Source of the DNA: Sideroxydans lithotrophicus ES-1
GTDB lineage: Bacteria > Pseudomonadota > Gammaproteobacteria > Burkholderiales > Gallionellaceae
Length of the DNA stretch: 64,000 nucleotides
Assembly (NCBI RefSeq): GCF_000025705.1
Contig: NC_013959.1
Coordinates: 2,736,001 to 2,800,000, forward strand
Reading direction: 5' to 3'
Positions 1 through 64,000 of this stretch are shown in pieces; the stretch's first letter is position 1, and every line of letters begins with the position of its first letter. Below the pieces are notes generated by a model that did no database searches, was not told the DNA's origin, and saw only the letters and a list, made by a program, of their open reading frames with translations. Both the position numbers and the translations under genes were made by a program.

Positions 1-25
1 TGAGGAATTTGTCCAGCTTGTCCAT
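1..25 (-). CDS. 5' end of a gene downstream of argJ (truncated by window edge)
   Basis: Only the first eight codons are visible, reading MDKLDKFL from an ATG at 25 on the minus strand, preceded by AAGAGG four bases before the start. It follows argJ by 37 bases and would be its downstream neighbour. In many Betaproteobacteria an AAA-type ATPase of the DUF815 family follows argJ, and its N-terminus is similarly rich in Leu/Asp/Lys, but eight residues cannot prove that. A short hairpin (CTCCC at 42-46 with GGGAG at 51-55) lies between argJ and this start; it has no T-run. Confidence 0.45.
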
Positions 26-62
26 AGAACCTCTTCAGCATCTCCCATGCGGGAGCTGTAAA

Positions 63-1280
63 TCAACTTCTATAGCTCGCGTTGATCTTCACGTAGTCGT
101 AAGAAAAATCACAAGTCCATAATGTCGCGTTCACCGTCCCGCGATCCAGCACCACGCGGATGGTGATGTCGCTCTGCTGCATCACGCGTTGACCATCTTC
201 CTCCCGGTAACTGTTCGCGCGCCCGCCGTTCTCGGCCACCAGCACTTCGTCGAGATACAGCTTCAATTTCTCCACGTCGAGGTCGCCTACGCCCGCATAA
301 CCGATTGCCGCGAGGATACGGCCAAGGTTGGGGTCGGAGGCGAAGAAAGCGGTCTTGACCAGCGGAGAATGGGCGATGGCATAGCCGATCTTCTTGCATT
401 CGGCTGCATCCTTGCCGCCTTCGATCTTGATGGTGATGAACTTGGTCGCCCCCTCGCCGTCGCGCACGATTGCTTGCGCCAACGCGGTGGCGACCTCGGT
501 GACGGCGGCTTGCATGGCGGCGAGGTTCGCGGCATCGATGACTGCACCGCTCTTGCCGGTAGCGATCAGCATCAGCGCGTCGTTAGTGGAAGTGTCGCCG
601 TCCACGGTGATGCAGTTGAATGAACGGTTGGCGGCCTCGCTCACCATCTGCTGCAGCAGCGGTTGTGCGATGGCCGCATCGGTGGCGATGTAGCCCAGCA
701 TGGTGGCCATGTTGGGATGGATCATGCCGGAGCCCTTGGACATGCCGGTGACGGTAACCGTCTTGCCGCCGATCTGCACCTGCTTCGACACGGCCTTGGC
801 AACAATATCGGTGGTCATGATGGCGTGTGCGGCATCGAACCAGTTGTCGGTCTTCAGACTGGCGATCGCTTGCGGCATGCCGGCGACGATCTTGCCGACC
901 GGCAGCAGCTCCATGATGACGCCGGTGGAATACGGCAGCACCTGTTCGGGCAAACAGCCCAGCAATTTGGCCAGCTCGATGCAGGTGGTATGAGCGGCCT
1001 GCATGCCCTGTTCACCGGTGCCAGCATTGGCATTGCCGGTGTTGATCACCAGTGCCCGGATCCCCTTGCCGGCAGCAAGATGATTGCGTGCCACGGTGAC
1101 CGGGGCGGCACAGAAACGATTGGTAGTGAACACGCCCGCGACGGTCGCGCCTTCATCCAGCCTGATGACCAGCAGGTCCTTGCGGTCTGCACGCTTGACA
1201 CCCGCCTCAGCGGTACCTAGAGAAACGCCCGCAACAGGCAACAGTTGTGCCGCGACGGGCGCTGAGAGATTCACCGGCAT
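63..1280 (-). CDS. argJ: Glutamate N-acetyltransferase / amino-acid N-acetyltransferase
   Basis: ArgJ (405 aa, usual family length) transfers the acetyl group from N-acetylornithine to glutamate, recycling acetyl groups in the cytoplasmic arginine pathway; bifunctional forms also use acetyl-CoA. It is an autoproteolytic Ntn-fold enzyme. The cleavage motif ATML is at residues 192-195, so Thr193 is the new N-terminal nucleophile of the beta chain, and the STG oxyanion-hole motif is at 118-120. [15 protein letters not shown] surrounds the cleavage site. The start is the first in-frame ATG, 12 bases from the stop of the upstream cNMP-binding protein gene, so the two may be co-transcribed behind secA. 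Identification is secure; mono- versus bifunctional activity cannot be told from sequence. Confidence 0.96.
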
Positions 1281-1292
1281 TGCAGACTTCCT

Positions 1293-1790
1293 TTAGTAAC
1301 GGCCACCCGTTTGATGGATGTAGTTGGTCATCTCTACGGATTGCATGTTCATGCGGCGCACGATGCCATGCGTATGCCGGACGATACCGCGCATCACGTA
1401 ATACACGATGGCGGGCTGCGTGTTCAACAGGGATTCAAACTTGGAACGCTCCAGAACCAGCACCTTGCTATCCGTCTTGGCTATGGTCGTAGCACTGATT
1501 TGCGCGACATTCCCGCCCACGAAAGTGATGATCCCCGCCAAATCACCCGGCTGGAGCAGATGCAAGATCGCCTGTTCACCGCCGACGTTAGCAGTCGCCT
1601 CGACTTCGCCGCTGGCCAGGATGATCAATGCGTTCTTCAATCGGTCATTGCCGGGCTGTACCAGCACGTCGCCTGCCTTGTAATCCTTGACCTCGATGAT
1701 ACGCGCCAGCGATTCGATCTCGGCATCGCGCAATTCCTCCGTGAGCGTGGAGTTATGCAAGGTTTGTATGATCAAGTCTTCTTTTGTCAT
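1293..1790 (-). CDS. Stand-alone cyclic-nucleotide-binding-domain protein (Crp/Fnr sensor domain only)
   Basis: A 165-aa protein starting MTKEDLIIQ. Residues ~25-145 form a cNMP-binding beta-roll: AGDVLVQPGN early, then ILASGEVEA, and LLQPGDLAGI in the phosphate-binding-cassette region. No helix-turn-helix follows, so it is not a complete Crp/Fnr regulator. The C-terminus carries a helical segment with repeated Arg/Met. An upstream in-frame ATG at 1865 exists but would place the start inside secA; the ATG at 1790 leaves a 26-base gap after secA and is preferred. The gene lies between secA and argJ on the same strand. It may sense a nucleotide and act through a partner protein; the ligand is unknown. 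Confidence 0.8.
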   Translation of the reverse strand: MTKEDLIIQTLHNSTLTEELRDAEIESLARIIEVKDYKAGDVLVQPGNDRLKNALIILASGEVEATANVGGEQAILHLLQPGDLAGIITFVGGNVAQISATTIAKTDSKVLVLERSKFESLLNTQPAIVYYVMRGIVRHTHGIVRRMNMQSVEMTNYIHQTGGRY

Positions 1791-1816
1791 TCTCGAATCC
1801 CCCGGAAGTTGGTGCA

Positions 1817-4531
<2,715 letters not shown>

Positions 4532-4561
4532 GCTGTAGTTTTCTTCTGTATTGCAGTCGAA

Positions 4562-4596
4562 CAAATAAAAAAGGGTGAGGCACACACCTCACCCTT
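4562..4596 (-). terminator. Rho-independent terminator after the M23 peptidase gene
   Basis: A perfect 10-bp stem (AAGGGTGAGG at 4571-4580 with its complement at 4587-4596) and a 6-base loop are followed, on the minus strand, by a T-run that complements the A-rich stretch at 4562-4572. It lies just past the peptidase stop at 4614 and before the secA start at 4531, so it should uncouple the two. Confidence 0.85.
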
Positions 4597-4613
4597 CTGC
4601 AAAATCTGTGCGG

Positions 4614-5537
4614 TCAACTGCTGGCTTTTTCCAGAAAGCGTACCGGATTTTGGGCGATGCCTTTGTATCTCACTTCGAAATGCAGATGAGGGCCGGTTGA
4701 CCTGCCAGTACTTCCAGACAAAGCAATTTCCTGACCGCGCTTAACCATCTGCCCAACTTTGACCAGCAACTTGGACGCATGCGCATAGCGCGTTACGACC
4801 TGGTTGCCATGGTCTATCTCGACCATATTACCATACTCCGGATGGGCATCCGCATACACCACCATGCCGCTGGCGGAAGCGTGGATCGGCGTCCCCTCCG
4901 GAACCATGTAGTCCACACCTTCGTGCATGGCGTTCTTGCCCGTGAACGGATCGATGCGCCAGCCGAAATTGGAGGAATACCATGCGTCCCTGATGGGTGG
5001 TACGGAAGGCAACAGCTTCTTGCTCAACTTGTCCTGCATCAGCAGGGTCTCCAATGCCACCAGTTTGTCACTGCGATCGCTCAGCATCGCATTCAAATCC
5101 GCCATCTGCTGTTCCATGCTCGACATGGAAACCTGCTGATGCAACGCCGATGGCAGGTAGGGGCCACCCTGCGCAGGCTGTTTGTCGAATGAGAATTCTT
5201 CCGGTTTCATGCCCGTCAGTTTGGCCAGGCGCGCGCCCAGACCATTCAGGCGCATCACTTGAGCCTGCATCTGCCCGAGCCTCATGGCCAGGGTATCCAG
5301 GCTCTTGCGCATGAACGCTTCCTGTTTTTGCTGTTCAACCTCATGTGCACTGGCCAGCCAGTCGCGCATCTCCGTGCCCATCCAGCCCGGCTGGAATCGA
5401 ACGATGGCGTATTGTGCCGTCAGCACGGCCGCAACGAATAGCACCGCAACCAGCATGGCCAACGCGGCGAGATGAGTGCCTGTCACAGTGACACTACGTG
5501 CTTTTGCAAACCGGTTGGAAACTAGAATAATATTCAC
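4614..5537 (-). CDS. Membrane-anchored M23 family metallopeptidase (LytM/EnvC-like)
   Basis: A 307-aa protein with one N-terminal transmembrane segment (~residues 17-45), a coiled periplasmic region (~60-170) and a C-terminal M23 domain. The zinc and catalytic residues are visible: HEGVD (H and D ligands), then the YAH and HLHFE motifs. Such proteins cut peptidoglycan cross-links or activate amidases. The start is set at a GTG at 5537 because AAAGGGGAA lies just upstream; the reading frame stays open further but lacks a ribosome-binding site. It precedes secA and is divergent from the DUF721 gene. Because all four zinc-site residues are kept, it is probably an active endopeptidase rather than a degenerate activator. 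Confidence 0.9.
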   Translation of the reverse strand: MNIILVSNRFAKARSVTVTGTHLAALAMLVAVLFVAAVLTAQYAIVRFQPGWMGTEMRDWLASAHEVEQQKQEAFMRKSLDTLAMRLGQMQAQVMRLNGLGARLAKLTGMKPEEFSFDKQPAQGGPYLPSALHQQVSMSSMEQQMADLNAMLSDRSDKLVALETLLMQDKLSKKLLPSVPPIRDAWYSSNFGWRIDPFTGKNAMHEGVDYMVPEGTPIHASASGMVVYADAHPEYGNMVEIDHGNQVVTRYAHASKLLVKVGQMVKRGQEIALSGSTGRSTGPHLHFEVRYKGIAQNPVRFLEKASS

Positions 5538-5575
5538 GCATTCCCCTTTTATGACACGATTCCTGTGAACCCAAC

Positions 5576-5995
5576 GTGCCGCACCGACTGAACAGCTTTT
5601 TGGCATCCAATCAAGAATTGCGGTTACTTTCCAGCAAAGCCACGCTGCTCAGGGCATTGCAAAGACATTACGAGTCTTTCGCCCCACCTGATCTGGCACG
5701 TAACAGCCAAGTATCAAGGATGAATCACCAGACACTGGTCCTTGTTGCAAATAATGGCGCGGTTGCAGCCAAACTGCGTCATATGACCACCGAACTCATT
5801 TCCCTTTTCCAAGCAAGGGGATGCGAGGTTACTGGAATTCAAATCAGGGTGCAAGTCTCAATCCCGTCACGCCCGGCCCCGCCCAAACCGCGCCAATTGG
5901 GCAAAGTAGCGCGGGAAGCTCTCCAAAAGCTTGACGCAAATCTGGGCGATTCGTCACTTAAAGCGGCTTTAAGGCGATTAGCCAGGAAAGCATAA
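5576..5995 (+). CDS. DUF721 / DciA-like protein
   Basis: A 139-aa protein. The DUF721 pattern spans residues ~15-110: an N-terminal helix pair, then a KH-like part with LVLVANNGAVAAKLRH, TELISLF and IQIRVQV. The tail is basic and disordered-looking (PPKPRQLGKVARE) followed by a last helix. DciA proteins are the ancestral loaders of the DnaB replicative helicase in bacteria lacking DnaC/DnaI. This short form with a C-terminal tail is common in Betaproteobacteria beside secA and lpxC. The start is the GTG at 5576. The gene is divergent from the M23 peptidase gene with only 38 bases between them, so their promoters must overlap. Confidence 0.75.
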   Translation: MPHRLNSFLASNQELRLLSSKATLLRALQRHYESFAPPDLARNSQVSRMNHQTLVLVANNGAVAAKLRHMTTELISLFQARGCEVTGIQIRVQVSIPSRPAPPKPRQLGKVAREALQKLDANLGDSSLKAALRRLARKA

Positions 5996-5998
5996 TGG

Positions 5999-6196
5999 TT
6001 ACACCAGTACCATCCATGCAACCAGACCATATCGTTCCAGCAGGTATAGCGCGCCGAATATCAGCAACACGTAGGCCATTAAACGCACCACCCGCCAAAC
6101 AAAGCGCTGGTATCGCGGATCGCGGGTGATCAAATACAAGACTGTCGCTGAGCCAATCAGCAGTATGGCGAATAGCAAAGCGAGGCGGATAAGCAT
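5999..6196 (-). CDS. Small two-helix inner-membrane protein, unknown function
   Basis: A 65-aa protein (MLIRLALLFAILLIG...) with two predicted membrane segments, ~residues 3-23 and ~40-62, separated by a short basic loop (TRDPRYQRFVWR). The ATG at 6196 is 13 bases after the lpxC stop, so it is probably translated from the lpxC transcript. It ends 3 bases from the convergent DUF721 stop. I do not recognise a named family; small hydrophobic proteins in this slot are common in beta-proteobacterial genomes. Confidence 0.65.
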   Translation of the reverse strand: MLIRLALLFAILLIGSATVLYLITRDPRYQRFVWRVVRLMAYVLLIFGALYLLERYGLVAWMVLV

Positions 6197-6209
6197 CGCT
6201 GACGCTGGG

Positions 6210-7121
6210 TCAAGCCATCTGTAGCTGGAGCCGCAAGAAATCCGGAGCCTCTTCCTGCTTCTCGAATGTGGTGAACTCCCACGCCGTCTCGTCGGCAAGC
6301 AAGGCGCGGCATAGTGCATTGTTCAAGGCGTGGCCGGATTTGTAGCCGGAGAATGCGCCGATCAACGGATGGCCGAGCAGATACAGGTCGCCGATGGCAT
6401 CCAGCACCTTGTGCTTGACGAACTCGTCCTCGAAACGCAGGCCGTCCGGATTGATAACGCGGTATTCATCCATTACGATGGCGTTATCCAGGCTCCCGCC
6501 CAGCGCCAATCCCTGCGAGCGCATATATTCGACTTCCTGCATGAAACCGAAGGTACGGGCGCGGCTCACTTCTTTTATATAGGACTGTTCACCCAGATCG
6601 ACCGTCACATCCTGTTTGGTGTTGGCAAACACCGGGTGGGCGAAATTGATGGTGAAGTTCAGTTTGTAGCCGTTGTATGGCTCGAAGCGCACCCACTTGT
6701 CGCCATCCTTCACCTCGACGGCTTTCTTGATGCGGATGAACTTCTTGGCGGCCGCCTGCTCGACGATGCCAGCCGATTGCAGCAGGAAGATGAATGTGCC
6801 TGCGCTGCCATCCATGATGGGCAGTTCCGAACTGGTCAGCTCGATGATGGCATTGTCGACCCCCAGGCCGGCCAGGGCCGACATCAGGTGCTCCACCGTT
6901 GCCACGCGCGCTCCATGCGCCTCAAGGCAGGTCGAAAGGCGCGTGTCATGTACCGCATGCGCTTCGGCACGGATATCCTTGGAATCCGGCAGATCGACCC
7001 GACGGAAAACGATGCCGCTGTCGATGGCGGCCGGACGCAAGGTCAGGTAGACCTTCTCTCCGGTGTGCAGACCGACGCCCGTCGCCTGCACCGTCGTTTT
7101 CAATGTGCGTTGCTTGACCAT
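6210..7121 (-). CDS. lpxC: UDP-3-O-acyl-N-acetylglucosamine deacetylase
   Basis: LpxC (303 aa) is the zinc deacetylase that commits lipid A synthesis. Zinc and catalytic motifs are present: [30 protein letters not shown] with its conserved H/D, and [14 protein letters not shown] near the C-terminus. The start at [10 protein letters not shown] matches the family; 15 further codons upstream are open but unlikely. It is the last gene after ftsZ at the end of the dcw cluster, as in many proteobacteria. A palindromic repeat (7168-7249) fills most of the gap to ftsZ; a TTAAACT hexamer about 30 bases ahead of the start could be a -10 element, so independent transcription is possible. Confidence 0.97.
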
Positions 7122-7167
7122 TTGGCAATACCTGACTGAACCGCTGCGGAGTTTAACACAGCCCAAA

Positions 7168-7249
7168 GGCAGGATTTGGGAACCGGGAATTGGGATTTTG
7201 CGTAAACGCCTACCCCGAAAATCCTAAATCCTAAATCCAAATTCCTGCC
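7168..7249. repeat. 82-bp imperfect palindrome with GGATTTA tandem units between ftsZ and lpxC
   Basis: Ends are near-perfect inverted repeats (GGCAGGATTTGG at 7168-7179 against CCAAATTCCTGCC at 7237-7249). One arm holds three tandem GGATTTA-like units, the other related GGGAATTGGGATTTT units, and the centre is the palindrome GCGTAAACGC. The transcript would fold into one long hairpin, which might act as a terminator or RNA-stability element after ftsZ. Confidence 0.6.
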
Positions 7250-7250
7250 G

Positions 7251-8408
7251 TTAGTCCGCCTGCTTGCGCAAGAACGACGGTATATCGAGCGGGTCGACAC
7301 CGGATTGTTTCATTGCCTCCACCGCCTCGCGATGACGCCCGGTACGGATCACTGCCGGCATGTCCAGTTCGTTGTAATTCACCAGCGGAGCGTCGTGCGT
7401 TCCGGTGCGTTGTTGTTTTTCGTAGGCCAATACCGGTTTCGGCTGCTTTCTTGCCATCGGCGCGCCCAATCCCGTGGCCACGATAGTCACTCGCAACTCC
7501 TCGCCCATCGCTTCATCGAACACCGAGCCGACTATCACCGTCGCCTCTTGTGCCGCGAACTGGAAGCAATTCATCACTTCGTGCAGCTCTTCCAGAGTCA
7601 GGCTGCTGCTGGAGGTGATATTGACCAGCACGCCGCGGGCACCGGACAGATCTACGTCTTCCAGCAGAGGGCTGGCGATGGCCTGTTCCGCTGCACGCTG
7701 CGCACGGCCCTCGCCGGATGCGGAAGCCGCACCCATCATCGCCATGCCGTTCTCGGACATCAGTGTGCATACGTCGGCAAAGTCCACGTTCACCATGCCG
7801 GGCACGTTGATGACTTCGGCGATACCGGCTACCGCACCTTGCAACACGCCGTTCGCTGCCTTGAACGCTTCCGGCAGAGTGGTCTTGCCGCCCAGGACTT
7901 CCATCAGCTTGGCGTTGGGCACGATGATCAGCGAATCGACATAAGCCGCCAGCTCTTCGATGCCGTTTTGCGCCAGCGTCATGCGCTTGCCTTCGAACAC
8001 GAACGGTTTGGTCACCACGGCCACCGTGAGGATGCCCATGTCCTTGGCGACTTGTGCCACGATGGGAGCCGCCCCGGTGCCGGTGCCGCCGCCCATGCCG
8101 GCGGTGATGAACACCATATTCGCCCCGTTGATGATTTCGGCGATGCGCTCGCGATCCTCTTCCGCCGCAGCCTGGCCGATCTCCGGCTTGGCGCCTGCGC
8201 CCAGCCCCTTGGTCAGATTAGCGCCGATCTGCAGCTGCACGCGCGCCTTGCTGCGACGCAGCGCCTGAGCATCGGTATTGATAACGATGAACTCGACGCC
8301 CTGTACACCCTGATCGATCATGTGGTCGACTGCATTCCCGCCGCAACCACCCACACCCACCACTTTGATAACCGCGCCTTGCGGCTGAGCATCCATCAAT
8401 TCAAACAT
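7251..8408 (-). CDS. ftsZ: Cell division GTPase FtsZ
   Basis: FtsZ (385 aa) is the tubulin-like GTPase that forms the division ring at mid-cell. The nucleotide-binding signature GGGTGTG is at residues 106-112 and the N-terminal loop GVGGCGGNAVDHM at 18-30. The C-terminal conserved peptide LDIPSFLRKQAD, which binds FtsA and other ring partners, is complete. It is the last division gene of the cluster, 47 bases after ftsA. A typical AAGGAG-like site (AAAAGGAGAATAA) precedes the ATG at 8408. Confidence 0.99.
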   Translation of the reverse strand: MFELMDAQPQGAVIKVVGVGGCGGNAVDHMIDQGVQGVEFIVINTDAQALRRSKARVQLQIGANLTKGLGAGAKPEIGQAAAEEDRERIAEIINGANMVFITAGMGGGTGTGAAPIVAQVAKDMGILTVAVVTKPFVFEGKRMTLAQNGIEELAAYVDSLIIVPNAKLMEVLGGKTTLPEAFKAANGVLQGAVAGIAEVINVPGMVNVDFADVCTLMSENGMAMMGAASASGEGRAQRAAEQAIASPLLEDVDLSGARGVLVNITSSSSLTLEELHEVMNCFQFAAQEATVIVGSVFDEAMGEELRVTIVATGLGAPMARKQPKPVLAYEKQQRTGTHDAPLVNYNELDMPAVIRTGRHREAVEAMKQSGVDPLDIPSFLRKQAD

Positions 8409-8455
8409 GTTTATTCTCCTTTTCTAAATGACACACCAACCCCGAACCCGAACCA

Positions 8456-9691
8456 CTAAAAATTGCGTTGAAACCACGTCTTCATATTCGCCAGCACATC
8501 CCCGAACGAACCCGAATTGACCCGCGCCACTTCATCGCGCTTGTGTTGCTCCAGCCCGTACAACAACAACCCGACTCCAGTCGCATAACGCGCGGTCTTC
8601 ACCACATCCGACAATCCGCCGATGTTGCGCGGCACGCCCATGCGCACCGGCATGTGGAATATCTCCTCGCCCAGCTCGACCATCCCCTGCATGGCACTGC
8701 TGCCGCCGGTGATCACGATGCCGGAAGAGAGCAGGTCTTCGAAGCCGCTGCGCCGCAGCTCCTGCTGCACCAGCGAATACAATTCTTCCACGCGCGGCTC
8801 GATCACTTCCGCCAGGGTCTGTCGCGACAGCATGCGCGCGCTGCGCTCACCCACCCCGGGCACTTCGATCGGCGCATCGTTGGCCAACTGGCGCAGGGCG
8901 CAGCCGTATTTGATCTTGATGTCCTCGGCATCCTTGGTCGGCGTGCGCAAGGCCATCGCGATGTCGTTGGTGATCTGGTCGCCGGCGATGGGGATCACCG
9001 CCGTGTGGCGTATCGCCCCGTTGGTGAATACCGCCACATCGGTAGTGCCGCCGCCGATGTCCACCAGACACACACCCAGCTCCCTTTCGTCGTCCGCCAG
9101 CACCGCCTTGCTCGATGCCAGCGGCTGCAGGATCATCTCGTTCACTTCCAGTCCGCAGCGGTGGATGCATTTCAGGATGTTCTGCACCGCTGCCACCGCG
9201 CCCGTGACGATGTGTACTTCCACTTCCAGCCGCATGCCGCTCATGCCCAACGGTTTCTTTATGCCCTCCTGTCCGTCGATGCTGAACTCCTGCTCGAGAA
9301 TGTGCAGGATCTGCTGGTCGCCCGGCAGGCTGATCGAACTCGCCGTTTCCACCGCGCGCACAATGTCGGTGTGCGCCACTTCCTTGTCCTTGATCTTGAT
9401 CATCCCGTTCGCATTGGAACTGCGGATGTGGCTGCCCGCGATGCCGGTATAGACCTCGCGTATCTTGCAATCGGCCATCAGCTCGGCCTCTTCCAGCGCG
9501 CGCTGGATGGCGCCGACCGTGGCATCGATGTTCACCACCATGCCCTTCTTCATGCCGGAGGATTGGTGCAGACCGGCACCGATGACCTCCAGCGTCCCCT
9601 CGGGCCTGATCTCGGCGACAATGCACGCGATCTTCGACGTACCGATGTCCAGGCCGACGATCAAATTCTTGTTTTCCCTGTTCTTGCTCAT
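8456..9691 (-). CDS. ftsA: Cell division protein FtsA (actin-like FtsZ anchor)
   Basis: FtsA (411 aa) is an actin-fold ATPase that tethers FtsZ filaments to the membrane. The phosphate-1 motif is VGLDIGTSKIACIVAE near the N-terminus, phosphate-2 is LVDIGGGTTDVAVF at ~205-218, and the adenosine motif is IVITGGSSAMQGM near 325. The last ~15 residues (NMKTWFQRNF) form the amphipathic membrane-targeting helix. It follows ftsQ after 21 bases and precedes ftsZ, the standard order. Confidence 0.98.
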   Translation of the reverse strand: MSKNRENKNLIVGLDIGTSKIACIVAEIRPEGTLEVIGAGLHQSSGMKKGMVVNIDATVGAIQRALEEAELMADCKIREVYTGIAGSHIRSSNANGMIKIKDKEVAHTDIVRAVETASSISLPGDQQILHILEQEFSIDGQEGIKKPLGMSGMRLEVEVHIVTGAVAAVQNILKCIHRCGLEVNEMILQPLASSKAVLADDERELGVCLVDIGGGTTDVAVFTNGAIRHTAVIPIAGDQITNDIAMALRTPTKDAEDIKIKYGCALRQLANDAPIEVPGVGERSARMLSRQTLAEVIEPRVEELYSLVQQELRRSGFEDLLSSGIVITGGSSAMQGMVELGEEIFHMPVRMGVPRNIGGLSDVVKTARYATGVGLLLYGLEQHKRDEVARVNSGSFGDVLANMKTWFQRNF

Positions 9692-9712
9692 CGCGATCCC
9701 CTTGCTACTCTT

Positions 9713-10429
9713 TCAAACCTTGCTGGACGACGCACGTACCGCAAACCCATTGCGGTAGCGCAGGTCGACGTGACTTACCTTTTGACCCAGTGCTGCCATG
9801 CTGTACGGATAAACGGCAACGAAGCGCTTCAGTCGCTGCTGCATCTCTTCGCGCCCCAGTTCCAGCACCAGGCCACTACCCAGCTTGACCTGCCACGCAT
9901 AACGCGGGGACAGGTTGATCTGCGCGATCTGCTGCCGGATCGGCTGCAGCACCGCATTCAATTCGTCGTACATCTGTGTCACTTGCAGCGAGGTATCGGG
10001 CTGTCCGACGAACACCGGCAATACCTGCCCGGTCTTCCCTTCGAACACTTCGCCATGCGTGTTCACCAGTTCCGTGCCGTTCCAGTGCGCCAGGGCGACC
10101 TGCTCTTCCACCTCGACTTCGAGGCTCCATGGGAACTTGCGCCGTACGCTCACCTTGCGCACCCAGGGCAGCTTTTCGAATGCCTGCCTTGTGCGCTCCA
10201 GGTCGACGGTGAAGAAATTCCCGCTCACCTGCTCATGCACCACCTGTTCCAGCATCTCGGTCGGGACCTGCTGTGGCACCGCGGTCAGTTCCACCGTACG
10301 CAACGGGAACACCGGCAAGTGCAGCACATAGCGCGCCGTACCGTACAGCACCAGCACCAAGCTGAGGCCGAACAGCGCATTGGCGATGCTGCGCAGCAAC
10401 GGTGCGTTATCCCACATAACCCTCACCAC
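9713..10429 (-). CDS. ftsQ: Cell division protein FtsQ
   Basis: FtsQ (238 aa) is a bitopic division protein that links the cytoplasmic ring to septal wall synthesis. It has a short cytoplasmic tail, one membrane segment (~residues 15-37) and a periplasmic POTRA domain beginning near FPLRTVELTAVPQQVP, followed by the beta domain. The start is placed at the GTG at 10429 because GGGGAGAGG lies six bases upstream; an internal ATG at 10417 lacks such a site. That ribosome-binding site is itself part of a palindromic repeat (10419-10459) inserted between ddl and ftsQ, so translation start of this essential gene depends on repeat sequence. Confidence 0.93.
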   Translation of the reverse strand: MVRVMWDNAPLLRSIANALFGLSLVLVLYGTARYVLHLPVFPLRTVELTAVPQQVPTEMLEQVVHEQVSGNFFTVDLERTRQAFEKLPWVRKVSVRRKFPWSLEVEVEEQVALAHWNGTELVNTHGEVFEGKTGQVLPVFVGQPDTSLQVTQMYDELNAVLQPIRQQIAQINLSPRYAWQVKLGSGLVLELGREEMQQRLKRFVAVYPYSMAALGQKVSHVDLRYRNGFAVRASSSKV

Positions 10430-10459
10430 AATCCTCTCCCCGAGGGAGAGGAAGCAATT
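10419..10459. repeat. CCCTCTCCC/GGGAGAGGG-family palindromic repeat at the ftsQ start
   Basis: Core arms are CCTCTCCC and GGGAGAGG around 10433-10451, with flanking ACCCTCACCACAAT and ATTGTG outer matches. The same family occurs at ~12743, ~19664, ~30784 and ~33020. Here it overlaps the ftsQ start codon and provides its GGGGAGAGG ribosome-binding site on the minus strand. Confidence 0.75.
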
Positions 10460-10467
10460 GTGAAAAG

Positions 10468-11415
10468 CTATTTCCCAATTCCTGCCCCCTCCAGAATCTG
10501 CACCACGAGTTGCTCGAAACTGATACCCGCCTGGCGGGCCGCCATCGGTACCAGGCTATGGTCGGTCATGCCCGGCGCAGTATTGATCTCCAGCAGGTAG
10601 AATTTGCCGTCGTCGCCGCGCAGGAAGTCGACACGCCCCCAACCCTGGCAACCGATGAGCTGGAACGCGAGCAACGCCAGATGCTGCATCTCGGCTTCCT
10701 GTTCCACGCTTAATCCGCACGGGCACAGATAGCGCGTGTCATCGCGCAAGTACTTGGCTTCATAGTCGTAGAACTCGTTCGCCGGTTCGATCTTGATTAC
10801 CGGCAGGGCGCGGCCATTCAGGATCGTCGCGGTGTACTCGCCGCCGCTCATGAAGCTCTCGGCGATCACCACCTTGTCGTACTTCGCTGCCTCTGCATAC
10901 GCAATGGGCAACTCATCCACCGTCTTCACCTTGGTCACACCGACACTGCTGCCCTCGCTGGAAGGTTTCACGAACAAAGGCAGGTCGAGATGATCGGCCA
11001 CTGCGTTCCAGTCGGAGGGCGCGGTCAGCGCCTCGTATTCGGGGATAGGCAGCCCCGCCGCCTGCCAAACCAGCTTGGTGCGCCACTTGTCCATCGCAAT
11101 GGCCGAAGCCATCACACCGCTGCCGGTGTAAGGAATATCCATCAGTTCCAGCGCGCCCTGCACCGTGCCATCCTCCCCGTAACGACCATGCAGGATGATG
11201 AATACGCGGTCGAACTTTTCCTTTTTGAGTTCGGACAGGTCGCGCTGTGCCGGATCGAAGGCATGTGCATCCACACCGCTTTTCAGTAATGCGGCCAGCA
11301 CTGCTGCGCCGCTCTTCAACGACACCTCGCGCTCTGCCGAACGCCCGCCGAACAGCACTGCGACTTTGCCAAAAGAGGTAGGGATGCTCTTATCCATGAT
11401 TTGCGTGCTCACCAA
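10468..11415 (-). CDS. ddl: D-alanine--D-alanine ligase
   Basis: Ddl (315 aa, DdlB type) joins two D-alanines for the peptidoglycan stem peptide. N-terminal signature [18 protein letters not shown], then ATP-grasp residues including [14 protein letters not shown] and the metal-binding end [15 protein letters not shown] are all present. Two starts are possible: GTG at 11415 with AAGGA seven bases upstream (used here, overlapping murB by 26 bases) or ATG at 11397 overlapping the murB stop. It lies between murB and ftsQ in the dcw cluster. Confidence 0.96.
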
Positions 11416-12316
11416 TAATCCTTACTTCGGGATGCAGGTCAATGCCTGTTTGTTGCAATACCACTGCCCGTACTTCGTCGATCAAATTCTCTATATCCGT
11501 TGCCGTCGCACCATCCGCATTCACAATGAAGTTGGCATGCTTCTCCGACACCTGCGCACCGCCCATGCGCCTGCCTTTCAATCCGCAGTCCTCGATCAGT
11601 TTCGCCGCATGCCTGCCCGGTGGATTGCGGAACACCGAACCTGCGTTCGGCAACTGCAACGGCTGGCTGGCGCTGCGCTTCTCCATCAGGGCTTTGATCT
11701 CCTGGCGCGCCGCCTCGACATCGCCCGCTTCGAATCGCAGCCATGCTCCGACGAAGAACTCTTCGCCCGCAGCGCGCCGGAGCACATGCCGATAACCGAT
11801 TTCGTATTCCTGCGGCGTACGCTCCAGCAGTTCTCCGCGCCGCGTCAGCACCTGCACGCGCTGCACCTTCTGCCAGGTCTCGCCGCCGTAACATCCGGCG
11901 TTCATCGTCAGCATGCCGCCCAGGGTGCCCGGGATGCCGACGAAGAACTCCGCGCCGTACAGGTGGTTCGAGGCGGCAAAACGTGCCAGCTTGGCCCCCG
12001 CCACGCCGGCCTGTGCATAAATGATGTTGTCGCCATCCATGCGCAGTTCGGCAAGCGCTCCCACCATCAGCAACACTGTCCCGCGGAACCCGCCATCACG
12101 TACCAGCAGATTGCTGCCGAGACCGACTGCGACCAGCGGTTCGTCGTCCGGCATTTGCTGAAGGAAGCGCTGCAAGTCCTCAAGGTCGGCCGGCCGGTAC
12201 ATGCGCTGCGCCGGGCCGCCTGCGCGCCAACTCGTGTGGCGGTTCATGGGCTCGTCGTGGAGCATCTCTCCGCGCAACCCTTCAGCACTGAACTGTGTCG
12301 GTTCGTTCATGTTCAT
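11390..12316 (-). CDS. murB: UDP-N-acetylenolpyruvoylglucosamine reductase
   Basis: MurB (308 aa) is the FAD/NADPH enzyme that reduces enolpyruvyl-UDP-GlcNAc to UDP-MurNAc. FAD-binding motif [16 protein letters not shown] and the catalytic region [12 protein letters not shown] (Ser proton donor) are visible, as is the late Glu in HPEVRIIGE. It is a type I-like short MurB. The ATG overlaps the murC stop in an ATGA junction and its 3' end overlaps ddl, so the three are translationally coupled. Confidence 0.97.
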
Positions 12317-13773
12317 TTTTGCGCCATCTGCTTCACCAGATTCGGCACGCCGCCGATGGAGCCGGCCCCCATGGTCAACACCACATCGCCGTCCTGTGCC
12401 ATTTGCATGATGGTTTGCGGCATGTCGGCGATGTTCTCGACGAACACGGCTTCATTCTGACCAGCCACACGCAAGGCATGCATCAGGGCGCGCCCGTCTG
12501 CAGCGACGATAGGCTGCTCTCCCGCCGCATACACTTCCGCCAGCGCCAGCGCATCCACACCGCCCAGCACTTTCACGAAATCCTCGAACAGATCGCGGGT
12601 ACGGGTGAACCGGTGCGGCTGAAAGGCCAGCAGCAAACGTTTGCCGGGGAAGGCTCCGCGCACCGCAGCCAGCGTCGCTTTCATCTCCACCGGGTGGTGT
12701 CCGTAGTCGTCGATCAAAGTAAAGCTGCCGCCCGCGGCAGCGGCGTTTGCCCCCTCGCCCGCTTGCGGGAGAGGGTTGGGGAGAGGTATCTCGCCATACC
12801 TCTGCATGCGCCGGCCAACGCCCTCGAATTCGGCAAGCGCAGCGACGATGGCGGATGGTGCCACGCCCACCTCCAGACCTACCGCGATGGCAGCCAGTGC
12901 GTTGAGCACGTTGTGCATGCCGGCAAGATTGAGCGTGACCTCCAGGTCGATCGGCTTGCCCTCGAACAGACATTTCTCGTCATGGCGGCATTGCGCAGTG
13001 AAGCGCATCCGGCCGCCTTCATGGCGCACATCCACTGCGCGGATCTGCACATCCTCGCTCAAGCCGTATGTAGTTATCGGCTTGCTGATGCGCGGCAGGA
13101 TGTCGCGCACATTTTCGTCGTCCGCACACAGGATGGCGCGGCCATAGAACGGCAGGCGTTCGACGAAATCCACGAAGGCCTGCTTCAGTTTGCCGAAGTC
13201 GTGGCCGTAGGTCTCCATGTGGTCGGCGTCGATATTGGTGACCACCGCAAGGATGGGCGTGAGATACAGGAACGAAGCATCGGATTCGTCCGCCTCGGCG
13301 ACGATGAACTCGCCCGTGCCCAGGCGCGCGTTGGCACCGCTGCTGTTGAGGCGGCCACCGATGACAAAGGTCGGGTCGTAGCCGCCCTTGGCCAGCACGC
13401 TGGTCACCAGCGAAGTGGTTGTGGTCTTGCCGTGCGTGCCTGCCACCGCGATGCCCTGGCGCAGGCGCATCAGCTCGGCCAGCATGACTGCACGCGGTAC
13501 GATGGGAATGTGCTGTTCGCGCGCCGCCATCATTTCCGGGTTGTCGGCCTTGACGGCAGTGGAGACCACCACCGCATCGGCATCGAGCAGATTGTTCGCG
13601 TCATGCCCGTGCTGGATGATCGCACCCAGGCTTTGCAAGCGCTGCGTGACCGCGTTGTCGGCCAAGTCGGAACCGCTCACCTTGAAGCCCAGGTTGAGCA
13701 GTACCTCGGCGATGCCGTTCATGCCGGATCCGCCGATGCCTACAAAGTGGATATGTTTGATCTTGTGCTTCAT
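12313..13773 (-). CDS. murC: UDP-N-acetylmuramate--L-alanine ligase, with repeat-derived insertion
   Basis: MurC (486 aa) adds L-alanine to UDP-MurNAc. N-terminal [14 protein letters not shown], the ATP motif [13 protein letters not shown] (~110-122) and the C-terminal DDYGHHPVE and HRFTRTRDL motifs are all in frame. The protein is about 15-20 residues longer than usual because residues ~330-346 ([12 protein letters not shown] plus an alanine run) sit between RYGE and [12 protein letters not shown], which are adjacent in other MurC proteins. The extra codons are a palindromic repeat of the CCCTCTCCC/GGGAGAGGG family. The loop lies at the start of the C-terminal domain, so function is probably tolerated. 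Murein and division neighbours on both sides. Confidence 0.97.
12743..12790. repeat. Palindromic repeat translated within murC
   Basis: CCCCCTCGCCCGCTTGCGGGAGAGGG, read here as two arms (CTCGCCCGC and GCGGGAGAG) around TT, followed by TTGGGGAGAGG. It is the same family as the copies at ftsQ, xerD/ogt, rimM and murF. Its length keeps the murC frame open and adds roughly 16 codons. Confidence 0.75.
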
Positions 13774-13791
13774 TCACGAACCCCGAATTGA

Positions 13792-13842
13792 GCCACAGAG
13801 AAGTTCGGCGACTGTCTCTGTGTACCCTGTGATCTCTGTGGC
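13792..13842. repeat. 51-bp palindromic element between murG and murC
   Basis: Ten-base perfect terminal inverted repeats (GCCACAGAGA at 13792-13801, TCTCTGTGGC at 13833-13842) with internal CTCTGTGTACC. It fills most of the 88-bp murG-murC gap, one of the few gaps in a cluster otherwise joined by start/stop overlaps. Confidence 0.65.
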
Positions 13843-13861
13843 AAATTGTTTTTGGACTTTT

Positions 13862-14923
13862 TCACGAGGCCAACTCCTCACAGACCTTTGCGACTGCCTG
13901 CGTCGCATCCGGCTTCGCCAGGCTACGCGCGGCTTGTGCCATCGCCAGCAGTCCTTCGCGGCCGGTCTGGCGCAGCAGTTGCGCCAGTTTTTCTGCACTC
14001 AGCTCCGTTTGCGGCAGCAAAACCGCTGCATTCTTTTCGCTCAGGAAGCGGGCGTTATGCGTCTGGTGATCGTCCACCGCGAACGGGAACGGGACCAGCA
14101 AACTCGCCACGCCTGCAGCCGCCAGCTCTGCAATGGTCAAGGCACCCGCGCGGCAGATCACCAGATCAGCATTCGCGTACTGGTTCGCCATGTCATCGAG
14201 GAATGGCCGGATGTCGGCGCTCACGCCTGCCTGTTCATAGAGCTGCTGCACCGACTCGAGATGTTTCTTGCCGGTCTGGTGGATCACATTCGGTCGCTCC
14301 GTTTCACTCAGCATGGCAAGCGCCTTCGGCAATGCTGCGTTGAGCGCCTGCGCCCCCAGGCTGCCGCCGACCACCAGCACGTTCAGTTTGCCGCTGCGGG
14401 CCGCGTAGCGTTCTTGCGGTTCAGGCAGTGCGGCGATATCGGCGCGCACCGGGTTGCCGCACCACTGCGTACCTTTCAAAACTTCGGGGAAGCCGCTCAA
14501 TACGCGCGCGGAGATTTTCGCCAGCAGCTTGTTGCTCATGCCGGCGATGGAGTTCTGTTCATGGATGACCAGCGGACGGCGCAGGATCGCCGCCATCAGG
14601 CCGCCCGGCATGGTGATGTAACCACCCATGCCCAGTACCACATCGGGACGGAATGTGAAGATCGCGACTGCGCTTTGCCCCAGTGCGCGCAACAGGGTGA
14701 ACGGTAGTGTCAGCAACCTCACAAGACCCTTGCCGCGCACCCCGGTGAAATTCACCCATGCCACCGGGTAACCATGCTTCGGCACCAGTTCCGCTTCCAT
14801 GCTGTTCGGCGCACCCAGCCACACCACGTTCCAGCCTTGTGCACGCAATGCATCTGCCACCGCCAGCCCCGGATAGATATGTCCGCCGGTGCCGCCTGCC
14901 ATGATGAGGATGGTGCGGTTCAT
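13862..14923 (-). CDS. murG: Undecaprenyl-PP-MurNAc-pentapeptide GlcNAc transferase
   Basis: MurG (353 aa) is the GT28 glycosyltransferase that turns lipid I into lipid II at the inner face of the membrane. N-terminal [15 protein letters not shown], the middle [14 protein letters not shown], and the donor-site motifs [12 protein letters not shown] and [17 protein letters not shown] are present. The ATG at 14923 still carries an ATGA overlap with a leftover copy of the ftsW stop (see 14920-15069), which shows the original tight coupling to ftsW was broken by an insertion. Confidence 0.97.
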
Positions 14924-15069
14924 ATCGGCAATCCTCGTGCGACCCGGCGGTTTTGGCTACGACCGTCCCGATGGGACTTAACTTGCTTACGCAAGTTAGT
15001 CTTCGCCGAAACAGAAGGGTTGTGAGCGAGCATCTTCATATTGGAAGTCCTCGCGCAACCCTTCTGTTT
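14920..15069. repeat. Insertion with duplicated ftsW tail and 14-bp inverted repeat between ftsW and murG
   Basis: On the minus strand the last ten codons of ftsW plus stop ([10 protein letters not shown], 15036-15068) are repeated at 14920-14952, 116 bases further on and directly overlapping the murG start. The two copies encode the same peptide but differ at several positions, all synonymous. Between them lie a 14-bp perfect inverted repeat (15009-15022 with 15056-15069, AAACAGAAGGGTTG), a second hairpin AACTTGC/GCAAGTT near 14977-14998 and GTCCC/GGGAC near 14964-14977. Confidence 0.7.
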
Positions 15070-16199
15070 TCATAATCGATGCGCAACAACACCGCAACCG
15101 CCACACAGTTGACCACCACGCCACTGCCGCCGAAACTCAGGAACGGCAGCGTCAGCCCCTTGGTCGGCAACACGCCCATGTTCACGCCGATGTTGATCAT
15201 CGCCTGCACGCCCAGCCAGACGGCGACGCCTTGCGCCACCAGAGCGGCGAACAGGCGTTCCGACATCGCGGCCTGGCGGCCGATGGAAAATGCGCGCACG
15301 ATGAGCCAGCCGAACAGCAGAATGACCCCGCACACGCCGAACAGCCCCAGTTCTTCCGCCGTCACGGCAAGCAGGAAGTCGGTGTGCGCTTCCGGCAGGT
15401 AGAACAATTTCTCGACGCTGCCGCCGAGGCCGACTCCCAGCCATTCGCCGCGACCGAAGGCGATCAGTGCGTGGCTGAGCTGATAGCCTTTGCCGTATGG
15501 GTCGGACCACGGATCCATGAAACCGACGACCCGTTGCATGCGGTAAGGCGACGAGAGGATCAGCGCGGCGAATGCCAGTGGCAGCAACACCAGCAGACCG
15601 CCGAATATCTTCAGATTGAAACCGCCCAGCCACAGCGTACCCATCGCGATCGCGCAGATCACCACGAATGCGCCCATGTCCGGCTCCAGCAGCAACAGCG
15701 CGCCCACCAGGGTCATCACGCCGAACATCGGCAGGAAGGGCTGCAGCAGATGGTCTTTCACCGTCCCCTTGCGCACCGCATAATCGGCCGCATACAGCAC
15801 GGCAAACAGTTTCATCAGCTCCGACGGCTGCAGGTTGATGATGACCAGCGGCAACCAGCGCCGGCTGCCGTTGACCGCCCTGCCCACATGCGGGATGAGC
15901 ACCAGCAACAGCAGCAGCACCCCGATCAGGAACAGCACAGGCGCATATTTCTGCCACATCTGGGTCGGGATCTGGAACGCGAGCACGCCTGCCACCACGC
16001 CGGTCAGGATGAAGATGCCATGGCGCACCAGATAGTAGGTCGGCTGGTAATTGGTGAACTTGCTTGCTTCCGCCGTATCGATCGATGCGGAATAGACCAT
16101 CACCAGGCCGATGGCAAGCAATGCCGTGACGATCCAGGTCAGCACGGAGTCGTATTCCTCCACGGTACGGCGCGGTTCCTTCAATGCCGTGCTGAACAT
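15036..16199 (-). CDS. ftsW: Peptidoglycan glycosyltransferase FtsW (SEDS family)
   Basis: FtsW (387 aa) is the polytopic SEDS polymerase that works with FtsI at the septum. About ten membrane segments are apparent. SEDS signatures include [22 protein letters not shown] split around the GxG motifs, [18 protein letters not shown], and [16 protein letters not shown] near the C-terminus. It overlaps the murD stop by 19 bases. The C-terminal codons AGA AGG are unusual against the local codon choice and coincide with one arm of a 14-bp inverted repeat; see the insertion at 14920-15069. Confidence 0.97.
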
Positions 16200-17575
16200 G
16201 GCGCCTCCGTCTTCAATTTCTCCACCGCCGCGACGAACACTTCGGCGCGATGCAGGTAATTCCTGTACATGTCGAAGCTGGCACAGGCGGGCGACATCAG
16301 CACCGCATCGCCGGTCTGGGCGTTCGCTGCCGCCATGCTCACTGCCTCATCCATGTCATGCGCTTCCAACACCGGCTTGCCGCAGCCCTGCAATGCCCGT
16401 TCGATCAACGGCGCATCGCGCCCGATCAGCACGACGGCGCGCGCATGTTGCGCCACCGCCGCTTTCAACGGCGAAAAATCCTGGCCCTTGCCGTCGCCAC
16501 CGAGGATCACCACGGCAGGTTTGCCCAGCCCCTTCAGCGCCGCCTCGGTTGCGCCGACATTGGTCCCCTTCGAATCGTCGTAGTAGGTGATGCCGCCCAC
16601 TTCCGCCACCTTCTCCACCCGGTGCGGCAGTCCCCTGAATGCGCGCAATGCTTCGCACAGCGGCACGATCGGCAGACCAAGCGCGCGGCACAGCGCCAAT
16701 GCGGCCAACGCGTTCGCGACATTGTGCATGCCGGTCACCTGCAACTCGTCGGCGCGCAGGATCTTCTGCGCTCCCTGCATCAGCCATGTCGCCGCGCCCT
16801 CGCGAGTGATGCCCCAATCCTCATCGCTGGCAGGCGGAGTCAACCCGAAGCTGGTCTGCTTGCGCCCTTCCAGCCTCATCGCCGCACTGCGCACGTCGTC
16901 GCGATTCACGACCTGCACACCGTTGCCGATGAAGATGCGCGCCTTGGCGGCGGCATAACTATCCATGCTGTCGTAACGGTCGAGATGGTCTTCCGTCACG
17001 TTGAGCACCACCGCCGCATCGGCATCTAATGTGTATGTCGTCTCGAGCTGGAAGCTGGAGAGCTCCAGCACCCACACCTGTGGTTGATGGTCGCGCGCAC
17101 GCAGTGCGTCCAGCACCGCAGGCGAGATGTTGCCAGCCACCTGTACATCCAACCCTGCCGCCGCGCACATCGCCCCGACCATGCTGGTGACGGTGGTCTT
17201 GCCGTTGGCGCCGGTGATGGCAATGACTTTGGTATTGCGCCGGTAGTCGTTGGTCGCCAGCTGTTGCGCCAACAATTCGATGTCTCCCTCCACCGCGATG
17301 CCGCGCGCGATGGCGCGCTGCACCAGCGGTTCGGCAACCGGTACGCCCGGGCTGATGACGATGCGGTCGATGCCCTGCAGCAACTGGTCGCGGAACGGGC
17401 CGCGATGCAGTTCGGTCTGCGGCAATTCCTCGTGCAAGGTGGCGGCGCCGGGCGGCGCTTCGCGGCTGTCGGCGACGCGCACACGCGCTCCCTGCGCGCT
17501 CAGATAGCGCGCAAGTGATAATCCGGTCTCACCGAGACCGAGTACCAGTACCGATTTGTCGCGTAGCGATGTCAT
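16181..17575 (-). CDS. murD: UDP-N-acetylmuramoyl-L-alanine--D-glutamate ligase
   Basis: MurD (464 aa) adds D-glutamate in cytoplasmic peptidoglycan precursor synthesis. N-terminal [17 protein letters not shown], the ATP-binding [16 protein letters not shown], and the middle-domain [12 protein letters not shown] followed by YYDDSKGTN are present. The start MTSLRDKSV at 17575 gives an ATGA overlap with the mraY stop; the frame is open 18 codons further upstream inside mraY and is rejected. Order mraY-murD-ftsW is the classic one. Confidence 0.97.
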
Positions 17576-18675
17576 CTCAATTTCAGCGTTGCCAACCCGA
17601 TCAGCACCAGCAGCATGGTGATGATCCAAAAACGAACGACGACCTGCGTCTCCTTCCAGCCCTTTTGCTCGAAGTGATGATGCAGCGGCGCCATCAGCAG
17701 GATGCGCTGGCCCGTGCCGTATTTTTTCTTGGTGTACTTGAACCAGGACACCTGCAGCATCACCGACACCGCTTCCACCACGAACACGCCGCCCATGATG
17801 AACAGCACCAGTTCCTGGCGGATGATCACCGCCACGGCACCGAGTGCCGCGCCCAGCGCCAGTGCGCCGACGTCACCCATGAACACCTCCGCCGGATAGG
17901 CGTTGAACCACAGGAATGCCAGGCCTGCGCCGGAGATCGCCGCGCAGAACACGGCCAGTTCGCCCGCGCCGGGGATGGATGGCTCGCCCAGATATTTGGA
18001 GAATTCGGCATGGCCGGCGACATAGGCAAAGATCGCCAACGCGGCGGAGACCATCACCGTCGGCATGATGGCCAAGCCGTCCAGGCCATCCGTGAGATTG
18101 ACCGCGTTGCTGCTGCCGACGATGACCAGGTAGACCAGCACGATGAAGCCGACCATGCCAAGCGGCAGCACCAGATGCTTGAAGAACGGCACGATGACTT
18201 CGGTGTGTGCGGGCAATGTGGCATGCGACCACAGGAAGATGCCGACCGCCAATGCGATCAGCGACTGCCAGAACATCTTCGCCCGCGCTGACAGGCCGTC
18301 CGGATTGCGGTGCACCACTTTGCGGTAATCGTCCACCCAGCCGATGGCGCCGACACCCAATGTCGTGAACAGCACCACCCAGACGTAGGCGTTATGCAGG
18401 TCTCCCCACAGCAAAGTGGTGATGGCGACCGACATCAATATCAGCGCGCCGCCCATGGTCGGCGTTCCCGCCTTGACCAGGTGCGTCTGCGGTCCATCGG
18501 CGCGCACCGACTGGCCGATCTTCATCGCAGTCAGTTTGCGTATCATCCACGGACCCAGCATGAAGGAGATGAACAACGCCGTCATCGCCGCCATCACCGC
18601 GCGCAGCGTGATGTAGTTGAACACGCTGAACGTACGCACATCCTGCGCCAGCCACTGGGTTAATGCGAGCAGCAT
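17572..18675 (-). CDS. mraY: Phospho-N-acetylmuramoyl-pentapeptide-transferase (lipid I synthase)
   Basis: MraY (367 aa) transfers phospho-MurNAc-pentapeptide to undecaprenyl phosphate in the inner membrane. About ten membrane helices. Active-site motifs: [19 protein letters not shown] (double Asp), [26 protein letters not shown], and APLHHHFE near the end. The ATG overlaps the end of murF by 16 bases. Confidence 0.97.
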
Positions 18676-20102
18676 GCTTCCTCCTTGTGTAATGCGCCAG
18701 ATTGCACGACCCGTTCCATCTTCATGAAGCGCGATCCCTTGATCAACGCCGTCGTCTGCGCATCCAGTTCCGCGTCCAGCGCAGCGTTCAGCTCTTCGAC
18801 ACTGGCGAAATGCAGCGCGCCCGCGCCGAATTCCCGCACGGCTTCAGCACTCAGGGTCCCCAGCGCGAAAAGCCGCTCGATGCCCAGTTCGCGGGCAGAG
18901 ATACCGATCTCGCGGTGAAACTGCGCCGCGTCTTCTCCCAGCTCCCCCATGTCTCCCAGCACAAAGATGCGCTTGCCCTTTGCCTGCGCCAAGACTTCCA
19001 GTGCCGCGTGCATCGATGCGGGATTGGCGTTGTAGGTATCATCGATCAGCGTCGCGCCATTTTTCGCCTGCTTGCGCTGCAGTCGCCCGGCGACTCCGCC
19101 AAAGCCCTGCAGACCCGTGACGATGGTTGCCGACGGGATTTGCAGCGCCAGCGCTGCCGTCGCTGCAGCCAGTGCGTTGCGCGCATTGTGTTCGCCCGGC
19201 ACCTGCAGCACGATGCGCATCTCGCCTGCCGGAGTGCGTACCAGCAGTTCGCCTCCATAACCCTGCACCACCCATTTCCCCTGGATGTTTGCCGGGTGTT
19301 CGAGGGAGAAATCGAGGACGCGATGTTTGCCTGCCAGGCTGCGCCATAGTGCTGCATGCGCATCGTCGGCATTGATCACGGCGGTGCCGTCATCCTTCAG
19401 GCCTGCGAATATCTCGCCTTTGGCCCGCGCCACGCCTTCCACCGTTCCGAGTCCCTGCAGGTGCGCGCCGGTCGCGTTATTGACCAGCGCCACATCGGGG
19501 CAGGCTATGCGGGTGAGGTAGTCGATCTCGTTCGGATGGTTCATGCCCATTTCGATCACCGCATAGCGATGGTTCGCGCGCAGTCTCAACAAGGTGAGCG
19601 GCATGCCGATGTCGTTATTGAAATTGCCCTTGGTCGCCAATACAAATCGATCTGCATCGTCGCACTCCCCAACCCTCTCCCGTGGGGCGAGGGAGCGATC
19701 GTAAGAATCATCTTTGATTTTCTGGCGCAAGATGGCCGACAGCATCTCTTTCACCGTGGTCTTGCCGTTGCTGCCGGTGATGGCGACAAGCGGGATATCG
19801 AACTGTGCGCGCCAATATGCTGCAAGTTCGCCCAGCGCGAGGCGCGTATCTTCAACGAACAGCAGCGGCACTCCCGAATCCTGCGTCCGGAGTCCTGCGT
19901 CCCGATTCACCACTGCCGCCACCGCACCCGCCATTGCCGCCTGTGCAACGAACCTCGCGCCGTCGAAGTTCTCGCCCTTGAGCGCGATGAACAGATCGCC
20001 TTGCTGAATGGTCCGGGTATCGGTGGAAACAGCGGAAAAACGCACATCCGCTCCGTCCATGCGGGCATGCAATGCATTGACGGCCTGGGAGAGCATCATC
20101 AT
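18660..20102 (-). CDS. murF: UDP-MurNAc-tripeptide--D-Ala-D-Ala ligase, with repeat-derived insertions
   Basis: MurF (480 aa) adds D-Ala-D-Ala to the stem peptide. ATP motif [19 protein letters not shown], then [15 protein letters not shown] and [15 protein letters not shown] are intact. The start MMMLSQAV at 20102 forms an ATGA overlap with murE. Two unusual stretches are read in frame: about 20 residues ([17 protein letters not shown]) between AILR and ATKGNFNND, encoded by a CCCTCTCCC-type repeat at 19664-19715; and GLRTQDSG, encoded by two TCCTGCGTCC direct repeats at 19879-19902. Both lie in places where MurF proteins vary in length, so the enzyme is expected to work. Confidence 0.96.
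19664..19715. repeat. Palindromic repeat translated within murF
   Basis: CCCCAACCCTCTCCCGTGGG then CGAGGGAGCGATCGT: arms CCCTCTCCC and CGAGGGAG. It is the same family as the ftsQ, murC, xerD/ogt and rimM copies and inserts about 20 codons ahead of the ATKGN motif without breaking frame. Confidence 0.7.
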
Positions 20103-21598
20103 TGCCGCTGCTCCTCGGTGCTCCACATGCTCAGCGCCCGATGGGCGATCTCGCTGTCCGAGAAGGGATAGCGTACCCCTTTGATCTCCTGGTAATTCTC
20201 ATGCCCCTTGCCTGCAAGCAGCACGGTATCGATATGCCGTGCATTGGCGATGGCCAGGGTGATGGCTTTGGCGCGATCCTCGATCACCTGATATTCGCCC
20301 TGCATGCCTGCGGCGATCTCGCTGACTATTTCCGCCGCCTCCTCGCTGCGCGGATTGTCGCTGGTGATGATCCGCACATCGGCCAGTTTTGACGCAACGG
20401 TTCCCATCATCGGCCGCTTGCCGCGATCTCGATCGCCGCCGCATCCGAACACGCAGATGACCTTGCCGCCCGCGGACTCCGTCACCTCGCGCACCGTGGT
20501 CAACACCTTGTCCAGAGCATCTGGCGTGTGAGCGTAATCCACGACGACTGTCGGCAGGCCTTTGCCACCCAGTGTCTGCATGCGTCCCGCCACTGCTTTC
20601 TGCAATCCGAGCTCGCGCGCCGCATCGTCTATCCTGACCTCGCTTGCCAGCAATACCGCAAGCGCGCCAAGCAGATTGGAAGCATTGAAGCTCCCTATCA
20701 ATCTGCTGCACAGTGCAGCTGCACCCCAGCTGGTATGCAGCTGCAACGTAAGACCTTGTGCATCCATTTGCGTGAGGCTGCCATACACCATGCGTATTCC
20801 AAGACGCTCCGCCATCTTCAGCGAATCGTCGTTCAAACCATAGCCGATCACTTCGACGGACGCGTCCTGCAATTGCTCGGCCAACTCGGCACCGAACATG
20901 TCGTCCAGGTTGAGCACGGCATACTTGAGCGATGCCCAGTCGAACAGGCGTTTCTTTGCCGCCGCATAGCTTTGCATGTCGCCGTGAAAATCGAGGTGGT
21001 CGCGCGTCAGATTCGTGAGCAGCGCCACGTCGAAATGCACGCCATTGACCCTGCCTTGCGTGAGTGCATGCGAAGACACTTCCATCACTGCGGCCCGGGC
21101 GCCCTGTTGCTCGTATTCCGCCAGCAGTCCGTGCACGATCAATGCATCCGGCGTCGTGTTTGCCGTTGCTCGCAGCGCTTCCGGAAAACCGTTGCCCAAT
21201 GTGCCGATCAATGCACTCTTGCGGCCCAGTGCGCCGAAGGACTTTGCCAGCCAGTGACTGATCGATGTCTTGCCATTCGTGCCGGTGATCCCGACCATCC
21301 AGAGCTTCTGCGAAGGCTGGCCATAGACCAGGTCTGCGATCAGGCCGGCCTGATGGCGCAAGTCACTCACTGCCAGGTTCGGCACACTCCAGGTCGGATT
21401 CCATTTGAAGCCGTGCTCTTCCCAGATGACCGAGTTGGCGCCCCGTTCGATGGCTTGTGCAATGAAATGACGCCCGTCAGCCTGCGATCCGGGATAGGCA
21501 ACGAAGGTATCGTCGCGATTGACCGACCTGCTGTCGGATACCAGATGCCTGACATTCACTCCCAGCAATTTCAATCCATCCGGGTTGAAGGCGTTCAT
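20099..21598 (-). CDS. murE: UDP-MurNAc-L-Ala-D-Glu--meso-diaminopimelate ligase
   Basis: MurE (499 aa) adds the third stem residue. ATP motif GITGTNGKTSISHWLAKS and the C-terminal DNPRSEEAA, whose DNPR box marks meso-diaminopimelate specificity, are present. N-terminal DSRSVNRDDTFVAYPG binds UDP-MurNAc. Start and stop overlap ftsI and murF in ATGA junctions, so expression is coupled. Confidence 0.97.
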   Translation of the reverse strand: MNAFNPDGLKLLGVNVRHLVSDSRSVNRDDTFVAYPGSQADGRHFIAQAIERGANSVIWEEHGFKWNPTWSVPNLAVSDLRHQAGLIADLVYGQPSQKLWMVGITGTNGKTSISHWLAKSFGALGRKSALIGTLGNGFPEALRATANTTPDALIVHGLLAEYEQQGARAAVMEVSSHALTQGRVNGVHFDVALLTNLTRDHLDFHGDMQSYAAAKKRLFDWASLKYAVLNLDDMFGAELAEQLQDASVEVIGYGLNDDSLKMAERLGIRMVYGSLTQMDAQGLTLQLHTSWGAAALCSRLIGSFNASNLLGALAVLLASEVRIDDAARELGLQKAVAGRMQTLGGKGLPTVVVDYAHTPDALDKVLTTVREVTESAGGKVICVFGCGGDRDRGKRPMMGTVASKLADVRIITSDNPRSEEAAEIVSEIAAGMQGEYQVIEDRAKAITLAIANARHIDTVLLAGKGHENYQEIKGVRYPFSDSEIAHRALSMWSTEEQRQ

Positions 21599-23328
21599 GC
21601 GTCCTCCCCGATCACTTCACCCGGCGACTGGATGACGTTGTCAAGCGGGGCATCGTTGGGCACGTTGAGCATGCGCAGTGTCGCACCCATCACATTGCTG
21701 AACACAGGAGCAGCCACCTCGCCGCCATAGTAGTCTCTGCCGCTCGGCTCGTTTATCTTCACCGCTACGATCAGGCGCGGATCGGATGCGGGCGCCAGCC
21801 CAACGAACGAGGCGATATAGCGATCGACATATTTGCCGTTTTCGAGTTTATGGGCAGTGCCGGTCTTGCCAGCCACGCGATAACCGGTGATTTGCGCCAG
21901 CGGCGCAGTGCCTCCCGGTTTAACCACCGTTTCCATCATGTCGCGCACTTCCTGCACCGTTGCCGCCGAATAGACCTTCACGCCCAGAGACGGGGTCTCC
22001 TGCTTGAGCAAAGTGACCGGCTTCAATTCTCCGTCGTTGGCGAACACAGTGTAAGCACGCGCCAGCTGCAGCAGATTGACCGAGATGCCGTTGCCGTAGG
22101 CGATGGTTGCCTGATCGATCGGGCGCCATTTTTTATAGTCGCGCAGTTTGCCTTCGGCTTCTCCCGGAAATTCGCTGCCGGTAGGCGAACCGAAGCCATC
22201 TTCGCTCAGTCCATTCCATAGCGTTTCCGGCGGCAGGCTGAGCGCTATCTTGGCTGCGCCGACGTTGCTGGATCTCTGGATGATCTGCGTCACCGACAGC
22301 GCGCGGTCCGGGTGGGTGTCATGTATGGTCCGTCCGTTCACGGTAAACATGCCATTCGCCGTATTGATGACCGTATTCGGCTTGATCGTTCCGGCCTGCA
22401 ATGCAGTCGCGATGGTGAAGGGCTTCATGGTGGAACCGGGCTCGTATTCATCAGTCACGGCACGGTTGCGCAGCACCGCCACGCTCGGTTTTTCCCGGTT
22501 GTTGGGGTTATAGGAAGGCCAATTCGCCAGCGCCAGCACCTCGCCGGTCTTGGCATCCAGCACCACGATGGAACCGCTCTTGGCCTTGTGATTCACGACA
22601 GCCTGCTTGATCTCGCGGAAAGCAAGCGACTGGATCTTGCTGTCGATGCTCAGCGCGACGTCTCCTCCCGCCTTGGGTGCGCGCAAACTGGCCACATCCT
22701 CGACGATGAAGCCGCGCCTGTCCTTGATGACTTGCTGGCTGCCCGCCTTGCCGCCAAGCTGTGCCTGCAATGCCAGTTCGATGCCTTCCTGTCCGTTGTC
22801 GTCGACATCGGTGAAACCGATGAGATGCGAGGTGACTTCGCCGCCGGGATAGTAGCGGCGATATTCGCGCTGCAGGGAAATTCCGGGAATGCCCAGCTGG
22901 ATCACCTTGGCCGCCTGGTCGGGGGGAAGCTGGCGTTTGATATAGACGAATTCGCGCGCGGTGTCGCTGAGCTTGCTCTTCACTTCCTGGGGAGGCAATC
23001 CGACGATCTGTGCCAGTCGAACGGTTTGCGCAGGAGTGATTTCGACATCGCCCGGACTCGCCCAGACAGATTCCACCGGCGTGCTCACCGCCAGCGGTTC
23101 GCCATGCCGGTCGGTGATCATGCCGCGATGCGCATGGATCTCGACCACACGTCCGTAGCGGGCATCGCCTTTCTGTCGCAGGAAATCGTTATGGATTCCC
23201 TGCAGGTAGACAGCGCGCATCATCAAACCGAACAGTCCTCCAAGCAGCAGCAGGAACAGCACGCGCGAACGCCATGCAGGCAACGCGATCTGTCCTGTGG
23301 TCTGAATGGGAATCGTGGCATAGTTCAT
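21595..23328 (-). CDS. ftsI: Septal peptidoglycan transpeptidase FtsI (PBP3)
   Basis: FtsI (577 aa) is the class B penicillin-binding protein that crosslinks septal wall with FtsW. One N-terminal membrane segment (~22-42), a pedestal domain, and a transpeptidase domain with STMK (nucleophile Ser in PGSTMKPFTIA), the SSN triad in QRSSNVG and KTGTA in VAGKTGTAHK. The start MNYATIPIQ at 23328 overlaps the ftsL stop as ATGA; 48 open codons upstream lie within ftsL and are rejected. Confidence 0.97.
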   Translation of the reverse strand: MNYATIPIQTTGQIALPAWRSRVLFLLLLGGLFGLMMRAVYLQGIHNDFLRQKGDARYGRVVEIHAHRGMITDRHGEPLAVSTPVESVWASPGDVEITPAQTVRLAQIVGLPPQEVKSKLSDTAREFVYIKRQLPPDQAAKVIQLGIPGISLQREYRRYYPGGEVTSHLIGFTDVDDNGQEGIELALQAQLGGKAGSQQVIKDRRGFIVEDVASLRAPKAGGDVALSIDSKIQSLAFREIKQAVVNHKAKSGSIVVLDAKTGEVLALANWPSYNPNNREKPSVAVLRNRAVTDEYEPGSTMKPFTIATALQAGTIKPNTVINTANGMFTVNGRTIHDTHPDRALSVTQIIQRSSNVGAAKIALSLPPETLWNGLSEDGFGSPTGSEFPGEAEGKLRDYKKWRPIDQATIAYGNGISVNLLQLARAYTVFANDGELKPVTLLKQETPSLGVKVYSAATVQEVRDMMETVVKPGGTAPLAQITGYRVAGKTGTAHKLENGKYVDRYIASFVGLAPASDPRLIVAVKINEPSGRDYYGGEVAAPVFSNVMGATLRMLNVPNDAPLDNVIQSPGEVIGEDA

Positions 23329-23609
23329 TGCAGCGTCACCATTCCGGAATCGAGCCGAATATAGCGAACCTGTTTGGGCTGCGGCATTTGCATCTGCAAA
23401 AGACGATTCGCGAGTTTTTCCACTCGCGCGGGCATCGCCAGCGTTCCTTGCTCCAGTTGCAACTGTCCCCACTCCACATCCATCTGTTGCGCCCTATCTT
23501 TTTCCTTCTGCAATTCCACGAACAATTTGCGCGCCTTGTGCTGCGAGGTGACGACACCCAGCGCACATGCGATGACCAGAACAAGCAACAAGACATTGAG
23601 CCTAGCCAC
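23325..23609 (-). CDS. ftsL: Cell division protein FtsL
   Basis: A 94-aa bitopic protein: one membrane segment (~4-22, LNVLLLVLVIACALGVVT) then a periplasmic coiled coil with heptad leucines (LQKEKDRAQQMDVEWGQLQL). FtsL partners FtsB and FtsQ and activates FtsWI. Small size, position between rsmH and ftsI, and topology identify it despite low sequence conservation. It ends in an ATGA overlap with ftsI. Confidence 0.93.
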   Translation of the reverse strand: MARLNVLLLVLVIACALGVVTSQHKARKLFVELQKEKDRAQQMDVEWGQLQLEQGTLAMPARVEKLANRLLQMQMPQPKQVRYIRLDSGMVTLQ

Positions 23610-23660
23610 CCCCGGCTCCTACCCTGGTTCCAGACCGATCGTCTTGCTTCATGCAGCTCA

Positions 23661-24587
23661 TCACATCCGCTCCGCCACGCGCAGCACTGCGCTTCTTGCG
23701 CGGGGATTTGCCGCCACTTCTTCCGCCGATGCATAGATCGGCTTGCCCGCCAGGCGCATCTTGCCCTGCGGCACATCGACAGCCCGTATCGGCACGTTCT
23801 TCGGCAGCTTGTCGCCTTGCGCCATGTCGCGCATGAAATGCTTGACCATGCGGTCTTCCAGCGAATGAAAGCTGATCACTGCCATGCGTCCGCCCGCTTT
23901 CAGGTGATCCACGCACTGCGGCAGCACGCTTTCGAGCTCTTCGAGCTCGCGGTTGATATAAATCCGTACAGCCTGAAAGGTGCGCGTAGCCGGATTCTTG
24001 CCGGGTTCGCGCGTACGTACACACTGCGCGACAATGTCGCTGAGTTGTTTCGTGGTGAGGATCGCTCGTTCCTGGCGCGCAGCAACAATCGCCCTTGCAA
24101 TCTGCCTAGCAAACCGTTCTTCGCCGTAATCACGTATCACCTCCGCGAGTTCGCCTTCATCTGCCGTCGCCAGCCACTCTGCCGCCGTTTGCCCCCTGCT
24201 GGTATCCATGCGCATATCGAGCGGCGCATCGAAGCGAAAACTGAAACCGCGCGATTCATCGTCCAGCTGCGGCGACGACACCCCCAGGTCCAACAGCACT
24301 CCATCAACCTTCTCGATCCCCAGCCCGCGCAACACCTCGCCCAGATGCTCGAAACCGCTGTGTTGCAGCTGGAAGCGCGCATCGCCGATCTCCCGCGCTG
24401 CAGCCACCGCCATGGGATCCTTGTCCAGCGCGACCAGCCTGCCGCGCTCACCCAGTTTTTCCAGAATCAGGCGGCTGTGCCCGCCGCGCCCGAACGTGCA
24501 ATCCACATAGATTCCGTCCGCCTTCACCCGCAACGCTTCGACTGCTTCATTCAACAGGACGGTCGCATGAACCAGTCCTTCGCTCAC
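23661..24587 (-). CDS. rsmH: 16S rRNA (cytosine(1402)-N4)-methyltransferase
   Basis: RsmH/MraW (308 aa) methylates N4 of C1402 in the ribosomal P site. N-terminal [13 protein letters not shown], the SAM site [29 protein letters not shown], and the late [15 protein letters not shown] motif are present. The start is a GTG at 24587 that overlaps the mraZ stop (GTGA). The frame is open for 97 codons upstream but only as a shadow of mraZ. A 51-base gap separates it from ftsL. Confidence 0.97.
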
Positions 24588-25030
24588 AAAGTGAACCCTT
24601 CGAGTTCCGGTGGCAGGTTGTCCGCCGTGAAACCCGTCATCTTCTCGTTCTGCGCCTGCCAGCGCGCCTCGTCCCACAACTCGAACTTGTTGCCCTGACC
24701 TACCAGCATCGCGCGCTTGTCCAGCACTGCAAAATTGCGCAGCGTGGGCGAGACCAGCACGCGCCCGGCGGCATCCATCACCGTATCCTCGGCATGGCCG
24801 ACGAGAAAACGTTGCAGTGCGCGGATGCGCGGATTGAAGGCGGAAAGCTGCATCAGCTTTTCGCGTATCGGTTGCCACTCAGGTTGCGGATAGATCAACA
24901 GACAACCGTCGGCATCGGCAGTCAGCACCAGCTGACCTGCGCAATGCGCAAGCAACATGTCGCGATACCGCGCCGGTATCGCGAGCCTGCCCTTGCTATC
25001 CAGATTGAGTTGTGTCGCTCCCTGAAACAT
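24584..25030 (-). CDS. mraZ: Transcriptional regulator MraZ
   Basis: MraZ (148 aa) is the AbrB-fold repressor of its own division-wall cluster. Two tandem half-domains each carry the DxxxR pattern: [15 protein letters not shown] (~10-24) and [14 protein letters not shown] (~84-97). It is the first gene of the cluster and its own operator, four GTGG-type boxes spaced by ten bases, lies directly upstream (25039-25073). Confidence 0.97.
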
Positions 25031-25038
25031 TCTCGTTT

Positions 25039-25073
25039 CCCACGTTTACCCACTTTTTACCACTTACAGCCAC
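25039..25073 (-). promoter_or_regulatory. MraZ operator: four direct repeats spaced 10 bp
   Basis: Read on the minus strand the repeats are GTGGC, GTGGT, GTGGG and GTGGG, with start-to-start spacing of exactly ten bases. MraZ is known to bind tandem TGGG/GTGGG boxes upstream of mraZ. Here the first box abuts the -10 hexamer and the rest lie between it and the mraZ ATG, so binding would block initiation. Confidence 0.85.
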
Positions 25074-25100
25074 TATATTGAAAAACAACAAGGCGGTCAA
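25072..25100 (-). promoter_or_regulatory. Sigma-70 promoter of the mra/dcw cluster
   Basis: TTGACC (25095-25100) and TATAGT (25072-25077), separated by exactly 17 bases, on the minus strand. It precedes mraZ by about 40 bases and overlaps the MraZ boxes. From here to ftsZ most genes overlap or nearly abut, so this is probably the main cluster promoter. Confidence 0.85.
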
Positions 25101-25323
25101 GCAAGTAAATGGGATTTTTCTTTATGGGACAATGAGTTAGCGCACTTAGTTAATGCAAAACAAATATGCTTAAAAAGCAATGGATTGCGCGGGCAAGCTA
25201 AAGTTGTTTGTAATGGAAAGAGCGGGAGGGCTATATCTTTTGCGGTGTTGCGACCATTCAAGGCTCCAGTCCGAGTCGACAAATCCCATTCTGAAAACCG
25301 ATCGCATGTGAGGCGTTACATTT

Positions 25324-25358
25324 CAAAAAAAACGGCACGCAACAACTTGCGTGCCGTT
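25324..25358 (-). terminator. Rho-independent terminator after the OmpA-like gene
   Basis: A 12-bp perfect stem (25331-25342 with 25347-25358) and 4-base loop, followed on the minus strand by an uninterrupted T-run complementing 25325-25332. It lies just past the OmpA-like stop at 25375. The 220 bp from here to the mra promoter are AT-rich and show no gene I can support. Confidence 0.9.
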
Positions 25359-25374
25359 CGAGATTCCATTCCCG

Positions 25375-25932
25375 TCAGAAACGAACTTGTACTTCGTAGC
25401 GACGGTTTTTTGCCTTCTTGGCCGGAGTGTTGTCGGGTTTGACCAACATTTTTTCAGAGCCCATGCCAACCGCTTCGATATCGCCGGCGTCCACTCCCTG
25501 CGCGATCAGCTCCTTGACCATGACGCGTGCACGGCGAGCCGACAGTTCCTTGTTCTTGGTCGCATCGCCTGACGAGTCAGTATGTCCGGAAACGATGAAC
25601 TTGAATCCTTTTTGCCCTTGCGACTGCAACGATTTCTTCACGTCGATGATGACATTGGCCAGCTTCTTGGACTTCGCGCCACATCCGGCCTCCAGCACAT
25701 CCGTTCCGCTCTTGAACGAGCATTGATTCTTGCGGCCTTCGGCCAACAATTTCTTGTTCACCTGGGATGCGATTTGCTGATTACCTTTGGCGCGCGCCTT
25801 TTCCCGCGCCTGATCGGTGATCTTTGCCCCGAGGTCACCACCCCCTGGTTTCTTCAAATCATCCATCAGTCCAGCGTGCGCACAGGTTGCAGTGAAAGAC
25901 AGCAGGGAAGCGACCAAAAGAATTTTTCTCAT
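25375..25932 (-). CDS. OmpA-family (OmpA C-terminal domain) periplasmic/outer-membrane protein
   Basis: A 185-aa protein with a signal peptide (cut after CAHA, ~residue 20), a basic helical middle (~22-70) and a C-terminal OmpA-like peptidoglycan-binding domain (~90-185). The domain's key stretch is VSGHTDSSGDATKNKELSARRA with the conserved Asp and Arg that hold diaminopimelate. There is no beta-barrel, so it is probably a soluble or loosely attached wall-binding protein. Two cysteines in the middle could form a disulfide. It is monocistronic, bounded by its terminator and by rnpB. Its partner is unknown. Confidence 0.88.
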   Translation of the reverse strand: MRKILLVASLLSFTATCAHAGLMDDLKKPGGGDLGAKITDQAREKARAKGNQQIASQVNKKLLAEGRKNQCSFKSGTDVLEAGCGAKSKKLANVIIDVKKSLQSQGQKGFKFIVSGHTDSSGDATKNKELSARRARVMVKELIAQGVDAGDIEAVGMGSEKMLVKPDNTPAKKAKNRRYEVQVRF

Positions 25933-26066
25933 ATCTTTACCTCTTTAAGTTTTATTGAAATCGATTGGCGATAAATCCGTATCAGGCAAATGCTCCGCAA
26001 AGCAGCATTATCGGTCAACACTAGGGAGCCGGATTACAGAGTAATCATCGATACATGATTCAAATG

Positions 26067-26420
26067 GGGTGAAGCCAGCCGATAAGCCGGGTTCTGTCGT
26101 GGACAGTCATTCCTCTAGGCGTTTCGTTACCTGACGCTCAAGCGACCTACCCGCTGGCGACGCGAGCCACGTCATAGCCAGCCTATTTGGTCTTGCTCCG
26201 GATGGGGTTTACCCTGCCACTGATGTCGCCACCAGCGCGGTGAGCTCTTACCTCGCCATTTCAACCTTACCTGTACTGCTTGCGCAGCCATCGGCGGTGT
26301 ATTTTCTGTGGCACTTTCCATCGCCTCACGGCGTCCGGCCGTTAACCGGCATCCTGCTCTGCGGAGCCCGGACTTTCCTCTACGCAGCATAAAGTGCGCA
26401 GCGACTGTCTAGCCAGCTTC
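26067..26420 (-). ncRNA. rnpB: RNase P RNA (bacterial type A)
   Basis: About 354 nt. The minus strand starts GAAGCTGGCTAGACAGTCGC and ends in the complementary GGCTGGCTTCACC, giving helix P1. Core conserved segments are visible: GAGGAAAGTCCGGGCTCC (CR-I), the CAGGTAAGG and GGTAAGAGC stretches, ACCGCGCTGGTGGC, GGTAAACCCCATCCGGAGCAAG, and ATGACTGTCCACGACAGA near the 3' end. A -10-like TAAACT (26428-26433) ends seven bases before the 5' end; no good -35 is apparent. The RNA processes tRNA 5' ends with RnpA, which is outside this window. Confidence 0.95.
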
Positions 26421-26467
26421 GGGGCGAAGTTTATCACGGAGGGGATGTAAAAGCCCGCAGGGCCTGA

Positions 26468-26686
26468 TCACTTGGCCTTGTCCTGCAGGGCCTGGCCGGT
26501 CTTTTCCAGCGCCTTGCCGCCTTTTTCCAGGGTTTCACTGCCCAACTGCTTGGCACGGTCGACCAGGGAATCTTTGGTGAAAGGATTGGACAGCAGTGGT
26601 TTTTCGCGCCCGATGTTGATGCCCAATGCCATGCCGATGAGCGTACCGATTATCAGGCTGACGAGAATGATTCTGATCTGTTTCAT
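26468..26686 (-). CDS. Small membrane-anchored helical protein, unknown function
   Basis: A 72-aa protein: one N-terminal membrane segment (~4-24, IILVSLIIGTLIGMALGI) then a charged amphipathic helix rich in Lys/Ala/Glu (ETLEKGGKALEKTG). GGAGG lies eight bases before the ATG at 26686; a GTG one codon earlier is also possible. A short GC hairpin with TTTT (complement of 26448-26466) after the stop could terminate it before rnpB. No family is recognised. Confidence 0.65.
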   Translation of the reverse strand: MKQIRIILVSLIIGTLIGMALGINIGREKPLLSNPFTKDSLVDRAKQLGSETLEKGGKALEKTGQALQDKAK

Positions 26687-26739
26687 CACGGATACCTCCG
26701 GTTAGTTGCCTACGTTTTGCCGCAGTTGCGGATTGTGTC

Positions 26740-28215
26740 TCAACCTTCGACCACTTGCATGCTTACGCCCAGCCCTTTCCATTGCTTTATTTCTTCCAGA
26801 AGAGCTGCTTCAGTGAGCGGGTTCTGCACCAGCCAGCCGGGTGCGAGGACGAGGTGGAATTTGGTACCGCTGAAACGTCCCTGCATGGCGGGCAGTTCCA
26901 CATCGCCGCGATTACGATAGATCAGTGCGGCCAGACGCAGCGCCATCGCCTGGGCCAGTTTTTCCGGCGTATCCAGCATACCGCGCAGTTTTTCCAATCC
27001 GCCCCGATGCGCCAGTGCCAACAGACTCAGATGATTTTGCTCTGTCTTTGAAAAGCCGGGCATATCGGCGTTGGCCAGGATGTAGGCAGTGTGCTTGTGG
27101 TAACCGCTGTGCGCGACGCTGATGCCTATCTCGTGAAGGTTGGCAGCCCAGTTGAGCAGGTGCAGGTCTTCGTCACCAAGCTCGCCTTCCAGAAATTGCC
27201 TGGCAAAGAAATCCGCAAGATGCGCGACGCGCATCGCCTGGCGGACATCCACATGGTAACGGCGCATGAACTGCTGCATGGTGACTTCGCGCATGTCGTT
27301 GTGGTGGAAGCGTCCGAGCAGGTCATACAATAATCCCTCGCGCAATGCTCCGAGCGCAGGCTGCATGCGTTCGATACCGAGTTCGGTAAAGGCGGCATAC
27401 ATGATGGCAAAGCCGCCGGGCAATACCGGAATGCGATCCGGTTTCAGGCCAAGCACATCGAGTTTGTTGACATCGCCCGCCTTGAGCAACTGAACGCGCA
27501 ATTGTTCCAGTCCTTCTAGCGTGATGCCGCCGTTGCTGTAACCGTTCTGTTCAAGGATGTCGCACAGCACCCGTGCACTGCCGGATGAACCGAATGCGAC
27601 CTTCCAGTGCCCCGTGGAAAATTCGGAGGCGATCGCCTGCACTTCGCTGCGGGCAGCCAGTTCGGCCTGCTTGAGGTTGGATTTGTTGATCTTGCCATCC
27701 GGGAAGAAACGCACGCTGTAACTGACGCAGCCCATATAAAGGCTTTCCAGCTTGAGCGGCTGCAGACCGTTGCCGATGATGAACTCGGTGGAGCCCCCGC
27801 CGATGTCCATCACCAGCCGCTTGCCTTCCGATTGCGGCAAGGTTTGCGCCACTCCGCGGTAAATGAGGCGCGCTTCTTCACGCCCGGCGATCACATCAAT
27901 CGGAAAGCCAAGCGCGGCTTCAGCCTGCTGCAGGAATTCCGGCGCATTCTTGGCAACTCGCAGCGAGTTGGTGCCGACCGCCCGTACCGCTTCGCGCGGC
28001 AGCCCGCGCAAGCGCTCACCGAAACGTTGCAGACATGCCAGTGCGCGTTGTTGCGACGACTTGTCGAGACGCTTATCTTCCGTTATCCCGGCAGCCAGAC
28101 GCACGGGTTCGCGTAGCCCATCCAGCATGTAAAGCTGGTCATTTTCCACACGGGCGATTTGCAGGCGAAAACTGTTGGAGCCGAGATCGACCGCGGCAAG
28201 GACTGATTGTTGCAC
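26740..28215 (-). CDS. ppx: Exopolyphosphatase (Ppx/GppA family)
   Basis: A 491-aa Ppx/GppA protein that removes terminal phosphate from polyphosphate (or hydrolyses pppGpp). N-terminal AAVDLGSNSFRLQIA and VMDIGGGSTEFIIG are the two actin-fold phosphate loops, and a C-terminal HD-like region (NLHEIGISVAHSGYHKHTAY) completes the long form, as in E. coli Ppx. It follows phoU by five bases; the phoU-ppx pair suggests phosphate control. Ppx is favoured over GppA because of length and partner, but substrate cannot be proved. Confidence 0.93.
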   Translation of the reverse strand: MQQSVLAAVDLGSNSFRLQIARVENDQLYMLDGLREPVRLAAGITEDKRLDKSSQQRALACLQRFGERLRGLPREAVRAVGTNSLRVAKNAPEFLQQAEAALGFPIDVIAGREEARLIYRGVAQTLPQSEGKRLVMDIGGGSTEFIIGNGLQPLKLESLYMGCVSYSVRFFPDGKINKSNLKQAELAARSEVQAIASEFSTGHWKVAFGSSGSARVLCDILEQNGYSNGGITLEGLEQLRVQLLKAGDVNKLDVLGLKPDRIPVLPGGFAIMYAAFTELGIERMQPALGALREGLLYDLLGRFHHNDMREVTMQQFMRRYHVDVRQAMRVAHLADFFARQFLEGELGDEDLHLLNWAANLHEIGISVAHSGYHKHTAYILANADMPGFSKTEQNHLSLLALAHRGGLEKLRGMLDTPEKLAQAMALRLAALIYRNRGDVELPAMQGRFSGTKFHLVLAPGWLVQNPLTEAALLEEIKQWKGLGVSMQVVEG

Positions 28216-28220
28216 TGGAG

Positions 28221-28928
28221 TTATTCCAGGACCTCGCGCTCGATTTCTTCCACGGTCACATGTCGGACATCGCGACCTTTGACCATATACACCACGTATT
28301 CCGACATATTCTTGGCGTGGTCGCCTATGCGCTCGATCGCTTTCGCCACAAAAAGAATCTCCAGCGAAGTGGAGATGGTGCGCGGATCTTCCATCATGAA
28401 GGTGATGAGATAACGCATGATGGAACGGAACTCTTCATCCACCTGTTCGTCCTGGCGCACCACCTGGGCAGCAGTGGAAAGATCCAGGCGGGCGAATGCA
28501 TCCAGCGATTTGCGCAACATGTCCAGTGCGATGTCGGATGCATGCTTGATCTCGTTATAGCGCGGCAGGTACAACCTGTCTTTTTGCGACAATAACTTGG
28601 CCATGCGCGCGATCTTTTCCGCCTCGTCGCCGATGCGCTCAAGATCGGTGATGGTCTTGATGACTGTGGTGATCATGCGCAAGTCGCCGGCAGCAGGTTG
28701 GCGGCGTACCAGGATGCGGTTACAGCTTTCGTCGATCTCGACTTCCAGCGCGTTCACGCGATGGTCGTCTTCGATCACACGGTTCATCAGCGCCACGTCG
28801 CCCGATATCAACGACTCGACTGCCAGACGGATCTGGCTTTCCACCAGACCGCCCATCTGCAATACGCGTGCGCGTACTGCTTCGAGCTCTGCATCGAACT
28901 GTTTCGAGGTATGTTCGCTACCGGCCAT
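28221..28928 (-). CDS. phoU: Phosphate signalling protein PhoU
   Basis: PhoU (235 aa) is a two-repeat three-helix-bundle protein that damps the PhoR-PhoB phosphate response and Pst uptake. Metal-binding motifs are seen in each half, EIDESCNRILVRR-type and RIGDHAKNMSEYVVY near the C-terminus, plus LERIGDEAEKIARM. No pst genes are visible nearby; the gene heads a phoU-ppx pair. Confidence 0.95.
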   Translation of the reverse strand: MAGSEHTSKQFDAELEAVRARVLQMGGLVESQIRLAVESLISGDVALMNRVIEDDHRVNALEVEIDESCNRILVRRQPAAGDLRMITTVIKTITDLERIGDEAEKIARMAKLLSQKDRLYLPRYNEIKHASDIALDMLRKSLDAFARLDLSTAAQVVRQDEQVDEEFRSIMRYLITFMMEDPRTISTSLEILFVAKAIERIGDHAKNMSEYVVYMVKGRDVRHVTVEEIEREVLE

Positions 28929-28999
28929 GATCGTTCCTTAAAGGATTGTTGCAAATAAAGGATATTACTGAAACGCCATTAAGGTTTTGTTACATCCCC

Positions 29000-29665
29000 T
29001 CAGGCGGTGAGCGTTCTGACGCCGTCGGGAGTGCCCAATAGCAGCACATCCGCCCCGCGGCGCGCGAACAAACCATTGGTCACCACACCGGCCAATTGGT
29101 TCAAAGTCGTTTCCAGCTCCACCGGATTCATGATCTGCAAGTTATGCACATCGAGTATGACGTTGCCGTTATCAGTGGTAAAGCCCTCGCGCAATTTCGG
29201 CTGGCCACCCAGCTTCACTAATTCACGCGCAATATAGCTGCGCGCCATCGGAATCACTTCAATGGGGAGCGGGAACTTCCCCAGCACATCCACAAGCTTG
29301 CTGGCATCGCACACACAGATGAACTTCTGGCTGGCAGCCGCCACGATTTTTTCGCGCGTCAGGGCACCGCCGCCGCCCTTGACCATATGCATATGGCGCG
29401 TGATCTCGTCGGCGCCATCCACGTAGACCGGCAGGTCGCCCGCATCGTTCAACGACAAAACTTCGATGCCATGTCCTTGCAGGCGTTTGGCCGACGCTTC
29501 AGAGCTGGCAACCGCACCGCGTATCTTGTTCTTGATCCTGGCCAGTTCGTCGATGAAGAAGTTGGCTGTAGAGCCCGTACCCACACCCACGATGCAATCG
29601 TTCGGCACATAAGCGATCGCCGCCTGGGCGACCGCGCGTTTCATATCGTCTTGCGTCAAAGCCAT
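29000..29665 (-). CDS. rpiA: Ribose-5-phosphate isomerase A
   Basis: RpiA (221 aa) interconverts ribose-5-phosphate and ribulose-5-phosphate in the pentose phosphate and Calvin pathways. [44 protein letters not shown] and the [15 protein letters not shown] stretches are the family hallmarks, with the catalytic Asp, Glu and Lys present. The start MALTQDDMK at 29665 fits the family; 19 open codons upstream are rejected. Confidence 0.97.
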
Positions 29666-29796
29666 GTCTAGTCTCGATTCAGGAATATTCTTTCGAGGGC
29701 GATTATTGCAGGAATTCACCAATTAAGAAACCTTCCCGACCGTTTGCCTCCGGCTCTTTCCAATCGGGCGATTTGCCTTTAGGATTCGCCAAACGT

Positions 29797-29872
29797 GGGG
29801 GTGTAGCTCAGTTGGGAGAGCGTCTGGTTCGCAATCAGAAGGTCGTCAGTTCGATCCTGATCACCTCCACCA
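29797..29872 (+). tRNA. tRNA-Ala, anticodon CGC
   Basis: A 76-nt complete cloverleaf with CCA encoded. Acceptor GGGGGTG pairs with CACCTCC and contains the G3:U70 wobble pair that marks alanine tRNAs. D stem GCTC/GAGC, anticodon stem TCTGG/TCAGA around loop TTCGCAA (anticodon CGC, reads GCG), five-base variable loop, T stem GTCAG/CTGAT with TTCGATC. It lies alone between rpiA and the convergent xerD, which ends 13 bases away. Confidence 0.95.
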
Positions 29873-29884
29873 ATCAAATTCCCC

Positions 29885-30781
29885 TTATCCTCGCGGATGA
29901 TGCATCGCATGCAGCGCCTTGAGCCGTTCCCGTGCCACATGGGTGTAAATCTGCGTCGTGGAAATATCCGAATGCCCCAGCAACATCTGCACCACGCGCA
30001 GGTCGGCGCCATGGTTGAGCAGGTGTGTGGCGAAGGCATGGCGCAGGGTGTGCGGCGACAGCGGCTTGTGCAGACCGCCTTCCTTCGCATGCTTCTTGAT
30101 GAGATACCAGAACATCTGCCGCGTCATGCCTTCGCCGCGTTGGGTAACGAACAGCGCGTCGGCCACCTGCCCTGCAAGCAAGGCAGGACGGGCTTCTGCG
30201 AGGTATCTCTTCACCCAGTCCAGCGCTTCTTCGCCTAGCGGCACCAGGCGTTCCTTGCTGCCCTTGCCCATCACGCGCGTCACACCCATGTCCAGGCTCA
30301 CCTGCGCCACGCTCAGGCCAACCAGTTCCGACACGCGCAGGCCGCTGGCGTACAGCACTTCCAGCATGGTGCGGTCGCGCATGCCGAGCGGCGTATCGAC
30401 ATCGGGTGCGTTCAGCAGCAGTTCAACATCTTCTTCGGTAAGGCTCTTGGGCAAACTGCGCGGCAGCTTGGGGGTGGCGATCTGCAGCGTCGGATCGGCG
30501 GTGATCTTGTTTTGGCGCAGCAGGTAGCGGAACAAGCGCTTGAGGCTGGAGATGGCGCGCGAGGTGGAGGTGGCTTTGGCTTTTTCGCCGCTCACCAGAT
30601 GCGCGAGGAAACCCTGTATGTCGGCGTGTGTAGCCGCCTGCAAGCCGCATCCACGCTGCTTTTGCAGCCATTCGGTGAATTTGTTCAGGTCGCGGCGGTA
30701 GCTTTCCAGGGTGTTGCGGGAAAGACCGTCTTCCAGCCAGAGGGCGTCGCTGAATTCGTCGAGGAGGTCGGTGTCGGACAT
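29885..30781 (-). CDS. xerD: Site-specific tyrosine recombinase XerD
   Basis: XerD (298 aa) resolves chromosome dimers at dif with XerC and FtsK. The N-terminal SAM-like domain spans ~1-90. The catalytic set is complete: Arg in YASGLRVSELVGL, Lys in MGKGSKERLVPLG, H-R in SPHTLRHAFATHLL, His in LLGHSDISTTQIYTHV and the nucleophile Tyr in the same motif. XerD is favoured over XerC by PKLPRSLPKSLTEEDVE and overall resemblance. The start is the ATG at 30781 with GGGGAG five bases upstream; this site belongs to the repeat at 30784-30815. Confidence 0.93.
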   Translation of the reverse strand: MSDTDLLDEFSDALWLEDGLSRNTLESYRRDLNKFTEWLQKQRGCGLQAATHADIQGFLAHLVSGEKAKATSTSRAISSLKRLFRYLLRQNKITADPTLQIATPKLPRSLPKSLTEEDVELLLNAPDVDTPLGMRDRTMLEVLYASGLRVSELVGLSVAQVSLDMGVTRVMGKGSKERLVPLGEEALDWVKRYLAEARPALLAGQVADALFVTQRGEGMTRQMFWYLIKKHAKEGGLHKPLSPHTLRHAFATHLLNHGADLRVVQMLLGHSDISTTQIYTHVARERLKALHAMHHPRG

Positions 30782-30783
30782 CA

Positions 30784-30815
30784 ATACTCCCCTCACCCCT
30801 TGGGGGAGAGGGAAC
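30784..30815. repeat. Palindromic repeat between ogt and xerD
   Basis: CTCCCCTCACCCCTTGGGGG then AGAGGGAA on the plus strand: arms of the CCCTCTCCC family. On the minus strand it encodes the last residues of ogt (LSPKG and the stop) and gives the GGGGAG ribosome-binding site of xerD. Confidence 0.7.
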
Positions 30816-31275
30816 TGTAGCTTTCATGTGCCAGCAACCAGCGCTTGATGTCGAGTGAGTCACCTTCCGCGTGCCCCATGAAGCCGCCCAGCCCGGTTTT
30901 GCCCACCACACGGTGACAGGGAATGACAACGGGTATCGGATTGCTACCGCAGGCCTGTCCTACTGCCTGGGCGCTTGAGCCGATCTGTTTTGCAAGTTCG
31001 CCATAGGTCAGCGTCTGCCCGCAGGGAATGTCCAGCATCGCCTGCCATACGTTGCACTGATGATGCGTGCCATCGAGTTCGAAAGACAGGTCGATCTCAT
31101 GCTTGGCATCGGCCAGCCAGGCTTCCAGTTCCGCGCAGATCGTTTTTGCCATTGCGCTCTGCGGCGGCTGCGATTTTGTTTTCCCGGGCAGGAATTCGAT
31201 GCCCAGCAGATCCGTGTCTGAACAGCGGATGCCGAGCTTGCCGAACGGTGCGGAGATGATTGCCTGATAGTCCAT
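30793..31275 (-). CDS. ogt: Methylated-DNA--protein-cysteine methyltransferase
   Basis: Ogt (160 aa) removes alkyl groups from O6-alkylguanine to its own cysteine in a suicide reaction. The active site is VVIPCHRVVGKTGLGGF; the Arg-finger/helix region QAVGQACGSNPIP precedes it. The start MDYQAIISAPFGKLG at 31275 fits short Ogt proteins. The final residues SLSPKG are encoded by the repeat at 30784-30815, so the natural C-terminus has probably been altered. Confidence 0.92.
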   Translation of the reverse strand: MDYQAIISAPFGKLGIRCSDTDLLGIEFLPGKTKSQPPQSAMAKTICAELEAWLADAKHEIDLSFELDGTHHQCNVWQAMLDIPCGQTLTYGELAKQIGSSAQAVGQACGSNPIPVVIPCHRVVGKTGLGGFMGHAEGDSLDIKRWLLAHESYSSLSPKG

Positions 31276-31291
31276 GCGCACATGATAGCCC

Positions 31292-31324
31292 AAAAAAAAA
31301 CGGGAGACCAAGCTCCCGTTTTTT
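31292..31324. terminator. Bidirectional Rho-independent terminator after rplS
   Basis: Stem CGGGAG (31301-31306) with CTCCCG (31313-31318), extended by A:T pairs, with A9 before and T6 after, so it works on both strands. Its main role should be to end the rpsP-rimM-trmD-rplS transcript on the minus strand. Confidence 0.85.
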
Positions 31325-31346
31325 GTATTGCCTGAAAGATCGCTGC

Positions 31347-31715
31347 TTATGCTTCCTTGCGTGCAGCCAGTTTCTCTTTGATACGTGCCGACTTGCCGGA
31401 ACGATCGCGCAGGTAGTACAGCTTGGCGCGGCGCACATCGCCGCGACGTTTGATTTCGATGCTGGCAACGCTTGGAGAGTAAGTCTGGAACGTACGCTCC
31501 ACACCTTCACCGGAGGAGACCTTGCGCACGATGAAGCTGGAGTTCAGCCCCTTGTTGCGCTTGGCGATGACCACGCCTTCGAAGGATTGCACACGCTTCT
31601 TGTCGCCTTCGACCACGTTCACGCCGACCACAACGGTGTCGCCGGGTGCGAAATTGGGGATGGTCTTGTTCAGACGCGCGATTTCTTCTTTTTCGAGAAT
31701 GCCGATCAGATTCAT
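31347..31715 (-). CDS. rplS: Ribosomal protein bL19
   Basis: bL19 (122 aa) sits at the 30S-50S interface. [30 protein letters not shown] and [20 protein letters not shown] are diagnostic. It is the last gene of the rpsP-rimM-trmD-rplS operon, overlapping the trmD stop by four bases, and is followed by a strong terminator. Confidence 0.98.
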
Positions 31716-32488
31716 TTTGTTTCCTTTTTTTGTGCGGAAGCTTGTTCCTGCTGGTACTCTGCCAGTAGCCGAGCTTCCTGTTTAGTCAACTGGCGTGATG
31801 CCAGCAAATCCGGGCGACGTTCCGCAGTCCTGCCTAATGCCTGCTTCAATCGCCACTTCTCTATCTCGGCGTGGTGCCCGGACATCAATACTTCCGGAAC
31901 CGCCTCGCCGTTATAAACCTCGGGCCGCGTGTAGTGGGGGCAATCCAGCAGTCCCTGTACGAAGGAATCCTGCTGCGCCGATGCGTCGTCGCCCAATACG
32001 CCGGGGATCTGCCGCACCACGCTGTCCATCACCACCATCGCTGCCAACTCGCCACCGGACAACACATAATCCCCGATGGAAAGCTCTTCATCCACTTGCT
32101 GGCGCAACAGGCGCTCATCCACGCCCTCGTAACGACTCGCCAGCAAAATCAATCCTTCGTCCCGCGCCAGCAGTTCCATCACCACTTCATGGGTGAGCTG
32201 CCTGCCTTGCGGCGAAAGGTGTATCACACAACTCTTCTTCGCTCCGCTTTGAACCTGCGCTGCTTTCGCTGCGCTGATCGCCTTCTCCAGCGGTTCCGCC
32301 AACATCACCATCCCGGGACCGCCACCGTAGGGACGGTCGTCGATGGTGCGGTAGTTGTCGGTGGTGAAATCGCGCGGATTCCACGTCTGCAACTGAAACT
32401 TGCCCTGCTCTGCCGCCCGCCGCGTCACGCCGTATTGGGTGAGCGCTTCGAACATCTCCGGGAACAGCGTGATGACGTCGAACCTCAT
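31712..32488 (-). CDS. trmD: tRNA (guanine(37)-N1)-methyltransferase
   Basis: TrmD (258 aa) methylates G37 next to the anticodon to prevent frameshifts. SPOUT-knot motifs: [28 protein letters not shown] and [17 protein letters not shown]. The start [13 protein letters not shown] gives an ATGA overlap with rimM. Confidence 0.98.
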
Positions 32489-32985
32489 TTGAGGTAATCC
32501 GCCTGCCAATCCACACGAATCAATTTATTCTGCAAATCCACTTGCCGGATGACGCTGGCAATGAACGGCATCAATGTTTCGCCGCCCTCACCCTTGACCA
32601 CCAGCACGTCATTCGCGCCGGTCTCCAACAGGGAGTCCACCGTGCCGAACTTTTCGCCGGCCAGATTCTCCACCGACAGGCCGATCAAGTCGGACCAGTA
32701 GTATTCGCCTTCCTGCTGCTCCGGCAAGCTGTCGCGCGGAACCGCGATCAACAACCCTTTGCATTTTTCGGCGGCGGTGCGGTCGACGATACCCTGCAAT
32801 TTTGCGATGAGTACCTTGCCGCCATGCACGTTCGCTTCCAGCACTTCCAGCGGACGCCAGCTTTGTTCGTTGCCCACATACCAAGTGCTGTAGTCGAGCA
32901 GGCTGTCCAGATACTCGGTAAAAGCCTGCACTTTCACCCAACCTTGAATGCCCTGCGCCCCGACCACCTTCCCCATGACGACCAT
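32485..32985 (-). CDS. rimM: Ribosome maturation factor RimM
   Basis: RimM (166 aa from this start) helps 30S maturation through ribosomal protein S19. N-terminal [19 protein letters not shown] and the C-terminal PRC-barrel ([29 protein letters not shown]-like [12 protein letters not shown]) are present. The start at 32985 is the usual family start but has no clear ribosome-binding site. The frame is open 39 codons upstream to an ATG at 33102, five bases past rpsP; that stretch is encoded by a palindromic repeat (PPPQPSPRGRRGERG), so an N-terminal extension may be translated. Confidence 0.93.
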
Positions 32986-33019
32986 GGGGCTTGCAGGAGT
33001 CAAAGATTGATTTCCACGT

Positions 33020-33075
33020 TCGCCCCTTCTCCCTCGGGGGGAGGGTTGGGGTGGGGGACTCCCGCCAGACGCAGC
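33020..33075. repeat. Palindromic repeat between rpsP and rimM
   Basis: CCCCTTCTCCCTCGGGGGGA followed by GGGTTGGGGTGGGGG, a member of the CCCTCTCCC family with one arm longer. It separates two genes normally only a few bases apart and is open in the rimM frame. Confidence 0.7.
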
Positions 33076-33107
33076 GGGAACCCCGGCACGGCGAACCGCC
33101 ATGCTAG

Positions 33108-33362
33108 TTAGGCCTTGGCTGCTGCACCGGCTTTTTTGACCAGGCGACCTACGGTCTCGCTCAACTGCGCACCCTTATCCTGCCAGTGCGTCACGCGATC
33201 CAGCTGGATACGCAGACCTTCGGAGCCTTCGGCTGCCAGAGGATTGTAGAAGCCGACACGCTCGATGAAACGGCCGTCACGACGGTTGCGGGAATCCGCC
33301 ACCACCACGTTGTAATACGGACGGTTCTTGGAACCACCGCGAGAAAGACGAATGACTACCAT
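33108..33362 (-). CDS. rpsP: Ribosomal protein bS16
   Basis: bS16 (84 aa). [34 protein letters not shown] and the [14 protein letters not shown] stretch are diagnostic. First gene of the rpsP-rimM-trmD-rplS operon. The ~100 bases upstream hold a possible TTGGCA -35 and AT-rich -10 region. Confidence 0.98.
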
Positions 33363-33422
33363 AATGATTACCCGATAAAATTTAGATTTGGACTATGCCA
33401 AAAGGGCGCGAATTCTACGATA

Positions 33423-33443
33423 CCTTGCCAACCTCTGGCAAGG
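33423..33443. terminator. Hairpin after the CcsA-like gene (weak terminator)
   Basis: Eight-bp perfect stem CCTTGCCA/TGGCAAGG with a five-base loop, 20 bases past the CcsA-like stop. There is no T-run, so termination would be inefficient; it may separate that gene from rpsP. Confidence 0.45.
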
Positions 33444-33461
33444 ACTGTTTTGACAGGAAAA

Positions 33462-34274
33462 TCAGCGGTGCAGGATGGCTTCCAGCACGAACTGGGTACC
33501 CAGATAGGCCAGCACCAGGAAGAAAAAGCCGCTCAGCGTCCACCGTACGGCGATATGGCCGCGCCAGCCATAGAATCGATGGCCCATCAACAGCGTGGCA
33601 AACACGCCCCAGGACAGGATCCCGAACAGCACTTTGTGGCTGAACCGCCACGGATGGCCAAAAAGCTCCTCGGAAAACATCATGCCGGACGCGATCGTGA
33701 TGCTCAGCAATACGAATCCCACCCCGATGACGCGGAACAGCAATATCTCCATGGTCAGCAGCGGCGGCAGGTTACGCAGCACCTTCGGCATCTTGGCATG
33801 ATGCAGGCGCTTTTCGACCAGCGAGATCAGTGCCGCATGCAAGGCGGCAATAGTGAACAGACTATAAGCAAGCATCGCGCCCAGAACATGGGTATCGAAC
33901 AGACTGGAAGCCGGCTGCGACAGGATGCGTACATCCGGGAAGATGGCCGGCAGCGCGGTGCTGACGGCTGCCAGCGGCAATACCAGCGTCTGCAAGCTGG
34001 ACAGCGGGTAGAAATAACGCGCCAGCCAATATATCAGCACGGTCAGCCACAGGATGAGCGACAGCGCATACACCAGCCCCAGATTCAAGGCCCCCCAGAT
34101 GAACAGGGTGTCGTACAGCAGCCAGCCATGCAACGCCAGCGGAATGATGACCAGAAAACCCAATGCCCCCCGATTCTGCTGCTCTGCATTGCCTGCCGCC
34201 TGCGCGCGCCAGAACAGAATAGCCAGAACGGAATAAAGGGCAAACGTGAGCAGATGCAGGGCTTGGTTCGACAT
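33462..34274 (-). CDS. CcsA/YpjD-type cytochrome c assembly membrane protein
   Basis: A 270-aa inner-membrane protein with about eight hydrophobic segments. It matches the CcsA/ResC/CcmF-like fold of YpjD proteins: HGWLLYDTLF, the long hydrophobic core, LFDTHVLGAMLAYSLFTIAALHA and SHKVLFGILSWGVFATLL with histidines that in relatives hold heme. The conserved tryptophan-rich WWD loop of true CcsA is not evident, so a role in cytochrome c heme delivery is uncertain; YpjD next to ffh is a common arrangement. The start MSNQALHLL at 34274 is set by homology; no strong ribosome-binding site. Divergent from ffh. Confidence 0.85.
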   Translation of the reverse strand: MSNQALHLLTFALYSVLAILFWRAQAAGNAEQQNRGALGFLVIIPLALHGWLLYDTLFIWGALNLGLVYALSLILWLTVLIYWLARYFYPLSSLQTLVLPLAAVSTALPAIFPDVRILSQPASSLFDTHVLGAMLAYSLFTIAALHAALISLVEKRLHHAKMPKVLRNLPPLLTMEILLFRVIGVGFVLLSITIASGMMFSEELFGHPWRFSHKVLFGILSWGVFATLLMGHRFYGWRGHIAVRWTLSGFFFLVLAYLGTQFVLEAILHR

Positions 34275-34370
34275 GGAGAGTGCAAATGTTTTAGACTGTG
34301 CGGATTCTACAGGAAGCGCCGCGAAAGTGTCTGCACCGGCGTTCGCTGAAACAATCTCGGGATCTAGATC

Positions 34371-35723
34371 ATGCTGGACAACCTTACGCAACGCCTCTCG
34401 GGCATCGTCAAGAACCTGCGCGGACAGGCGCGGCTGACCGAGAGCAACATCCAGGACGCCCTGCGCGAAGTGCGCCTTGCCCTGCTGGAAGCCGACGTAG
34501 CATTGCCGGTAGTGAAGGAATTCATCGCCAAGGTAAAGGACGCGGCGCTGGGGCAGGAAGTCATCGGCAACCTGCAACCCGGACAAGCGCTGATCGGTGT
34601 GGTCAACCGCGAGCTGACCAAACTGATGGGCGAGCATAACGATGCGCTCAACCTCGCCGCCGTGCCGCCGGCAGTGATCCTGATGGCCGGCCTGCAAGGC
34701 GCGGGCAAGACCACCAGTAGCGGCAAGCTGGCCAAGTTGCTGCGCGAGCAGAACAAGAAGAAAGTGCTGCTGGTAAGCTGTGACGTATATCGTCCTGCCG
34801 CGATCGAGCAACTGCGCATGCTGGCACAACAGCTCGATGTCGACTTCTTCCCGTCCGACGCATCACAAAAACCGCAAGACATCGCCCTCGCCGCGCACGA
34901 CTTTGCGAAGAAACACCACCATGACGTGCTGATCGTCGACACCGCCGGCCGCCTGGCCGTGGACGAAGCGATGATGGCCGAGATCAAGGACCTGCATGCC
35001 GCGCTGAAACCGATCGAGACGCTGTTCGTGGTCGATGCGATGACCGGCCAGGATGCGGTGAACACGGCCAAGGCCTTCGGCGATGCCCTGCCGCTGACCG
35101 GCGTGATCCTCACCAAGCTGGACGGTGACGCCCGCGGCGGCGCCGCCCTGTCGGTGCGGCAGGTTACCGGCAAGCCGATCAAGTTCGTCGGCGTCAGCGA
35201 AAAACCGAACGGACTCGAAGCTTTCCATCCGGAACGCATGGCCCAGCGCATCCTCGGCATGGGCGACGTGCTGTCGCTGCTGGAAGAGGCTCAGCGCAAC
35301 GTGGACCACGCCGCAGCCGAGAAACTGGCCAAGAAGATGCACAGCGGCAAGGGCTTCGACCTCAACGACTTCAAGATGCAGATCGTGCAGATGAAGAAGA
35401 TGGGCGGCATGTCGGCGCTGATGGACAAATTGCCGGCGCAACTGTCGCAAGCCGCGGCAAATGCGAAGGTCGACGAGCGCCAGATCAACCGCACCGAGGG
35501 CATCATCAACTCGATGACTCCGTTCGAACGCGCCCACCCCGAGCTCATCAAGGCCTCGCGCAAACGCCGTATCGCCGCCGGAGCAGGCGTGCAGGTGATG
35601 CACGTCAACCAGCTGCTGAACCAGTTCGAACAGTCGCAGAAGATGATGAAGATGTTCAGCGGTAAAGGCGCCATGGCCAAAATGATGAAGGGGATGGCAG
35701 GCAAATTCCCCGGCATGCGCTAA
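34371..35723 (+). CDS. ffh: Signal recognition particle protein Ffh
   Basis: Ffh (450 aa) binds 4.5S RNA and signal sequences to deliver membrane proteins to FtsY. N domain (1-~85), G domain with GLQGAGKTTSSGKLA, DTAGRLAVDE and TKLDGDARGG, and a methionine-rich M domain (~300-450, ending MMKGMAGKFPGMR). Length and motifs are standard. Confidence 0.98.
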   Translation: MLDNLTQRLSGIVKNLRGQARLTESNIQDALREVRLALLEADVALPVVKEFIAKVKDAALGQEVIGNLQPGQALIGVVNRELTKLMGEHNDALNLAAVPPAVILMAGLQGAGKTTSSGKLAKLLREQNKKKVLLVSCDVYRPAAIEQLRMLAQQLDVDFFPSDASQKPQDIALAAHDFAKKHHHDVLIVDTAGRLAVDEAMMAEIKDLHAALKPIETLFVVDAMTGQDAVNTAKAFGDALPLTGVILTKLDGDARGGAALSVRQVTGKPIKFVGVSEKPNGLEAFHPERMAQRILGMGDVLSLLEEAQRNVDHAAAEKLAKKMHSGKGFDLNDFKMQIVQMKKMGGMSALMDKLPAQLSQAAANAKVDERQINRTEGIINSMTPFERAHPELIKASRKRRIAAGAGVQVMHVNQLLNQFEQSQKMMKMFSGKGAMAKMMKGMAGKFPGMR

Positions 35724-35748
35724 CCAATCCTTAACCAAGACAATCGAC

Positions 35749-36453
35749 ATGACTATCAAAGCCATCATTTTCGATGTGGACGGCACGCTTGCCGATACCG
35801 AAGATGCACACCGCATCGCATTCAACAAGGCATTCGCCGAGAACAGACTTCCCTGGAACTGGGACGTGGCGCTATACGACAGGCTGCTGAAGGTGACGGG
35901 CGGCAAGGAACGCATCAAGCACTATGTCGAAAGCTGCCTGCCGGATTTCCCCAGGCCGGTCGACTATGACGGCTTCGTCAAGCACCTGCATGTGGTGAAG
36001 ACCGGCCATTACACGGCAATGCTGCGCGATGGCCTGATCCCGCTCCGCCCCGGCATCAGGCAACTCATCGGCGATGCGCACAAGGCCGGCATCAAGCTGG
36101 CCATCGCCACTACCACTTCGCCGGAGAATGTCGCCGCCTTGCTGGAAGTCGGCCTCGGCAAGGATTGGGAGAAACATTTCGATGCCATCGGTTGCGGCGA
36201 CATCGTGCCGCAGAAGAAGCCGGCGCCGGACATCTATAACTGGGTGTTGAACCAGCTCAAGCTCGCGCCGCAGGATTGCATCGCACTGGAAGACTCCAAC
36301 AATGGCCTGCGCTCGGCACTGGCCGCCGGCATCAAGACCTACGTCACCACCAATCCATACACGCACCGGCAGGATTTCGCCGATGCTGCCGCAGTGTTCG
36401 ACGACCTGGGCGACCTGGCGAACTTCTACAAGGTCACCGGCCTGCGCATTTAA
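35749..36453 (+). CDS. CbbY-like HAD-family sugar-phosphate phosphatase
   Basis: A 234-aa HAD hydrolase. Motif I FDVDGTLADTEDAH (nucleophile Asp and acid Asp), motif II IATTTSPEN, motif III Lys in QKKPAPDIYN and motif IV LEDSNNGLRSA are complete. The cap domain and the N-terminal pattern TEDAHRIAFNKAF match CbbY, which clears xylulose-1,5-bisphosphate, an inhibitor of RuBisCO. The gene is 25 bases downstream of ffh; no RuBisCO genes are in the window. The specific substrate is inferred from family resemblance. Confidence 0.85.
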   Translation: MTIKAIIFDVDGTLADTEDAHRIAFNKAFAENRLPWNWDVALYDRLLKVTGGKERIKHYVESCLPDFPRPVDYDGFVKHLHVVKTGHYTAMLRDGLIPLRPGIRQLIGDAHKAGIKLAIATTTSPENVAALLEVGLGKDWEKHFDAIGCGDIVPQKKPAPDIYNWVLNQLKLAPQDCIALEDSNNGLRSALAAGIKTYVTTNPYTHRQDFADAAAVFDDLGDLANFYKVTGLRI

Positions 36454-36510
36454 GCAACCCGGCCGGTTTCCTGCTAATCTTGCGGACAATCCAATTGTCC
36501 GCAAAACATC

Positions 36511-38028
36511 ATGCAAAGCTATCTCAAGAGAATCCTGACCGCCCGCGTCTATGACGTGGCGGTCGAAACGCCGCTGGAACTCGCCCCCAACCTGTCGGCA
36601 CGCATCGGCAACAACGTATTGTTCAAGCGCGAAGACATGCAGCCTGTATTCTCGTTCAAGCTGCGCGGCGCCTACAACAAGATGGCGCAGCTCAACCCGG
36701 AGCAACTCAAGCGCGGCGTGATCGCCGCCTCGGCCGGCAATCATGCCCAGGGCGTGGCGCTCTCGGCACACCGCCTCGGTTGCAAGGCCATCATCGTGAT
36801 GCCGACCACCACGCCGCAGGTGAAGATCGATGCGGTCAGGCATTTCGGCCAGCGCTCGGTTGAGATCGTGATGCACGGCGACAGTTACAGCGATGCCTGC
36901 GCCCATGCCTACGCGCTGGAGAAAGAGAAACAGCTCACTTTCGTGCACCCGTTCGACGATCCCGATGTGATCGCCGGACAAGGCACCATCGCGATGGAGA
37001 TATTGCGCCAGCGCCAGGCACCGATCCATGCCATCTTCTGCGCCATCGGCGGCGGCGGCTTGATCGCGGGCGTGGCCGCCTACGTCAAGCAGGTGCGCCC
37101 CGACATCAAGGTGATCGGCGTGCAGACCACCGATTCGGATGCAATGGCGCGCTCGCTGAAAAGCAGGAAGCGCGTCACGCTCAACGACGTCGGCCTGTTC
37201 TCGGACGGCACCGCTGTCAAACTGGCCGGGGAAGAGACCTTCCGTGTATGCAAACAGTACGTCGATGAAGTGGTACTGGTGGATACCGACGCGGTATGCG
37301 CGGCGATCAAGGACGTGTTCCAGGACACGCGCTCCATCCTCGAACCGGCCGGCGCGCTGGCCGTCGCCGGCGCTAAGCTCTACGCCAAGCGCGAACAGCT
37401 GAAGGGCGAGACGCTGGTCACCGTGTGCAGCGGCGCGAACATGAACTTCGACCGTCTGCGTTTCGTCGCCGAACGCTCCGAGATCGGCGAAAAGCGCGAA
37501 GCCATCCTCGCCGTCACCATCCCGGAGACACCCGGCAGCTTCCGCAAGTTCTGCACGCTGCTGGGCAAGCGCAACATCACCGAGTTCAACTACCGCTATG
37601 CCGACCCGAAAGCGGCGCAGGTGTTTGTCGGCATCCAGGTCAAGGATCAGTCCGAAACGGCCGATCTGGTTGACAAGCTGCAGCGCGGCAAGCTGCCGAC
37701 GCTCGACCTTTCCGACAATGAAATGGCCAAGCTGCATCTGCGCCACCTGGTCGGCGGCCATGCCCCTGAAGCAAAAGACGAGATCATCTTCCGTTTCGAG
37801 TTCCCGGAGCGCCCCGGCGCGCTGATGAACTTCCTCAACAGCATGGACCACAGCTGGAATATCAGCCTGTTCCACTACCGCAACCACGGGGCGGACTACG
37901 GCCGCGTGCTGGTCGGCATGCAGGTGCCGCGCACCGACAAGAAAGCGCTCAAGACCTTCCTCGACACGCTCGGCTATCCGTACTGGGACGAGAGCGACAA
38001 TCCGGCCTACCGGCTGTTTTTGGGTTGA
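36511..38028 (+). CDS. ilvA: Threonine ammonia-lyase, biosynthetic (IlvA)
   Basis: IlvA (505 aa) deaminates threonine to 2-oxobutanoate, the first step to isoleucine. PLP lysine K50 in FSFKLRGAYN, SAGNHAQGVALSA, and the phosphate-binding GGGGLIAGVAA are present. Two ACT-like regulatory domains follow (~330-400 and ~425-500), so isoleucine feedback control is expected. Full length for the biosynthetic enzyme. Confidence 0.96.
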   Translation: MQSYLKRILTARVYDVAVETPLELAPNLSARIGNNVLFKREDMQPVFSFKLRGAYNKMAQLNPEQLKRGVIAASAGNHAQGVALSAHRLGCKAIIVMPTTTPQVKIDAVRHFGQRSVEIVMHGDSYSDACAHAYALEKEKQLTFVHPFDDPDVIAGQGTIAMEILRQRQAPIHAIFCAIGGGGLIAGVAAYVKQVRPDIKVIGVQTTDSDAMARSLKSRKRVTLNDVGLFSDGTAVKLAGEETFRVCKQYVDEVVLVDTDAVCAAIKDVFQDTRSILEPAGALAVAGAKLYAKREQLKGETLVTVCSGANMNFDRLRFVAERSEIGEKREAILAVTIPETPGSFRKFCTLLGKRNITEFNYRYADPKAAQVFVGIQVKDQSETADLVDKLQRGKLPTLDLSDNEMAKLHLRHLVGGHAPEAKDEIIFRFEFPERPGALMNFLNSMDHSWNISLFHYRNHGADYGRVLVGMQVPRTDKKALKTFLDTLGYPYWDESDNPAYRLFLG

Positions 38029-38034
38029 TTCCGG

Positions 38035-38340
38035 GTGAGCACGGACTCTTTCCGTGATTTCGTGCTGGAACACCTCGCCGGTCTGGGCGATTTGCGCTGC
38101 AAACGCATGTGCGGCGGCCATGGGCTGTATGCCGGAGAAAAGTTTTTCGGCATCCCGTTCGATGGCAGACTGTATTTCAGGACGCATCCGGACACCCTGC
38201 CCGACTTTCCGGCCCGTAACGCCCCCGTTTTTTCTCCCTCAAAAAAGCAGATTTTGCAGAATTACCACGAAGTTCCGGCAGATATTCTCGAAGATAGCGA
38301 GTTTTTCCCGCTTTGGGCGAGGAAGGCAGCCTGGCAATGA
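38035..38340 (+). CDS. TfoX N-terminal-domain protein
   Basis: A 101-aa protein. CKRMCGGHGLYAGEKFFG and GRLYFRT fit the TfoX/Sxy N-terminal domain, as does the ending YHEVPADILEDSEFFPLWARKA. TfoX proteins are competence regulators in gammaproteobacteria; short single-domain forms like this are widespread with unknown role. It starts at a GTG six bases after ilvA and overlaps the next gene by four bases (ATGA), so the three are co-expressed. Confidence 0.85.
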   Translation: MSTDSFRDFVLEHLAGLGDLRCKRMCGGHGLYAGEKFFGIPFDGRLYFRTHPDTLPDFPARNAPVFSPSKKQILQNYHEVPADILEDSEFFPLWARKAAWQ

Positions 38341-38936
38341 ACATCCAAGCTAGGAAGCAGGCACTCAGGCAAAGTATAATCGCCGCCCGCGAAAAGTTGC
38401 CCGCGGCCGAACGCTTGCGGCTGAGCCGTGCCGTTGTCGGCTCCATCTGCGAGTTGCCGGAGTATCAGCAAGCCGCAACGGTACTGGGTTATCTGAATTT
38501 CGGGGCGGAACTAGCCGCCGAGTTGTGGGTGCAGCATGCATTGGCCGATGGCAAACAAGTATTGTTGCCGAGGGTGAACCGGGCCAGCAAGCATCTGGAC
38601 TTATATAAGGTGCGCGATTTACAGCATGACGTGGCTCCCGGCTTATGGGGCATACGTGAACCGGTCACCGAACGCTGCATAAAAGAAGAGGCGCTGGGGA
38701 CAGTGGATTTCATCCTGTTACCGGGCGTGGCGTTCACCCGCAAGGGTGCGCGCCTGGGATACGGCGGTGGCTTTTACGACAAGCTGCTGGCGTCGATGCC
38801 GAACCGGCCGAATCTGGTCGCAGGGGCGTTTGCATTACAAGTAGTACCGGAGATTCCGCAGGAAAAGACCGACCACAATGTGGGCTGGCTGGTGACGGAA
38901 GACGAAACGATACGTTGCAACTTAGGGAGAGGGTAA
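38337..38936 (+). CDS. 5-formyltetrahydrofolate cyclo-ligase
   Basis: A 199-aa MTHFS/YgfA protein that converts 5-formyl-THF to 5,10-methenyl-THF using ATP. N-terminal KQALRQSIIAAREKL, the middle GIREP and C-terminal PGVAFTRKGARLGYGGGFYDKLL are the family motifs. The ATG at 38337 overlaps the TfoX-like stop; an upstream in-frame start at 38313 is less likely. No room exists for a 6S RNA gene, which often precedes this gene elsewhere. Confidence 0.93.
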   Translation: MNIQARKQALRQSIIAAREKLPAAERLRLSRAVVGSICELPEYQQAATVLGYLNFGAELAAELWVQHALADGKQVLLPRVNRASKHLDLYKVRDLQHDVAPGLWGIREPVTERCIKEEALGTVDFILLPGVAFTRKGARLGYGGGFYDKLLASMPNRPNLVAGAFALQVVPEIPQEKTDHNVGWLVTEDETIRCNLGRG

Positions 38937-38939
38937 GCG

Positions 38940-41603
38940 ATGGCGACACAACAACCACCAAAAGTGGATCAGGATCCGCAGGAAACGCAGGAGTGGCTTG
39001 ATGCGCTCCAGTCCGTGCTGGACAAGGAAGGTGCCGAACGTGCGCACTTCCTGATGGATCAGCTGATCCACCACGCACGCATGGCCGGCGACGACATGCC
39101 GATCAGCGCCACCACGCCCTACATCAACACTATCCCGCTGGACAAGGAAGAACGCTCGGCCGGCAATTTCGAGCTGGAGCACCGCATCCGCGCGCTGATG
39201 CGCTGGAACGCGATGGCCATCGTCATGAACGCCAACAAGGAATCGTCCGAACTCGGCGGCCACATCGCCAGCTTCGCCTCGGCCGCCACCCTGTATGACG
39301 TCGCGTTCAACCATTTCTTCCATGGCAAGACCGACGAGCACGGCGGCGACCTGGTGTATTTCCAGGGCCATTCCTCGCCCGGCATCTACGCACGTGCCTT
39401 CCTCGAAGGCCGCCTGAGCGAAGAACAGCTGTACAAGTTCCGCCAGGAAGTGGATGGCGGCGGGCTGTCTTCCTACCCGCATCCCTGGCTGATGCCGGAT
39501 TTCTGGCAGTTCCCCACCGTATCCATGGGTCTGGGCCCGCTGATGGCGATCTACCAGGCGCGCTTCATGCGTTACCTGCAACACCGCGAGCTCGCCCAGA
39601 CCAATGGCCGCAAGGTATGGGCCTTCCTCGGCGACGGCGAGACCGACGAGCCGGAATCGCTGGGCGCAATCTCCATGGCTGGACGCGAGAAGCTGGACAA
39701 CCTGATCTTCGTCATCAACTGCAACCTGCAGCGCCTGGACGGTCCGGTTCGCGGCAACGGCAAGATCATCCAGGAACTGGAAGGCGTGTTCCGCGGCGCC
39801 GGCTGGAACGTGATCAAGGTCATCTGGGGCCGCTGGTGGGATCGCCTGCTGGCCAAGGACAAGACCGGCCTGTTGCTGAAGCGCATGGAAGAAGTCGTCG
39901 ACGGCGAATACCAGACCTACAAATCCAAAGACGGCGCCTATGTGCGCCAGCATTTCTTCGGCAAATATCCCGAGCTGCTGGAGCTGGTCGCCGACATGTC
40001 GGACGACGAGATATGGCACCTTAACCGCGGCGGCCACGACCCGTTCAAGGTGTTCGCTGCCTACGCGGCAGCCTGCAAACACAAAGGCCAGCCGACAGTG
40101 ATCCTCGCCAAGACGGTGAAGGGCTACGGCATGGGCGAAGCGGGCGAAGGGCAGAACCCGACCCACCAGCAGAAGAAGATCGGCGAGGATGCACTGCGCC
40201 GTTTCCGCGACCGTTTCAATATCCCGGTCACCGACGAACAATTGACCCAGCTGCCGTTCGTGCGTCCTGCCGAAGACAGCCAGGAGATGAAATACCTGCG
40301 CGAGCGCGGTGCGGCCATGGGTACTCTCCCGGCACGCAAGCCTATCGTCAAGAAATTGCAGATCCCCGACCTGCCTGCGTTCGATGCCTTGCTGAAGGAC
40401 AGCGAGGGCCGCGAATTTTCCACCACCATGGCTTTCGTGCGTCTGCTCGGCGTGCTGGTGAAAGACAAGAACATCGGCAAGAAGATCGTGCCCATCGTGC
40501 CGGATGAATCGCGTACCTTCGGCATGGAAGGCATGTTCCGCCAGCTCGGCATCTTCTCCCAGGTGGGCCAGCTGTACACGCCGCAGGACGCCGACCAGCT
40601 CATGTTCTACAAGGAATCCGAGGCCGGCCAGATCCTGCAGGAAGGCATCAACGAAGCCGGCGGCATGGCCGACTGGATCGCGGCGGCCACTTCCTATGCC
40701 AGCCATGACGTGGCGATGATCCCGTTCTACATCTATTACTCCATGTTCGGCTTCCAGCGCATCGGCGACCTGGCTTGGGCAGCGGGCGACATGCGCGCGC
40801 GCGGCTTCCTCGTCGGCGGCACGGCCGGCCGCACCACGCTGAACGGCGAAGGCCTGCAACATCAGGACGGTCACAGCCACCTGCAAGCCGCCATGATTCC
40901 GAACTGTGTCAGCTACGATCCGACCTTCGCCTACGAACTGGCGGTGATCGTGCAGGACGGCATGCGCCGCATGTACCAGAACCAGGAGGACGTGTTCTAT
41001 TACCTCACGGTGATGAACGAGAATTACGCCCATCCGGCCATGCCCAAGGGCGTCGAGGCAGGCATCATCAAGGGGATGTACAAGTTCAGCGCAAGCAAAG
41101 CCAAAACGAAGGCCAAGGTGCAGCTGCTGGGCAGCGGCACCATCCTGCGCGAAGTGATCGCCGCCGGCGAACTGCTGGAGAGGGATTTCGGCATCGCCGC
41201 CGACGTCTGGAGCGTGACCAGCTTCAACGAGCTGCGCCGCGAAGGCATCGACTGCGAGCGCTGGAACACGTTGCATCCGGAAGCCAAGGCACGCGTGAGC
41301 TACGTCGAACAGTCGCTGGATGCGAAGACACCGGTCATCGCCGCCACCGACTACATTCGTTCCTATGCCGACCAGATCCGTCCTTTTGTGAAGGCACGCT
41401 ACAAGACGCTGGGCACGGATGGTTTCGGACGTTCCGACTTCCGCGTCAAGCTGCGCCAGTTCTTCGAAGTGGATCGCTTCTACGTTGCCGTTACCGCATT
41501 GAAGGCGCTGGCAGACGAAGGCACCATCCCGGCGAGCGAAGTGAGCAAGGCGATCAAGCTGTACAAGATCAATCCGGACAAACCGAACCCGACGACGGTT
41601 TAA
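38940..41603 (+). CDS. aceE: Pyruvate dehydrogenase E1 component (homodimeric)
   Basis: AceE (887 aa) is the thiamine-diphosphate E1 that decarboxylates pyruvate and acetylates the lipoyl group of AceF. ThDP-binding GDGETDEPESLG...NLIFVINCNLQ and N-terminal HIASFASAATLYDVAFNHFF are visible, as is GLQHQDGHSHL. Single-chain E1 of this type is typical of Gamma- and Betaproteobacteria. It is 15 bases upstream of aceF. Confidence 0.98.
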   Translation: MATQQPPKVDQDPQETQEWLDALQSVLDKEGAERAHFLMDQLIHHARMAGDDMPISATTPYINTIPLDKEERSAGNFELEHRIRALMRWNAMAIVMNANKESSELGGHIASFASAATLYDVAFNHFFHGKTDEHGGDLVYFQGHSSPGIYARAFLEGRLSEEQLYKFRQEVDGGGLSSYPHPWLMPDFWQFPTVSMGLGPLMAIYQARFMRYLQHRELAQTNGRKVWAFLGDGETDEPESLGAISMAGREKLDNLIFVINCNLQRLDGPVRGNGKIIQELEGVFRGAGWNVIKVIWGRWWDRLLAKDKTGLLLKRMEEVVDGEYQTYKSKDGAYVRQHFFGKYPELLELVADMSDDEIWHLNRGGHDPFKVFAAYAAACKHKGQPTVILAKTVKGYGMGEAGEGQNPTHQQKKIGEDALRRFRDRFNIPVTDEQLTQLPFVRPAEDSQEMKYLRERGAAMGTLPARKPIVKKLQIPDLPAFDALLKDSEGREFSTTMAFVRLLGVLVKDKNIGKKIVPIVPDESRTFGMEGMFRQLGIFSQVGQLYTPQDADQLMFYKESEAGQILQEGINEAGGMADWIAAATSYASHDVAMIPFYIYYSMFGFQRIGDLAWAAGDMRARGFLVGGTAGRTTLNGEGLQHQDGHSHLQAAMIPNCVSYDPTFAYELAVIVQDGMRRMYQNQEDVFYYLTVMNENYAHPAMPKGVEAGIIKGMYKFSASKAKTKAKVQLLGSGTILREVIAAGELLERDFGIAADVWSVTSFNELRREGIDCERWNTLHPEAKARVSYVEQSLDAKTPVIAATDYIRSYADQIRPFVKARYKTLGTDGFGRSDFRVKLRQFFEVDRFYVAVTALKALADEGTIPASEVSKAIKLYKINPDKPNPTTV

Positions 41604-41618
41604 GGCAAGGGGAACAAC

Positions 41619-42899
41619 GTGGCCGAAATCAAGAATGTGTTAGTGCCGGACATCGGCAATTTCAAGGACGTGAGCATCATCGAAGTAGCGGTGAAAGCCG
41701 GCGACATGGTGTCTGCCGAACAGTCGCTGATCTCGCTGGAGACCGACAAGGCGACCATTGATGTGCCGGCACCTTTTGCCGGCGTGGTGAAGGAAGTCAA
41801 GGTCAAGGCCGGCGACAAGGTGTCGGAAGGCTCGCTGATCGTCACGCTCGAAACAAGCGGTGATACTGCGCAAGCAGCGGCAGCCCCCGTGCAGCCCGTG
41901 GCTGCACCCGTCGCTCCTGCTGCCAAGCCAGCACCTGCCGTTACGCCCGTTGCCGCCGCTCCGGCGGCCGCGCCCGCCATTTCCGCCGCAGGCAGCGCAC
42001 ATGCCAGCCCGTCCATCCGCCGCTTCGCGCGCGAGCTGGGCGTGGACCTGTCCAAGGTGGGCGGCAGCGGCGAGAAGGGTCGCGTGACCAAGGACGACGT
42101 GCAGAACTTCGTCAAGAAATCACTGGCTGGCGGCGGGGCAACTTCCGCAGGTGGTGCACTGCCCGGCCTGCTGCCATGGCCGGATGTGGACTACGCCAAG
42201 TTCGGCGCGGTCGAGAGCAAACCACTGTCGCGCATCAAGAAGATATCCGGCGCCAACCTGCATCGCAACTGGGTGATGATCCCGCACGTGACACAGTTCG
42301 AGGAGGCCGACATCAGCGAGATGGAAGCCTTCCGCAAGGAACTGGGCGCGGAATATGTGAAAGAGAACTTCAAGATCACCCCGCTGGCGTTCATGCTCAA
42401 GGCCTGCGCGATCACGCTGAAGCACTTCCCCGATTTCTGCGCATCGCTGGATGCCGCCGGCGAGAACCTGGTACTGAAGAAATACATCCATATCGGCGTC
42501 GCCGTGGATACGCCGGACGGCCTGATGGTGCCGGTGATACGCGACGTGGACCAGAAAGGTATCGTGCAACTGGCGAAGGAACTGGGCGAGGTCAGCGCCA
42601 AGGCGCGCGAGAAGAAGATCACCGCCGCCGACATGCAGGGTGGCTGTTTCACCATCTCCAGCCTGGGCGGCATCGGCGGCACCTCGTTCACCCCGATCAT
42701 CAACGCGCCGGAAGTGGCCATCCTCGGCGTATCGCGCTCGAGCATGAAACCGGTGTGGAAGGACGGCGAGTTCGTGCCGCGCCTGATGCTGCCGCTGTCG
42801 CTGTCCTACGACCACCGCGTGATCGACGGCGCCGCAGGCGCGCGCTTCACCACCTACCTCGCGCATGTGCTGTCCGACATGCGCCGCCTGGCGCTGTAA
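41619..42899 (+). CDS. aceF: Dihydrolipoamide acetyltransferase (PDH E2)
   Basis: AceF (426 aa) is the E2 core. One lipoyl domain (1-~80) with lipoylated K44 in [11 protein letters not shown], an Ala/Pro linker (~86-125), a peripheral-subunit-binding domain (~127-165, [18 protein letters not shown]) and the catalytic domain (~190-426) ending with [17 protein letters not shown] (catalytic His). The start is a GTG at 41619 after AAGGGGAACAAC. Only one lipoyl domain rather than the two or three of enterics. No lpd follows; E3 must be encoded elsewhere. Confidence 0.97.
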
Positions 42900-42902
42900 C
42901 CG

Positions 42903-43565
42903 GTGACCGCCCCGATCGGCATCCTCGGCGGCACGTTCGATCCCATCCACAATGGGCATCTGCGTATCGCCCAGGAAGCGCTGGAGCAGTGCGATCTCGC
43001 GGAAGTGCGCTTCGTCCCCTGCGGCACGCCGCCGCATCGTCCCGCACCCAAGGCCGATGCGAAGGCGCGCTGGGAGATGCTGCGCCTGGCCCTGAACGGC
43101 CATCCCGATTTCCTCGTCGATGTGCATGAGATCTTCCGCACCGACCCCTGCTACACGGTGGATACCCTCGCCGCCCTGCGCGCCGAACTCGGTATGCAAC
43201 AACCTCTGTGTCTCATCCTCGGCGGCGATGCCTTTCTGCAATTGCACACCTGGCATGAGTGGAAACGGCTGTTCGAGCTGGCACACATCGTGGTGCTGCA
43301 ACGCGCCGGCAGCCCGCCACTGGGCAATGCGGTGAACGATGCCGATGCCGCGCTGCAGGAAGAATACCGGGCGCGTCTCGCCCCCGGCGCCAACGCGCTG
43401 CATGAAGTGCCAGACGGCAGGATCTTCGTCGCCGACATGCCCGCGCTGGAGATATCCTCCACCGACATCCGCCGCCGTTGCGCGGAAGACAAGAGCGTCC
43501 GCTACCTGGTGCCGGACGTCGTCGCCAATTACATCAACACCAACTCACTCTACCGTACATGCTAA
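42903..43565 (+). CDS. nadD: Nicotinate-nucleotide adenylyltransferase
   Basis: NadD (220 aa) adenylates nicotinate mononucleotide in NAD synthesis. GILGGTFDPIHNGHL includes the nucleotidyl-transfer HxGH motif and EISSTDIRRR the C-terminal signature. GTG start at 42903, four bases after aceF. Its stop overlaps rsfS by seven bases. Confidence 0.96.
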   Translation: MTAPIGILGGTFDPIHNGHLRIAQEALEQCDLAEVRFVPCGTPPHRPAPKADAKARWEMLRLALNGHPDFLVDVHEIFRTDPCYTVDTLAALRAELGMQQPLCLILGGDAFLQLHTWHEWKRLFELAHIVVLQRAGSPPLGNAVNDADAALQEEYRARLAPGANALHEVPDGRIFVADMPALEISSTDIRRRCAEDKSVRYLVPDVVANYINTNSLYRTC

Positions 43566-43912
43566 GCACAGAAGAAAAGACCCAAGCCGTCGTCGCCGCC
43601 CTGGAAGACGTCAAAGCGCTCGACATCAGCGTCATCGACACCAGCAAGCTGAGCCCGCTGTTCGATCGCATGGTCGTGGCCAGCGCACAATCCACGCGGC
43701 AAACCAAAGCCCTGGCGAGCAGCGTGGTGGTGAAGCTCAAGGAACTCGGCGCAACGGTATACAGCACCGAAGGCGAGGACAGCGGCGAATGGGTACTGGT
43801 CGACCTGGGCGAAGTGATCGTGCACATCATGCAGCCGGCAGTGCGCGCCTATTACAACCTTGAAGAACTGTGGGGCGTGCAGCCCAAGCTGCGCGCCAAT
43901 TCTGGCAAATGA
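43559..43912 (+). CDS. rsfS: Ribosomal silencing factor RsfS
   Basis: RsfS (117 aa) binds uL14 and blocks subunit joining in starvation. [20 protein letters not shown], and [20 protein letters not shown] plus YYNLEELWG are diagnostic. The ATG at 43559 overlaps nadD; upstream open codons are shadow. It overlaps rlmH as ATGA. Confidence 0.95.
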
Positions 43913-44379
43913 AGCTGCTGATCCTGGCGGTGGGCAACAAGATGCCATCGTGGATCACCGAAGGCTTCAACGAATACACCAAGCGCATGCCGCGCGAAGC
44001 CAGGATCGAACTGGTCGAGATCAAGCCGGAAGCGCGCAACAGCGGCAAGACCGCCGCACAGATCATGGAAGCCGAGGCGCAGCGCATCAACGCCGTGCTG
44101 CCCGCCGGAGCGTTGTGCATCGCGCTCGACGAACGCGGAGCGACTCCCACCACCAGACAGCTCGCACAGCAGATGCAGGACTGGATGCAGCAAGGTCGCG
44201 ATGTGGCTTTCATCATCGGCGGCGCAGACGGCTTGCACGAATCGGTCAAACAGCAGGCACGGCAGCTGATGGCACTTTCCGCACTCACCCTGCCGCACGG
44301 CATGGTGCGCGTGCTGCTGGCGGAGCAGCTGTATCGGGCGCATTCGCTCATGCACAACCACCCTTATCACAGAGAGTGA
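43909..44379 (+). CDS. rlmH: 23S rRNA (pseudouridine(1915)-N3)-methyltransferase
   Basis: RlmH (156 aa), a SPOUT methyltransferase of the 23S rRNA helix 69. [17 protein letters not shown] and the C-terminal [20 protein letters not shown] are the family motifs. ATGA overlap with rsfS; three bases to maf. Confidence 0.97.
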
Positions 44380-44382
44380 GTC

Positions 44383-45000
44383 ATGGACACCAGGCACCAT
44401 ATCTACCTTGCCTCGCAAAGCCCGCGCCGCCGCGAACTGCTCAAGCAGATCGGCGTGCATTACGAAGTGCTGTTGCTGCGCAACGATCCGCGCCGCGACG
44501 TGCATGTGGACGAGACGCCGCATGACGGTGAAGACCCGGAGGATTACGTGCAGCGCATCTGTCGCGCCAAGGCACTGGCGGGATGGAAGACCCTGGGGTT
44601 GCGCGAGCTGCCGCTATCGCCGGTGCTGGCGGCGGACACCACCGTCACACTGGGCGGCCACATCATCGGCAAACCGGATGACAACCTGCATGCCGCCGAG
44701 ATACTGCGCATGCTCTCGGGAACCCAGCATCAGGTGCTCACCGCAGTCGCCATGGTCTTCGGCGAGCGGCTGGAGATGCGCCTGTCTGCGACCACCATCA
44801 CTTTCGATACGCTCAGCGAGGAGCGCATCCACCGTTACCTGCTCACCGGCGAAGCCCATGACAAGGCCGGTGCCTACGGCATCCAGGGACATGCCGGGGC
44901 GTTCGTGAAGCATATCGACGGCAGTTACACCGGCGTGATGGGACTGCCGCTGTACGAGACGGTAGAATTGCTGAAACTATTCGGATATCCCGCACCATGA
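44383..45000 (+). CDS. Maf-family nucleotide pyrophosphatase
   Basis: A 205-aa Maf protein that hydrolyses non-canonical or excess nucleoside triphosphates (YhdE type: dTTP/UTP and modified forms). IYLASQSPRRRELL, VLAADTTVTLGGHIIGKP and AGAYGIQGHAG are conserved. Located between rlmH and rng as in many proteobacteria; it overlaps rng as ATGA. Confidence 0.94.
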   Translation: MDTRHHIYLASQSPRRRELLKQIGVHYEVLLLRNDPRRDVHVDETPHDGEDPEDYVQRICRAKALAGWKTLGLRELPLSPVLAADTTVTLGGHIIGKPDDNLHAAEILRMLSGTQHQVLTAVAMVFGERLEMRLSATTITFDTLSEERIHRYLLTGEAHDKAGAYGIQGHAGAFVKHIDGSYTGVMGLPLYETVELLKLFGYPAP

Positions 45001-46454
45001 CAGAAGAGATCTTGATCAACGTCACCCCGCAGGAAACGCGCGTTGCGGTGATGCAACAGGGGGTCGTGCAGGAATTGCACATCGAACGCGGCAGCCAGCG
45101 CGGCCTGGTCAGCAATGTCTACGTCGGCAAGGTGAAACGCGTGCTGCCAGGCATGCAGTCCGCATTCATCGATATCGGGCTCGAGCGTTCCGCCTTCCTG
45201 CATGTCGCCGACATCTGGGAGAACCGCGCCAACGGCGAGGATGCCGCCAAACCCATCGAAAAGGTGCTGTTCGAAGGACAGAGCCTGCTGGTGCAGGTCA
45301 TCAAGGACCCCATCGGCACCAAGGGGGCGCGCCTTTCCACGCAACTGAGTTTCGCCGGGCGTCTGCTGGTCTACCTGCCGCAGGAATCGCACATCGGCGT
45401 CTCGCAGCGCATCGAGAACGAGGAGGAACGCGAGTCGTTGCGCAACAAGCTGCAGCAGGTGCTGCCGGCCGAACACAAGGGCGGTTACATCATCCGCACC
45501 ATGGCGGAATCGGCCTCCGACAGCGAACTGCGCGCCGATGTGGCCTATCTGGACAAACTGTGGAGCAATCTGCAGCAGCAATCGCTGCAACTGGCGCCCC
45601 CCGCCCTGCTGTACAAGGAATTGGACATCAGCCTGCGCGTGCTGCGCGATTTCGTGAACGAAGAGACCTCGCGCCTGCTGGTCGATTCGCGCGAAACGCA
45701 TGAACGCATGATGTCCTTCGCCACCGATTACAGCGCCTCGGCCGTGCCGAAACTGGAACGTTATGTCGGCGCGCGTCCGCTGTTCGACCTGTACGGCGTG
45801 GAAGAAGAGATCGAGCGCGCCCTGTCGCGGCGCGTCGACCTGAAATCGGGCGGCTACCTGATCATCGACCAGACCGAGGCGCTCACCACCGTGGACGTCA
45901 ATACCGGCGGCTTCGTCGGCGGACGCAATTTCGACGACACCATCTTCAAGACCAACCTGGAAGCGGCCCAGGTCATCGCACGGCAACTGCGCTTGCGCAA
46001 TCTCGGCGGCATCATCATCTGCGACTTCATCGACATGGATACGGTGGAACACCGCGATGCGGTGCTGGAGGAGTTCAAGAAGATGCTGGCGCACGACCGC
46101 ACCCGCATCAGCGTCAACGGCTTCTCGGCGCTGGGCCTGGTCGAGATGACGCGCAAACGCACGCGCGAAAGCCTGGCGCACGTATTGTGCGAACCCTGCC
46201 CCACCTGCCAGGGACGCGGCGAAGTGAAGACCGCGCAGACCGTGTGCTACGAGATCCTGCGCGAGATCGTGCGCGAAGCGCGCCAGTTCAATGCGCGCGA
46301 ATACCGCATCCTTGCCTCGCAACAGGTCATCGACCTTTACCTGGACGAGGAATCGCAAAGCCTGGCCATGCTTTCCGACTTCATCGGCAAGCCCATCTCC
46401 CTGCAGGTAGAGACGCTCTACTCGCAGGAGCAATACGATGTCATCCTGATGTAG
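44997..46454 (+). CDS. rng: Ribonuclease G
   Basis: RNase G (485 aa) processes the 16S rRNA 5' end and degrades some mRNAs. N-terminal S1 domain (~37-125, GNVYVGKVKRVLPGMQSAF without the first letter conserved as SNVY here), the RNase E/G catalytic core with DVNTGGFVG and DFIDMDTVEHRDAV (metal Asp), and the CEPCPTCQGRG zinc-link. It lacks the long scaffold tail, so it is RNase G and not E. Confidence 0.96.
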   Translation: MTEEILINVTPQETRVAVMQQGVVQELHIERGSQRGLVSNVYVGKVKRVLPGMQSAFIDIGLERSAFLHVADIWENRANGEDAAKPIEKVLFEGQSLLVQVIKDPIGTKGARLSTQLSFAGRLLVYLPQESHIGVSQRIENEEERESLRNKLQQVLPAEHKGGYIIRTMAESASDSELRADVAYLDKLWSNLQQQSLQLAPPALLYKELDISLRVLRDFVNEETSRLLVDSRETHERMMSFATDYSASAVPKLERYVGARPLFDLYGVEEEIERALSRRVDLKSGGYLIIDQTEALTTVDVNTGGFVGGRNFDDTIFKTNLEAAQVIARQLRLRNLGGIIICDFIDMDTVEHRDAVLEEFKKMLAHDRTRISVNGFSALGLVEMTRKRTRESLAHVLCEPCPTCQGRGEVKTAQTVCYEILREIVREARQFNAREYRILASQQVIDLYLDEESQSLAMLSDFIGKPISLQVETLYSQEQYDVILM

Positions 46455-46485
46455 TCGAACTCATGCCTTCACAACCGTGAAATAT

Positions 46486-46511
46486 GAAAAGCCGGCATAA
46501 GCCGGCTTTTC
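46486..46511. terminator. Bidirectional terminator between convergent rng and hupB
   Basis: Perfect 11-bp stem GAAAAGCCGGC/GCCGGCTTTTC with loop ATAA. T-rich on both strands, between two convergent genes 83 bases apart. Confidence 0.9.
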
Positions 46512-46537
46512 ATTCGATTCCAGTACTGACTGGAATA

Positions 46538-46822
46538 TTACTTCTTGCCGCCGTTGACTGCAGCCTTCAAAGTAGCGCCTGCCTTGAAAGCTGGCTGCTT
46601 GGAAGCCTTGATCTTGATGGCTGCACCGGTCGACGGGTTGCGACCGTTGCGGGCTGCACGCTTGCGCACTTCGAATGTGCCGAAGCCTACCAGAGCAACG
46701 TTGTCGCCCTTTTTCAGCGTGGCGGTGACGATATCGATCAGCGCAGCGATGTTGCGGTCAGCATCAGCCTTGCTGCTGCCGGTCTTTGTTGCCAGTGCAT
46801 CAATCAGTTCTTTACGGTTCAT
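46538..46822 (-). CDS. hupB: DNA-binding protein HU
   Basis: HU (94 aa) is the nucleoid histone-like protein. MNRKELIDALATKTGSSKAD, VGFGTFEVRKRAARNGRNP (arm with the DNA-inserting Pro) and KAGATLKAAVN are typical. AAGGAG lies nine bases before the ATG at 46822. The Lys-rich tail NGGKK is slightly longer than in E. coli. Confidence 0.96.
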   Translation of the reverse strand: MNRKELIDALATKTGSSKADADRNIAALIDIVTATLKKGDNVALVGFGTFEVRKRAARNGRNPSTGAAIKIKASKQPAFKAGATLKAAVNGGKK

Positions 46823-46862
46823 GCGTATATGCTCCTTGGTTGCGGTTGAAGTACCGGAGCGG

Positions 46863-46891
46863 ATTGTTGTGGATATTTTGCCGCTTGGCAA
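46863..46891 (-). promoter_or_regulatory. Probable sigma-70 promoter of hupB
   Basis: TTGCCA (46886-46891) and AACAAT (46863-46868) with a 17-base spacer on the minus strand, about 40 bases before the hupB start. The -35 matches five of six and the -10 four of six consensus bases. Confidence 0.45.
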
Positions 46892-46993
46892 GAGGGTGTA
46901 TCTCATTCTCGCCTCAAATGCATGCAAAACACCGTGCCGGGCAACCGCCGCGGCCCCAGAATGCAGCCAGGCTCAGCGGTGCGAGCCGGCTTC

Positions 46994-47587
46994 TCATTCG
47001 ATCGCATTGGATGCCGCCTGCTGGCCTTCACAGCGTGCCGACAGGATATCCTTGCGCCGCTCGGCCAGCTGAGCCATATCGCTGAAGCTGTCCAGCAGGC
47101 CGTTTTTCGCAAAATGGTCGATGATAAACAAGGGGATCAGAGTGTCCGGCTGCCACGTTCCATGGAACTTGAGCGTACTGCCCAGCCGGTTCGGTTCGAT
47201 GATCCAGTCGCCCCGGAACATCTTCGAATCGCCGCTCAATTGTGTGAATTCGACACTGTCAAACGGCTTTTCCGTGTATTCCATCACGGAGTGGAGCCGG
47301 ACATGGAAGAACAGGACATGCTCGTCGGCTGTGCGTTCCACCCTGACCTTGTTTGCCGATTCGCGCAATGCCAGCGACTCGACCACATCCGGCAGCGCCT
47401 TCGCAGCCTCGTAATCGGTCAGGTAGCGATAGGCCGCGCATCTTGTCAATGTGGTATCGAAGCTGGCGATGAAGGTATACAGGCTGCCGTCCCTTTTCAC
47501 TTCCACCTGCAATCCGGGATAGCGCGAATCCGGCCACGCCGAAGCGGCGGTAACCAGCAACAACCCGAACAGGACTCTCTTCATCAT
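46994..47587 (-). CDS. Exported SRPBCC (START-like) family protein
   Basis: A 197-aa protein with a cleavable signal (~residues 1-19, FGLLLVTAASA) and a START/cyclase-like fold: RCAAYRYLTDYEAAKALPDVV at the front, FTQLSGDSKMFRGDWIIEP in the middle, LIPLFIIDHFAKNGLLDSFSDM-type long C-terminal helix. The SRPBCC fold holds hydrophobic ligands. Export to the periplasm is unusual for the superfamily but seen in a few related hypotheticals. AAGGGG precedes the start. No partner is evident. Confidence 0.75.
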   Translation of the reverse strand: MMKRVLFGLLLVTAASAWPDSRYPGLQVEVKRDGSLYTFIASFDTTLTRCAAYRYLTDYEAAKALPDVVESLALRESANKVRVERTADEHVLFFHVRLHSVMEYTEKPFDSVEFTQLSGDSKMFRGDWIIEPNRLGSTLKFHGTWQPDTLIPLFIIDHFAKNGLLDSFSDMAQLAERRKDILSARCEGQQAASNAIE

Positions 47588-47641
47588 GGAGACCCCTTAT
47601 AAGGTGTCTGTGTGACGCCGCCATGACAAGCAGATTAAGAA

Positions 47642-47926
47642 TCAGCCCAGCAGACTTTCCGGTTCGATCTTGCTTGCCGTGACCGCCACCACCTTATGGC
47701 GCGACTGTCCGCCCTGTTTGAGCTCGACCTGACGCAACGGCACGCCGAACGACTCCGCGATGAATTTCAGCAGCGCTTCGTTGGCACGACCTTCGATGGG
47801 TGGGGCGGCGAGGCGTATCTTGAGGGCTGCACCATGCAGTCCCGCCACCTCGGTGCGTTTCGCGCCGGGCTGGATGTGCAGGGTAAGCGTGAGAATGTCA
47901 CCGTTGCGGCGGAACCACTCGCTCAC
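47642..47926 (-). CDS. DUF167 family protein YggU
   Basis: A 94-aa protein of the DUF167/YggU family (function unknown). LHIQPGAKRTEVAGLHG, LKIRLAAPPIEGRANEALLKF and QVELKQGGQSRHKVV are the family core. The start is a GTG at 47926 that overlaps the yggT stop (GTGA). Last gene of yggS-proC-yggT-yggU. Confidence 0.9.
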   Translation of the reverse strand: MSEWFRRNGDILTLTLHIQPGAKRTEVAGLHGAALKIRLAAPPIEGRANEALLKFIAESFGVPLRQVELKQGGQSRHKVVAVTASKIEPESLLG

Positions 47927-48489
47927 AGCAGTCTCAATGCGGCTTGCTCCAGACCGGCGATCGGCACGATGAGGATGAGCTGGCAAATGAGCAACAGCAG
48001 CAGCACCGACAGATCAACATTGCCCACGGGCGGAATGCGGCGCCGCAGCGGCTGCACGAAGGGACGATTGACCGCAAACAGCATGGGAGCCAGCGGCGTA
48101 TGGGGACTGACCCATGAAAGGACGGCTTCGATGACAAGCGAGGCGATGAGCAGGTAGATGCTGATCTTCAGCAGCTTCACAGCGGTCCATGCCAGCAGGC
48201 CGGCCAGCGAAAAAGCATCGAACGCATACCCCTGTATCCACAGGAACATGCCGAGATAGGCAAGTTCGACCATGAAGGCCAGCAGCAGCGAGGCGGTATC
48301 CATTCCCCAGACCCGCGGAACGAAGCGGCGCACACGCAGCACCACGAAGTCGGTCAGCGCCATGACGAACTCGCCGATGGGGTTGCGCATCGGCGCTTGC
48401 AGCCATACGGCGTGGAAGCGGAACAGCAGGATGCCGGCGAACGGCTGCACCAAGGCGTCGTTCAGGAACGAGATCACATCACCGAGCAT
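47923..48489 (-). CDS. YggT family membrane protein
   Basis: A 188-aa inner-membrane protein with two YggT repeats, each with paired hydrophobic helices; SWVSPHTPLAPMLFAVNRPFVQPLRRRIPP is the signature (shown here only in its SWVSP and RPFVQPLRRRIPP parts). YggT homologues are linked to osmotic or wall-related roles. The start is the ATG at 48489 with AGAGGT just upstream; that site is part of the MITE-like element at 48490-48633. Confidence 0.9.
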   Translation of the reverse strand: MLGDVISFLNDALVQPFAGILLFRFHAVWLQAPMRNPIGEFVMALTDFVVLRVRRFVPRVWGMDTASLLLAFMVELAYLGMFLWIQGYAFDAFSLAGLLAWTAVKLLKISIYLLIASLVIEAVLSWVSPHTPLAPMLFAVNRPFVQPLRRRIPPVGNVDLSVLLLLLICQLILIVPIAGLEQAALRLL

Positions 48490-48633
48490 TGGCCACCTCT
48501 GAAAATTCAAAGTTCAAAGCAAGACAAGGCGCGAGCAAAAAATTGCGACGCGGCATGCCTTTGAGTATGTAAGGAGTAATTTTTTGTGAGCAACGCCGTA
48601 TTGCAAAGAAATTTGGATTTTCAGAGGCGGCCA
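48490..48633. mobile_element. 144-bp MITE-like palindromic element between proC and yggT
   Basis: Nineteen-base terminal inverted repeats (TGGCCACCTCTGAAAATTC at 48490-48508; the complement of TGGCCGCCTCTGAAAATCC at 48615-48633) match at 17 of 19 positions. The interior is itself imperfectly palindromic around two A6/T6 blocks (GCAAAAAATTGCG and AATTTTTTG) and has no coding capacity. It lies exactly between the proC stop codon and the yggT start. No clear target duplication was found. Confidence 0.8.
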
Positions 48634-49446
48634 TCAAGCGTCCTTCCCTAGTTCATCGCCCAGTTCCCTGGAACGCACAGCTGCCGCATGGATCGCCGCG
48701 ACGATATCCATCTTGACCTGGTTCTTTTCCATGCTGAGCAAGGCGCTTTCAGTGGTGCCCTTCCTGGAAGTCACGCGCTCGCGCAATTTGGCAACGTCTT
48801 CCTGACTGCTTTCTGCCAGTTTGCAGGCGCCCAGAAAGGTATCCAACACCAGCTGGCGGGACTGTTCTTCATCCAGTCCCAACTCGAAAGCCGCCTGCTG
48901 CATCGCCTCGATGAAATAGAACACATAAGCCGGGCCGCTACCGGAGATCGCCGTCACGGCATCCAGCATCTCCTCGTCGTCCATCCACAACGTGCTGCCC
49001 ACTGCCGAGAGCACCGACTCGGCACGCTGGCATTGTTCCGGAGTGACTGCAGGCATGGCATACAAGGCGGTGACGCCGCTGCGAATAAGGGCAGGCGTAT
49101 TGGGCATGCAGCGCACGATGCTTTGCGTACCCAGCCAGCGTGCCATATCCTGTGTGCGTATGCCCGCGGCGATGGAAATGACCAGCTGTCCCTCCAGCAG
49201 CGGGGCAAGCTGCAGGGCGACTTCCTGCAGATTTTGCGGCTTGACCGCAAGAATGATTATCTCCCCGTGCGCCACTGCTGCCGCAAGTTCAGTGGTCGCC
49301 CTGACGCCGAATTCGTTGTGCAGATCCGCGCATTTGTCTTTGTGCATCTCGACCACATGCATCCTGGAGGGCGAGTATCCGCGCTTCATCAAACCACCGA
49401 TCAACGCCTTCGCCATGTTGCCACCGCCAATGAAAGTTATCTTCAT
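48634..49446 (-). CDS. proC: Pyrroline-5-carboxylate reductase
   Basis: ProC (270 aa) makes proline from pyrroline-5-carboxylate. Rossmann motif FIGGGNMAKALIGGL, ILAVKPQNL, and the C-terminal DAVTAISGSGPAYVFYFIEA and TSRKGTTESAL are diagnostic. AGAGGA precedes the ATG at 49446 by six bases. A frame is open 61 codons further upstream through the structured spacer but is not needed. The normally tight yggS-proC and proC-yggT junctions are both interrupted here. Confidence 0.96.
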   Translation of the reverse strand: MKITFIGGGNMAKALIGGLMKRGYSPSRMHVVEMHKDKCADLHNEFGVRATTELAAAVAHGEIIILAVKPQNLQEVALQLAPLLEGQLVISIAAGIRTQDMARWLGTQSIVRCMPNTPALIRSGVTALYAMPAVTPEQCQRAESVLSAVGSTLWMDDEEMLDAVTAISGSGPAYVFYFIEAMQQAAFELGLDEEQSRQLVLDTFLGACKLAESSQEDVAKLRERVTSRKGTTESALLSMEKNQVKMDIVAAIHAAAVRSRELGDELGKDA

Positions 49447-49714
49447 GTGTTGTCCTCTGAATAGCGGGCCGGCTGAACACCCGTTCCCCCAACCGTGCGT
49501 GTGTTGTTGGGGCTTTAGCCCCTTAGTGACAATTCCACACGCAGCTCGCTGCGTAGTGGATTGCCTGCCTTTGGTACAACCACGGCCTACCCCTTGCGGG
49601 TGTAACCCTCCGATAAAACTACTAGCCATCTGACTAGGCTGTCAAACAATACCAGCCAAGTCATTGGTTACCCCGGAGGGAGAGGGGCCAAACGTATCGC
49701 TACGCGAAACTGTT
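49447..49714. other. 268-bp structured spacer between yggS and proC, unexplained
   Basis: No convincing gene. The stretch is dense in short palindromes: GGGGCTTTAGCCCC near 49508-49523, CGCAGCTCGCTGCG near 49541-49556, ACCCCTTGCGGGTGT near 49588-49604, and CCCCGGAGGGAGAGGGGCC near 49672-49690, which resembles the repeat family seen elsewhere in the window. A GCACGGTTGGGGGAACGGG stretch on the minus strand recalls group II intron ends but the matching half of domain V is absent. It may be an RNA element or a decayed repeat. Confidence 0.5.
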
Positions 49715-50395
49715 TCATCTTTGGCCGAATATCGCCGTGCCGACGCGCACGATGGTCGCGCCCTCCATTATCGCAGCAGGAAAATCATGCGTCATGCCCA
49801 TCGACAGCGTGTCCAGTGACATACCCTGCGAGTTCAGCTGCTTCAACAAAGCCCGCATCTGGGCAAAAGGTGCGCGTTGCTGCTCCTGGTCTGCCGCAGG
49901 TGAAGGTATCGTCATCAACCCGCGCAACCTGAGATTCGGCAAATGTGCAACATCTTGCGCCAGTTGCGCCACCTCTGCCGGCGCCACACCGCTCTTGCTT
50001 TCTTCGCCGCTCACGTTCACTTGCAGACAGATGTTCAGCGGTGGCAGCTGCGACGGCCGTTGCGCCGACAACCGCTCGGCAATCTTCAGCCTGTCCACGC
50101 TGTGCACCCAGGCAAAGTTCTCGGCGATCGCGCGCGTCTTGTTGCTCTGGATGGGACCGATGAAATGCCACTCCAGCGGAAGATCGCGCAAAGCAGCGAT
50201 CTTTTCCAGCGCCTCCTGCAGATAATTCTCGCCGAATGCGGCCTGTCCGCCCCGGTATGCCTCACGCACCGCCTCTGCCGGAAAAGTCTTGCTCACTGCC
50301 AGCAGATGCACTTCTGCAACATTTCTGTGCGCCGATATTGCAGCCTGTGCAATGGCATCGCGGGTCGCTTGCAAGTTGGAGAGGATTGCAGTCAT
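49715..50395 (-). CDS. Pyridoxal phosphate homeostasis protein YggS
   Basis: A 226-aa PROSC/YggS protein that binds PLP and buffers its level. The PLP lysine is in LLAVSKTFPAEAVREA; FGENYLQEALEK, WHFIGPIQSNKTR and VNVSGEESKSG are conserved, and GMTHDFPAAIMEGATIVRVGTAIFG closes the barrel (family usually has S-A-D after GM, here T-H-D). Divergent from pilT with 52 bases between starts; heads yggS-proC-yggT-yggU. Confidence 0.95.
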   Translation of the reverse strand: MTAILSNLQATRDAIAQAAISAHRNVAEVHLLAVSKTFPAEAVREAYRGGQAAFGENYLQEALEKIAALRDLPLEWHFIGPIQSNKTRAIAENFAWVHSVDRLKIAERLSAQRPSQLPPLNICLQVNVSGEESKSGVAPAEVAQLAQDVAHLPNLRLRGLMTIPSPAADQEQQRAPFAQMRALLKQLNSQGMSLDTLSMGMTHDFPAAIMEGATIVRVGTAIFGQR

Positions 50396-50447
50396 AATCG
50401 CCCGGACAGTCACTCGTCGACTCTGTTTTCAACGCTCAGGATTATAT

Positions 50448-51491
50448 ATGGATATCACCGAACTGCTCGCCTTCGGCGTGAAGAACAAAGCCTCCGACTT
50501 GCACCTCTCCGCCGGCCTGCCTCCGATGATCCGCGTGCACGGCGACATGCGCCGCATCAACCTGCCAGCGATGGAGCACAAGGAAGTCCACGCCATGGTG
50601 TACGACATCATGAACGACGGCCAGCGCAAACATTACGAAGAGAACAAGGAAGTCGACTTCTCGTTCGAGGTGCCCAACCTGGCGCGTTTCCGCGTCAATG
50701 CCTTCATCCAGAACCGCGGCGCCGGCGCGGTGATGCGTACCATTCCTTCCAAGATCCTCACGCTGGAAGACCTCAAGTGCCCGCCGATCTTCAAGGACAT
50801 CTCCGAATTCCCGCGCGGCATGGTGCTGGTGACCGGCCCGACCGGTTCCGGTAAATCGACCACGCTGGCGGCGATGGTGAACCACATCAACGAGAACGAG
50901 ATGGGCCACATCCTGACCGTGGAAGACCCGATCGAATTCGTGCACGAATCGAAGAAGTCGCTGGTCAACCAGCGCGAAGTCGGCCCGCATACACTGTCGT
51001 TCAACAACGCCTTGCGTTCCGCACTGCGCGAGGACCCGGACGTGATCCTCGTCGGCGAAATGCGCGACCTCGAGACCATCCGTCTGGCGATGACGGCGGC
51101 GGAAACCGGCCACCTGGTGTTCGGTACCTTGCACACCAGCTCGGCAGCCAAGACCATCGACCGTATCATCGACGTGTTCCCCGCCGACGAAAAGGAAATG
51201 GTGCGCGCGATGCTGTCCGAATCGCTGCGCGCGGTGATCTCGCAGACCCTGCTCAAGACCAAGGACGGCAGCGGTCGCGTGGCGGCGCACGAGATCATGA
51301 TCTGTACCCCGGCCATCCGCAACCTGATCCGCGAAGCCAAGGTGCCGCAGATGTATTCCGCCATCCAGACCGGCGGCAACATCGGCATGCAGACACTGGA
51401 CCAGTGCCTGCAGGACCTGGTGAAGCGCAACATGGTGGCATCTTCCGAAGCGCGCGGCAAAGCGGCGAACAAGGACCTGTTCCCCGGTTAA
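50448..51491 (+). CDS. pilT: Type IV pilus retraction ATPase PilT
   Basis: PilT (347 aa) is the hexameric retraction motor of type IV pili. Walker A GPTGSGKST, Asp box region TVEDPIEFVH, Walker B DPDVILVGEMRDLETI, His box HTSSAAKTIDRII, and the PilT-specific C-terminal AIRNLIREAKVPQ are all present. The start MDITELLAFGVKNKASDLH is the family start. Confidence 0.97.
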   Translation: MDITELLAFGVKNKASDLHLSAGLPPMIRVHGDMRRINLPAMEHKEVHAMVYDIMNDGQRKHYEENKEVDFSFEVPNLARFRVNAFIQNRGAGAVMRTIPSKILTLEDLKCPPIFKDISEFPRGMVLVTGPTGSGKSTTLAAMVNHINENEMGHILTVEDPIEFVHESKKSLVNQREVGPHTLSFNNALRSALREDPDVILVGEMRDLETIRLAMTAAETGHLVFGTLHTSSAAKTIDRIIDVFPADEKEMVRAMLSESLRAVISQTLLKTKDGSGRVAAHEIMICTPAIRNLIREAKVPQMYSAIQTGGNIGMQTLDQCLQDLVKRNMVASSEARGKAANKDLFPG

Positions 51492-51533
51492 GCGCCAGAC
51501 AATCAAGCAGCACCGTTTTTTCAGGAGTACATC

Positions 51534-52670
51534 ATGGAAAGAGACCAGGCCACCGAACTCGTCCACAACCTGCTGCGCGGACTGGTTTCGCAGAAGGCGT
51601 CCGACCTGTTCATCACCTCAGGCTTCCCGCCCGCTTTCAAGATCGACGGCAAGATGACGCCGGTCTCCAGCCAGGCGCTGACCTCGCAGCACACGCAGGA
51701 GCTGGCGCGCAGCATCATGAACGACCGCCAGGCAGCCGAGTTCGAATCCACGCACGAATGCAACTTCGCCATCAGCCCGCCCGGCATCGGGCGCTTCCGC
51801 GTCAATGTGTTCATGCAGCAACAGCGCGTCGGCATGGTATTGCGTACCATCACCACCAAGATCCCGTCCTTTGAAGAACTGGGACTGCCGAAAGTGCTCA
51901 AGGACGTGGTGATGACCAAACGCGGACTGGCGATCCTGGTCGGCGGTACCGGTTCCGGCAAATCCACCTCGCTGGCCGCCATGCTTGGTCACCGCAACCA
52001 CAACAGCTTCGGCCACATCATCACCATCGAGGACCCGGTGGAGTTCGTGCACGATCACGACAAGTGCATCGTCACCCACCGCGAAGTGGGCGTGGATACC
52101 AACGACTGGCACACCGCATTGAAGAACACCTTGCGCCAGGCGCCCGACGTCATCCTGATCGGCGAGATCCGCGACCGCGAGACCATGGAATATGCCGTGG
52201 CATTCGCCGAAACCGGCCACCTTTGTCTGGCGACGCTGCACGCCAACAGTGCCAACCAGGCGCTCGACCGCATCATCAACTTCTTCCCGGAAGAACGCCG
52301 CGAACAGTTGCTGATGGACCTGTCGCTCAATATCAAGGCACTCATCTCGCAACGCCTGATCCCGAAGAAGGACGGCAAGGGACGCGCAGCCGCTTTCGAG
52401 ATCCTGCTCAATTCGCCGCTGATCGCGGACCTCATCTTCAAGGGCGCCGTGCATGAGATCAAGGAAGTCATGGCCAGGTCGCGCGAGCTCGGCATGCAGA
52501 CCTTCGACCAGGCGCTGTTCGACCTGCACGAAGCCGGTGCCATCACTTACGAAGAAGCCCTCAAGAACGCCGACTCGGTCAACGACCTGCGCCTGAAGAT
52601 CAAGCTGGAAGGCCAGGCCACCCGGGACAGGGATGTGATGAGCGGGCTGGACAATCTGAAGATGACCTGA
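51534..52670 (+). CDS. pilU: Type IV pilus accessory retraction ATPase PilU
   Basis: PilU (378 aa) is the PilT paralog that assists retraction. Walker A GGTGSGKST, TIEDPVEFVHDHDKC, DVILIGEIRDRETM and LATLHANSANQALDRI are present. It lacks the AIRNLIRE motif, has the longer C-terminus of PilU, and lies 42 bases after pilT after a GGAG-type site. Confidence 0.96.
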   Translation: MERDQATELVHNLLRGLVSQKASDLFITSGFPPAFKIDGKMTPVSSQALTSQHTQELARSIMNDRQAAEFESTHECNFAISPPGIGRFRVNVFMQQQRVGMVLRTITTKIPSFEELGLPKVLKDVVMTKRGLAILVGGTGSGKSTSLAAMLGHRNHNSFGHIITIEDPVEFVHDHDKCIVTHREVGVDTNDWHTALKNTLRQAPDVILIGEIRDRETMEYAVAFAETGHLCLATLHANSANQALDRIINFFPEERREQLLMDLSLNIKALISQRLIPKKDGKGRAAAFEILLNSPLIADLIFKGAVHEIKEVMARSRELGMQTFDQALFDLHEAGAITYEEALKNADSVNDLRLKIKLEGQATRDRDVMSGLDNLKMT

Positions 52671-52680
52671 CAGGTCAGCG

Positions 52681-53160
52681 ATGAACCTGCAACCGACCTT
52701 TCGCATCCACCTGGCCGATCCGCTCGGCTTGGCCGATGCGCCATTCATCGTCACCACCGCCTACACCCAGGCTGCGGGACTGGCGCATGCCGAATGGTTC
52801 CTCGTCGTACCCGAAGGAAAAGGGATGCTCTTCGCCCAGCGCAACACGCTGGACAGCAAGAGCTTCCCCGACGCTCACGTCAAGCTCGACGAAGAGCTGT
52901 TGTTGAACGAAGTGCTCGACCAGGCAAAGCTGCGCCTGCGCCGCTACATCCTGGAGAACAAGGGAGATGCCGCGCCGCTGCTGCTTGCAAAGCAGATCGA
53001 ATTGCAGCACACCGACCACAACCATCTCGCCAGGCTCTGGATGCGCGGCTCATATTGCGGCTGCCTCAGCGAGATACGCGCCAAAAGCAGATGCACTGCA
53101 CTGATCGACACCCTGGTCTGGATACACGGCCTGCCGATGCTGGCAGCGGAAGATCTGTAA
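52681..53160 (+). CDS. Conserved hypothetical protein after pilU
   Basis: A 159-aa protein with no signal or membrane segment. It is mixed alpha/beta; visible blocks are DAPFIVTTAYTQAAGLAHAE, KLDEELLLNEVLDQAKLRLRRYI and a Cys-bearing stretch GSYCGCLSEIRAKSRC near residues 122-137. It follows pilU by ten bases, so it may be co-transcribed with the pilus motors. I do not recognise a family. It ends 10 bases from the convergent DoxX-like stop. Confidence 0.65.
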   Translation: MNLQPTFRIHLADPLGLADAPFIVTTAYTQAAGLAHAEWFLVVPEGKGMLFAQRNTLDSKSFPDAHVKLDEELLLNEVLDQAKLRLRRYILENKGDAAPLLLAKQIELQHTDHNHLARLWMRGSYCGCLSEIRAKSRCTALIDTLVWIHGLPMLAAEDL

Positions 53161-53170
53161 GCATCCGGAT

Positions 53171-53620
53171 TCAACGCAGCCGCTGCTCCAGCCACGCATC
53201 GACCGACCACTTGCCGCGACTGAGTATCAATAGCACAGTCAGCAACGTTCCCCAGCAGAAATGCTGGAACAGCCCTGCTTCGCTCAATCCCGAGTAATAC
53301 GAATAAGCCGCGACCACGTTGAGTATGAACAACCCCGCCGCCGCGAATCTTCCGAACAGCCCCAGCACCAGCAATACCGACAAGCCGAGTTCACCGGAAG
53401 TCGCCAGATATGCCGCTACATCCGAATTGAGCAACGGCACTTGATAGACGTCGCTGAACAGATACAGCGTACTGTCCCAGCTTTTGATCTTGGTCAGGCC
53501 GGATTTGAAGAACACATCTGCAATATAAAGCCGCAGCGCGAGATCCAGCAACGGCGCCAGATATTCCGGCCAGTGTGAGGCGGTGTAATAGAATCTTGCC
53601 AAGCGCGATAACACATTCAT
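53171..53620 (-). CDS. DoxX-family membrane protein of the bufferin operon
   Basis: A 149-aa DoxX-like protein with four membrane segments. LALRLYIADVFFKSGLTKIKSWDSTLYLF and LATSGELGLSVLLVLGLFGRFAAAG (shown here as family landmarks) match the DoxX fold; DoxX proteins often accompany MNIO/DUF2063 genes. ATGA overlap with bufC. Its role, perhaps quinone- or metal-linked, is not established. Confidence 0.85.
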   Translation of the reverse strand: MNVLSRLARFYYTASHWPEYLAPLLDLALRLYIADVFFKSGLTKIKSWDSTLYLFSDVYQVPLLNSDVAAYLATSGELGLSVLLVLGLFGRFAAAGLFILNVVAAYSYYSGLSEAGLFQHFCWGTLLTVLLILSRGKWSVDAWLEQRLR

Positions 53621-54393
53621 GGTGTTTTCTCTAAATTGAAATTCGCAAAAATATTTTGTGCGACCAGCTTCAGCAATACGGCTTGTAAATCGAAATCCGG
53701 ATCACTTTCCAGTGTGGCAGCGGTCACATCCCCCAAAGGAATCCCAACGCTTATGCGGTGCAGCCATGCAGCCTCGGCTTCCGCCAGCTCGCTGACCAGA
53801 ACGAGATCGCCGCGGCGGCAGACCAGCGCATCGCATGCGCCGCTATCCAGATCGATACGGAAATCGTCGCCTACACCGGGCTGGTGTGCATGCCAGATGG
53901 CGGCAACGGGATAGCGGGAATGCAGCAGATGACATGACGGCTGCAGATGCAGGATCAGCTCCGCATAGCGTTCGGCCGGTATCTGCGCCAGTTCGTCGAT
54001 ATCCAGTGCATCCGCGTCAGCCGCGAAATAAGCCTGGTGACAGGCCCATTCCAGCGCCGCCACATCCTCCAGATAGAGCAGCTCTTTCGCCGGTTCGAAG
54101 GCCGCCACAAAATCCGCCAGCTCCGCGCCGTAACGATGCAGGTTCGCGTTGCGCGACGGGTATTGCGCGATGAATTTCCTGCCCATGAAGCGGAAGAAGT
54201 CGTCACCGACCAACTGCCTGACCACCGGATATGCGCCGGCCAGCGCATCGTGCAGATTGCCGCGATAATTGTTGCGATAGATGTCGATGGCGATAGCGGC
54301 AGAATAGTTCGCATAAGTCCCGTCGACCCGTGACGATGCTTCCTCGCCGCCCACGATGGCTCGCGCAAAATAATCAAGTTCAGCATTCAGCAT
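53617..54393 (-). CDS. BufC/HvfC-type partner protein (DUF2063)
   Basis: A 258-aa protein with the DUF2063 N-terminal domain: IYRNNYRGNLHDALAGAYPVVRQLVGDDFF and YPSRNANLHRYGAELADF are its landmarks (quoted in part). In MNIO systems this protein acts with the oxygenase, probably presenting the precursor peptide. The C-terminal half is a second helical/beta domain with VCRRGDLVLVSEL. It overlaps bufB by 14 bases and doxX by four, giving a coupled operon. Confidence 0.88.
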   Translation of the reverse strand: MLNAELDYFARAIVGGEEASSRVDGTYANYSAAIAIDIYRNNYRGNLHDALAGAYPVVRQLVGDDFFRFMGRKFIAQYPSRNANLHRYGAELADFVAAFEPAKELLYLEDVAALEWACHQAYFAADADALDIDELAQIPAERYAELILHLQPSCHLLHSRYPVAAIWHAHQPGVGDDFRIDLDSGACDALVCRRGDLVLVSELAEAEAAWLHRISVGIPLGDVTAATLESDPDFDLQAVLLKLVAQNIFANFNLEKTP

Positions 54394-55228
54394 GGCATTC
54401 CTCCAGCGCTTGCAGACGCTGCTGCGCCCTGGCCGCCTCTCCCATCAGCACGGGCAACGCGGGGATATCGCTATCCCACTCGATCAGCGTGGGACGCGGA
54501 CCGATTTGCCGCAGCACGGACTCATACAACTGCCACACCTCCGGATAGACCGGATGGTCGTGCGTGTCCACCAGACAGCCGTCGCGCATGCTGTAGCCGG
54601 CCAGGTGATACTCCTTCACCGCAGCCGCTGGGATGGCCTCGATGAACGCCTTGGCGTCGACGCCAAGATTGCGCACGTTCACAAACAGGTTCTCCACGTC
54701 GAACAGGATGCCGCAGCCGGTGCGCTGCGTCAGTTCGGCGAGGAACTCGCCCTCGGTCATCTCGCTGTGGGAAAAAGACAGGTAACTGGACAGGTTCTCC
54801 ACCAGCAATTGGCGCCCCAGCCTTTCCTGCACCTGGTCCACGCGACGCGCCACATGATCCAGCGCTTCGCGGGTGTAGGGAAACGGCAGCAGGTCGTTTA
54901 CCACCATGCCTGCTACCGCATTCCAGCACAGATGCTCCGACACGGCAGCGGGCTGCACGTCTTCGCACAAACGTGCCAGCGATGACAGATGCCCTTCATC
55001 GAGCGCAGTCGTCGATGCCAGTCCCATGCCGACGCCATGCAGGCTGACGGGGTAATGCTCGCGCACTTTGCGCAGGGTATGCAGCGGCGCACCGCCGCCG
55101 AAAAAATTCTCGCTATGCACTTCCACCCAGCCTAGCCTGGGTAACGTTTCCAGGACCTCACGGTAATGAGGTGCCCGCAACCCTATTCCTGCGATAGACG
55201 GCAACATACCGGTTGCGGGCCTGGACAT
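54380..55228 (-). CDS. BufB-type multinuclear non-heme iron oxygenase (MNIO, DUF692)
   Basis: A 282-aa TIM-barrel MNIO enzyme. The metal ligands recognisable by family are all here: VEVHSENFFG, SLHGVGMGL, SEHLCW, LVENLSSYL, ILFDVENLFVN, VKEYHLAGY, VDTHDHPV and IEWDSDIPAL. BufB enzymes oxidise cysteines of a bufferin precursor to thio-oxazole groups using iron and O2; the substrate should be BufA encoded just upstream. The ATG at 55228 shares a base with the bufA stop (TGATG); a GTG one codon earlier is possible. Confidence 0.9.
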   Translation of the reverse strand: MSRPATGMLPSIAGIGLRAPHYREVLETLPRLGWVEVHSENFFGGGAPLHTLRKVREHYPVSLHGVGMGLASTTALDEGHLSSLARLCEDVQPAAVSEHLCWNAVAGMVVNDLLPFPYTREALDHVARRVDQVQERLGRQLLVENLSSYLSFSHSEMTEGEFLAELTQRTGCGILFDVENLFVNVRNLGVDAKAFIEAIPAAAVKEYHLAGYSMRDGCLVDTHDHPVYPEVWQLYESVLRQIGPRPTLIEWDSDIPALPVLMGEAARAQQRLQALEECHAEC

Positions 55229-55494
55229 CACATCGACTTCAGCATGCCGCCGGCGATCTTGTCGCAGGTTCCCTTGGGAACGGCGACGAAATCCATCGGA
55301 TCGTTGTTCTTGGTGGCCTGACCGGCACAGGAGTGCGCAGCCTTGTTGCTGGAGCAGTCATTCATGCCGGCCTTGGCGATGCCGAAGCATTTTTCCATTT
55401 CCACCTTGGGCTTGTCGGCGGCACTTGCAGTACCTGCCAGGCCCAGCGCCAACAGACCACCGATTGCGAGCGACAACATCTTTTGCTTTTCCAT
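55228..55494 (-). CDS. BufA1-type bufferin precursor (DUF2282)
   Basis: An 88-aa precursor with a Sec signal peptide (cut near TASA-A, residue ~25) and four cysteines at 36, 47, 56 and 77. The DUF2282 pattern is plain: [24 protein letters not shown] and [14 protein letters not shown]. In characterised bufferins of this class Cys residues are oxidised by the MNIO enzyme and the mature protein chelates copper in the periplasm. AAGGAG lies seven bases before the ATG. It heads bufA-bufB-bufC-doxX and its own SigF-type promoter lies ~120 bases upstream. Confidence 0.9.
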
Positions 55495-55615
55495 TTTGAT
55501 ACTCCTTTTGCGGGTTGGTTGATCGAAGAAGATTCTTCAACTATTGGTCGGGCCAGAGTCTCGTTTCCTTACACTTCTTTTCGGACTCGCGATATCTCGC
55601 CCTCGCACCGATGGA

Positions 55616-55641
55616 TTCGGGAGTATCGAAAAAATGGTTAC
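55616..55641 (-). promoter_or_regulatory. SigF-type ECF promoter of the bufferin operon
   Basis: GTAACC (55636-55641) and CGAA (55616-55619) with exactly 16 bases between them, on the minus strand. This equals the promoter pattern I recall for Caulobacter SigF and is shared with the sites at 58983 and 59883. The expected leader to bufA is ~115 bases and contains a small GAAGAA/TTCTTC inverted repeat (55525-55538). Confidence 0.78.
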
Positions 55642-55646
55642 ACGGC

Positions 55647-56009
55647 TCATGCAAATATATCGAGGCGACTTCCGGGCGTGACGGCTGATGGAGCGGAGCC
55701 AGTGCCGACATCATTACCTGGCTTGTCTGCTTGCAACACTTGATCGACAGGAAGGACCTCATTCAGTCCATTGGTACCGCTGGTGCGCCTGGCATCTTCT
55801 GCAGCCTTCATCTGCGACTCGACTTCGCCGATCCTGGCGGATATCTGCGCGATCCTGTTCTTGCCCTCGATGGTATTGCAGGATGCGCACGTGACCCAGT
55901 CAGCCAGCTGCTGCCTGTACCGGTCCAGTTGCACCTGAAGGCCGGCAGTAGAGCTGCCCACCGCAACATGGTGCGCAAAGGAAGCCGGACCGACCGCGCC
56001 TACCTTCAC
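55647..56009 (-). CDS. Uncharacterised 120-aa protein with a CASC motif, in the msr operon
   Basis: A 120-aa protein: N-terminal part rich in small residues without a clear signal, then a coiled/helical middle LQVQLDRYRQQLADWVTCASCNT followed by IAQISARIGEVESQMKAAE (quoted in part), and a disordered Gly/Pro/Ser tail. The CxxC pair (near residues 41-44) sits between two helices. The GTG start at 56009 is preceded by GGAG and lies 13 bases after msrA, so it is the last gene of the msrB-dipZ-msrA unit. I recall similar small proteins in Betaproteobacteria with no known function. A redox or metal role is a guess from context. Confidence 0.65.
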   Translation of the reverse strand: MKVGAVGPASFAHHVAVGSSTAGLQVQLDRYRQQLADWVTCASCNTIEGKNRIAQISARIGEVESQMKAAEDARRTSGTNGLNEVLPVDQVLQADKPGNDVGTGSAPSAVTPGSRLDIFA

Positions 56010-56022
56010 GCGCGCTCCGGCG

Positions 56023-56649
56023 TCACTGATATAACGCCGGGAATGTCTTGTGCAGACGATCCAGTTTGGGCATGTCGTTGAACACGATATAAGGCTGGTA
56101 GGGATGCAATTCCAGATAGTTCTGGTGATGTTCTTCCGCCGGGTAGAACTGTTTCAGCGGGACCAGCTGGGTGACGATAGGCCCGCGAAAAACATGCTCG
56201 GCGTTGAGCTTCTGCATATAGTCCTGTGCAGCCTTCTGTTGCTCCGCACTGGTGTAGAAGATCACCGAGCGATATTGGCTACCGGTATCCGGCCCCTGGC
56301 GGTTGAGCTCGGTCGGATCGTGCGCGACATAGAAGAACACTTGCAGCAGTTGCTGGTAAGACACCTGTGCCGGATCGAAACGGACACGCACCGATTCGGC
56401 ATGGCCGGTATCGCCCTGGCTCACCATCTCATAGTGTGCGGTTTCCGCGCTGCCGCCCGAATAACCCGATACGACATTGCTCACCCCCCTGACATGCTTG
56501 AACACCGCATCCACGCCCCAGAAGCAACCGCCGGCGAACACTGCCGTCTGCTCCGCGGGCACGGCACCGGCATTGGTGAACGTACCCAGCCCAAGCATGA
56601 GGCCCAGACCACCAAGAAAGAAACTGCGAATGACTTTGATCGTTAACAT
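56023..56649 (-). CDS. msrA: Periplasmic peptide-methionine (S)-S-oxide reductase
   Basis: A 208-aa MsrA with an N-terminal signal/anchor (residues ~1-28), so it acts outside the cytoplasm. The catalytic AGGCFWGVDAVF has Cys42; EVxxGYxGG appears as VVSGYSGG and GHAESVRVRFDP follows. Cys42 is the only cysteine, so this is a 1-Cys form without a resolving thiol and must be reduced by an external thiol partner, probably the thioredoxin domain of the DipZ-like protein encoded just upstream. AGGAGG precedes the ATG at 56649. Confidence 0.94.
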   Translation of the reverse strand: MLTIKVIRSFFLGGLGLMLGLGTFTNAGAVPAEQTAVFAGGCFWGVDAVFKHVRGVSNVVSGYSGGSAETAHYEMVSQGDTGHAESVRVRFDPAQVSYQQLLQVFFYVAHDPTELNRQGPDTGSQYRSVIFYTSAEQQKAAQDYMQKLNAEHVFRGPIVTQLVPLKQFYPAEEHHQNYLELHPYQPYIVFNDMPKLDRLHKTFPALYQ

Positions 56650-56667
56650 GATGACCCTCCTATGCAA

Positions 56668-58365
56668 TCAGCCGAACGTGAACGCGAACGCCTCACTGTC
56701 GGCATCCAGAAATTCAATCTTGAAAGTCAGATCCCTGATCTTGCCGCTTTGCCGCACGAGCTGGTAGAGGCGCTGTTCCCGTATCACACCATTGCCCTGC
56801 GCATCGGTGTCCACCCCGTGGTCCTTGCCGGGCGCCGCCCCGTCCAGCGTGACCCTGAAGCGCACCGGCTTGCCGCTATGCGGCCCCAGCACCAGATGCA
56901 GGTCGCGACCACGGAAGCGGTAGCTGATCCCGCCACCCGCTGCATCCAGTTGTGCGGACTCCTTGCCGACCCGCCAGCTTCCGCTCAGCGCCCAGTGGTC
57001 GGCCTTGAGCTTGCGCGGCGCAGTGTAGCGGGCCGGTTTGTCGCGTTCGATCGCCTCGGGTGACGCAAAATTCTCCTGGCGTCCATAGCCCACATAGGTC
57101 TCCGGAGAACGATCCATGTCGGTTGCGGCAGCCAACGCACCGGCACCCTGCACACGTACGAATCCATCCTTGAATGCCAGGTTCTGGTGAGCTTCCTTGA
57201 GCAGGGTCTGGATCATCTGTTCGGTCTCACGGTATGCGCCTTCACCGAAATGCTCATGCCGGATGTGTCCCTGGGCATCGATCAGGTAATGCGCGGGCCA
57301 GTATTCGTTCTGGTAGGCATTCCAGATCGCATACTGGTTATCGACCGCCACCGGATACCTGATGCCGAGTTCGCGCACGGCCTGTTCGACATTATGCAGA
57401 TCCTTCTCGAAAGCGAACTCCGGTGCATGCACGCCGACGATGACCAACCCCTGCTCGCGATACTTTTCATCCCATGCCTTCAGGTACGGCAGCGTGCGCA
57501 AACAGTTGATGCAGGAATAGGTCCAGAAATCCACCAGCACCACTTTGCCGCGCAACGCCTCCATGCTCAGCGCCGGTGAGTTGATCCATTCTGTCGCGCC
57601 GTTCAGTGGCGCTGCCATGCCGGTCTCGGCAACCTCTATCGCCGCCGGACGTTGCGCCAGTTGCCGGATCAAGTGCTGCTCTGCGGCAGTGGTGTTCGCC
57701 GAAGTGAACTGCGCCAGGAAGCGCGTATCCCAGCCGAATGCGATGACGACGATGCCCGCCACCACGGCGACACCGAGTACGCGTCGCACCCATTCCTCGA
57801 CGCCGAAACTGCGCTTCATCCAGGCGATCACGCGACCGCTGGCCAGCAGCGCCACAGCCAGCGAAGTCGCCGCACCGGCTGCGAACGTGAACAGCAGCAA
57901 CGCACTGTGCAGGTTCGCACCGTTCAACGCCGCGCCTGCCAGCACCAGCCCCAGGATGGGTCCGGCACAGGGCGCCCACAGGAAACCGACGGCCACACCC
58001 AGCAGCAACGATCCCTTGATACTGCCTTGCTGGTCGGCACGTTGCTGCAGGCGCCCGCCGAACACGACGAAAGGCCGCATCATGCGTTCCGACCATGATG
58101 GAAAAATCAACGCCAACCCGAGCAACAACAGCAAGGCCATTGCCGCATAGCGGCCGTACTGGTTCACCTCGACCAGCCACGCTCCGCCCACTGCAGCCAG
58201 GCTGGCCAGCACGGCGAACGTCACTGCCATGCCGATCAGGACAGGCAGGCCGGAACGCCGGAACGACCGTTCCGAACGGGCGAATACGAACGGCAGCACC
58301 GGCAGCACGCACGGGCTGAGGATGGTCAGGACACCACCGAGATAGGCGAGCAGGAAGATCAGCAT
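56668..58365 (-). CDS. DipZ-like CcdA-thioredoxin fusion (periplasmic electron supply)
   Basis: A 565-aa fusion. Residues 1-~230 are a CcdA/DsbD-beta membrane domain of six helices with the paired cysteines Cys19 (LSPCVLPVLP) and Cys133 (WAPCAGPILG). Residues ~255-400 are a TlpA/AhpC-like thioredoxin domain with WTYSCINCLRTLPY (CINC active site). Residues ~420-565 are a beta-rich C-terminal domain like that of mycobacterial DipZ. It carries electrons from cytoplasmic thioredoxin to periplasmic clients; msrB is 15 bases upstream and msrA 18 bases downstream, which identifies the likely clients. Confidence 0.92.
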   Translation of the reverse strand: MLIFLLAYLGGVLTILSPCVLPVLPFVFARSERSFRRSGLPVLIGMAVTFAVLASLAAVGGAWLVEVNQYGRYAAMALLLLLGLALIFPSWSERMMRPFVVFGGRLQQRADQQGSIKGSLLLGVAVGFLWAPCAGPILGLVLAGAALNGANLHSALLLFTFAAGAATSLAVALLASGRVIAWMKRSFGVEEWVRRVLGVAVVAGIVVIAFGWDTRFLAQFTSANTTAAEQHLIRQLAQRPAAIEVAETGMAAPLNGATEWINSPALSMEALRGKVVLVDFWTYSCINCLRTLPYLKAWDEKYREQGLVIVGVHAPEFAFEKDLHNVEQAVRELGIRYPVAVDNQYAIWNAYQNEYWPAHYLIDAQGHIRHEHFGEGAYRETEQMIQTLLKEAHQNLAFKDGFVRVQGAGALAAATDMDRSPETYVGYGRQENFASPEAIERDKPARYTAPRKLKADHWALSGSWRVGKESAQLDAAGGGISYRFRGRDLHLVLGPHSGKPVRFRVTLDGAAPGKDHGVDTDAQGNGVIREQRLYQLVRQSGKIRDLTFKIEFLDADSEAFAFTFG

Positions 58366-58380
58366 GTCAATTGTTCCGGA

Positions 58381-58920
58381 TCATTTGGGTCTGGGCACGA
58401 AACGCAGCGCCACGGTGTTCATGCAATAGCGCAGCCCGGTCGGCTGCGGACCATCGTCGAACACATGGCCGAGATGCGCATCACACAGGGCGCAGCGCAC
58501 TTCGGTGCGCGTCATGCCGAACATGTGGTCCCGGATCTCGCGCACATTCTCGGCTGCGATCGGTTGCCAGAAACTCGGCCAGCCGGTGCCGGAATCGTAT
58601 TTGGTGGCGGCGTCGAACAGCGCGTTGTCGCAGCACACACAGCGATACAGGCCCGGCTCGTGCCTGTTGTAACCGGGCTGCGAGAACGCCATCTCGGTAC
58701 CCTGCTCGCGCGTCACCTCATAAGCCAGCGGCGACAGACGCGCTTTCCACTCGGCCTCCTTGTGCACCTTGGCCAGAGTGACTCGCCCCAGCGGCTTGCC
58801 GTCATCGGAGAATCGCATGATGGTCACCTGATCGTTGGCATCTGGTGTTTTGGCTAAAGAGCGCGCCGAATAAGCCAGCGCCATTCCGGACACCGCCAAC
58901 AAGAAATCTCTGCGTTGCAT
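58381..58920 (-). CDS. msrB: Exported peptide-methionine (R)-S-oxide reductase
   Basis: A 179-aa MsrB with a Tat-like signal (QRRDFLLAVSGMALAYSA). Zinc ligands are C94/C97 (CVCC) and C143/C146 (CALC), and the catalytic Cys166 is in LRYCMNTVALRF. The usual resolving Cys in GCGWPSF is replaced: the sequence reads SGTGWPSFW, so the enzyme needs an external reductant, as MsrA does. GGAGGG precedes the ATG; the SigF-type promoter at 58983-59008 lies ~60 bases upstream. First gene of msrB-dipZ-msrA-unknown. Confidence 0.94.
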   Translation of the reverse strand: MQRRDFLLAVSGMALAYSARSLAKTPDANDQVTIMRFSDDGKPLGRVTLAKVHKEAEWKARLSPLAYEVTREQGTEMAFSQPGYNRHEPGLYRCVCCDNALFDAATKYDSGTGWPSFWQPIAAENVREIRDHMFGMTRTEVRCALCDAHLGHVFDDGPQPTGLRYCMNTVALRFVPRPK

Positions 58921-58982
58921 GATGTTGCCCTCCTGTGAAGATGGGTAAACCCGGACCGCTCCTGACTCACCCTGACTGTAGA

Positions 58983-59008
58983 TTCGCGCCGGACCGAAGA
59001 ATGGTTAC
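58983..59008 (-). promoter_or_regulatory. SigF-type ECF promoter of msrB-dipZ-msrA
   Basis: GTAACC (59003-59008), 16 bases, CGAA (58983-58986) on the minus strand. Outside the two boxes the spacer also starts with ATT and a T-rich run as in the bufA site. Predicted start about 55 bases before msrB. Confidence 0.8.
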
Positions 59009-59063
59009 ATCGGCTCTCCGTCACGCGGAAGGCGGAGATGGGAATCCCCCAGACAGGGATCCC

Positions 59064-59774
59064 CTAGGACACGAAGGGTGGCGTGCGCCCGACCAGCGCT
59101 TCCGCCATGATCAACTCCTCGTCGCTGTGGTTCGGCCTGGCCAGGTGGCTCGCGCCATGGATACACTGACCCGGCCGCTCCTGGCGGTAGATATACAGAG
59201 GCTTGTCGTGATGCACGGAATGCACGCTCTCCTGGCTCGTACCGTCGTTCCTTGCCACGACATCGACATCGCCGTAGCAGTTGCAGAAATAGGTCCGCTC
59301 CGGCCCCGCCTCCAGATAGACACCGGTACCGCGTATGCCTATCGTGGCCGTCGGCGTTTCGATCTGCAAACCCTTGTTGCGCGAGACCGACAGCAGCTTG
59401 CCTGCAAGCAACCTCAGCCCGCCGATCAATAGCGAACCGATATCCTCTTCCTTGGGCCTGATCACCAGGTGACTTTCACTGCGTAGCAGCATGGCGTGGT
59501 CGCCGACCACAAAGACCAGTTCGCTGTCCTTGCCGGTCTTCACCGTATCGTTGGGCCCGATGCGCGTATTGGCATCCACCGGGTTGCCATTCACCCACGC
59601 CCGGCCCTTCAGGCGATAGACCGATTGCGTCGCCGGTAGTTTCTCTGGCGGCTTGAATGCGATGGCGAACGCCTTGACTGCCGGCAGCATCATGCCCAGC
59701 AGCCCTGCCCCCAGACCTTGCAGCAAGCGTCTGCGTTGACGACCGGTCGTTCCATGTTCCAGGTTTTGTTGCAT
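59064..59774 (-). CDS. Tat-exported FecR-domain protein
   Basis: A 236-aa protein. The N-terminus RQRRRLLQGLGAGLLGMML is a twin-arginine signal. A FecR domain (~residues 70-160) shows NTRIGPNDTVKTGKDSELVFVVG, LLAGKLLSVSR and TATIGIRGTGVYLEAG (quoted in part). The tail has a CNC motif (YFCNCYGDVDVVARN) and one more Cys. FecR domains in the periplasm usually relay signals to ECF sigma/anti-sigma pairs; this one lacks the N-terminal cytoplasmic part of classic FecR. It is divergent from the sigma gene and has its own SigF-type promoter. AAGGGGGAACG precedes the ATG at 59774. Confidence 0.82.
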   Translation of the reverse strand: MQQNLEHGTTGRQRRRLLQGLGAGLLGMMLPAVKAFAIAFKPPEKLPATQSVYRLKGRAWVNGNPVDANTRIGPNDTVKTGKDSELVFVVGDHAMLLRSESHLVIRPKEEDIGSLLIGGLRLLAGKLLSVSRNKGLQIETPTATIGIRGTGVYLEAGPERTYFCNCYGDVDVVARNDGTSQESVHSVHHDKPLYIYRQERPGQCIHGASHLARPNHSDEELIMAEALVGRTPPFVS

Positions 59775-59882
59775 CGTTCCCCCTTTATCCAAGTCGTTCA
59801 TGTCGGTAGCGGCCCGCACATTTCAACACAGTCCGGGATGCCGGCTATGTTATATAGTGTCGATCGCATCTGCGCCGATATG

Positions 59883-59908
59883 TTCGGGCGGAAGCAGAAT
59901 AAAGTTAC
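59883..59908 (-). promoter_or_regulatory. SigF-type ECF promoter of the FecR-domain gene
   Basis: GTAACT (59903-59908), 16 bases, CGAA (59883-59886) on the minus strand; one base differs from the other two sites in the -35 box. It lies in the divergent region, 23 bases before the sigma-factor start codon on the opposite strand, so transcription from it runs away from the sigma gene. Confidence 0.68.
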
Positions 59909-59930
59909 ATACAGTAGCGACGGAATCAGG

Positions 59931-60470
59931 ATGGCAGACCAGGACGACAATCTGGAACGACTCATGCAGCAGTCCCTGGCTGGAGACCAGCGCGCCTACG
60001 CACTCCTGCTGCAGGAGACCGCACGCCTGCTGCGCCCGTTCCTGTCCAAGCGCCTGAGCATGGCCGATGAAGTGGAAGACCTGCTGCAGGAGATACTCAT
60101 CTCCGTGCACAAGGCCCGCCATACCTACGATGGCAATCGCCCGTTCAGGCCCTGGCTGTATGCCATCGCCCGATTCCGGCTGCAGGATCACTTGCGCACA
60201 CACTATTCCGACCAGCTGCGCCATGCCGTCGACTTCGACGAACTGGAAGAATTTTTGCATGACCCTGTAACCGAATCGGTGATGAGTTACGAATCCATCA
60301 GTGGGGAGGTGGATAAACTTCCCGAGAAACAGGCGACCATCCTGCGCCTGCTGCATCAGGACGGATACACCGCCAGGGAGGTCGCCGAGAAGATCGGCAT
60401 GACCGAATCGGCGGTCAAGGTCGCAGCGCATCGCGCTTACAAGGTATTGAGAACGAAACTGGAAAGATAA
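59931..60470 (+). CDS. sigF: ECF RNA polymerase sigma factor, SigF type
   Basis: A 179-aa ECF sigma factor. Region 2: LLLQETARLLRPFLSKRLSM, DEVEDLLQEILISVHKARHTYDGNRPFRPWLYAIARF (landmarks only). Region 4: LPEKQATILRLLHQDGYTAREVAEKIGMTESAVKVAAHRAYKVL with the recognition helix (quoted in part). The DGNRPFRPWLYAIAR stretch and adjacent NrsF gene place it with the Caulobacter SigF group. Start is MADQDDNLER at 59931; upstream ATGs would overlap the FecR promoter. The stop shares a base with the nrsF start. Confidence 0.88.
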   Translation: MADQDDNLERLMQQSLAGDQRAYALLLQETARLLRPFLSKRLSMADEVEDLLQEILISVHKARHTYDGNRPFRPWLYAIARFRLQDHLRTHYSDQLRHAVDFDELEEFLHDPVTESVMSYESISGEVDKLPEKQATILRLLHQDGYTAREVAEKIGMTESAVKVAAHRAYKVLRTKLER

Positions 60471-61105
60471 TGGCAAACATCGACGATCTCGTGGCAAGAC
60501 TGGCACAGGATGCGACCGCAGTCAGACCTGCGCCGCACCCGTTCCTGCTGAGCCTGCAATGGATAGGCGCTGCAGCGGCCTATCTTGCGGTGTCGCTCGC
60601 GCTGTCCGGCCCGCGCCCGGACCTGCTGGAAAGATTCCATAGTCCCTGGTTCGTCGCCGAGGTCGCCACCCTGCTCGCCATCTTCATCGTCACTGCGATC
60701 AGCGCCGCCTTGCTGGCATTCCCCGACCTGCACCAGAAACGCACCCTCGCCTTCGCGCCGGTGGTGCCGTTCCTGCTGTTCGTGGTGGTCATGCTCTTTG
60801 CATGGCATGCCGACAGCCCGCCTTCGCTGCCGCCTGTGCACAGTTTCGAATGCACGCTCAGCATCACGCTGATGACGCTGCTGCCCGCCGGCTGGACGTT
60901 CTATTCACTGCGCAAGTTCGCCAGCACCCACTACCGCCTCGCGGGCAGCGTCGCGTTGCTGTCGGCCTTCAGTGTCGGCGCGCTGTGGCTGCGGCTGCAT
61001 GAAACGACCGACTCCATCGCACACGTCGTCGAATGGCACTACCTGCCCATGCTCGCCATCGGACTGCTGGGTCTGTGGCTGGGAAAACTGATCCTGAAAT
61101 GGTGA
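60470..61105 (+). CDS. nrsF: NrsF-type (DUF1109) membrane anti-sigma factor
   Basis: A 211-aa inner-membrane protein with six membrane segments (~28-46, ~62-83, ~92-112, ~125-147, ~158-175, ~190-208), the DUF1109 layout of NrsF, which holds SigF at the membrane until metal or oxidant stress. HSFECTLSITLMTLLPAGW carries the first conserved cysteine (~127). The second periplasmic cysteine that I recall in Caulobacter NrsF is missing: the matching stretch reads LRLHETTDSIAHVVEWH. The gene overlaps sigF as TAATG. Confidence 0.85.
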   Translation: MANIDDLVARLAQDATAVRPAPHPFLLSLQWIGAAAAYLAVSLALSGPRPDLLERFHSPWFVAEVATLLAIFIVTAISAALLAFPDLHQKRTLAFAPVVPFLLFVVVMLFAWHADSPPSLPPVHSFECTLSITLMTLLPAGWTFYSLRKFASTHYRLAGSVALLSAFSVGALWLRLHETTDSIAHVVEWHYLPMLAIGLLGLWLGKLILKW

Positions 61106-61255
61106 TCGCCGGCAGGTTGCAGAATCCTGCCGCCCCCCGCTTAACCACGTTCCCATATGGCATTTTGGGCACTGTCCGTATATTTGAATTGTCCTGCGAC
61201 GGCCATACCTGTACATTGACACCTTAGGCCATGTGGCTAGCGTGGTAATGACACT

Positions 61256-61510
61256 ATGAACGAGATCCTGCAGTACCTGAAAACGCATGGCGAGCGCCTA
61301 GACACGGAGATCGCCGAGGCAACCGGACTGACGCTGGCGAAAGTACGCACACTTCTGGCAGAGCTCGCCGCCAAGGGCGAGATCATGGCCTGCCATTCGA
61401 CCAAGTTCGACAAGGGCAAGAAGATCGAGGGCATCAGTTGCCGCCTTTCCGGTTTCATCCCTCCCGCAGCACCCGGCAGAAAATCGAAATCGCAATTGAA
61501 GCTGTCCTGA
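61256..61510 (+). CDS. Small winged-helix-like protein
   Basis: An 84-aa protein. Residues ~1-60 read as a winged helix: ILQYLKTHGERLDTEIAEAT, then LTLAKVRTLLAELAAKGEI and a beta hairpin MACHSTKFDKGKKIEGISCRLSGF (quoted in part). The tail is basic (PGRKSKSQLKL). Such short wHTH proteins resemble FeoC or FaeA-like regulators but no metal-binding Cys cluster is present. It lies 150 bases after nrsF; between them is a small GGCAGG/CCTGCC hairpin (~61115-61135) without a T-run. Confidence 0.65.
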   Translation: MNEILQYLKTHGERLDTEIAEATGLTLAKVRTLLAELAAKGEIMACHSTKFDKGKKIEGISCRLSGFIPPAAPGRKSKSQLKLS

Positions 61511-61541
61511 TCTTTCGCGGTACGGCAGTCATACGCATACC

Positions 61542-61916
61542 ATGACTAAACACACCACTCCCGACCATGCCCGGCTCGACCGCGTCGTCGCCGAGGCGCG
61601 CAAGCAACGCGAGTTGCGCGAAGCCGGCTATCGCGAGCGGGCGCTCAAACTGTTCCCGTGGATATGCGGCCGCTGCGGCCGCGAGTTTTCCGGTGCGCGC
61701 CTGCGCGAACTGACCGTGCACCACAAGGACCACAACCACGACAACAATCCGCTGGACGGCAGCAATTGGGAATTGCTCTGCCTCTACTGCCACGACAACG
61801 AACACTCGCGCGTGATGGATGAAGTGGTGAGGGACAGGGGTGCAGAGAGCCGCGCCACCGCGACCCATAACCCGTTCGCCGATCTGAAGTCGCTGCTGAA
61901 GAAAGAAAAAGAATAG
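61542..61916 (+). CDS. YajD family HNH nuclease-like protein
   Basis: A 124-aa protein. Zinc cysteines CGRCGREF and CLYCHDNEH frame the HNH core LTVHHKDHNHDNNPLDGSNWELL (quoted in part: VHHKDHNHDNNP), the YajD pattern. The N-terminus is a basic helix (VVAEARKQRELREAG). The biological role of YajD is unknown; it is not linked to a toxin or restriction locus here. Confidence 0.88.
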   Translation: MTKHTTPDHARLDRVVAEARKQRELREAGYRERALKLFPWICGRCGREFSGARLRELTVHHKDHNHDNNPLDGSNWELLCLYCHDNEHSRVMDEVVRDRGAESRATATHNPFADLKSLLKKEKE

Positions 61917-61948
61917 CGGTCAGACCGGATGCCGGCCAGTTCAGACGC

Positions 61949-62761
61949 TTACCCGGCTGGCGTCAGAAAACCGCCCACAGCCCGCTCCGACCATGCCCAC
62001 AAGCGCTGCGCCAGTTGCCGGTCCAGCGCCTGCGCCGCGGCAGCGGTCTCGGCACAGTTGTCGAAATATCTCCCCGTCACACCGGCCACCTCGGGCGAGG
62101 TGGCGAGATACACCGATGTGCGCGCGCCCGATGCCACCGAATCGCCTTGCATGCTGAATGCCGCATGCAGCAGTTTCGTACCGATCACGCCCGGATGCAG
62201 GCTGTTCGAAGTCAGCCAGGGTTCGCGCCGCGCCAGCTCGTTGGCAAACAATGCGTTGGCCAGCTTGGAATTCGAATAGGCATGATAGCCGTTGAAACCC
62301 CGCTCGCTGTTAATGTTGTCGAACTCGATGCGCCCGCTGCCATGCACCATCGAACTGACGGTGACCACACGCGGCGCGGCCGACCTTTTCAACAGCGGCA
62401 GCAGCAGATCGGTGAGCAGGAAGTGCGCGAGATGGTTCACTGCCAGCGTCATCTCGAAGCCGTCGTGCGAAAGCTTGCGCTCGGTCATGTAGACGCCGGC
62501 GTTGTTGATCAGCACATCCAGTTGCGGCAAACGTGCAGAAAGTTCATGCGCCATGCGCGCCACTGCGGCAAGGTCGGCCAGGTTCGCATAGGCCGTATGC
62601 AAGCGCGCATCGGGCACCGTGGCGCGGATCGCGGCACTCGCACGCGCCGCCTTTTCTTCATTGCGCCCATGCAGCACCAGCTCGTGTCCCTGCCTGGCCA
62701 GTTGCCTGGCAGTCTCCAGACCGATGCCGTCGGTCGCTCCGGTGATGAGTATCGTCTTCAT
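61949..62761 (-). CDS. Short-chain dehydrogenase/reductase (retinol-dehydrogenase-like)
   Basis: A 270-aa SDR oxidoreductase. NAD(P) motif TGATDGIGLETARQLA, NNAG in VLINNAGVYM, catalytic Ser in VTVSSMVHG and Tyr/Lys in YHAYSNSKLANALFA. NGRN-type HGRNEEKA after the second strand suggests NADPH. The start is MKTILITGATDG at 62761, two bases after the acylphosphatase stop. Substrate unknown; the form resembles retinol/WW-domain oxidoreductases. Confidence 0.92.
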   Translation of the reverse strand: MKTILITGATDGIGLETARQLARQGHELVLHGRNEEKAARASAAIRATVPDARLHTAYANLADLAAVARMAHELSARLPQLDVLINNAGVYMTERKLSHDGFEMTLAVNHLAHFLLTDLLLPLLKRSAAPRVVTVSSMVHGSGRIEFDNINSERGFNGYHAYSNSKLANALFANELARREPWLTSNSLHPGVIGTKLLHAAFSMQGDSVASGARTSVYLATSPEVAGVTGRYFDNCAETAAAAQALDRQLAQRLWAWSERAVGGFLTPAG

Positions 62762-62763
62762 GG

Positions 62764-63054
62764 TCAATTGGTCACTTCGAAGCTGGAGTAACCGCCCGCG
62801 GCAGGTTCGATGTCGACGCGCTCCACCTGCGCCCGCACCGGCCCGCGCTGCGCCCAGCGCACCAGTGCATCCACCGCGCCGGGCTCGCCCTGCACCATCG
62901 CCTCCACCGTCCCGTCGCTGCGGTTGCGCACCCAGCCTGACACAGACAGACTCTGCGCCTCGCGGCGCATCGAGTCGCGGTAGAACACGCCCTGTACGCG
63001 GCCATGGATCACCAGATGCAAAGTCTTCAGGGTGGAAGCAGGTTGGATGGACAT
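62764..63054 (-). CDS. acyP: Acylphosphatase
   Basis: A 96-aa acylphosphatase that hydrolyses acyl phosphates. HGRVQGVFYRDSMRREA contains the phosphate-binding Arg and GWVRNRSDGTVEAMVQG the catalytic Asn. The start MSIQPASTLKT at 63054 is chosen because the frame upstream lacks family sequence. It is two bases ahead of the SDR gene, so they are co-transcribed. Confidence 0.93.
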   Translation of the reverse strand: MSIQPASTLKTLHLVIHGRVQGVFYRDSMRREAQSLSVSGWVRNRSDGTVEAMVQGEPGAVDALVRWAQRGPVRAQVERVDIEPAAGGYSSFEVTN

Positions 63055-63358
63055 GCAGTTGCTCCTGCAATAGATCGCGCGAACCGGGAAATGCCGCCGA
63101 CTTGGGTCAATCCTAGCAGCCGGAAAAAAGAATGCAAACTTCGCATACCGGATCGCGTTGCGAATTGCCCATACAGCCAACCTCGATAAAGAACTTAATA
63201 AAGCGATGCGACTCCAACTTTCGCGATCCAGCTGCCGGACCGATGCGTTCAACGATCCGCGTTCATGGCAGCCGGACGACATCCCGAATCATGTGTTGAA
63301 TATCCCGATTCACTGGCGCATGCTCTGGATTCAAAGATGGCTTCACAAGGAGCACATC
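63055..63358. other. 304-bp intergenic region between acyP and the NfeD-like gene
   Basis: No gene supported. It is the divergent promoter region for acyP and the NfeD-like gene. TTGAAT and CATGCT with a 17-base spacer (near 63296-63324) could be a weak plus-strand promoter. The reading frame upstream of acyP is open here but has no family similarity. Confidence 0.5.
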
Positions 63359-64000
63359 ATGAACAAAGTCAAAACCCTGCTATCGGGCCTGATCCTGGCG
63401 ACCTGGGCGGGATGCGCGATGGCATCTGGGCCGGTAGTGGTCGTGCTCGATGTCGACGGGGCGATCAGTCCGGGAACGGCGGACTATGTGGTGCGCGGAA
63501 TGAGATCGGCAGCAGACCAGTCGGCGCAACTGATCGTGCTGAAGATGGATACACCCGGCGGCCTGGACACCTCCATGCGCCAGATCATCAAGCAGATCAT
63601 CGCCTCTCCGATTCCGGTTGCCGCTTTCGTCGCACCCAACGGGGCACGGGCTGCCAGCGCCGGAACCTATATCCTCTATGCCAGCCACATCGCCGCCATG
63701 GCGCCGGCCACCAATCTGGGCGCGGCCACGCCGGTCATGATCGGACTGGGTGGTGTGGGGACAGGCGACCAGCCGCAGAAGGAAGACAAGGACAACACGC
63801 AGGAAAAAGATGCCGGAGCAAATCCGGCGCCCGCCAAGACAGCCGCGCCGCTCACCGCGCTGGAACACAAACAGGTCAACGACGCCTCCGCATACATCCG
63901 CAGCCTGGCGCAGATGCGCGGTCGCAACGTGCAGTGGGCCGAGCAGGCGGTGCGGCAAGCGGTGAGCCTGACCGCCGCCGAAGCCCTGAAGCTCAAGGTC
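63359..64000 (+). CDS. NfeD-type (ClpP-class) membrane serine protease, N-terminal part
   Basis: The first 214 codons run off the window. A signal peptide (~1-22, ending CAMASG) leads into a crotonase/ClpP-fold protease domain: VVVLDVDGAISPGTADYVVRG, KMDTPGGLDTSMRQIIKQI and the nucleophile Ser in NGARAASAGTYILYASHIAAMAP (quoted in part). TNLGAATPV follows, then a low-complexity insert (~140-165) and helix with QMRGRNVQWAEQAVRQ. This is the long NfeD1b form expected to continue with membrane segments and an OB-fold NfeD domain; a stomatin gene usually follows. AAGGAG lies ahead of the ATG at 63359. Confidence 0.88.
   Translation, partial: MNKVKTLLSGLILATWAGCAMASGPVVVVLDVDGAISPGTADYVVRGMRSAADQSAQLIVLKMDTPGGLDTSMRQIIKQIIASPIPVAAFVAPNGARAASAGTYILYASHIAAMAPATNLGAATPVMIGLGGVGTGDQPQKEDKDNTQEKDAGANPAPAKTAAPLTALEHKQVNDASAYIRSLAQMRGRNVQWAEQAVRQAVSLTAAEALKLKV

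Follow-up and report, generated by a model that had tools for sequence, protein, structure and literature searches.

Self-amplification is commonly regarded as a property of ECF sigma factors. In the accessible text of one review, around 55% of the ECF sigma factors with predicted targets are autoregulated (PMC8103513). In Caulobacter crescentus, two operons of the bufferin type and the gene for YedY are under SigF control, and sigF itself is described, in the accessible sections of the same report, as not strongly autoregulated (PMC3511200). Exported MsrA and MsrB proteins and a methionine-rich peptide are reported together with sigF/nrsF in perchlorate islands (PMC4623255, available portions), and SigF control of both bufferins and Msr proteins is already known. 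A different arrangement is described for SigH/RshA of Corynebacterium glutamicum, in which, according to the accessible part of the source, the anti-sigma gene alone is driven by a sigma-dependent promoter that lies within the coding sequence of the sigma factor, and the sigma itself is transcribed from other promoters (PMC3489674).

Here, we analyze a locus in a 64,000-nucleotide stretch of the Sideroxydans lithotrophicus ES-1 genome (the window), whose features are collected in Table 1. The locus probably (at a probability of roughly 0.7) encodes an ECF16-type SigF/NrsF envelope-stress regulon, in which three outer transcription units are accompanied by a promoter inside sigF that serves nrsF and would provide negative feedback. 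Such a regulon would bring together the chelation of copper, the repair of methionine in the periplasm, and an exported protein with a FecR fold, in bacteria that oxidise iron and are plausibly exposed to oxidants at the envelope.

Table 1. Genes and proposed SigF promoter sites of the locus, in window coordinates.
Feature	Positions	Strand	Basis
doxX	53171..53620	-	Pfam
bufC (DUF2063)	53617..54393	-	Pfam
bufB, MNIO bufferin maturase	54380..55231	-	NF050167, 368.8 vs cut-off 310 bits
bufA, bufferin precursor (DUF2282)	55228..55494	-	Pfam
SigF box before bufA	55616..55641	-	exact motif match
Small CxxC protein, no family found	55647..56009	-	relatives in four other SigF loci
msrA, N-terminal signal	56023..56667	-	TIGR00401, 174.4 bits
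DipZ-like DsbD-thioredoxin fusion, electron supply	56668..58365	-	DsbD_TM, AhpC-TSA, Thioredoxin_10
msrB, twin-arginine-like signal	58381..58920	-	TIGR00357, 184.9 bits
SigF box before msrB	58983..59008	-	exact motif match
Exported FecR-fold protein, twin-arginine signal; start may be upstream (ORF from 59819)	59064..59774	-	signal, Pfam, predicted fold
SigF box before fecR	59883..59908	-	exact motif match
sigF, ECF sigma factor, 179 aa	59931..60470	+	Sigma70_r2 at 27-91, r4_2 at 127-171
Proposed SigF promoter inside sigF, GTAACC-N17-CGAA (= GTAAC-N18-CGAA)	60267..60293	+	motif, conservation, synonymous scan
nrsF, six-helix-type anti-sigma factor, 211 aa, single-cysteine subgroup	60470..61105	+	PF06532, alignment

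The genes of the bufferin and Msr operons are those named by an earlier, sequence-only reading of this DNA, as judged by Pfam and NCBIfam. DUF2282, DUF2063, DoxX, MsrA, MsrB, and the DsbD/thioredoxin fusion all pass Pfam, and the gene set of a Bufferin 1 cluster (DUF2282 precursor, MNIO maturase, DUF2063, and DoxX) is complete. A methionine-rich peptide gene like that of relatives was sought in the ES-1 genome and rejected, the best match having an E value of 0.9; the peptides of the relatives were seen among the matches listed. The sigma factor contains regions 2 and 4, and an NrsF/DUF1109 anti-sigma factor is encoded next to it, both as in ECF16. The ECF16 target box, (T/C)GTAAC-N17-CGAA, is also present in the window, GTAACY-N16-CGAA being the same as GTAAC-N17-CGAA. 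Two other ECF16 features, a two-cysteine NrsF and a box before sigF, are absent from the window. NrsF passes Pfam PF06532 (156.2 vs 26.8 bits) but, with 42.3 bits vs a cut-off of 300, lies well below the NCBIfam equivalog for NrsF. All 38 aligned NrsF rows retain the first conserved cysteine; the second is found in four, and the remaining 34, among them the NrsF of the window, have Glu at its position. The NrsF of the window is thus not of the Caulobacter type, and sensing is not simply transferable from that system.

Three GTAAC[CT]-N16-CGAA sites on the minus strand, one before each transcription unit, had been reported by the sequence-only reading as very unlikely to arise by chance, and both statements hold: all three matches are exact, and 100 dinucleotide shuffles of the window give an expectation of 0.04 and a largest count of 1. 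The Caulobacter motif had also been given correctly, as the accessible text has GTAACC-N16-CGAA (PMC3511200). A scan of the window that allowed two mismatches was uninformative, with 147 matches vs 113 expected. In the proposed genome scan, the bare motif, with seven exact matches vs 11 for the backwards pattern in 3,003,656 bases, is at chance level genome-wide. Each of the remaining four matches (L001, L002, L003, and L007) lies within a long ORF, and the bare motif was accordingly rejected as the mark of a wide regulon in ES-1. A longer consensus derived from relatives, GTAACYWTT-N13-CGAAY, has two matches in the ES-1 genome, both within the cluster (control, 0); the fecR box is one base off this consensus and is the weakest of the three outer boxes. 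A search of 61 genomes with the longer form gave 43 sites, 34 of them near nrsF and one more next to a fragment of sigF where a contig ends.

In 39 SigF loci, 63 GTAACY-N-CGAA boxes have a spacer of 16, and the other spacers from 11 to 21 occur 0-4 times each, except for 32 sites at spacer 17, 29 of which are inside sigF. In 11 of 12 cases bufA has a box in the preceding 250 nt; msrB has one in the preceding 2.5 kb in 30 of 31 rows (within 250 nt in 21), and fecR likewise within 2.5 kb in 13 of 13 (within 250 nt in four). These counts are not independent because the SigF genes share descent. That the outer boxes are chance matches and the units not co-regulated is favored by the bare motif being no commoner than its backwards control, and by the 12 backwards sites that the longer form still has in the 61 genomes; the position, spacing, and downstream genes of the boxes are, however, kept across many genomes, and this explanation is hardly credible. 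The prediction of a compact SigF-NrsF regulon, made up of the bufferin operon, the operon for exported Msr proteins, and the gene of the FecR-like protein, is well supported. In this respect conservation backs the earlier proposal, but its combination of functions is not new in kind, given the bufferin and YedY genes under Caulobacter SigF and the MsrA/MsrB of the perchlorate islands; its FecR component is an option of the genus; and its NrsF differs from that of Caulobacter. The three boxes hold, but a fourth site, inside sigF, had been missed.

The FecR-like protein falls just under the FecR Pfam cut-off (22.9 vs 24). Its structural model (pLDDT 84.9) has a predicted fold that agrees with FecR, and the best Foldseek matches in the PDB, 4m0n, 4m0h, and 6ovk, have a probability of 1.00 and TM scores of about 0.43-0.44 over 126-139 columns; by sequence, no solved relative was found below an E value of 0.67. 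Only a twin-arginine signal precedes the fold, and since the protein has neither a cytoplasmic anti-sigma domain nor a membrane span, it would not be an anti-sigma factor. Of 21 genomes of the genus that encode NrsF, 13 have it at 60% identity or more, as against 0 of the 15 genomes outside the genus whose NrsF is over the cut-off. The gene is, as far as these sequences go, a lineage-specific recruit and an option of the genus. In the FecR tree, the 13 cluster rows lie within one fully supported 18-row branch and form no clade of their own (four label changes). C164 and C166 are invariant in the 19 sequences of alignment A1, collected without the C-x-C pattern; in alignment A2, 53 FecR sequences were gathered by a pattern containing C-x-C, so that invariance there is partly due to selection. 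The protein could conceivably tune NrsF from the periplasmic side, as a co-sensor standing in for the lost second cysteine, a role suggested by its predicted FecR fold, by its position next to sigF in all 13 examined relatives having both, and by its conserved C-x-C, His, Asp, and Glu. This role is nevertheless unlikely, as the cysteine is also missing in relatives lacking FecR (e.g., L108-L124), the anti-sigma part is absent, and two genomes have the FecR-like protein without NrsF. The notion that FecR took over from the lost cysteine was rejected, the loss being wider than the occurrence of FecR. Our guess is that the protein may be a periplasmic metal- or redox-binding accessory.

The site inside sigF lies ~176 nt upstream of the nrsF start on the same strand, and its extended form, GTAAC-N18-CGAATC, occurs nowhere else in the ES-1 genome. 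In subgroup A, to which the SigF of the window belongs, GTAAC-N18-CGAA is kept inside sigF in 45 of 47 genes, and no other inner spacer from 8 to 29 is present in the gene. A box before sigF is found in none of the 47, and a sigF with its own upstream box was therefore rejected for this subgroup. Subgroup B has a box before sigF in 12 of 14 rows (L283 is without any box and L129 without one before sigF) and inside sigF in none. The inner site was found across nine families; of nine distant SigF genomes collected, eight (all but G135) were read. Four of 46 subgroup-A genes stand behind a bufferin operon. Two of these are the genes that lost the inner site, and the bufferin operon to which each belongs has its own box; the other two, L042 and L045, retain the inner site although a boxed bufferin operon precedes them as well. 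What the sequences show directly is where the sites lie, how they are spaced, that they are conserved further than the amino acids require, and that their position differs between the subgroups.

The valine codon at the inner site is GTA in 44 of 44 genes (48 of 291 elsewhere), threonine is ACC in 43 of 45, and glutamate is GAA in 46 of 46, while neighboring codons vary. Among 149 columns, synonymous conservation is highest at V113, Y120, T114, E115, and E121, although E115 adjoins the box from outside and the distant E9 has an equal value after rounding. The site is evidently kept via codon choice beyond amino-acid need. If it were not a promoter, the V-T...Y-E-S-I linker peptide would be kept for protein reasons and its codons would follow from bias or descent; V, T, Y/F, E, S, and I are indeed conserved in subgroup A, and the genes are related. 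Such an origin is improbable in view of the uniform GTA, the variable adjacent codons beside five top synonymous columns at the site, the match of both halves to the SigF box, and the want of any box before sigF in subgroup A. The spacer is one base longer than that of the outer boxes, and the Sinorhizobium promoters compared have spacers of 17 and 16, shorter than N18. A longer spacer could weaken initiation, and conservation by itself is no proof of transcription, as would suit a site that binds SigF polymerase for pausing, as a roadblock, or for titration; the fixed place just before nrsF on the same strand, and a loss confined to genes in which a different promoter with a SigF box serves nrsF, make this very improbable. 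The inner site is best read as a promoter, through which we infer that SigF induces its anti-sigma factor and not itself. Gene annotation does not show promoters of this kind, and among the titles listed and the passages accessible, with most subscription papers out of reach, there was no description of one inside sigF of this family.

In the proposed mechanism, NrsF, a membrane anti-sigma factor, would hold SigF until a periplasmic oxidant or metal signal, as inferred from Caulobacter, Brucella, and perchlorate reducers, sets it free. Freed SigF would transcribe the three outward units, of which the bufferin unit would chelate metal, the MsrB-DipZ-MsrA unit, which brings its own supply of electrons, would repair methionine that has been oxidised outside the cytoplasm, and the third would yield the exported FecR-fold protein. 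The inner promoter, in the linker codons of sigF, would drive nrsF alone, so that SigF raises its inhibitor and not itself, and negative feedback via NrsF would end the response as the signal fades. In subgroup B, where the promoter precedes sigF, sigma and anti-sigma would rise together. It also seems fairly likely that a branch of ECF16 has been rewired, the promoter having moved from before sigF into the linker codons and turned a positive loop into a pure brake; the promoter would then shape the sigma linker, decay where nrsF gains another SigF promoter, and, together with the lost second NrsF cysteine, define a distinct, convergent class of circuit. The two subgroups of one ECF type would differ cleanly in the entry point of feedback, with the promoter of one kept by codon choice in coding sequence, and the sign of a stress-response loop could be read from sequence. 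In practice, the contrast may be smaller because sigF is not strongly autoregulated according to the accessible Caulobacter report.

The closest described system, SigF/NrsF (ECF16) of Caulobacter crescentus, shares with the window, in the accessible text, its box, operons of the bufferin type that include DoxX, a gene of the Msr type for a periplasmic protein (YedY), and adjacent sigma and anti-sigma genes (PMC3511200). Its box lies before sigF and its NrsF has two conserved cysteines, whereas in the window the box is inside sigF, NrsF keeps one, YedY is replaced by MsrB-DipZ-MsrA, and there is an additional protein with a FecR fold. Brucella BcrS/AbcS and the perchlorate islands, two of which have MsrA/MsrB versions, are hypochlorite systems, and the available portions of their descriptions name neither a bufferin nor a FecR-like gene (PMC8315932, PMC4623255). 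In contrast to the sigF of the window, Brucella bcrS is preceded by a box and is autoregulated, and the ES-1 genome is without a recognisable methionine-rich peptide, unlike the perchlorate islands. Compared with the periplasmic signaling domains of FecR/PupR (4m0n, 4m0h, 6ovk), the exported protein has the same predicted fold but is Tat-exported, lacks the cytoplasmic anti-sigma domain, and conserves C-x-C and His/Asp/Glu. Bufferin 1 clusters have bufA-bufB-bufC-doxX beside sigma and NrsF genes, as in the window, and neither Msr nor FecR genes are mentioned in the accessible text, where the words FecR and MsrA occur 0 times (PMC12452194). The nearest counterpart of the inner promoter is SigH/RshA of Corynebacterium glutamicum, demonstrated there by experiment and predicted here from conservation (PMC3489674, accessible part); as it belongs to a different ECF group and phylum, the shared design would be convergent.

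The sequence-only reading had proposed that three promoters of identical geometry tie a bufferin operon, an Msr operon and a FecR gene to SigF and NrsF; its facts were right, and its interpretation was mostly, not wholly, so. The three minus-strand GTAAC[CT]-N16-CGAA sites are exact, and their count is far above chance within the window. Genome-wide (3,003,656 bases, one contig) this bare motif has seven matches, which is the chance level, as its backwards control (the pattern reversed) has 11, and the remaining four all lie inside open reading frames, so the scan, the check proposed with that reading, does not refute the cluster, although the bare motif alone is insufficient to define a regulon. 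The longer form GTAACYWTT-N13-CGAAY, a consensus drawn from relatives, matches this genome at two places, each within the cluster (control, none), and the fecR box is one base off it.

Features in the window, its genome and related loci
Feature	Coordinates	Strand	Remark
SigF box, bufA	55616-55641	-	
SigF box, msrB	58983-59008	-	
SigF box, fecR	59883-59908	-	
Small CxxC protein	55647-56009	-	no Pfam or NCBIfam match
Inner site	60267-60293	+	inside sigF
nrsF	60470-61105		
Second FecR-like gene (L038)	G000:C1:1479016-1479684		window's own genome
Extra SigF box, locus L119	5550-5575		before cytochrome-b-like and Tat oxidoreductase-like pair (by eye)
Extra SigF box, locus L117	4107-4132		before beta-propeller-like exported protein (by eye)

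The stretches around FecR and NrsF matches were fetched from relatives, and the window's proteins and the motif were mapped onto them. Over the 590,028 bases of 39 SigF loci, the window among them, GTAACY-Nk-CGAA was counted for k from 11 to 21: k = 16 gave 63 sites, k = 17 gave 32 and every other spacing 0-4; the backwards control gave 0-4 at every k. A box lies within 250 nt upstream of bufA in 11 of 12 cases in this set (the exception is locus L126); msrB has a same-strand box within 2.5 kb upstream in 30/31 rows (within 250 nt in 21), and fecR has one within 2.5 kb in 13/13 (within 250 nt in four, the rest behind genes of the same run). Across 61 genomes the longer form has 43 sites vs 12 for the backwards control. 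By coordinates, 34 have an nrsF match within 10 kb, and one further site (genome G017) is next to a sigF fragment where a contig ends. Seven of the eight other sites were read, all but G073:C59:174426: two precede bufA, one precedes an exported MsrB with MsrA behind, one each precedes a spondin-like and a periplasmic-binding-like protein (both by eye), and two are in open frames. Boxes precede spondin-like exported proteins (by eye) downstream of nrsF in locus L128 and in locus L241; such proteins are a possible further regulon member.

The k = 17 sites are concentrated inside sigF (29/32), where 27 lie 176-178 nt before nrsF. In this genome GTAAC-N18-CGAATC, the same spacing, occurs once, as the inner site, in the linker between sigma region 2 (27-91) and region 4 (127-171). 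Among 46 distinct sigF genes of the inner-site type, valine is GTA in 44/44 (the other two genes have Leu CTA and Ala), threonine is ACC in 43/45, glutamate is GAA in 46/46 and the Tyr/Phe codon has C as its third base in 46/46; elsewhere in sigF genes GTA makes up 48 of 291 valine codons, a background that also counts a few distant sigF genes. In a synonymous scan of 149 columns, V113, Y120, T114, E115 and E121 rank highest (E115 adjoins the box but lies outside it, and its rounded value equals that of E9), and the top window, ten codons from 112, scores 0.41 vs a median of 0.10.

Searching 399 genomes of the order gave SigF matches in 31. Identity was about 66% or higher in 22 of these; the other nine matched at 37-40%, and eight of the nine were read. 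Pooling this search, the earlier loci and three loci found among 369 genomes of the class, the window's subgroup (A) comprises 47 distinct genes from nine families; GTAAC-N18-CGAA is inside sigF in 45, the gene contains no site with any other spacer from 8 to 29, and none of the 47 has a box in the 350 nt ahead of sigF. The related subgroup B has the box before sigF in 12 of 14 rows (13 genomes, as L131 and L274 are the same) and inside it in none. Loci L282 and L284, fetched after this rule was seen, fit it, and L283 is without any box. In four of 46 A genes (L044, L120, L042 and L045) sigF lies directly behind a boxed bufferin operon; the two A genes without the inner site, L044 and L120, are among them, and L042 and L045 retain it. 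The chance of both losses falling among those four is 6 in 1035, calculated by hand and ignoring shared descent.

Most likely, free SigF would raise the bufferin, Msr and FecR units and, from the predicted inner promoter, NrsF, without raising itself; basal sigF transcription would then come from another promoter. We infer all promoter use in this genome from conservation. Counting against this circuit, the inner spacer is one base longer than those of the outer boxes and of two published Sinorhizobium promoters, and Caulobacter sigF, though boxed, is not strongly autoregulated (PMC3511200).

NrsF keeps the first cysteine in 38/38 rows and the second in four, with Glu in 34 (one a fragment, L133), a loss that extends beyond the rows with FecR. 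The second cysteine is required in Caulobacter (PMC3511200) and conserved in Brucella (PMC8315932). In this NrsF subgroup (L039-L133), a conserved H-E-x-x-D-S-I-x-H...W-H-Y and the Glu replace the second sensor cysteine.

At 60% identity or more, the FecR-like protein occurs in 15/100 relatives and adjoins sigF in 13; the other two (G020 and G058) are without an NrsF match. Its gene forms its own unit, follows a methionine-rich peptide, sits inside the Msr run or ends the bufferin operon; it moves between positions yet stays behind a box. The nearest named records include Sideroxydans, Gallionella and Gallionellaceae. Betaproteobacteria commonly carry members of the wider family, and in 69 of 80 loci retrieved the stretch covered contains nothing that matches the window's SigF. 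The model (mean pLDDT 84.9, pTM 0.78) best matches FecR/PupR periplasmic domains at modest TM-scores of 0.43-0.44; no anti-sigma domain is present in the protein. C164, C166, H189, H216, D218 and E220 are invariant among 19 sequences found without a pattern and 53 found with one, an invariance suggestive of a metal or redox site. The second FecR-like gene, 56% identical, lies behind a lipoprotein-like gene, with neither a SigF box nor a cluster gene nearby. In another genus of the family (loci L068 and L077, also L192 and L205), a FecR relative directly follows an MsrB gene, a different MsrB in L068 and L077; the MsrB is without a signal and SigF is not nearby, an arrangement that hints at a FecR-Msr link independent of SigF.

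Methionine repair would fall to exported MsrA and MsrB, together with a DsbD-thioredoxin fusion; their catalytic motifs are present, with roles that we take to be the usual ones. The small CxxC protein has relatives in six other genomes of 100, four of them in SigF loci (L115, L119, L124 and L127), two of these preceded by both a methionine-rich peptide and a SigF box. Among the matches listed, a methionine-rich repeat peptide stands immediately behind a box in several relatives, resembling those of the Brucella and perchlorate-island systems (PMC8315932 and PMC4623255); none is recognisable in the window's genome. Bufferins chelate excess copper (PMC12452194). For the Sinorhizobium system, its authors' assay showed no induction by peroxide, cadmium or chromate. 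Bufferins or Msr proteins are already joined to SigF in published ECF16 regulons (PMC3511200, PMC8315932, PMC4623255 and the Sinorhizobium work), and the present regulon is a variant on that known type. The more surprising part is the predicted inner promoter, which is cheaply testable by silent mutations. The one experimental parallel found is in Corynebacterium glutamicum, where rshA alone is transcribed from a promoter that lies within sigH and is under SigH control (PMC3489674); the evidence is experimental there and comes from conservation here.
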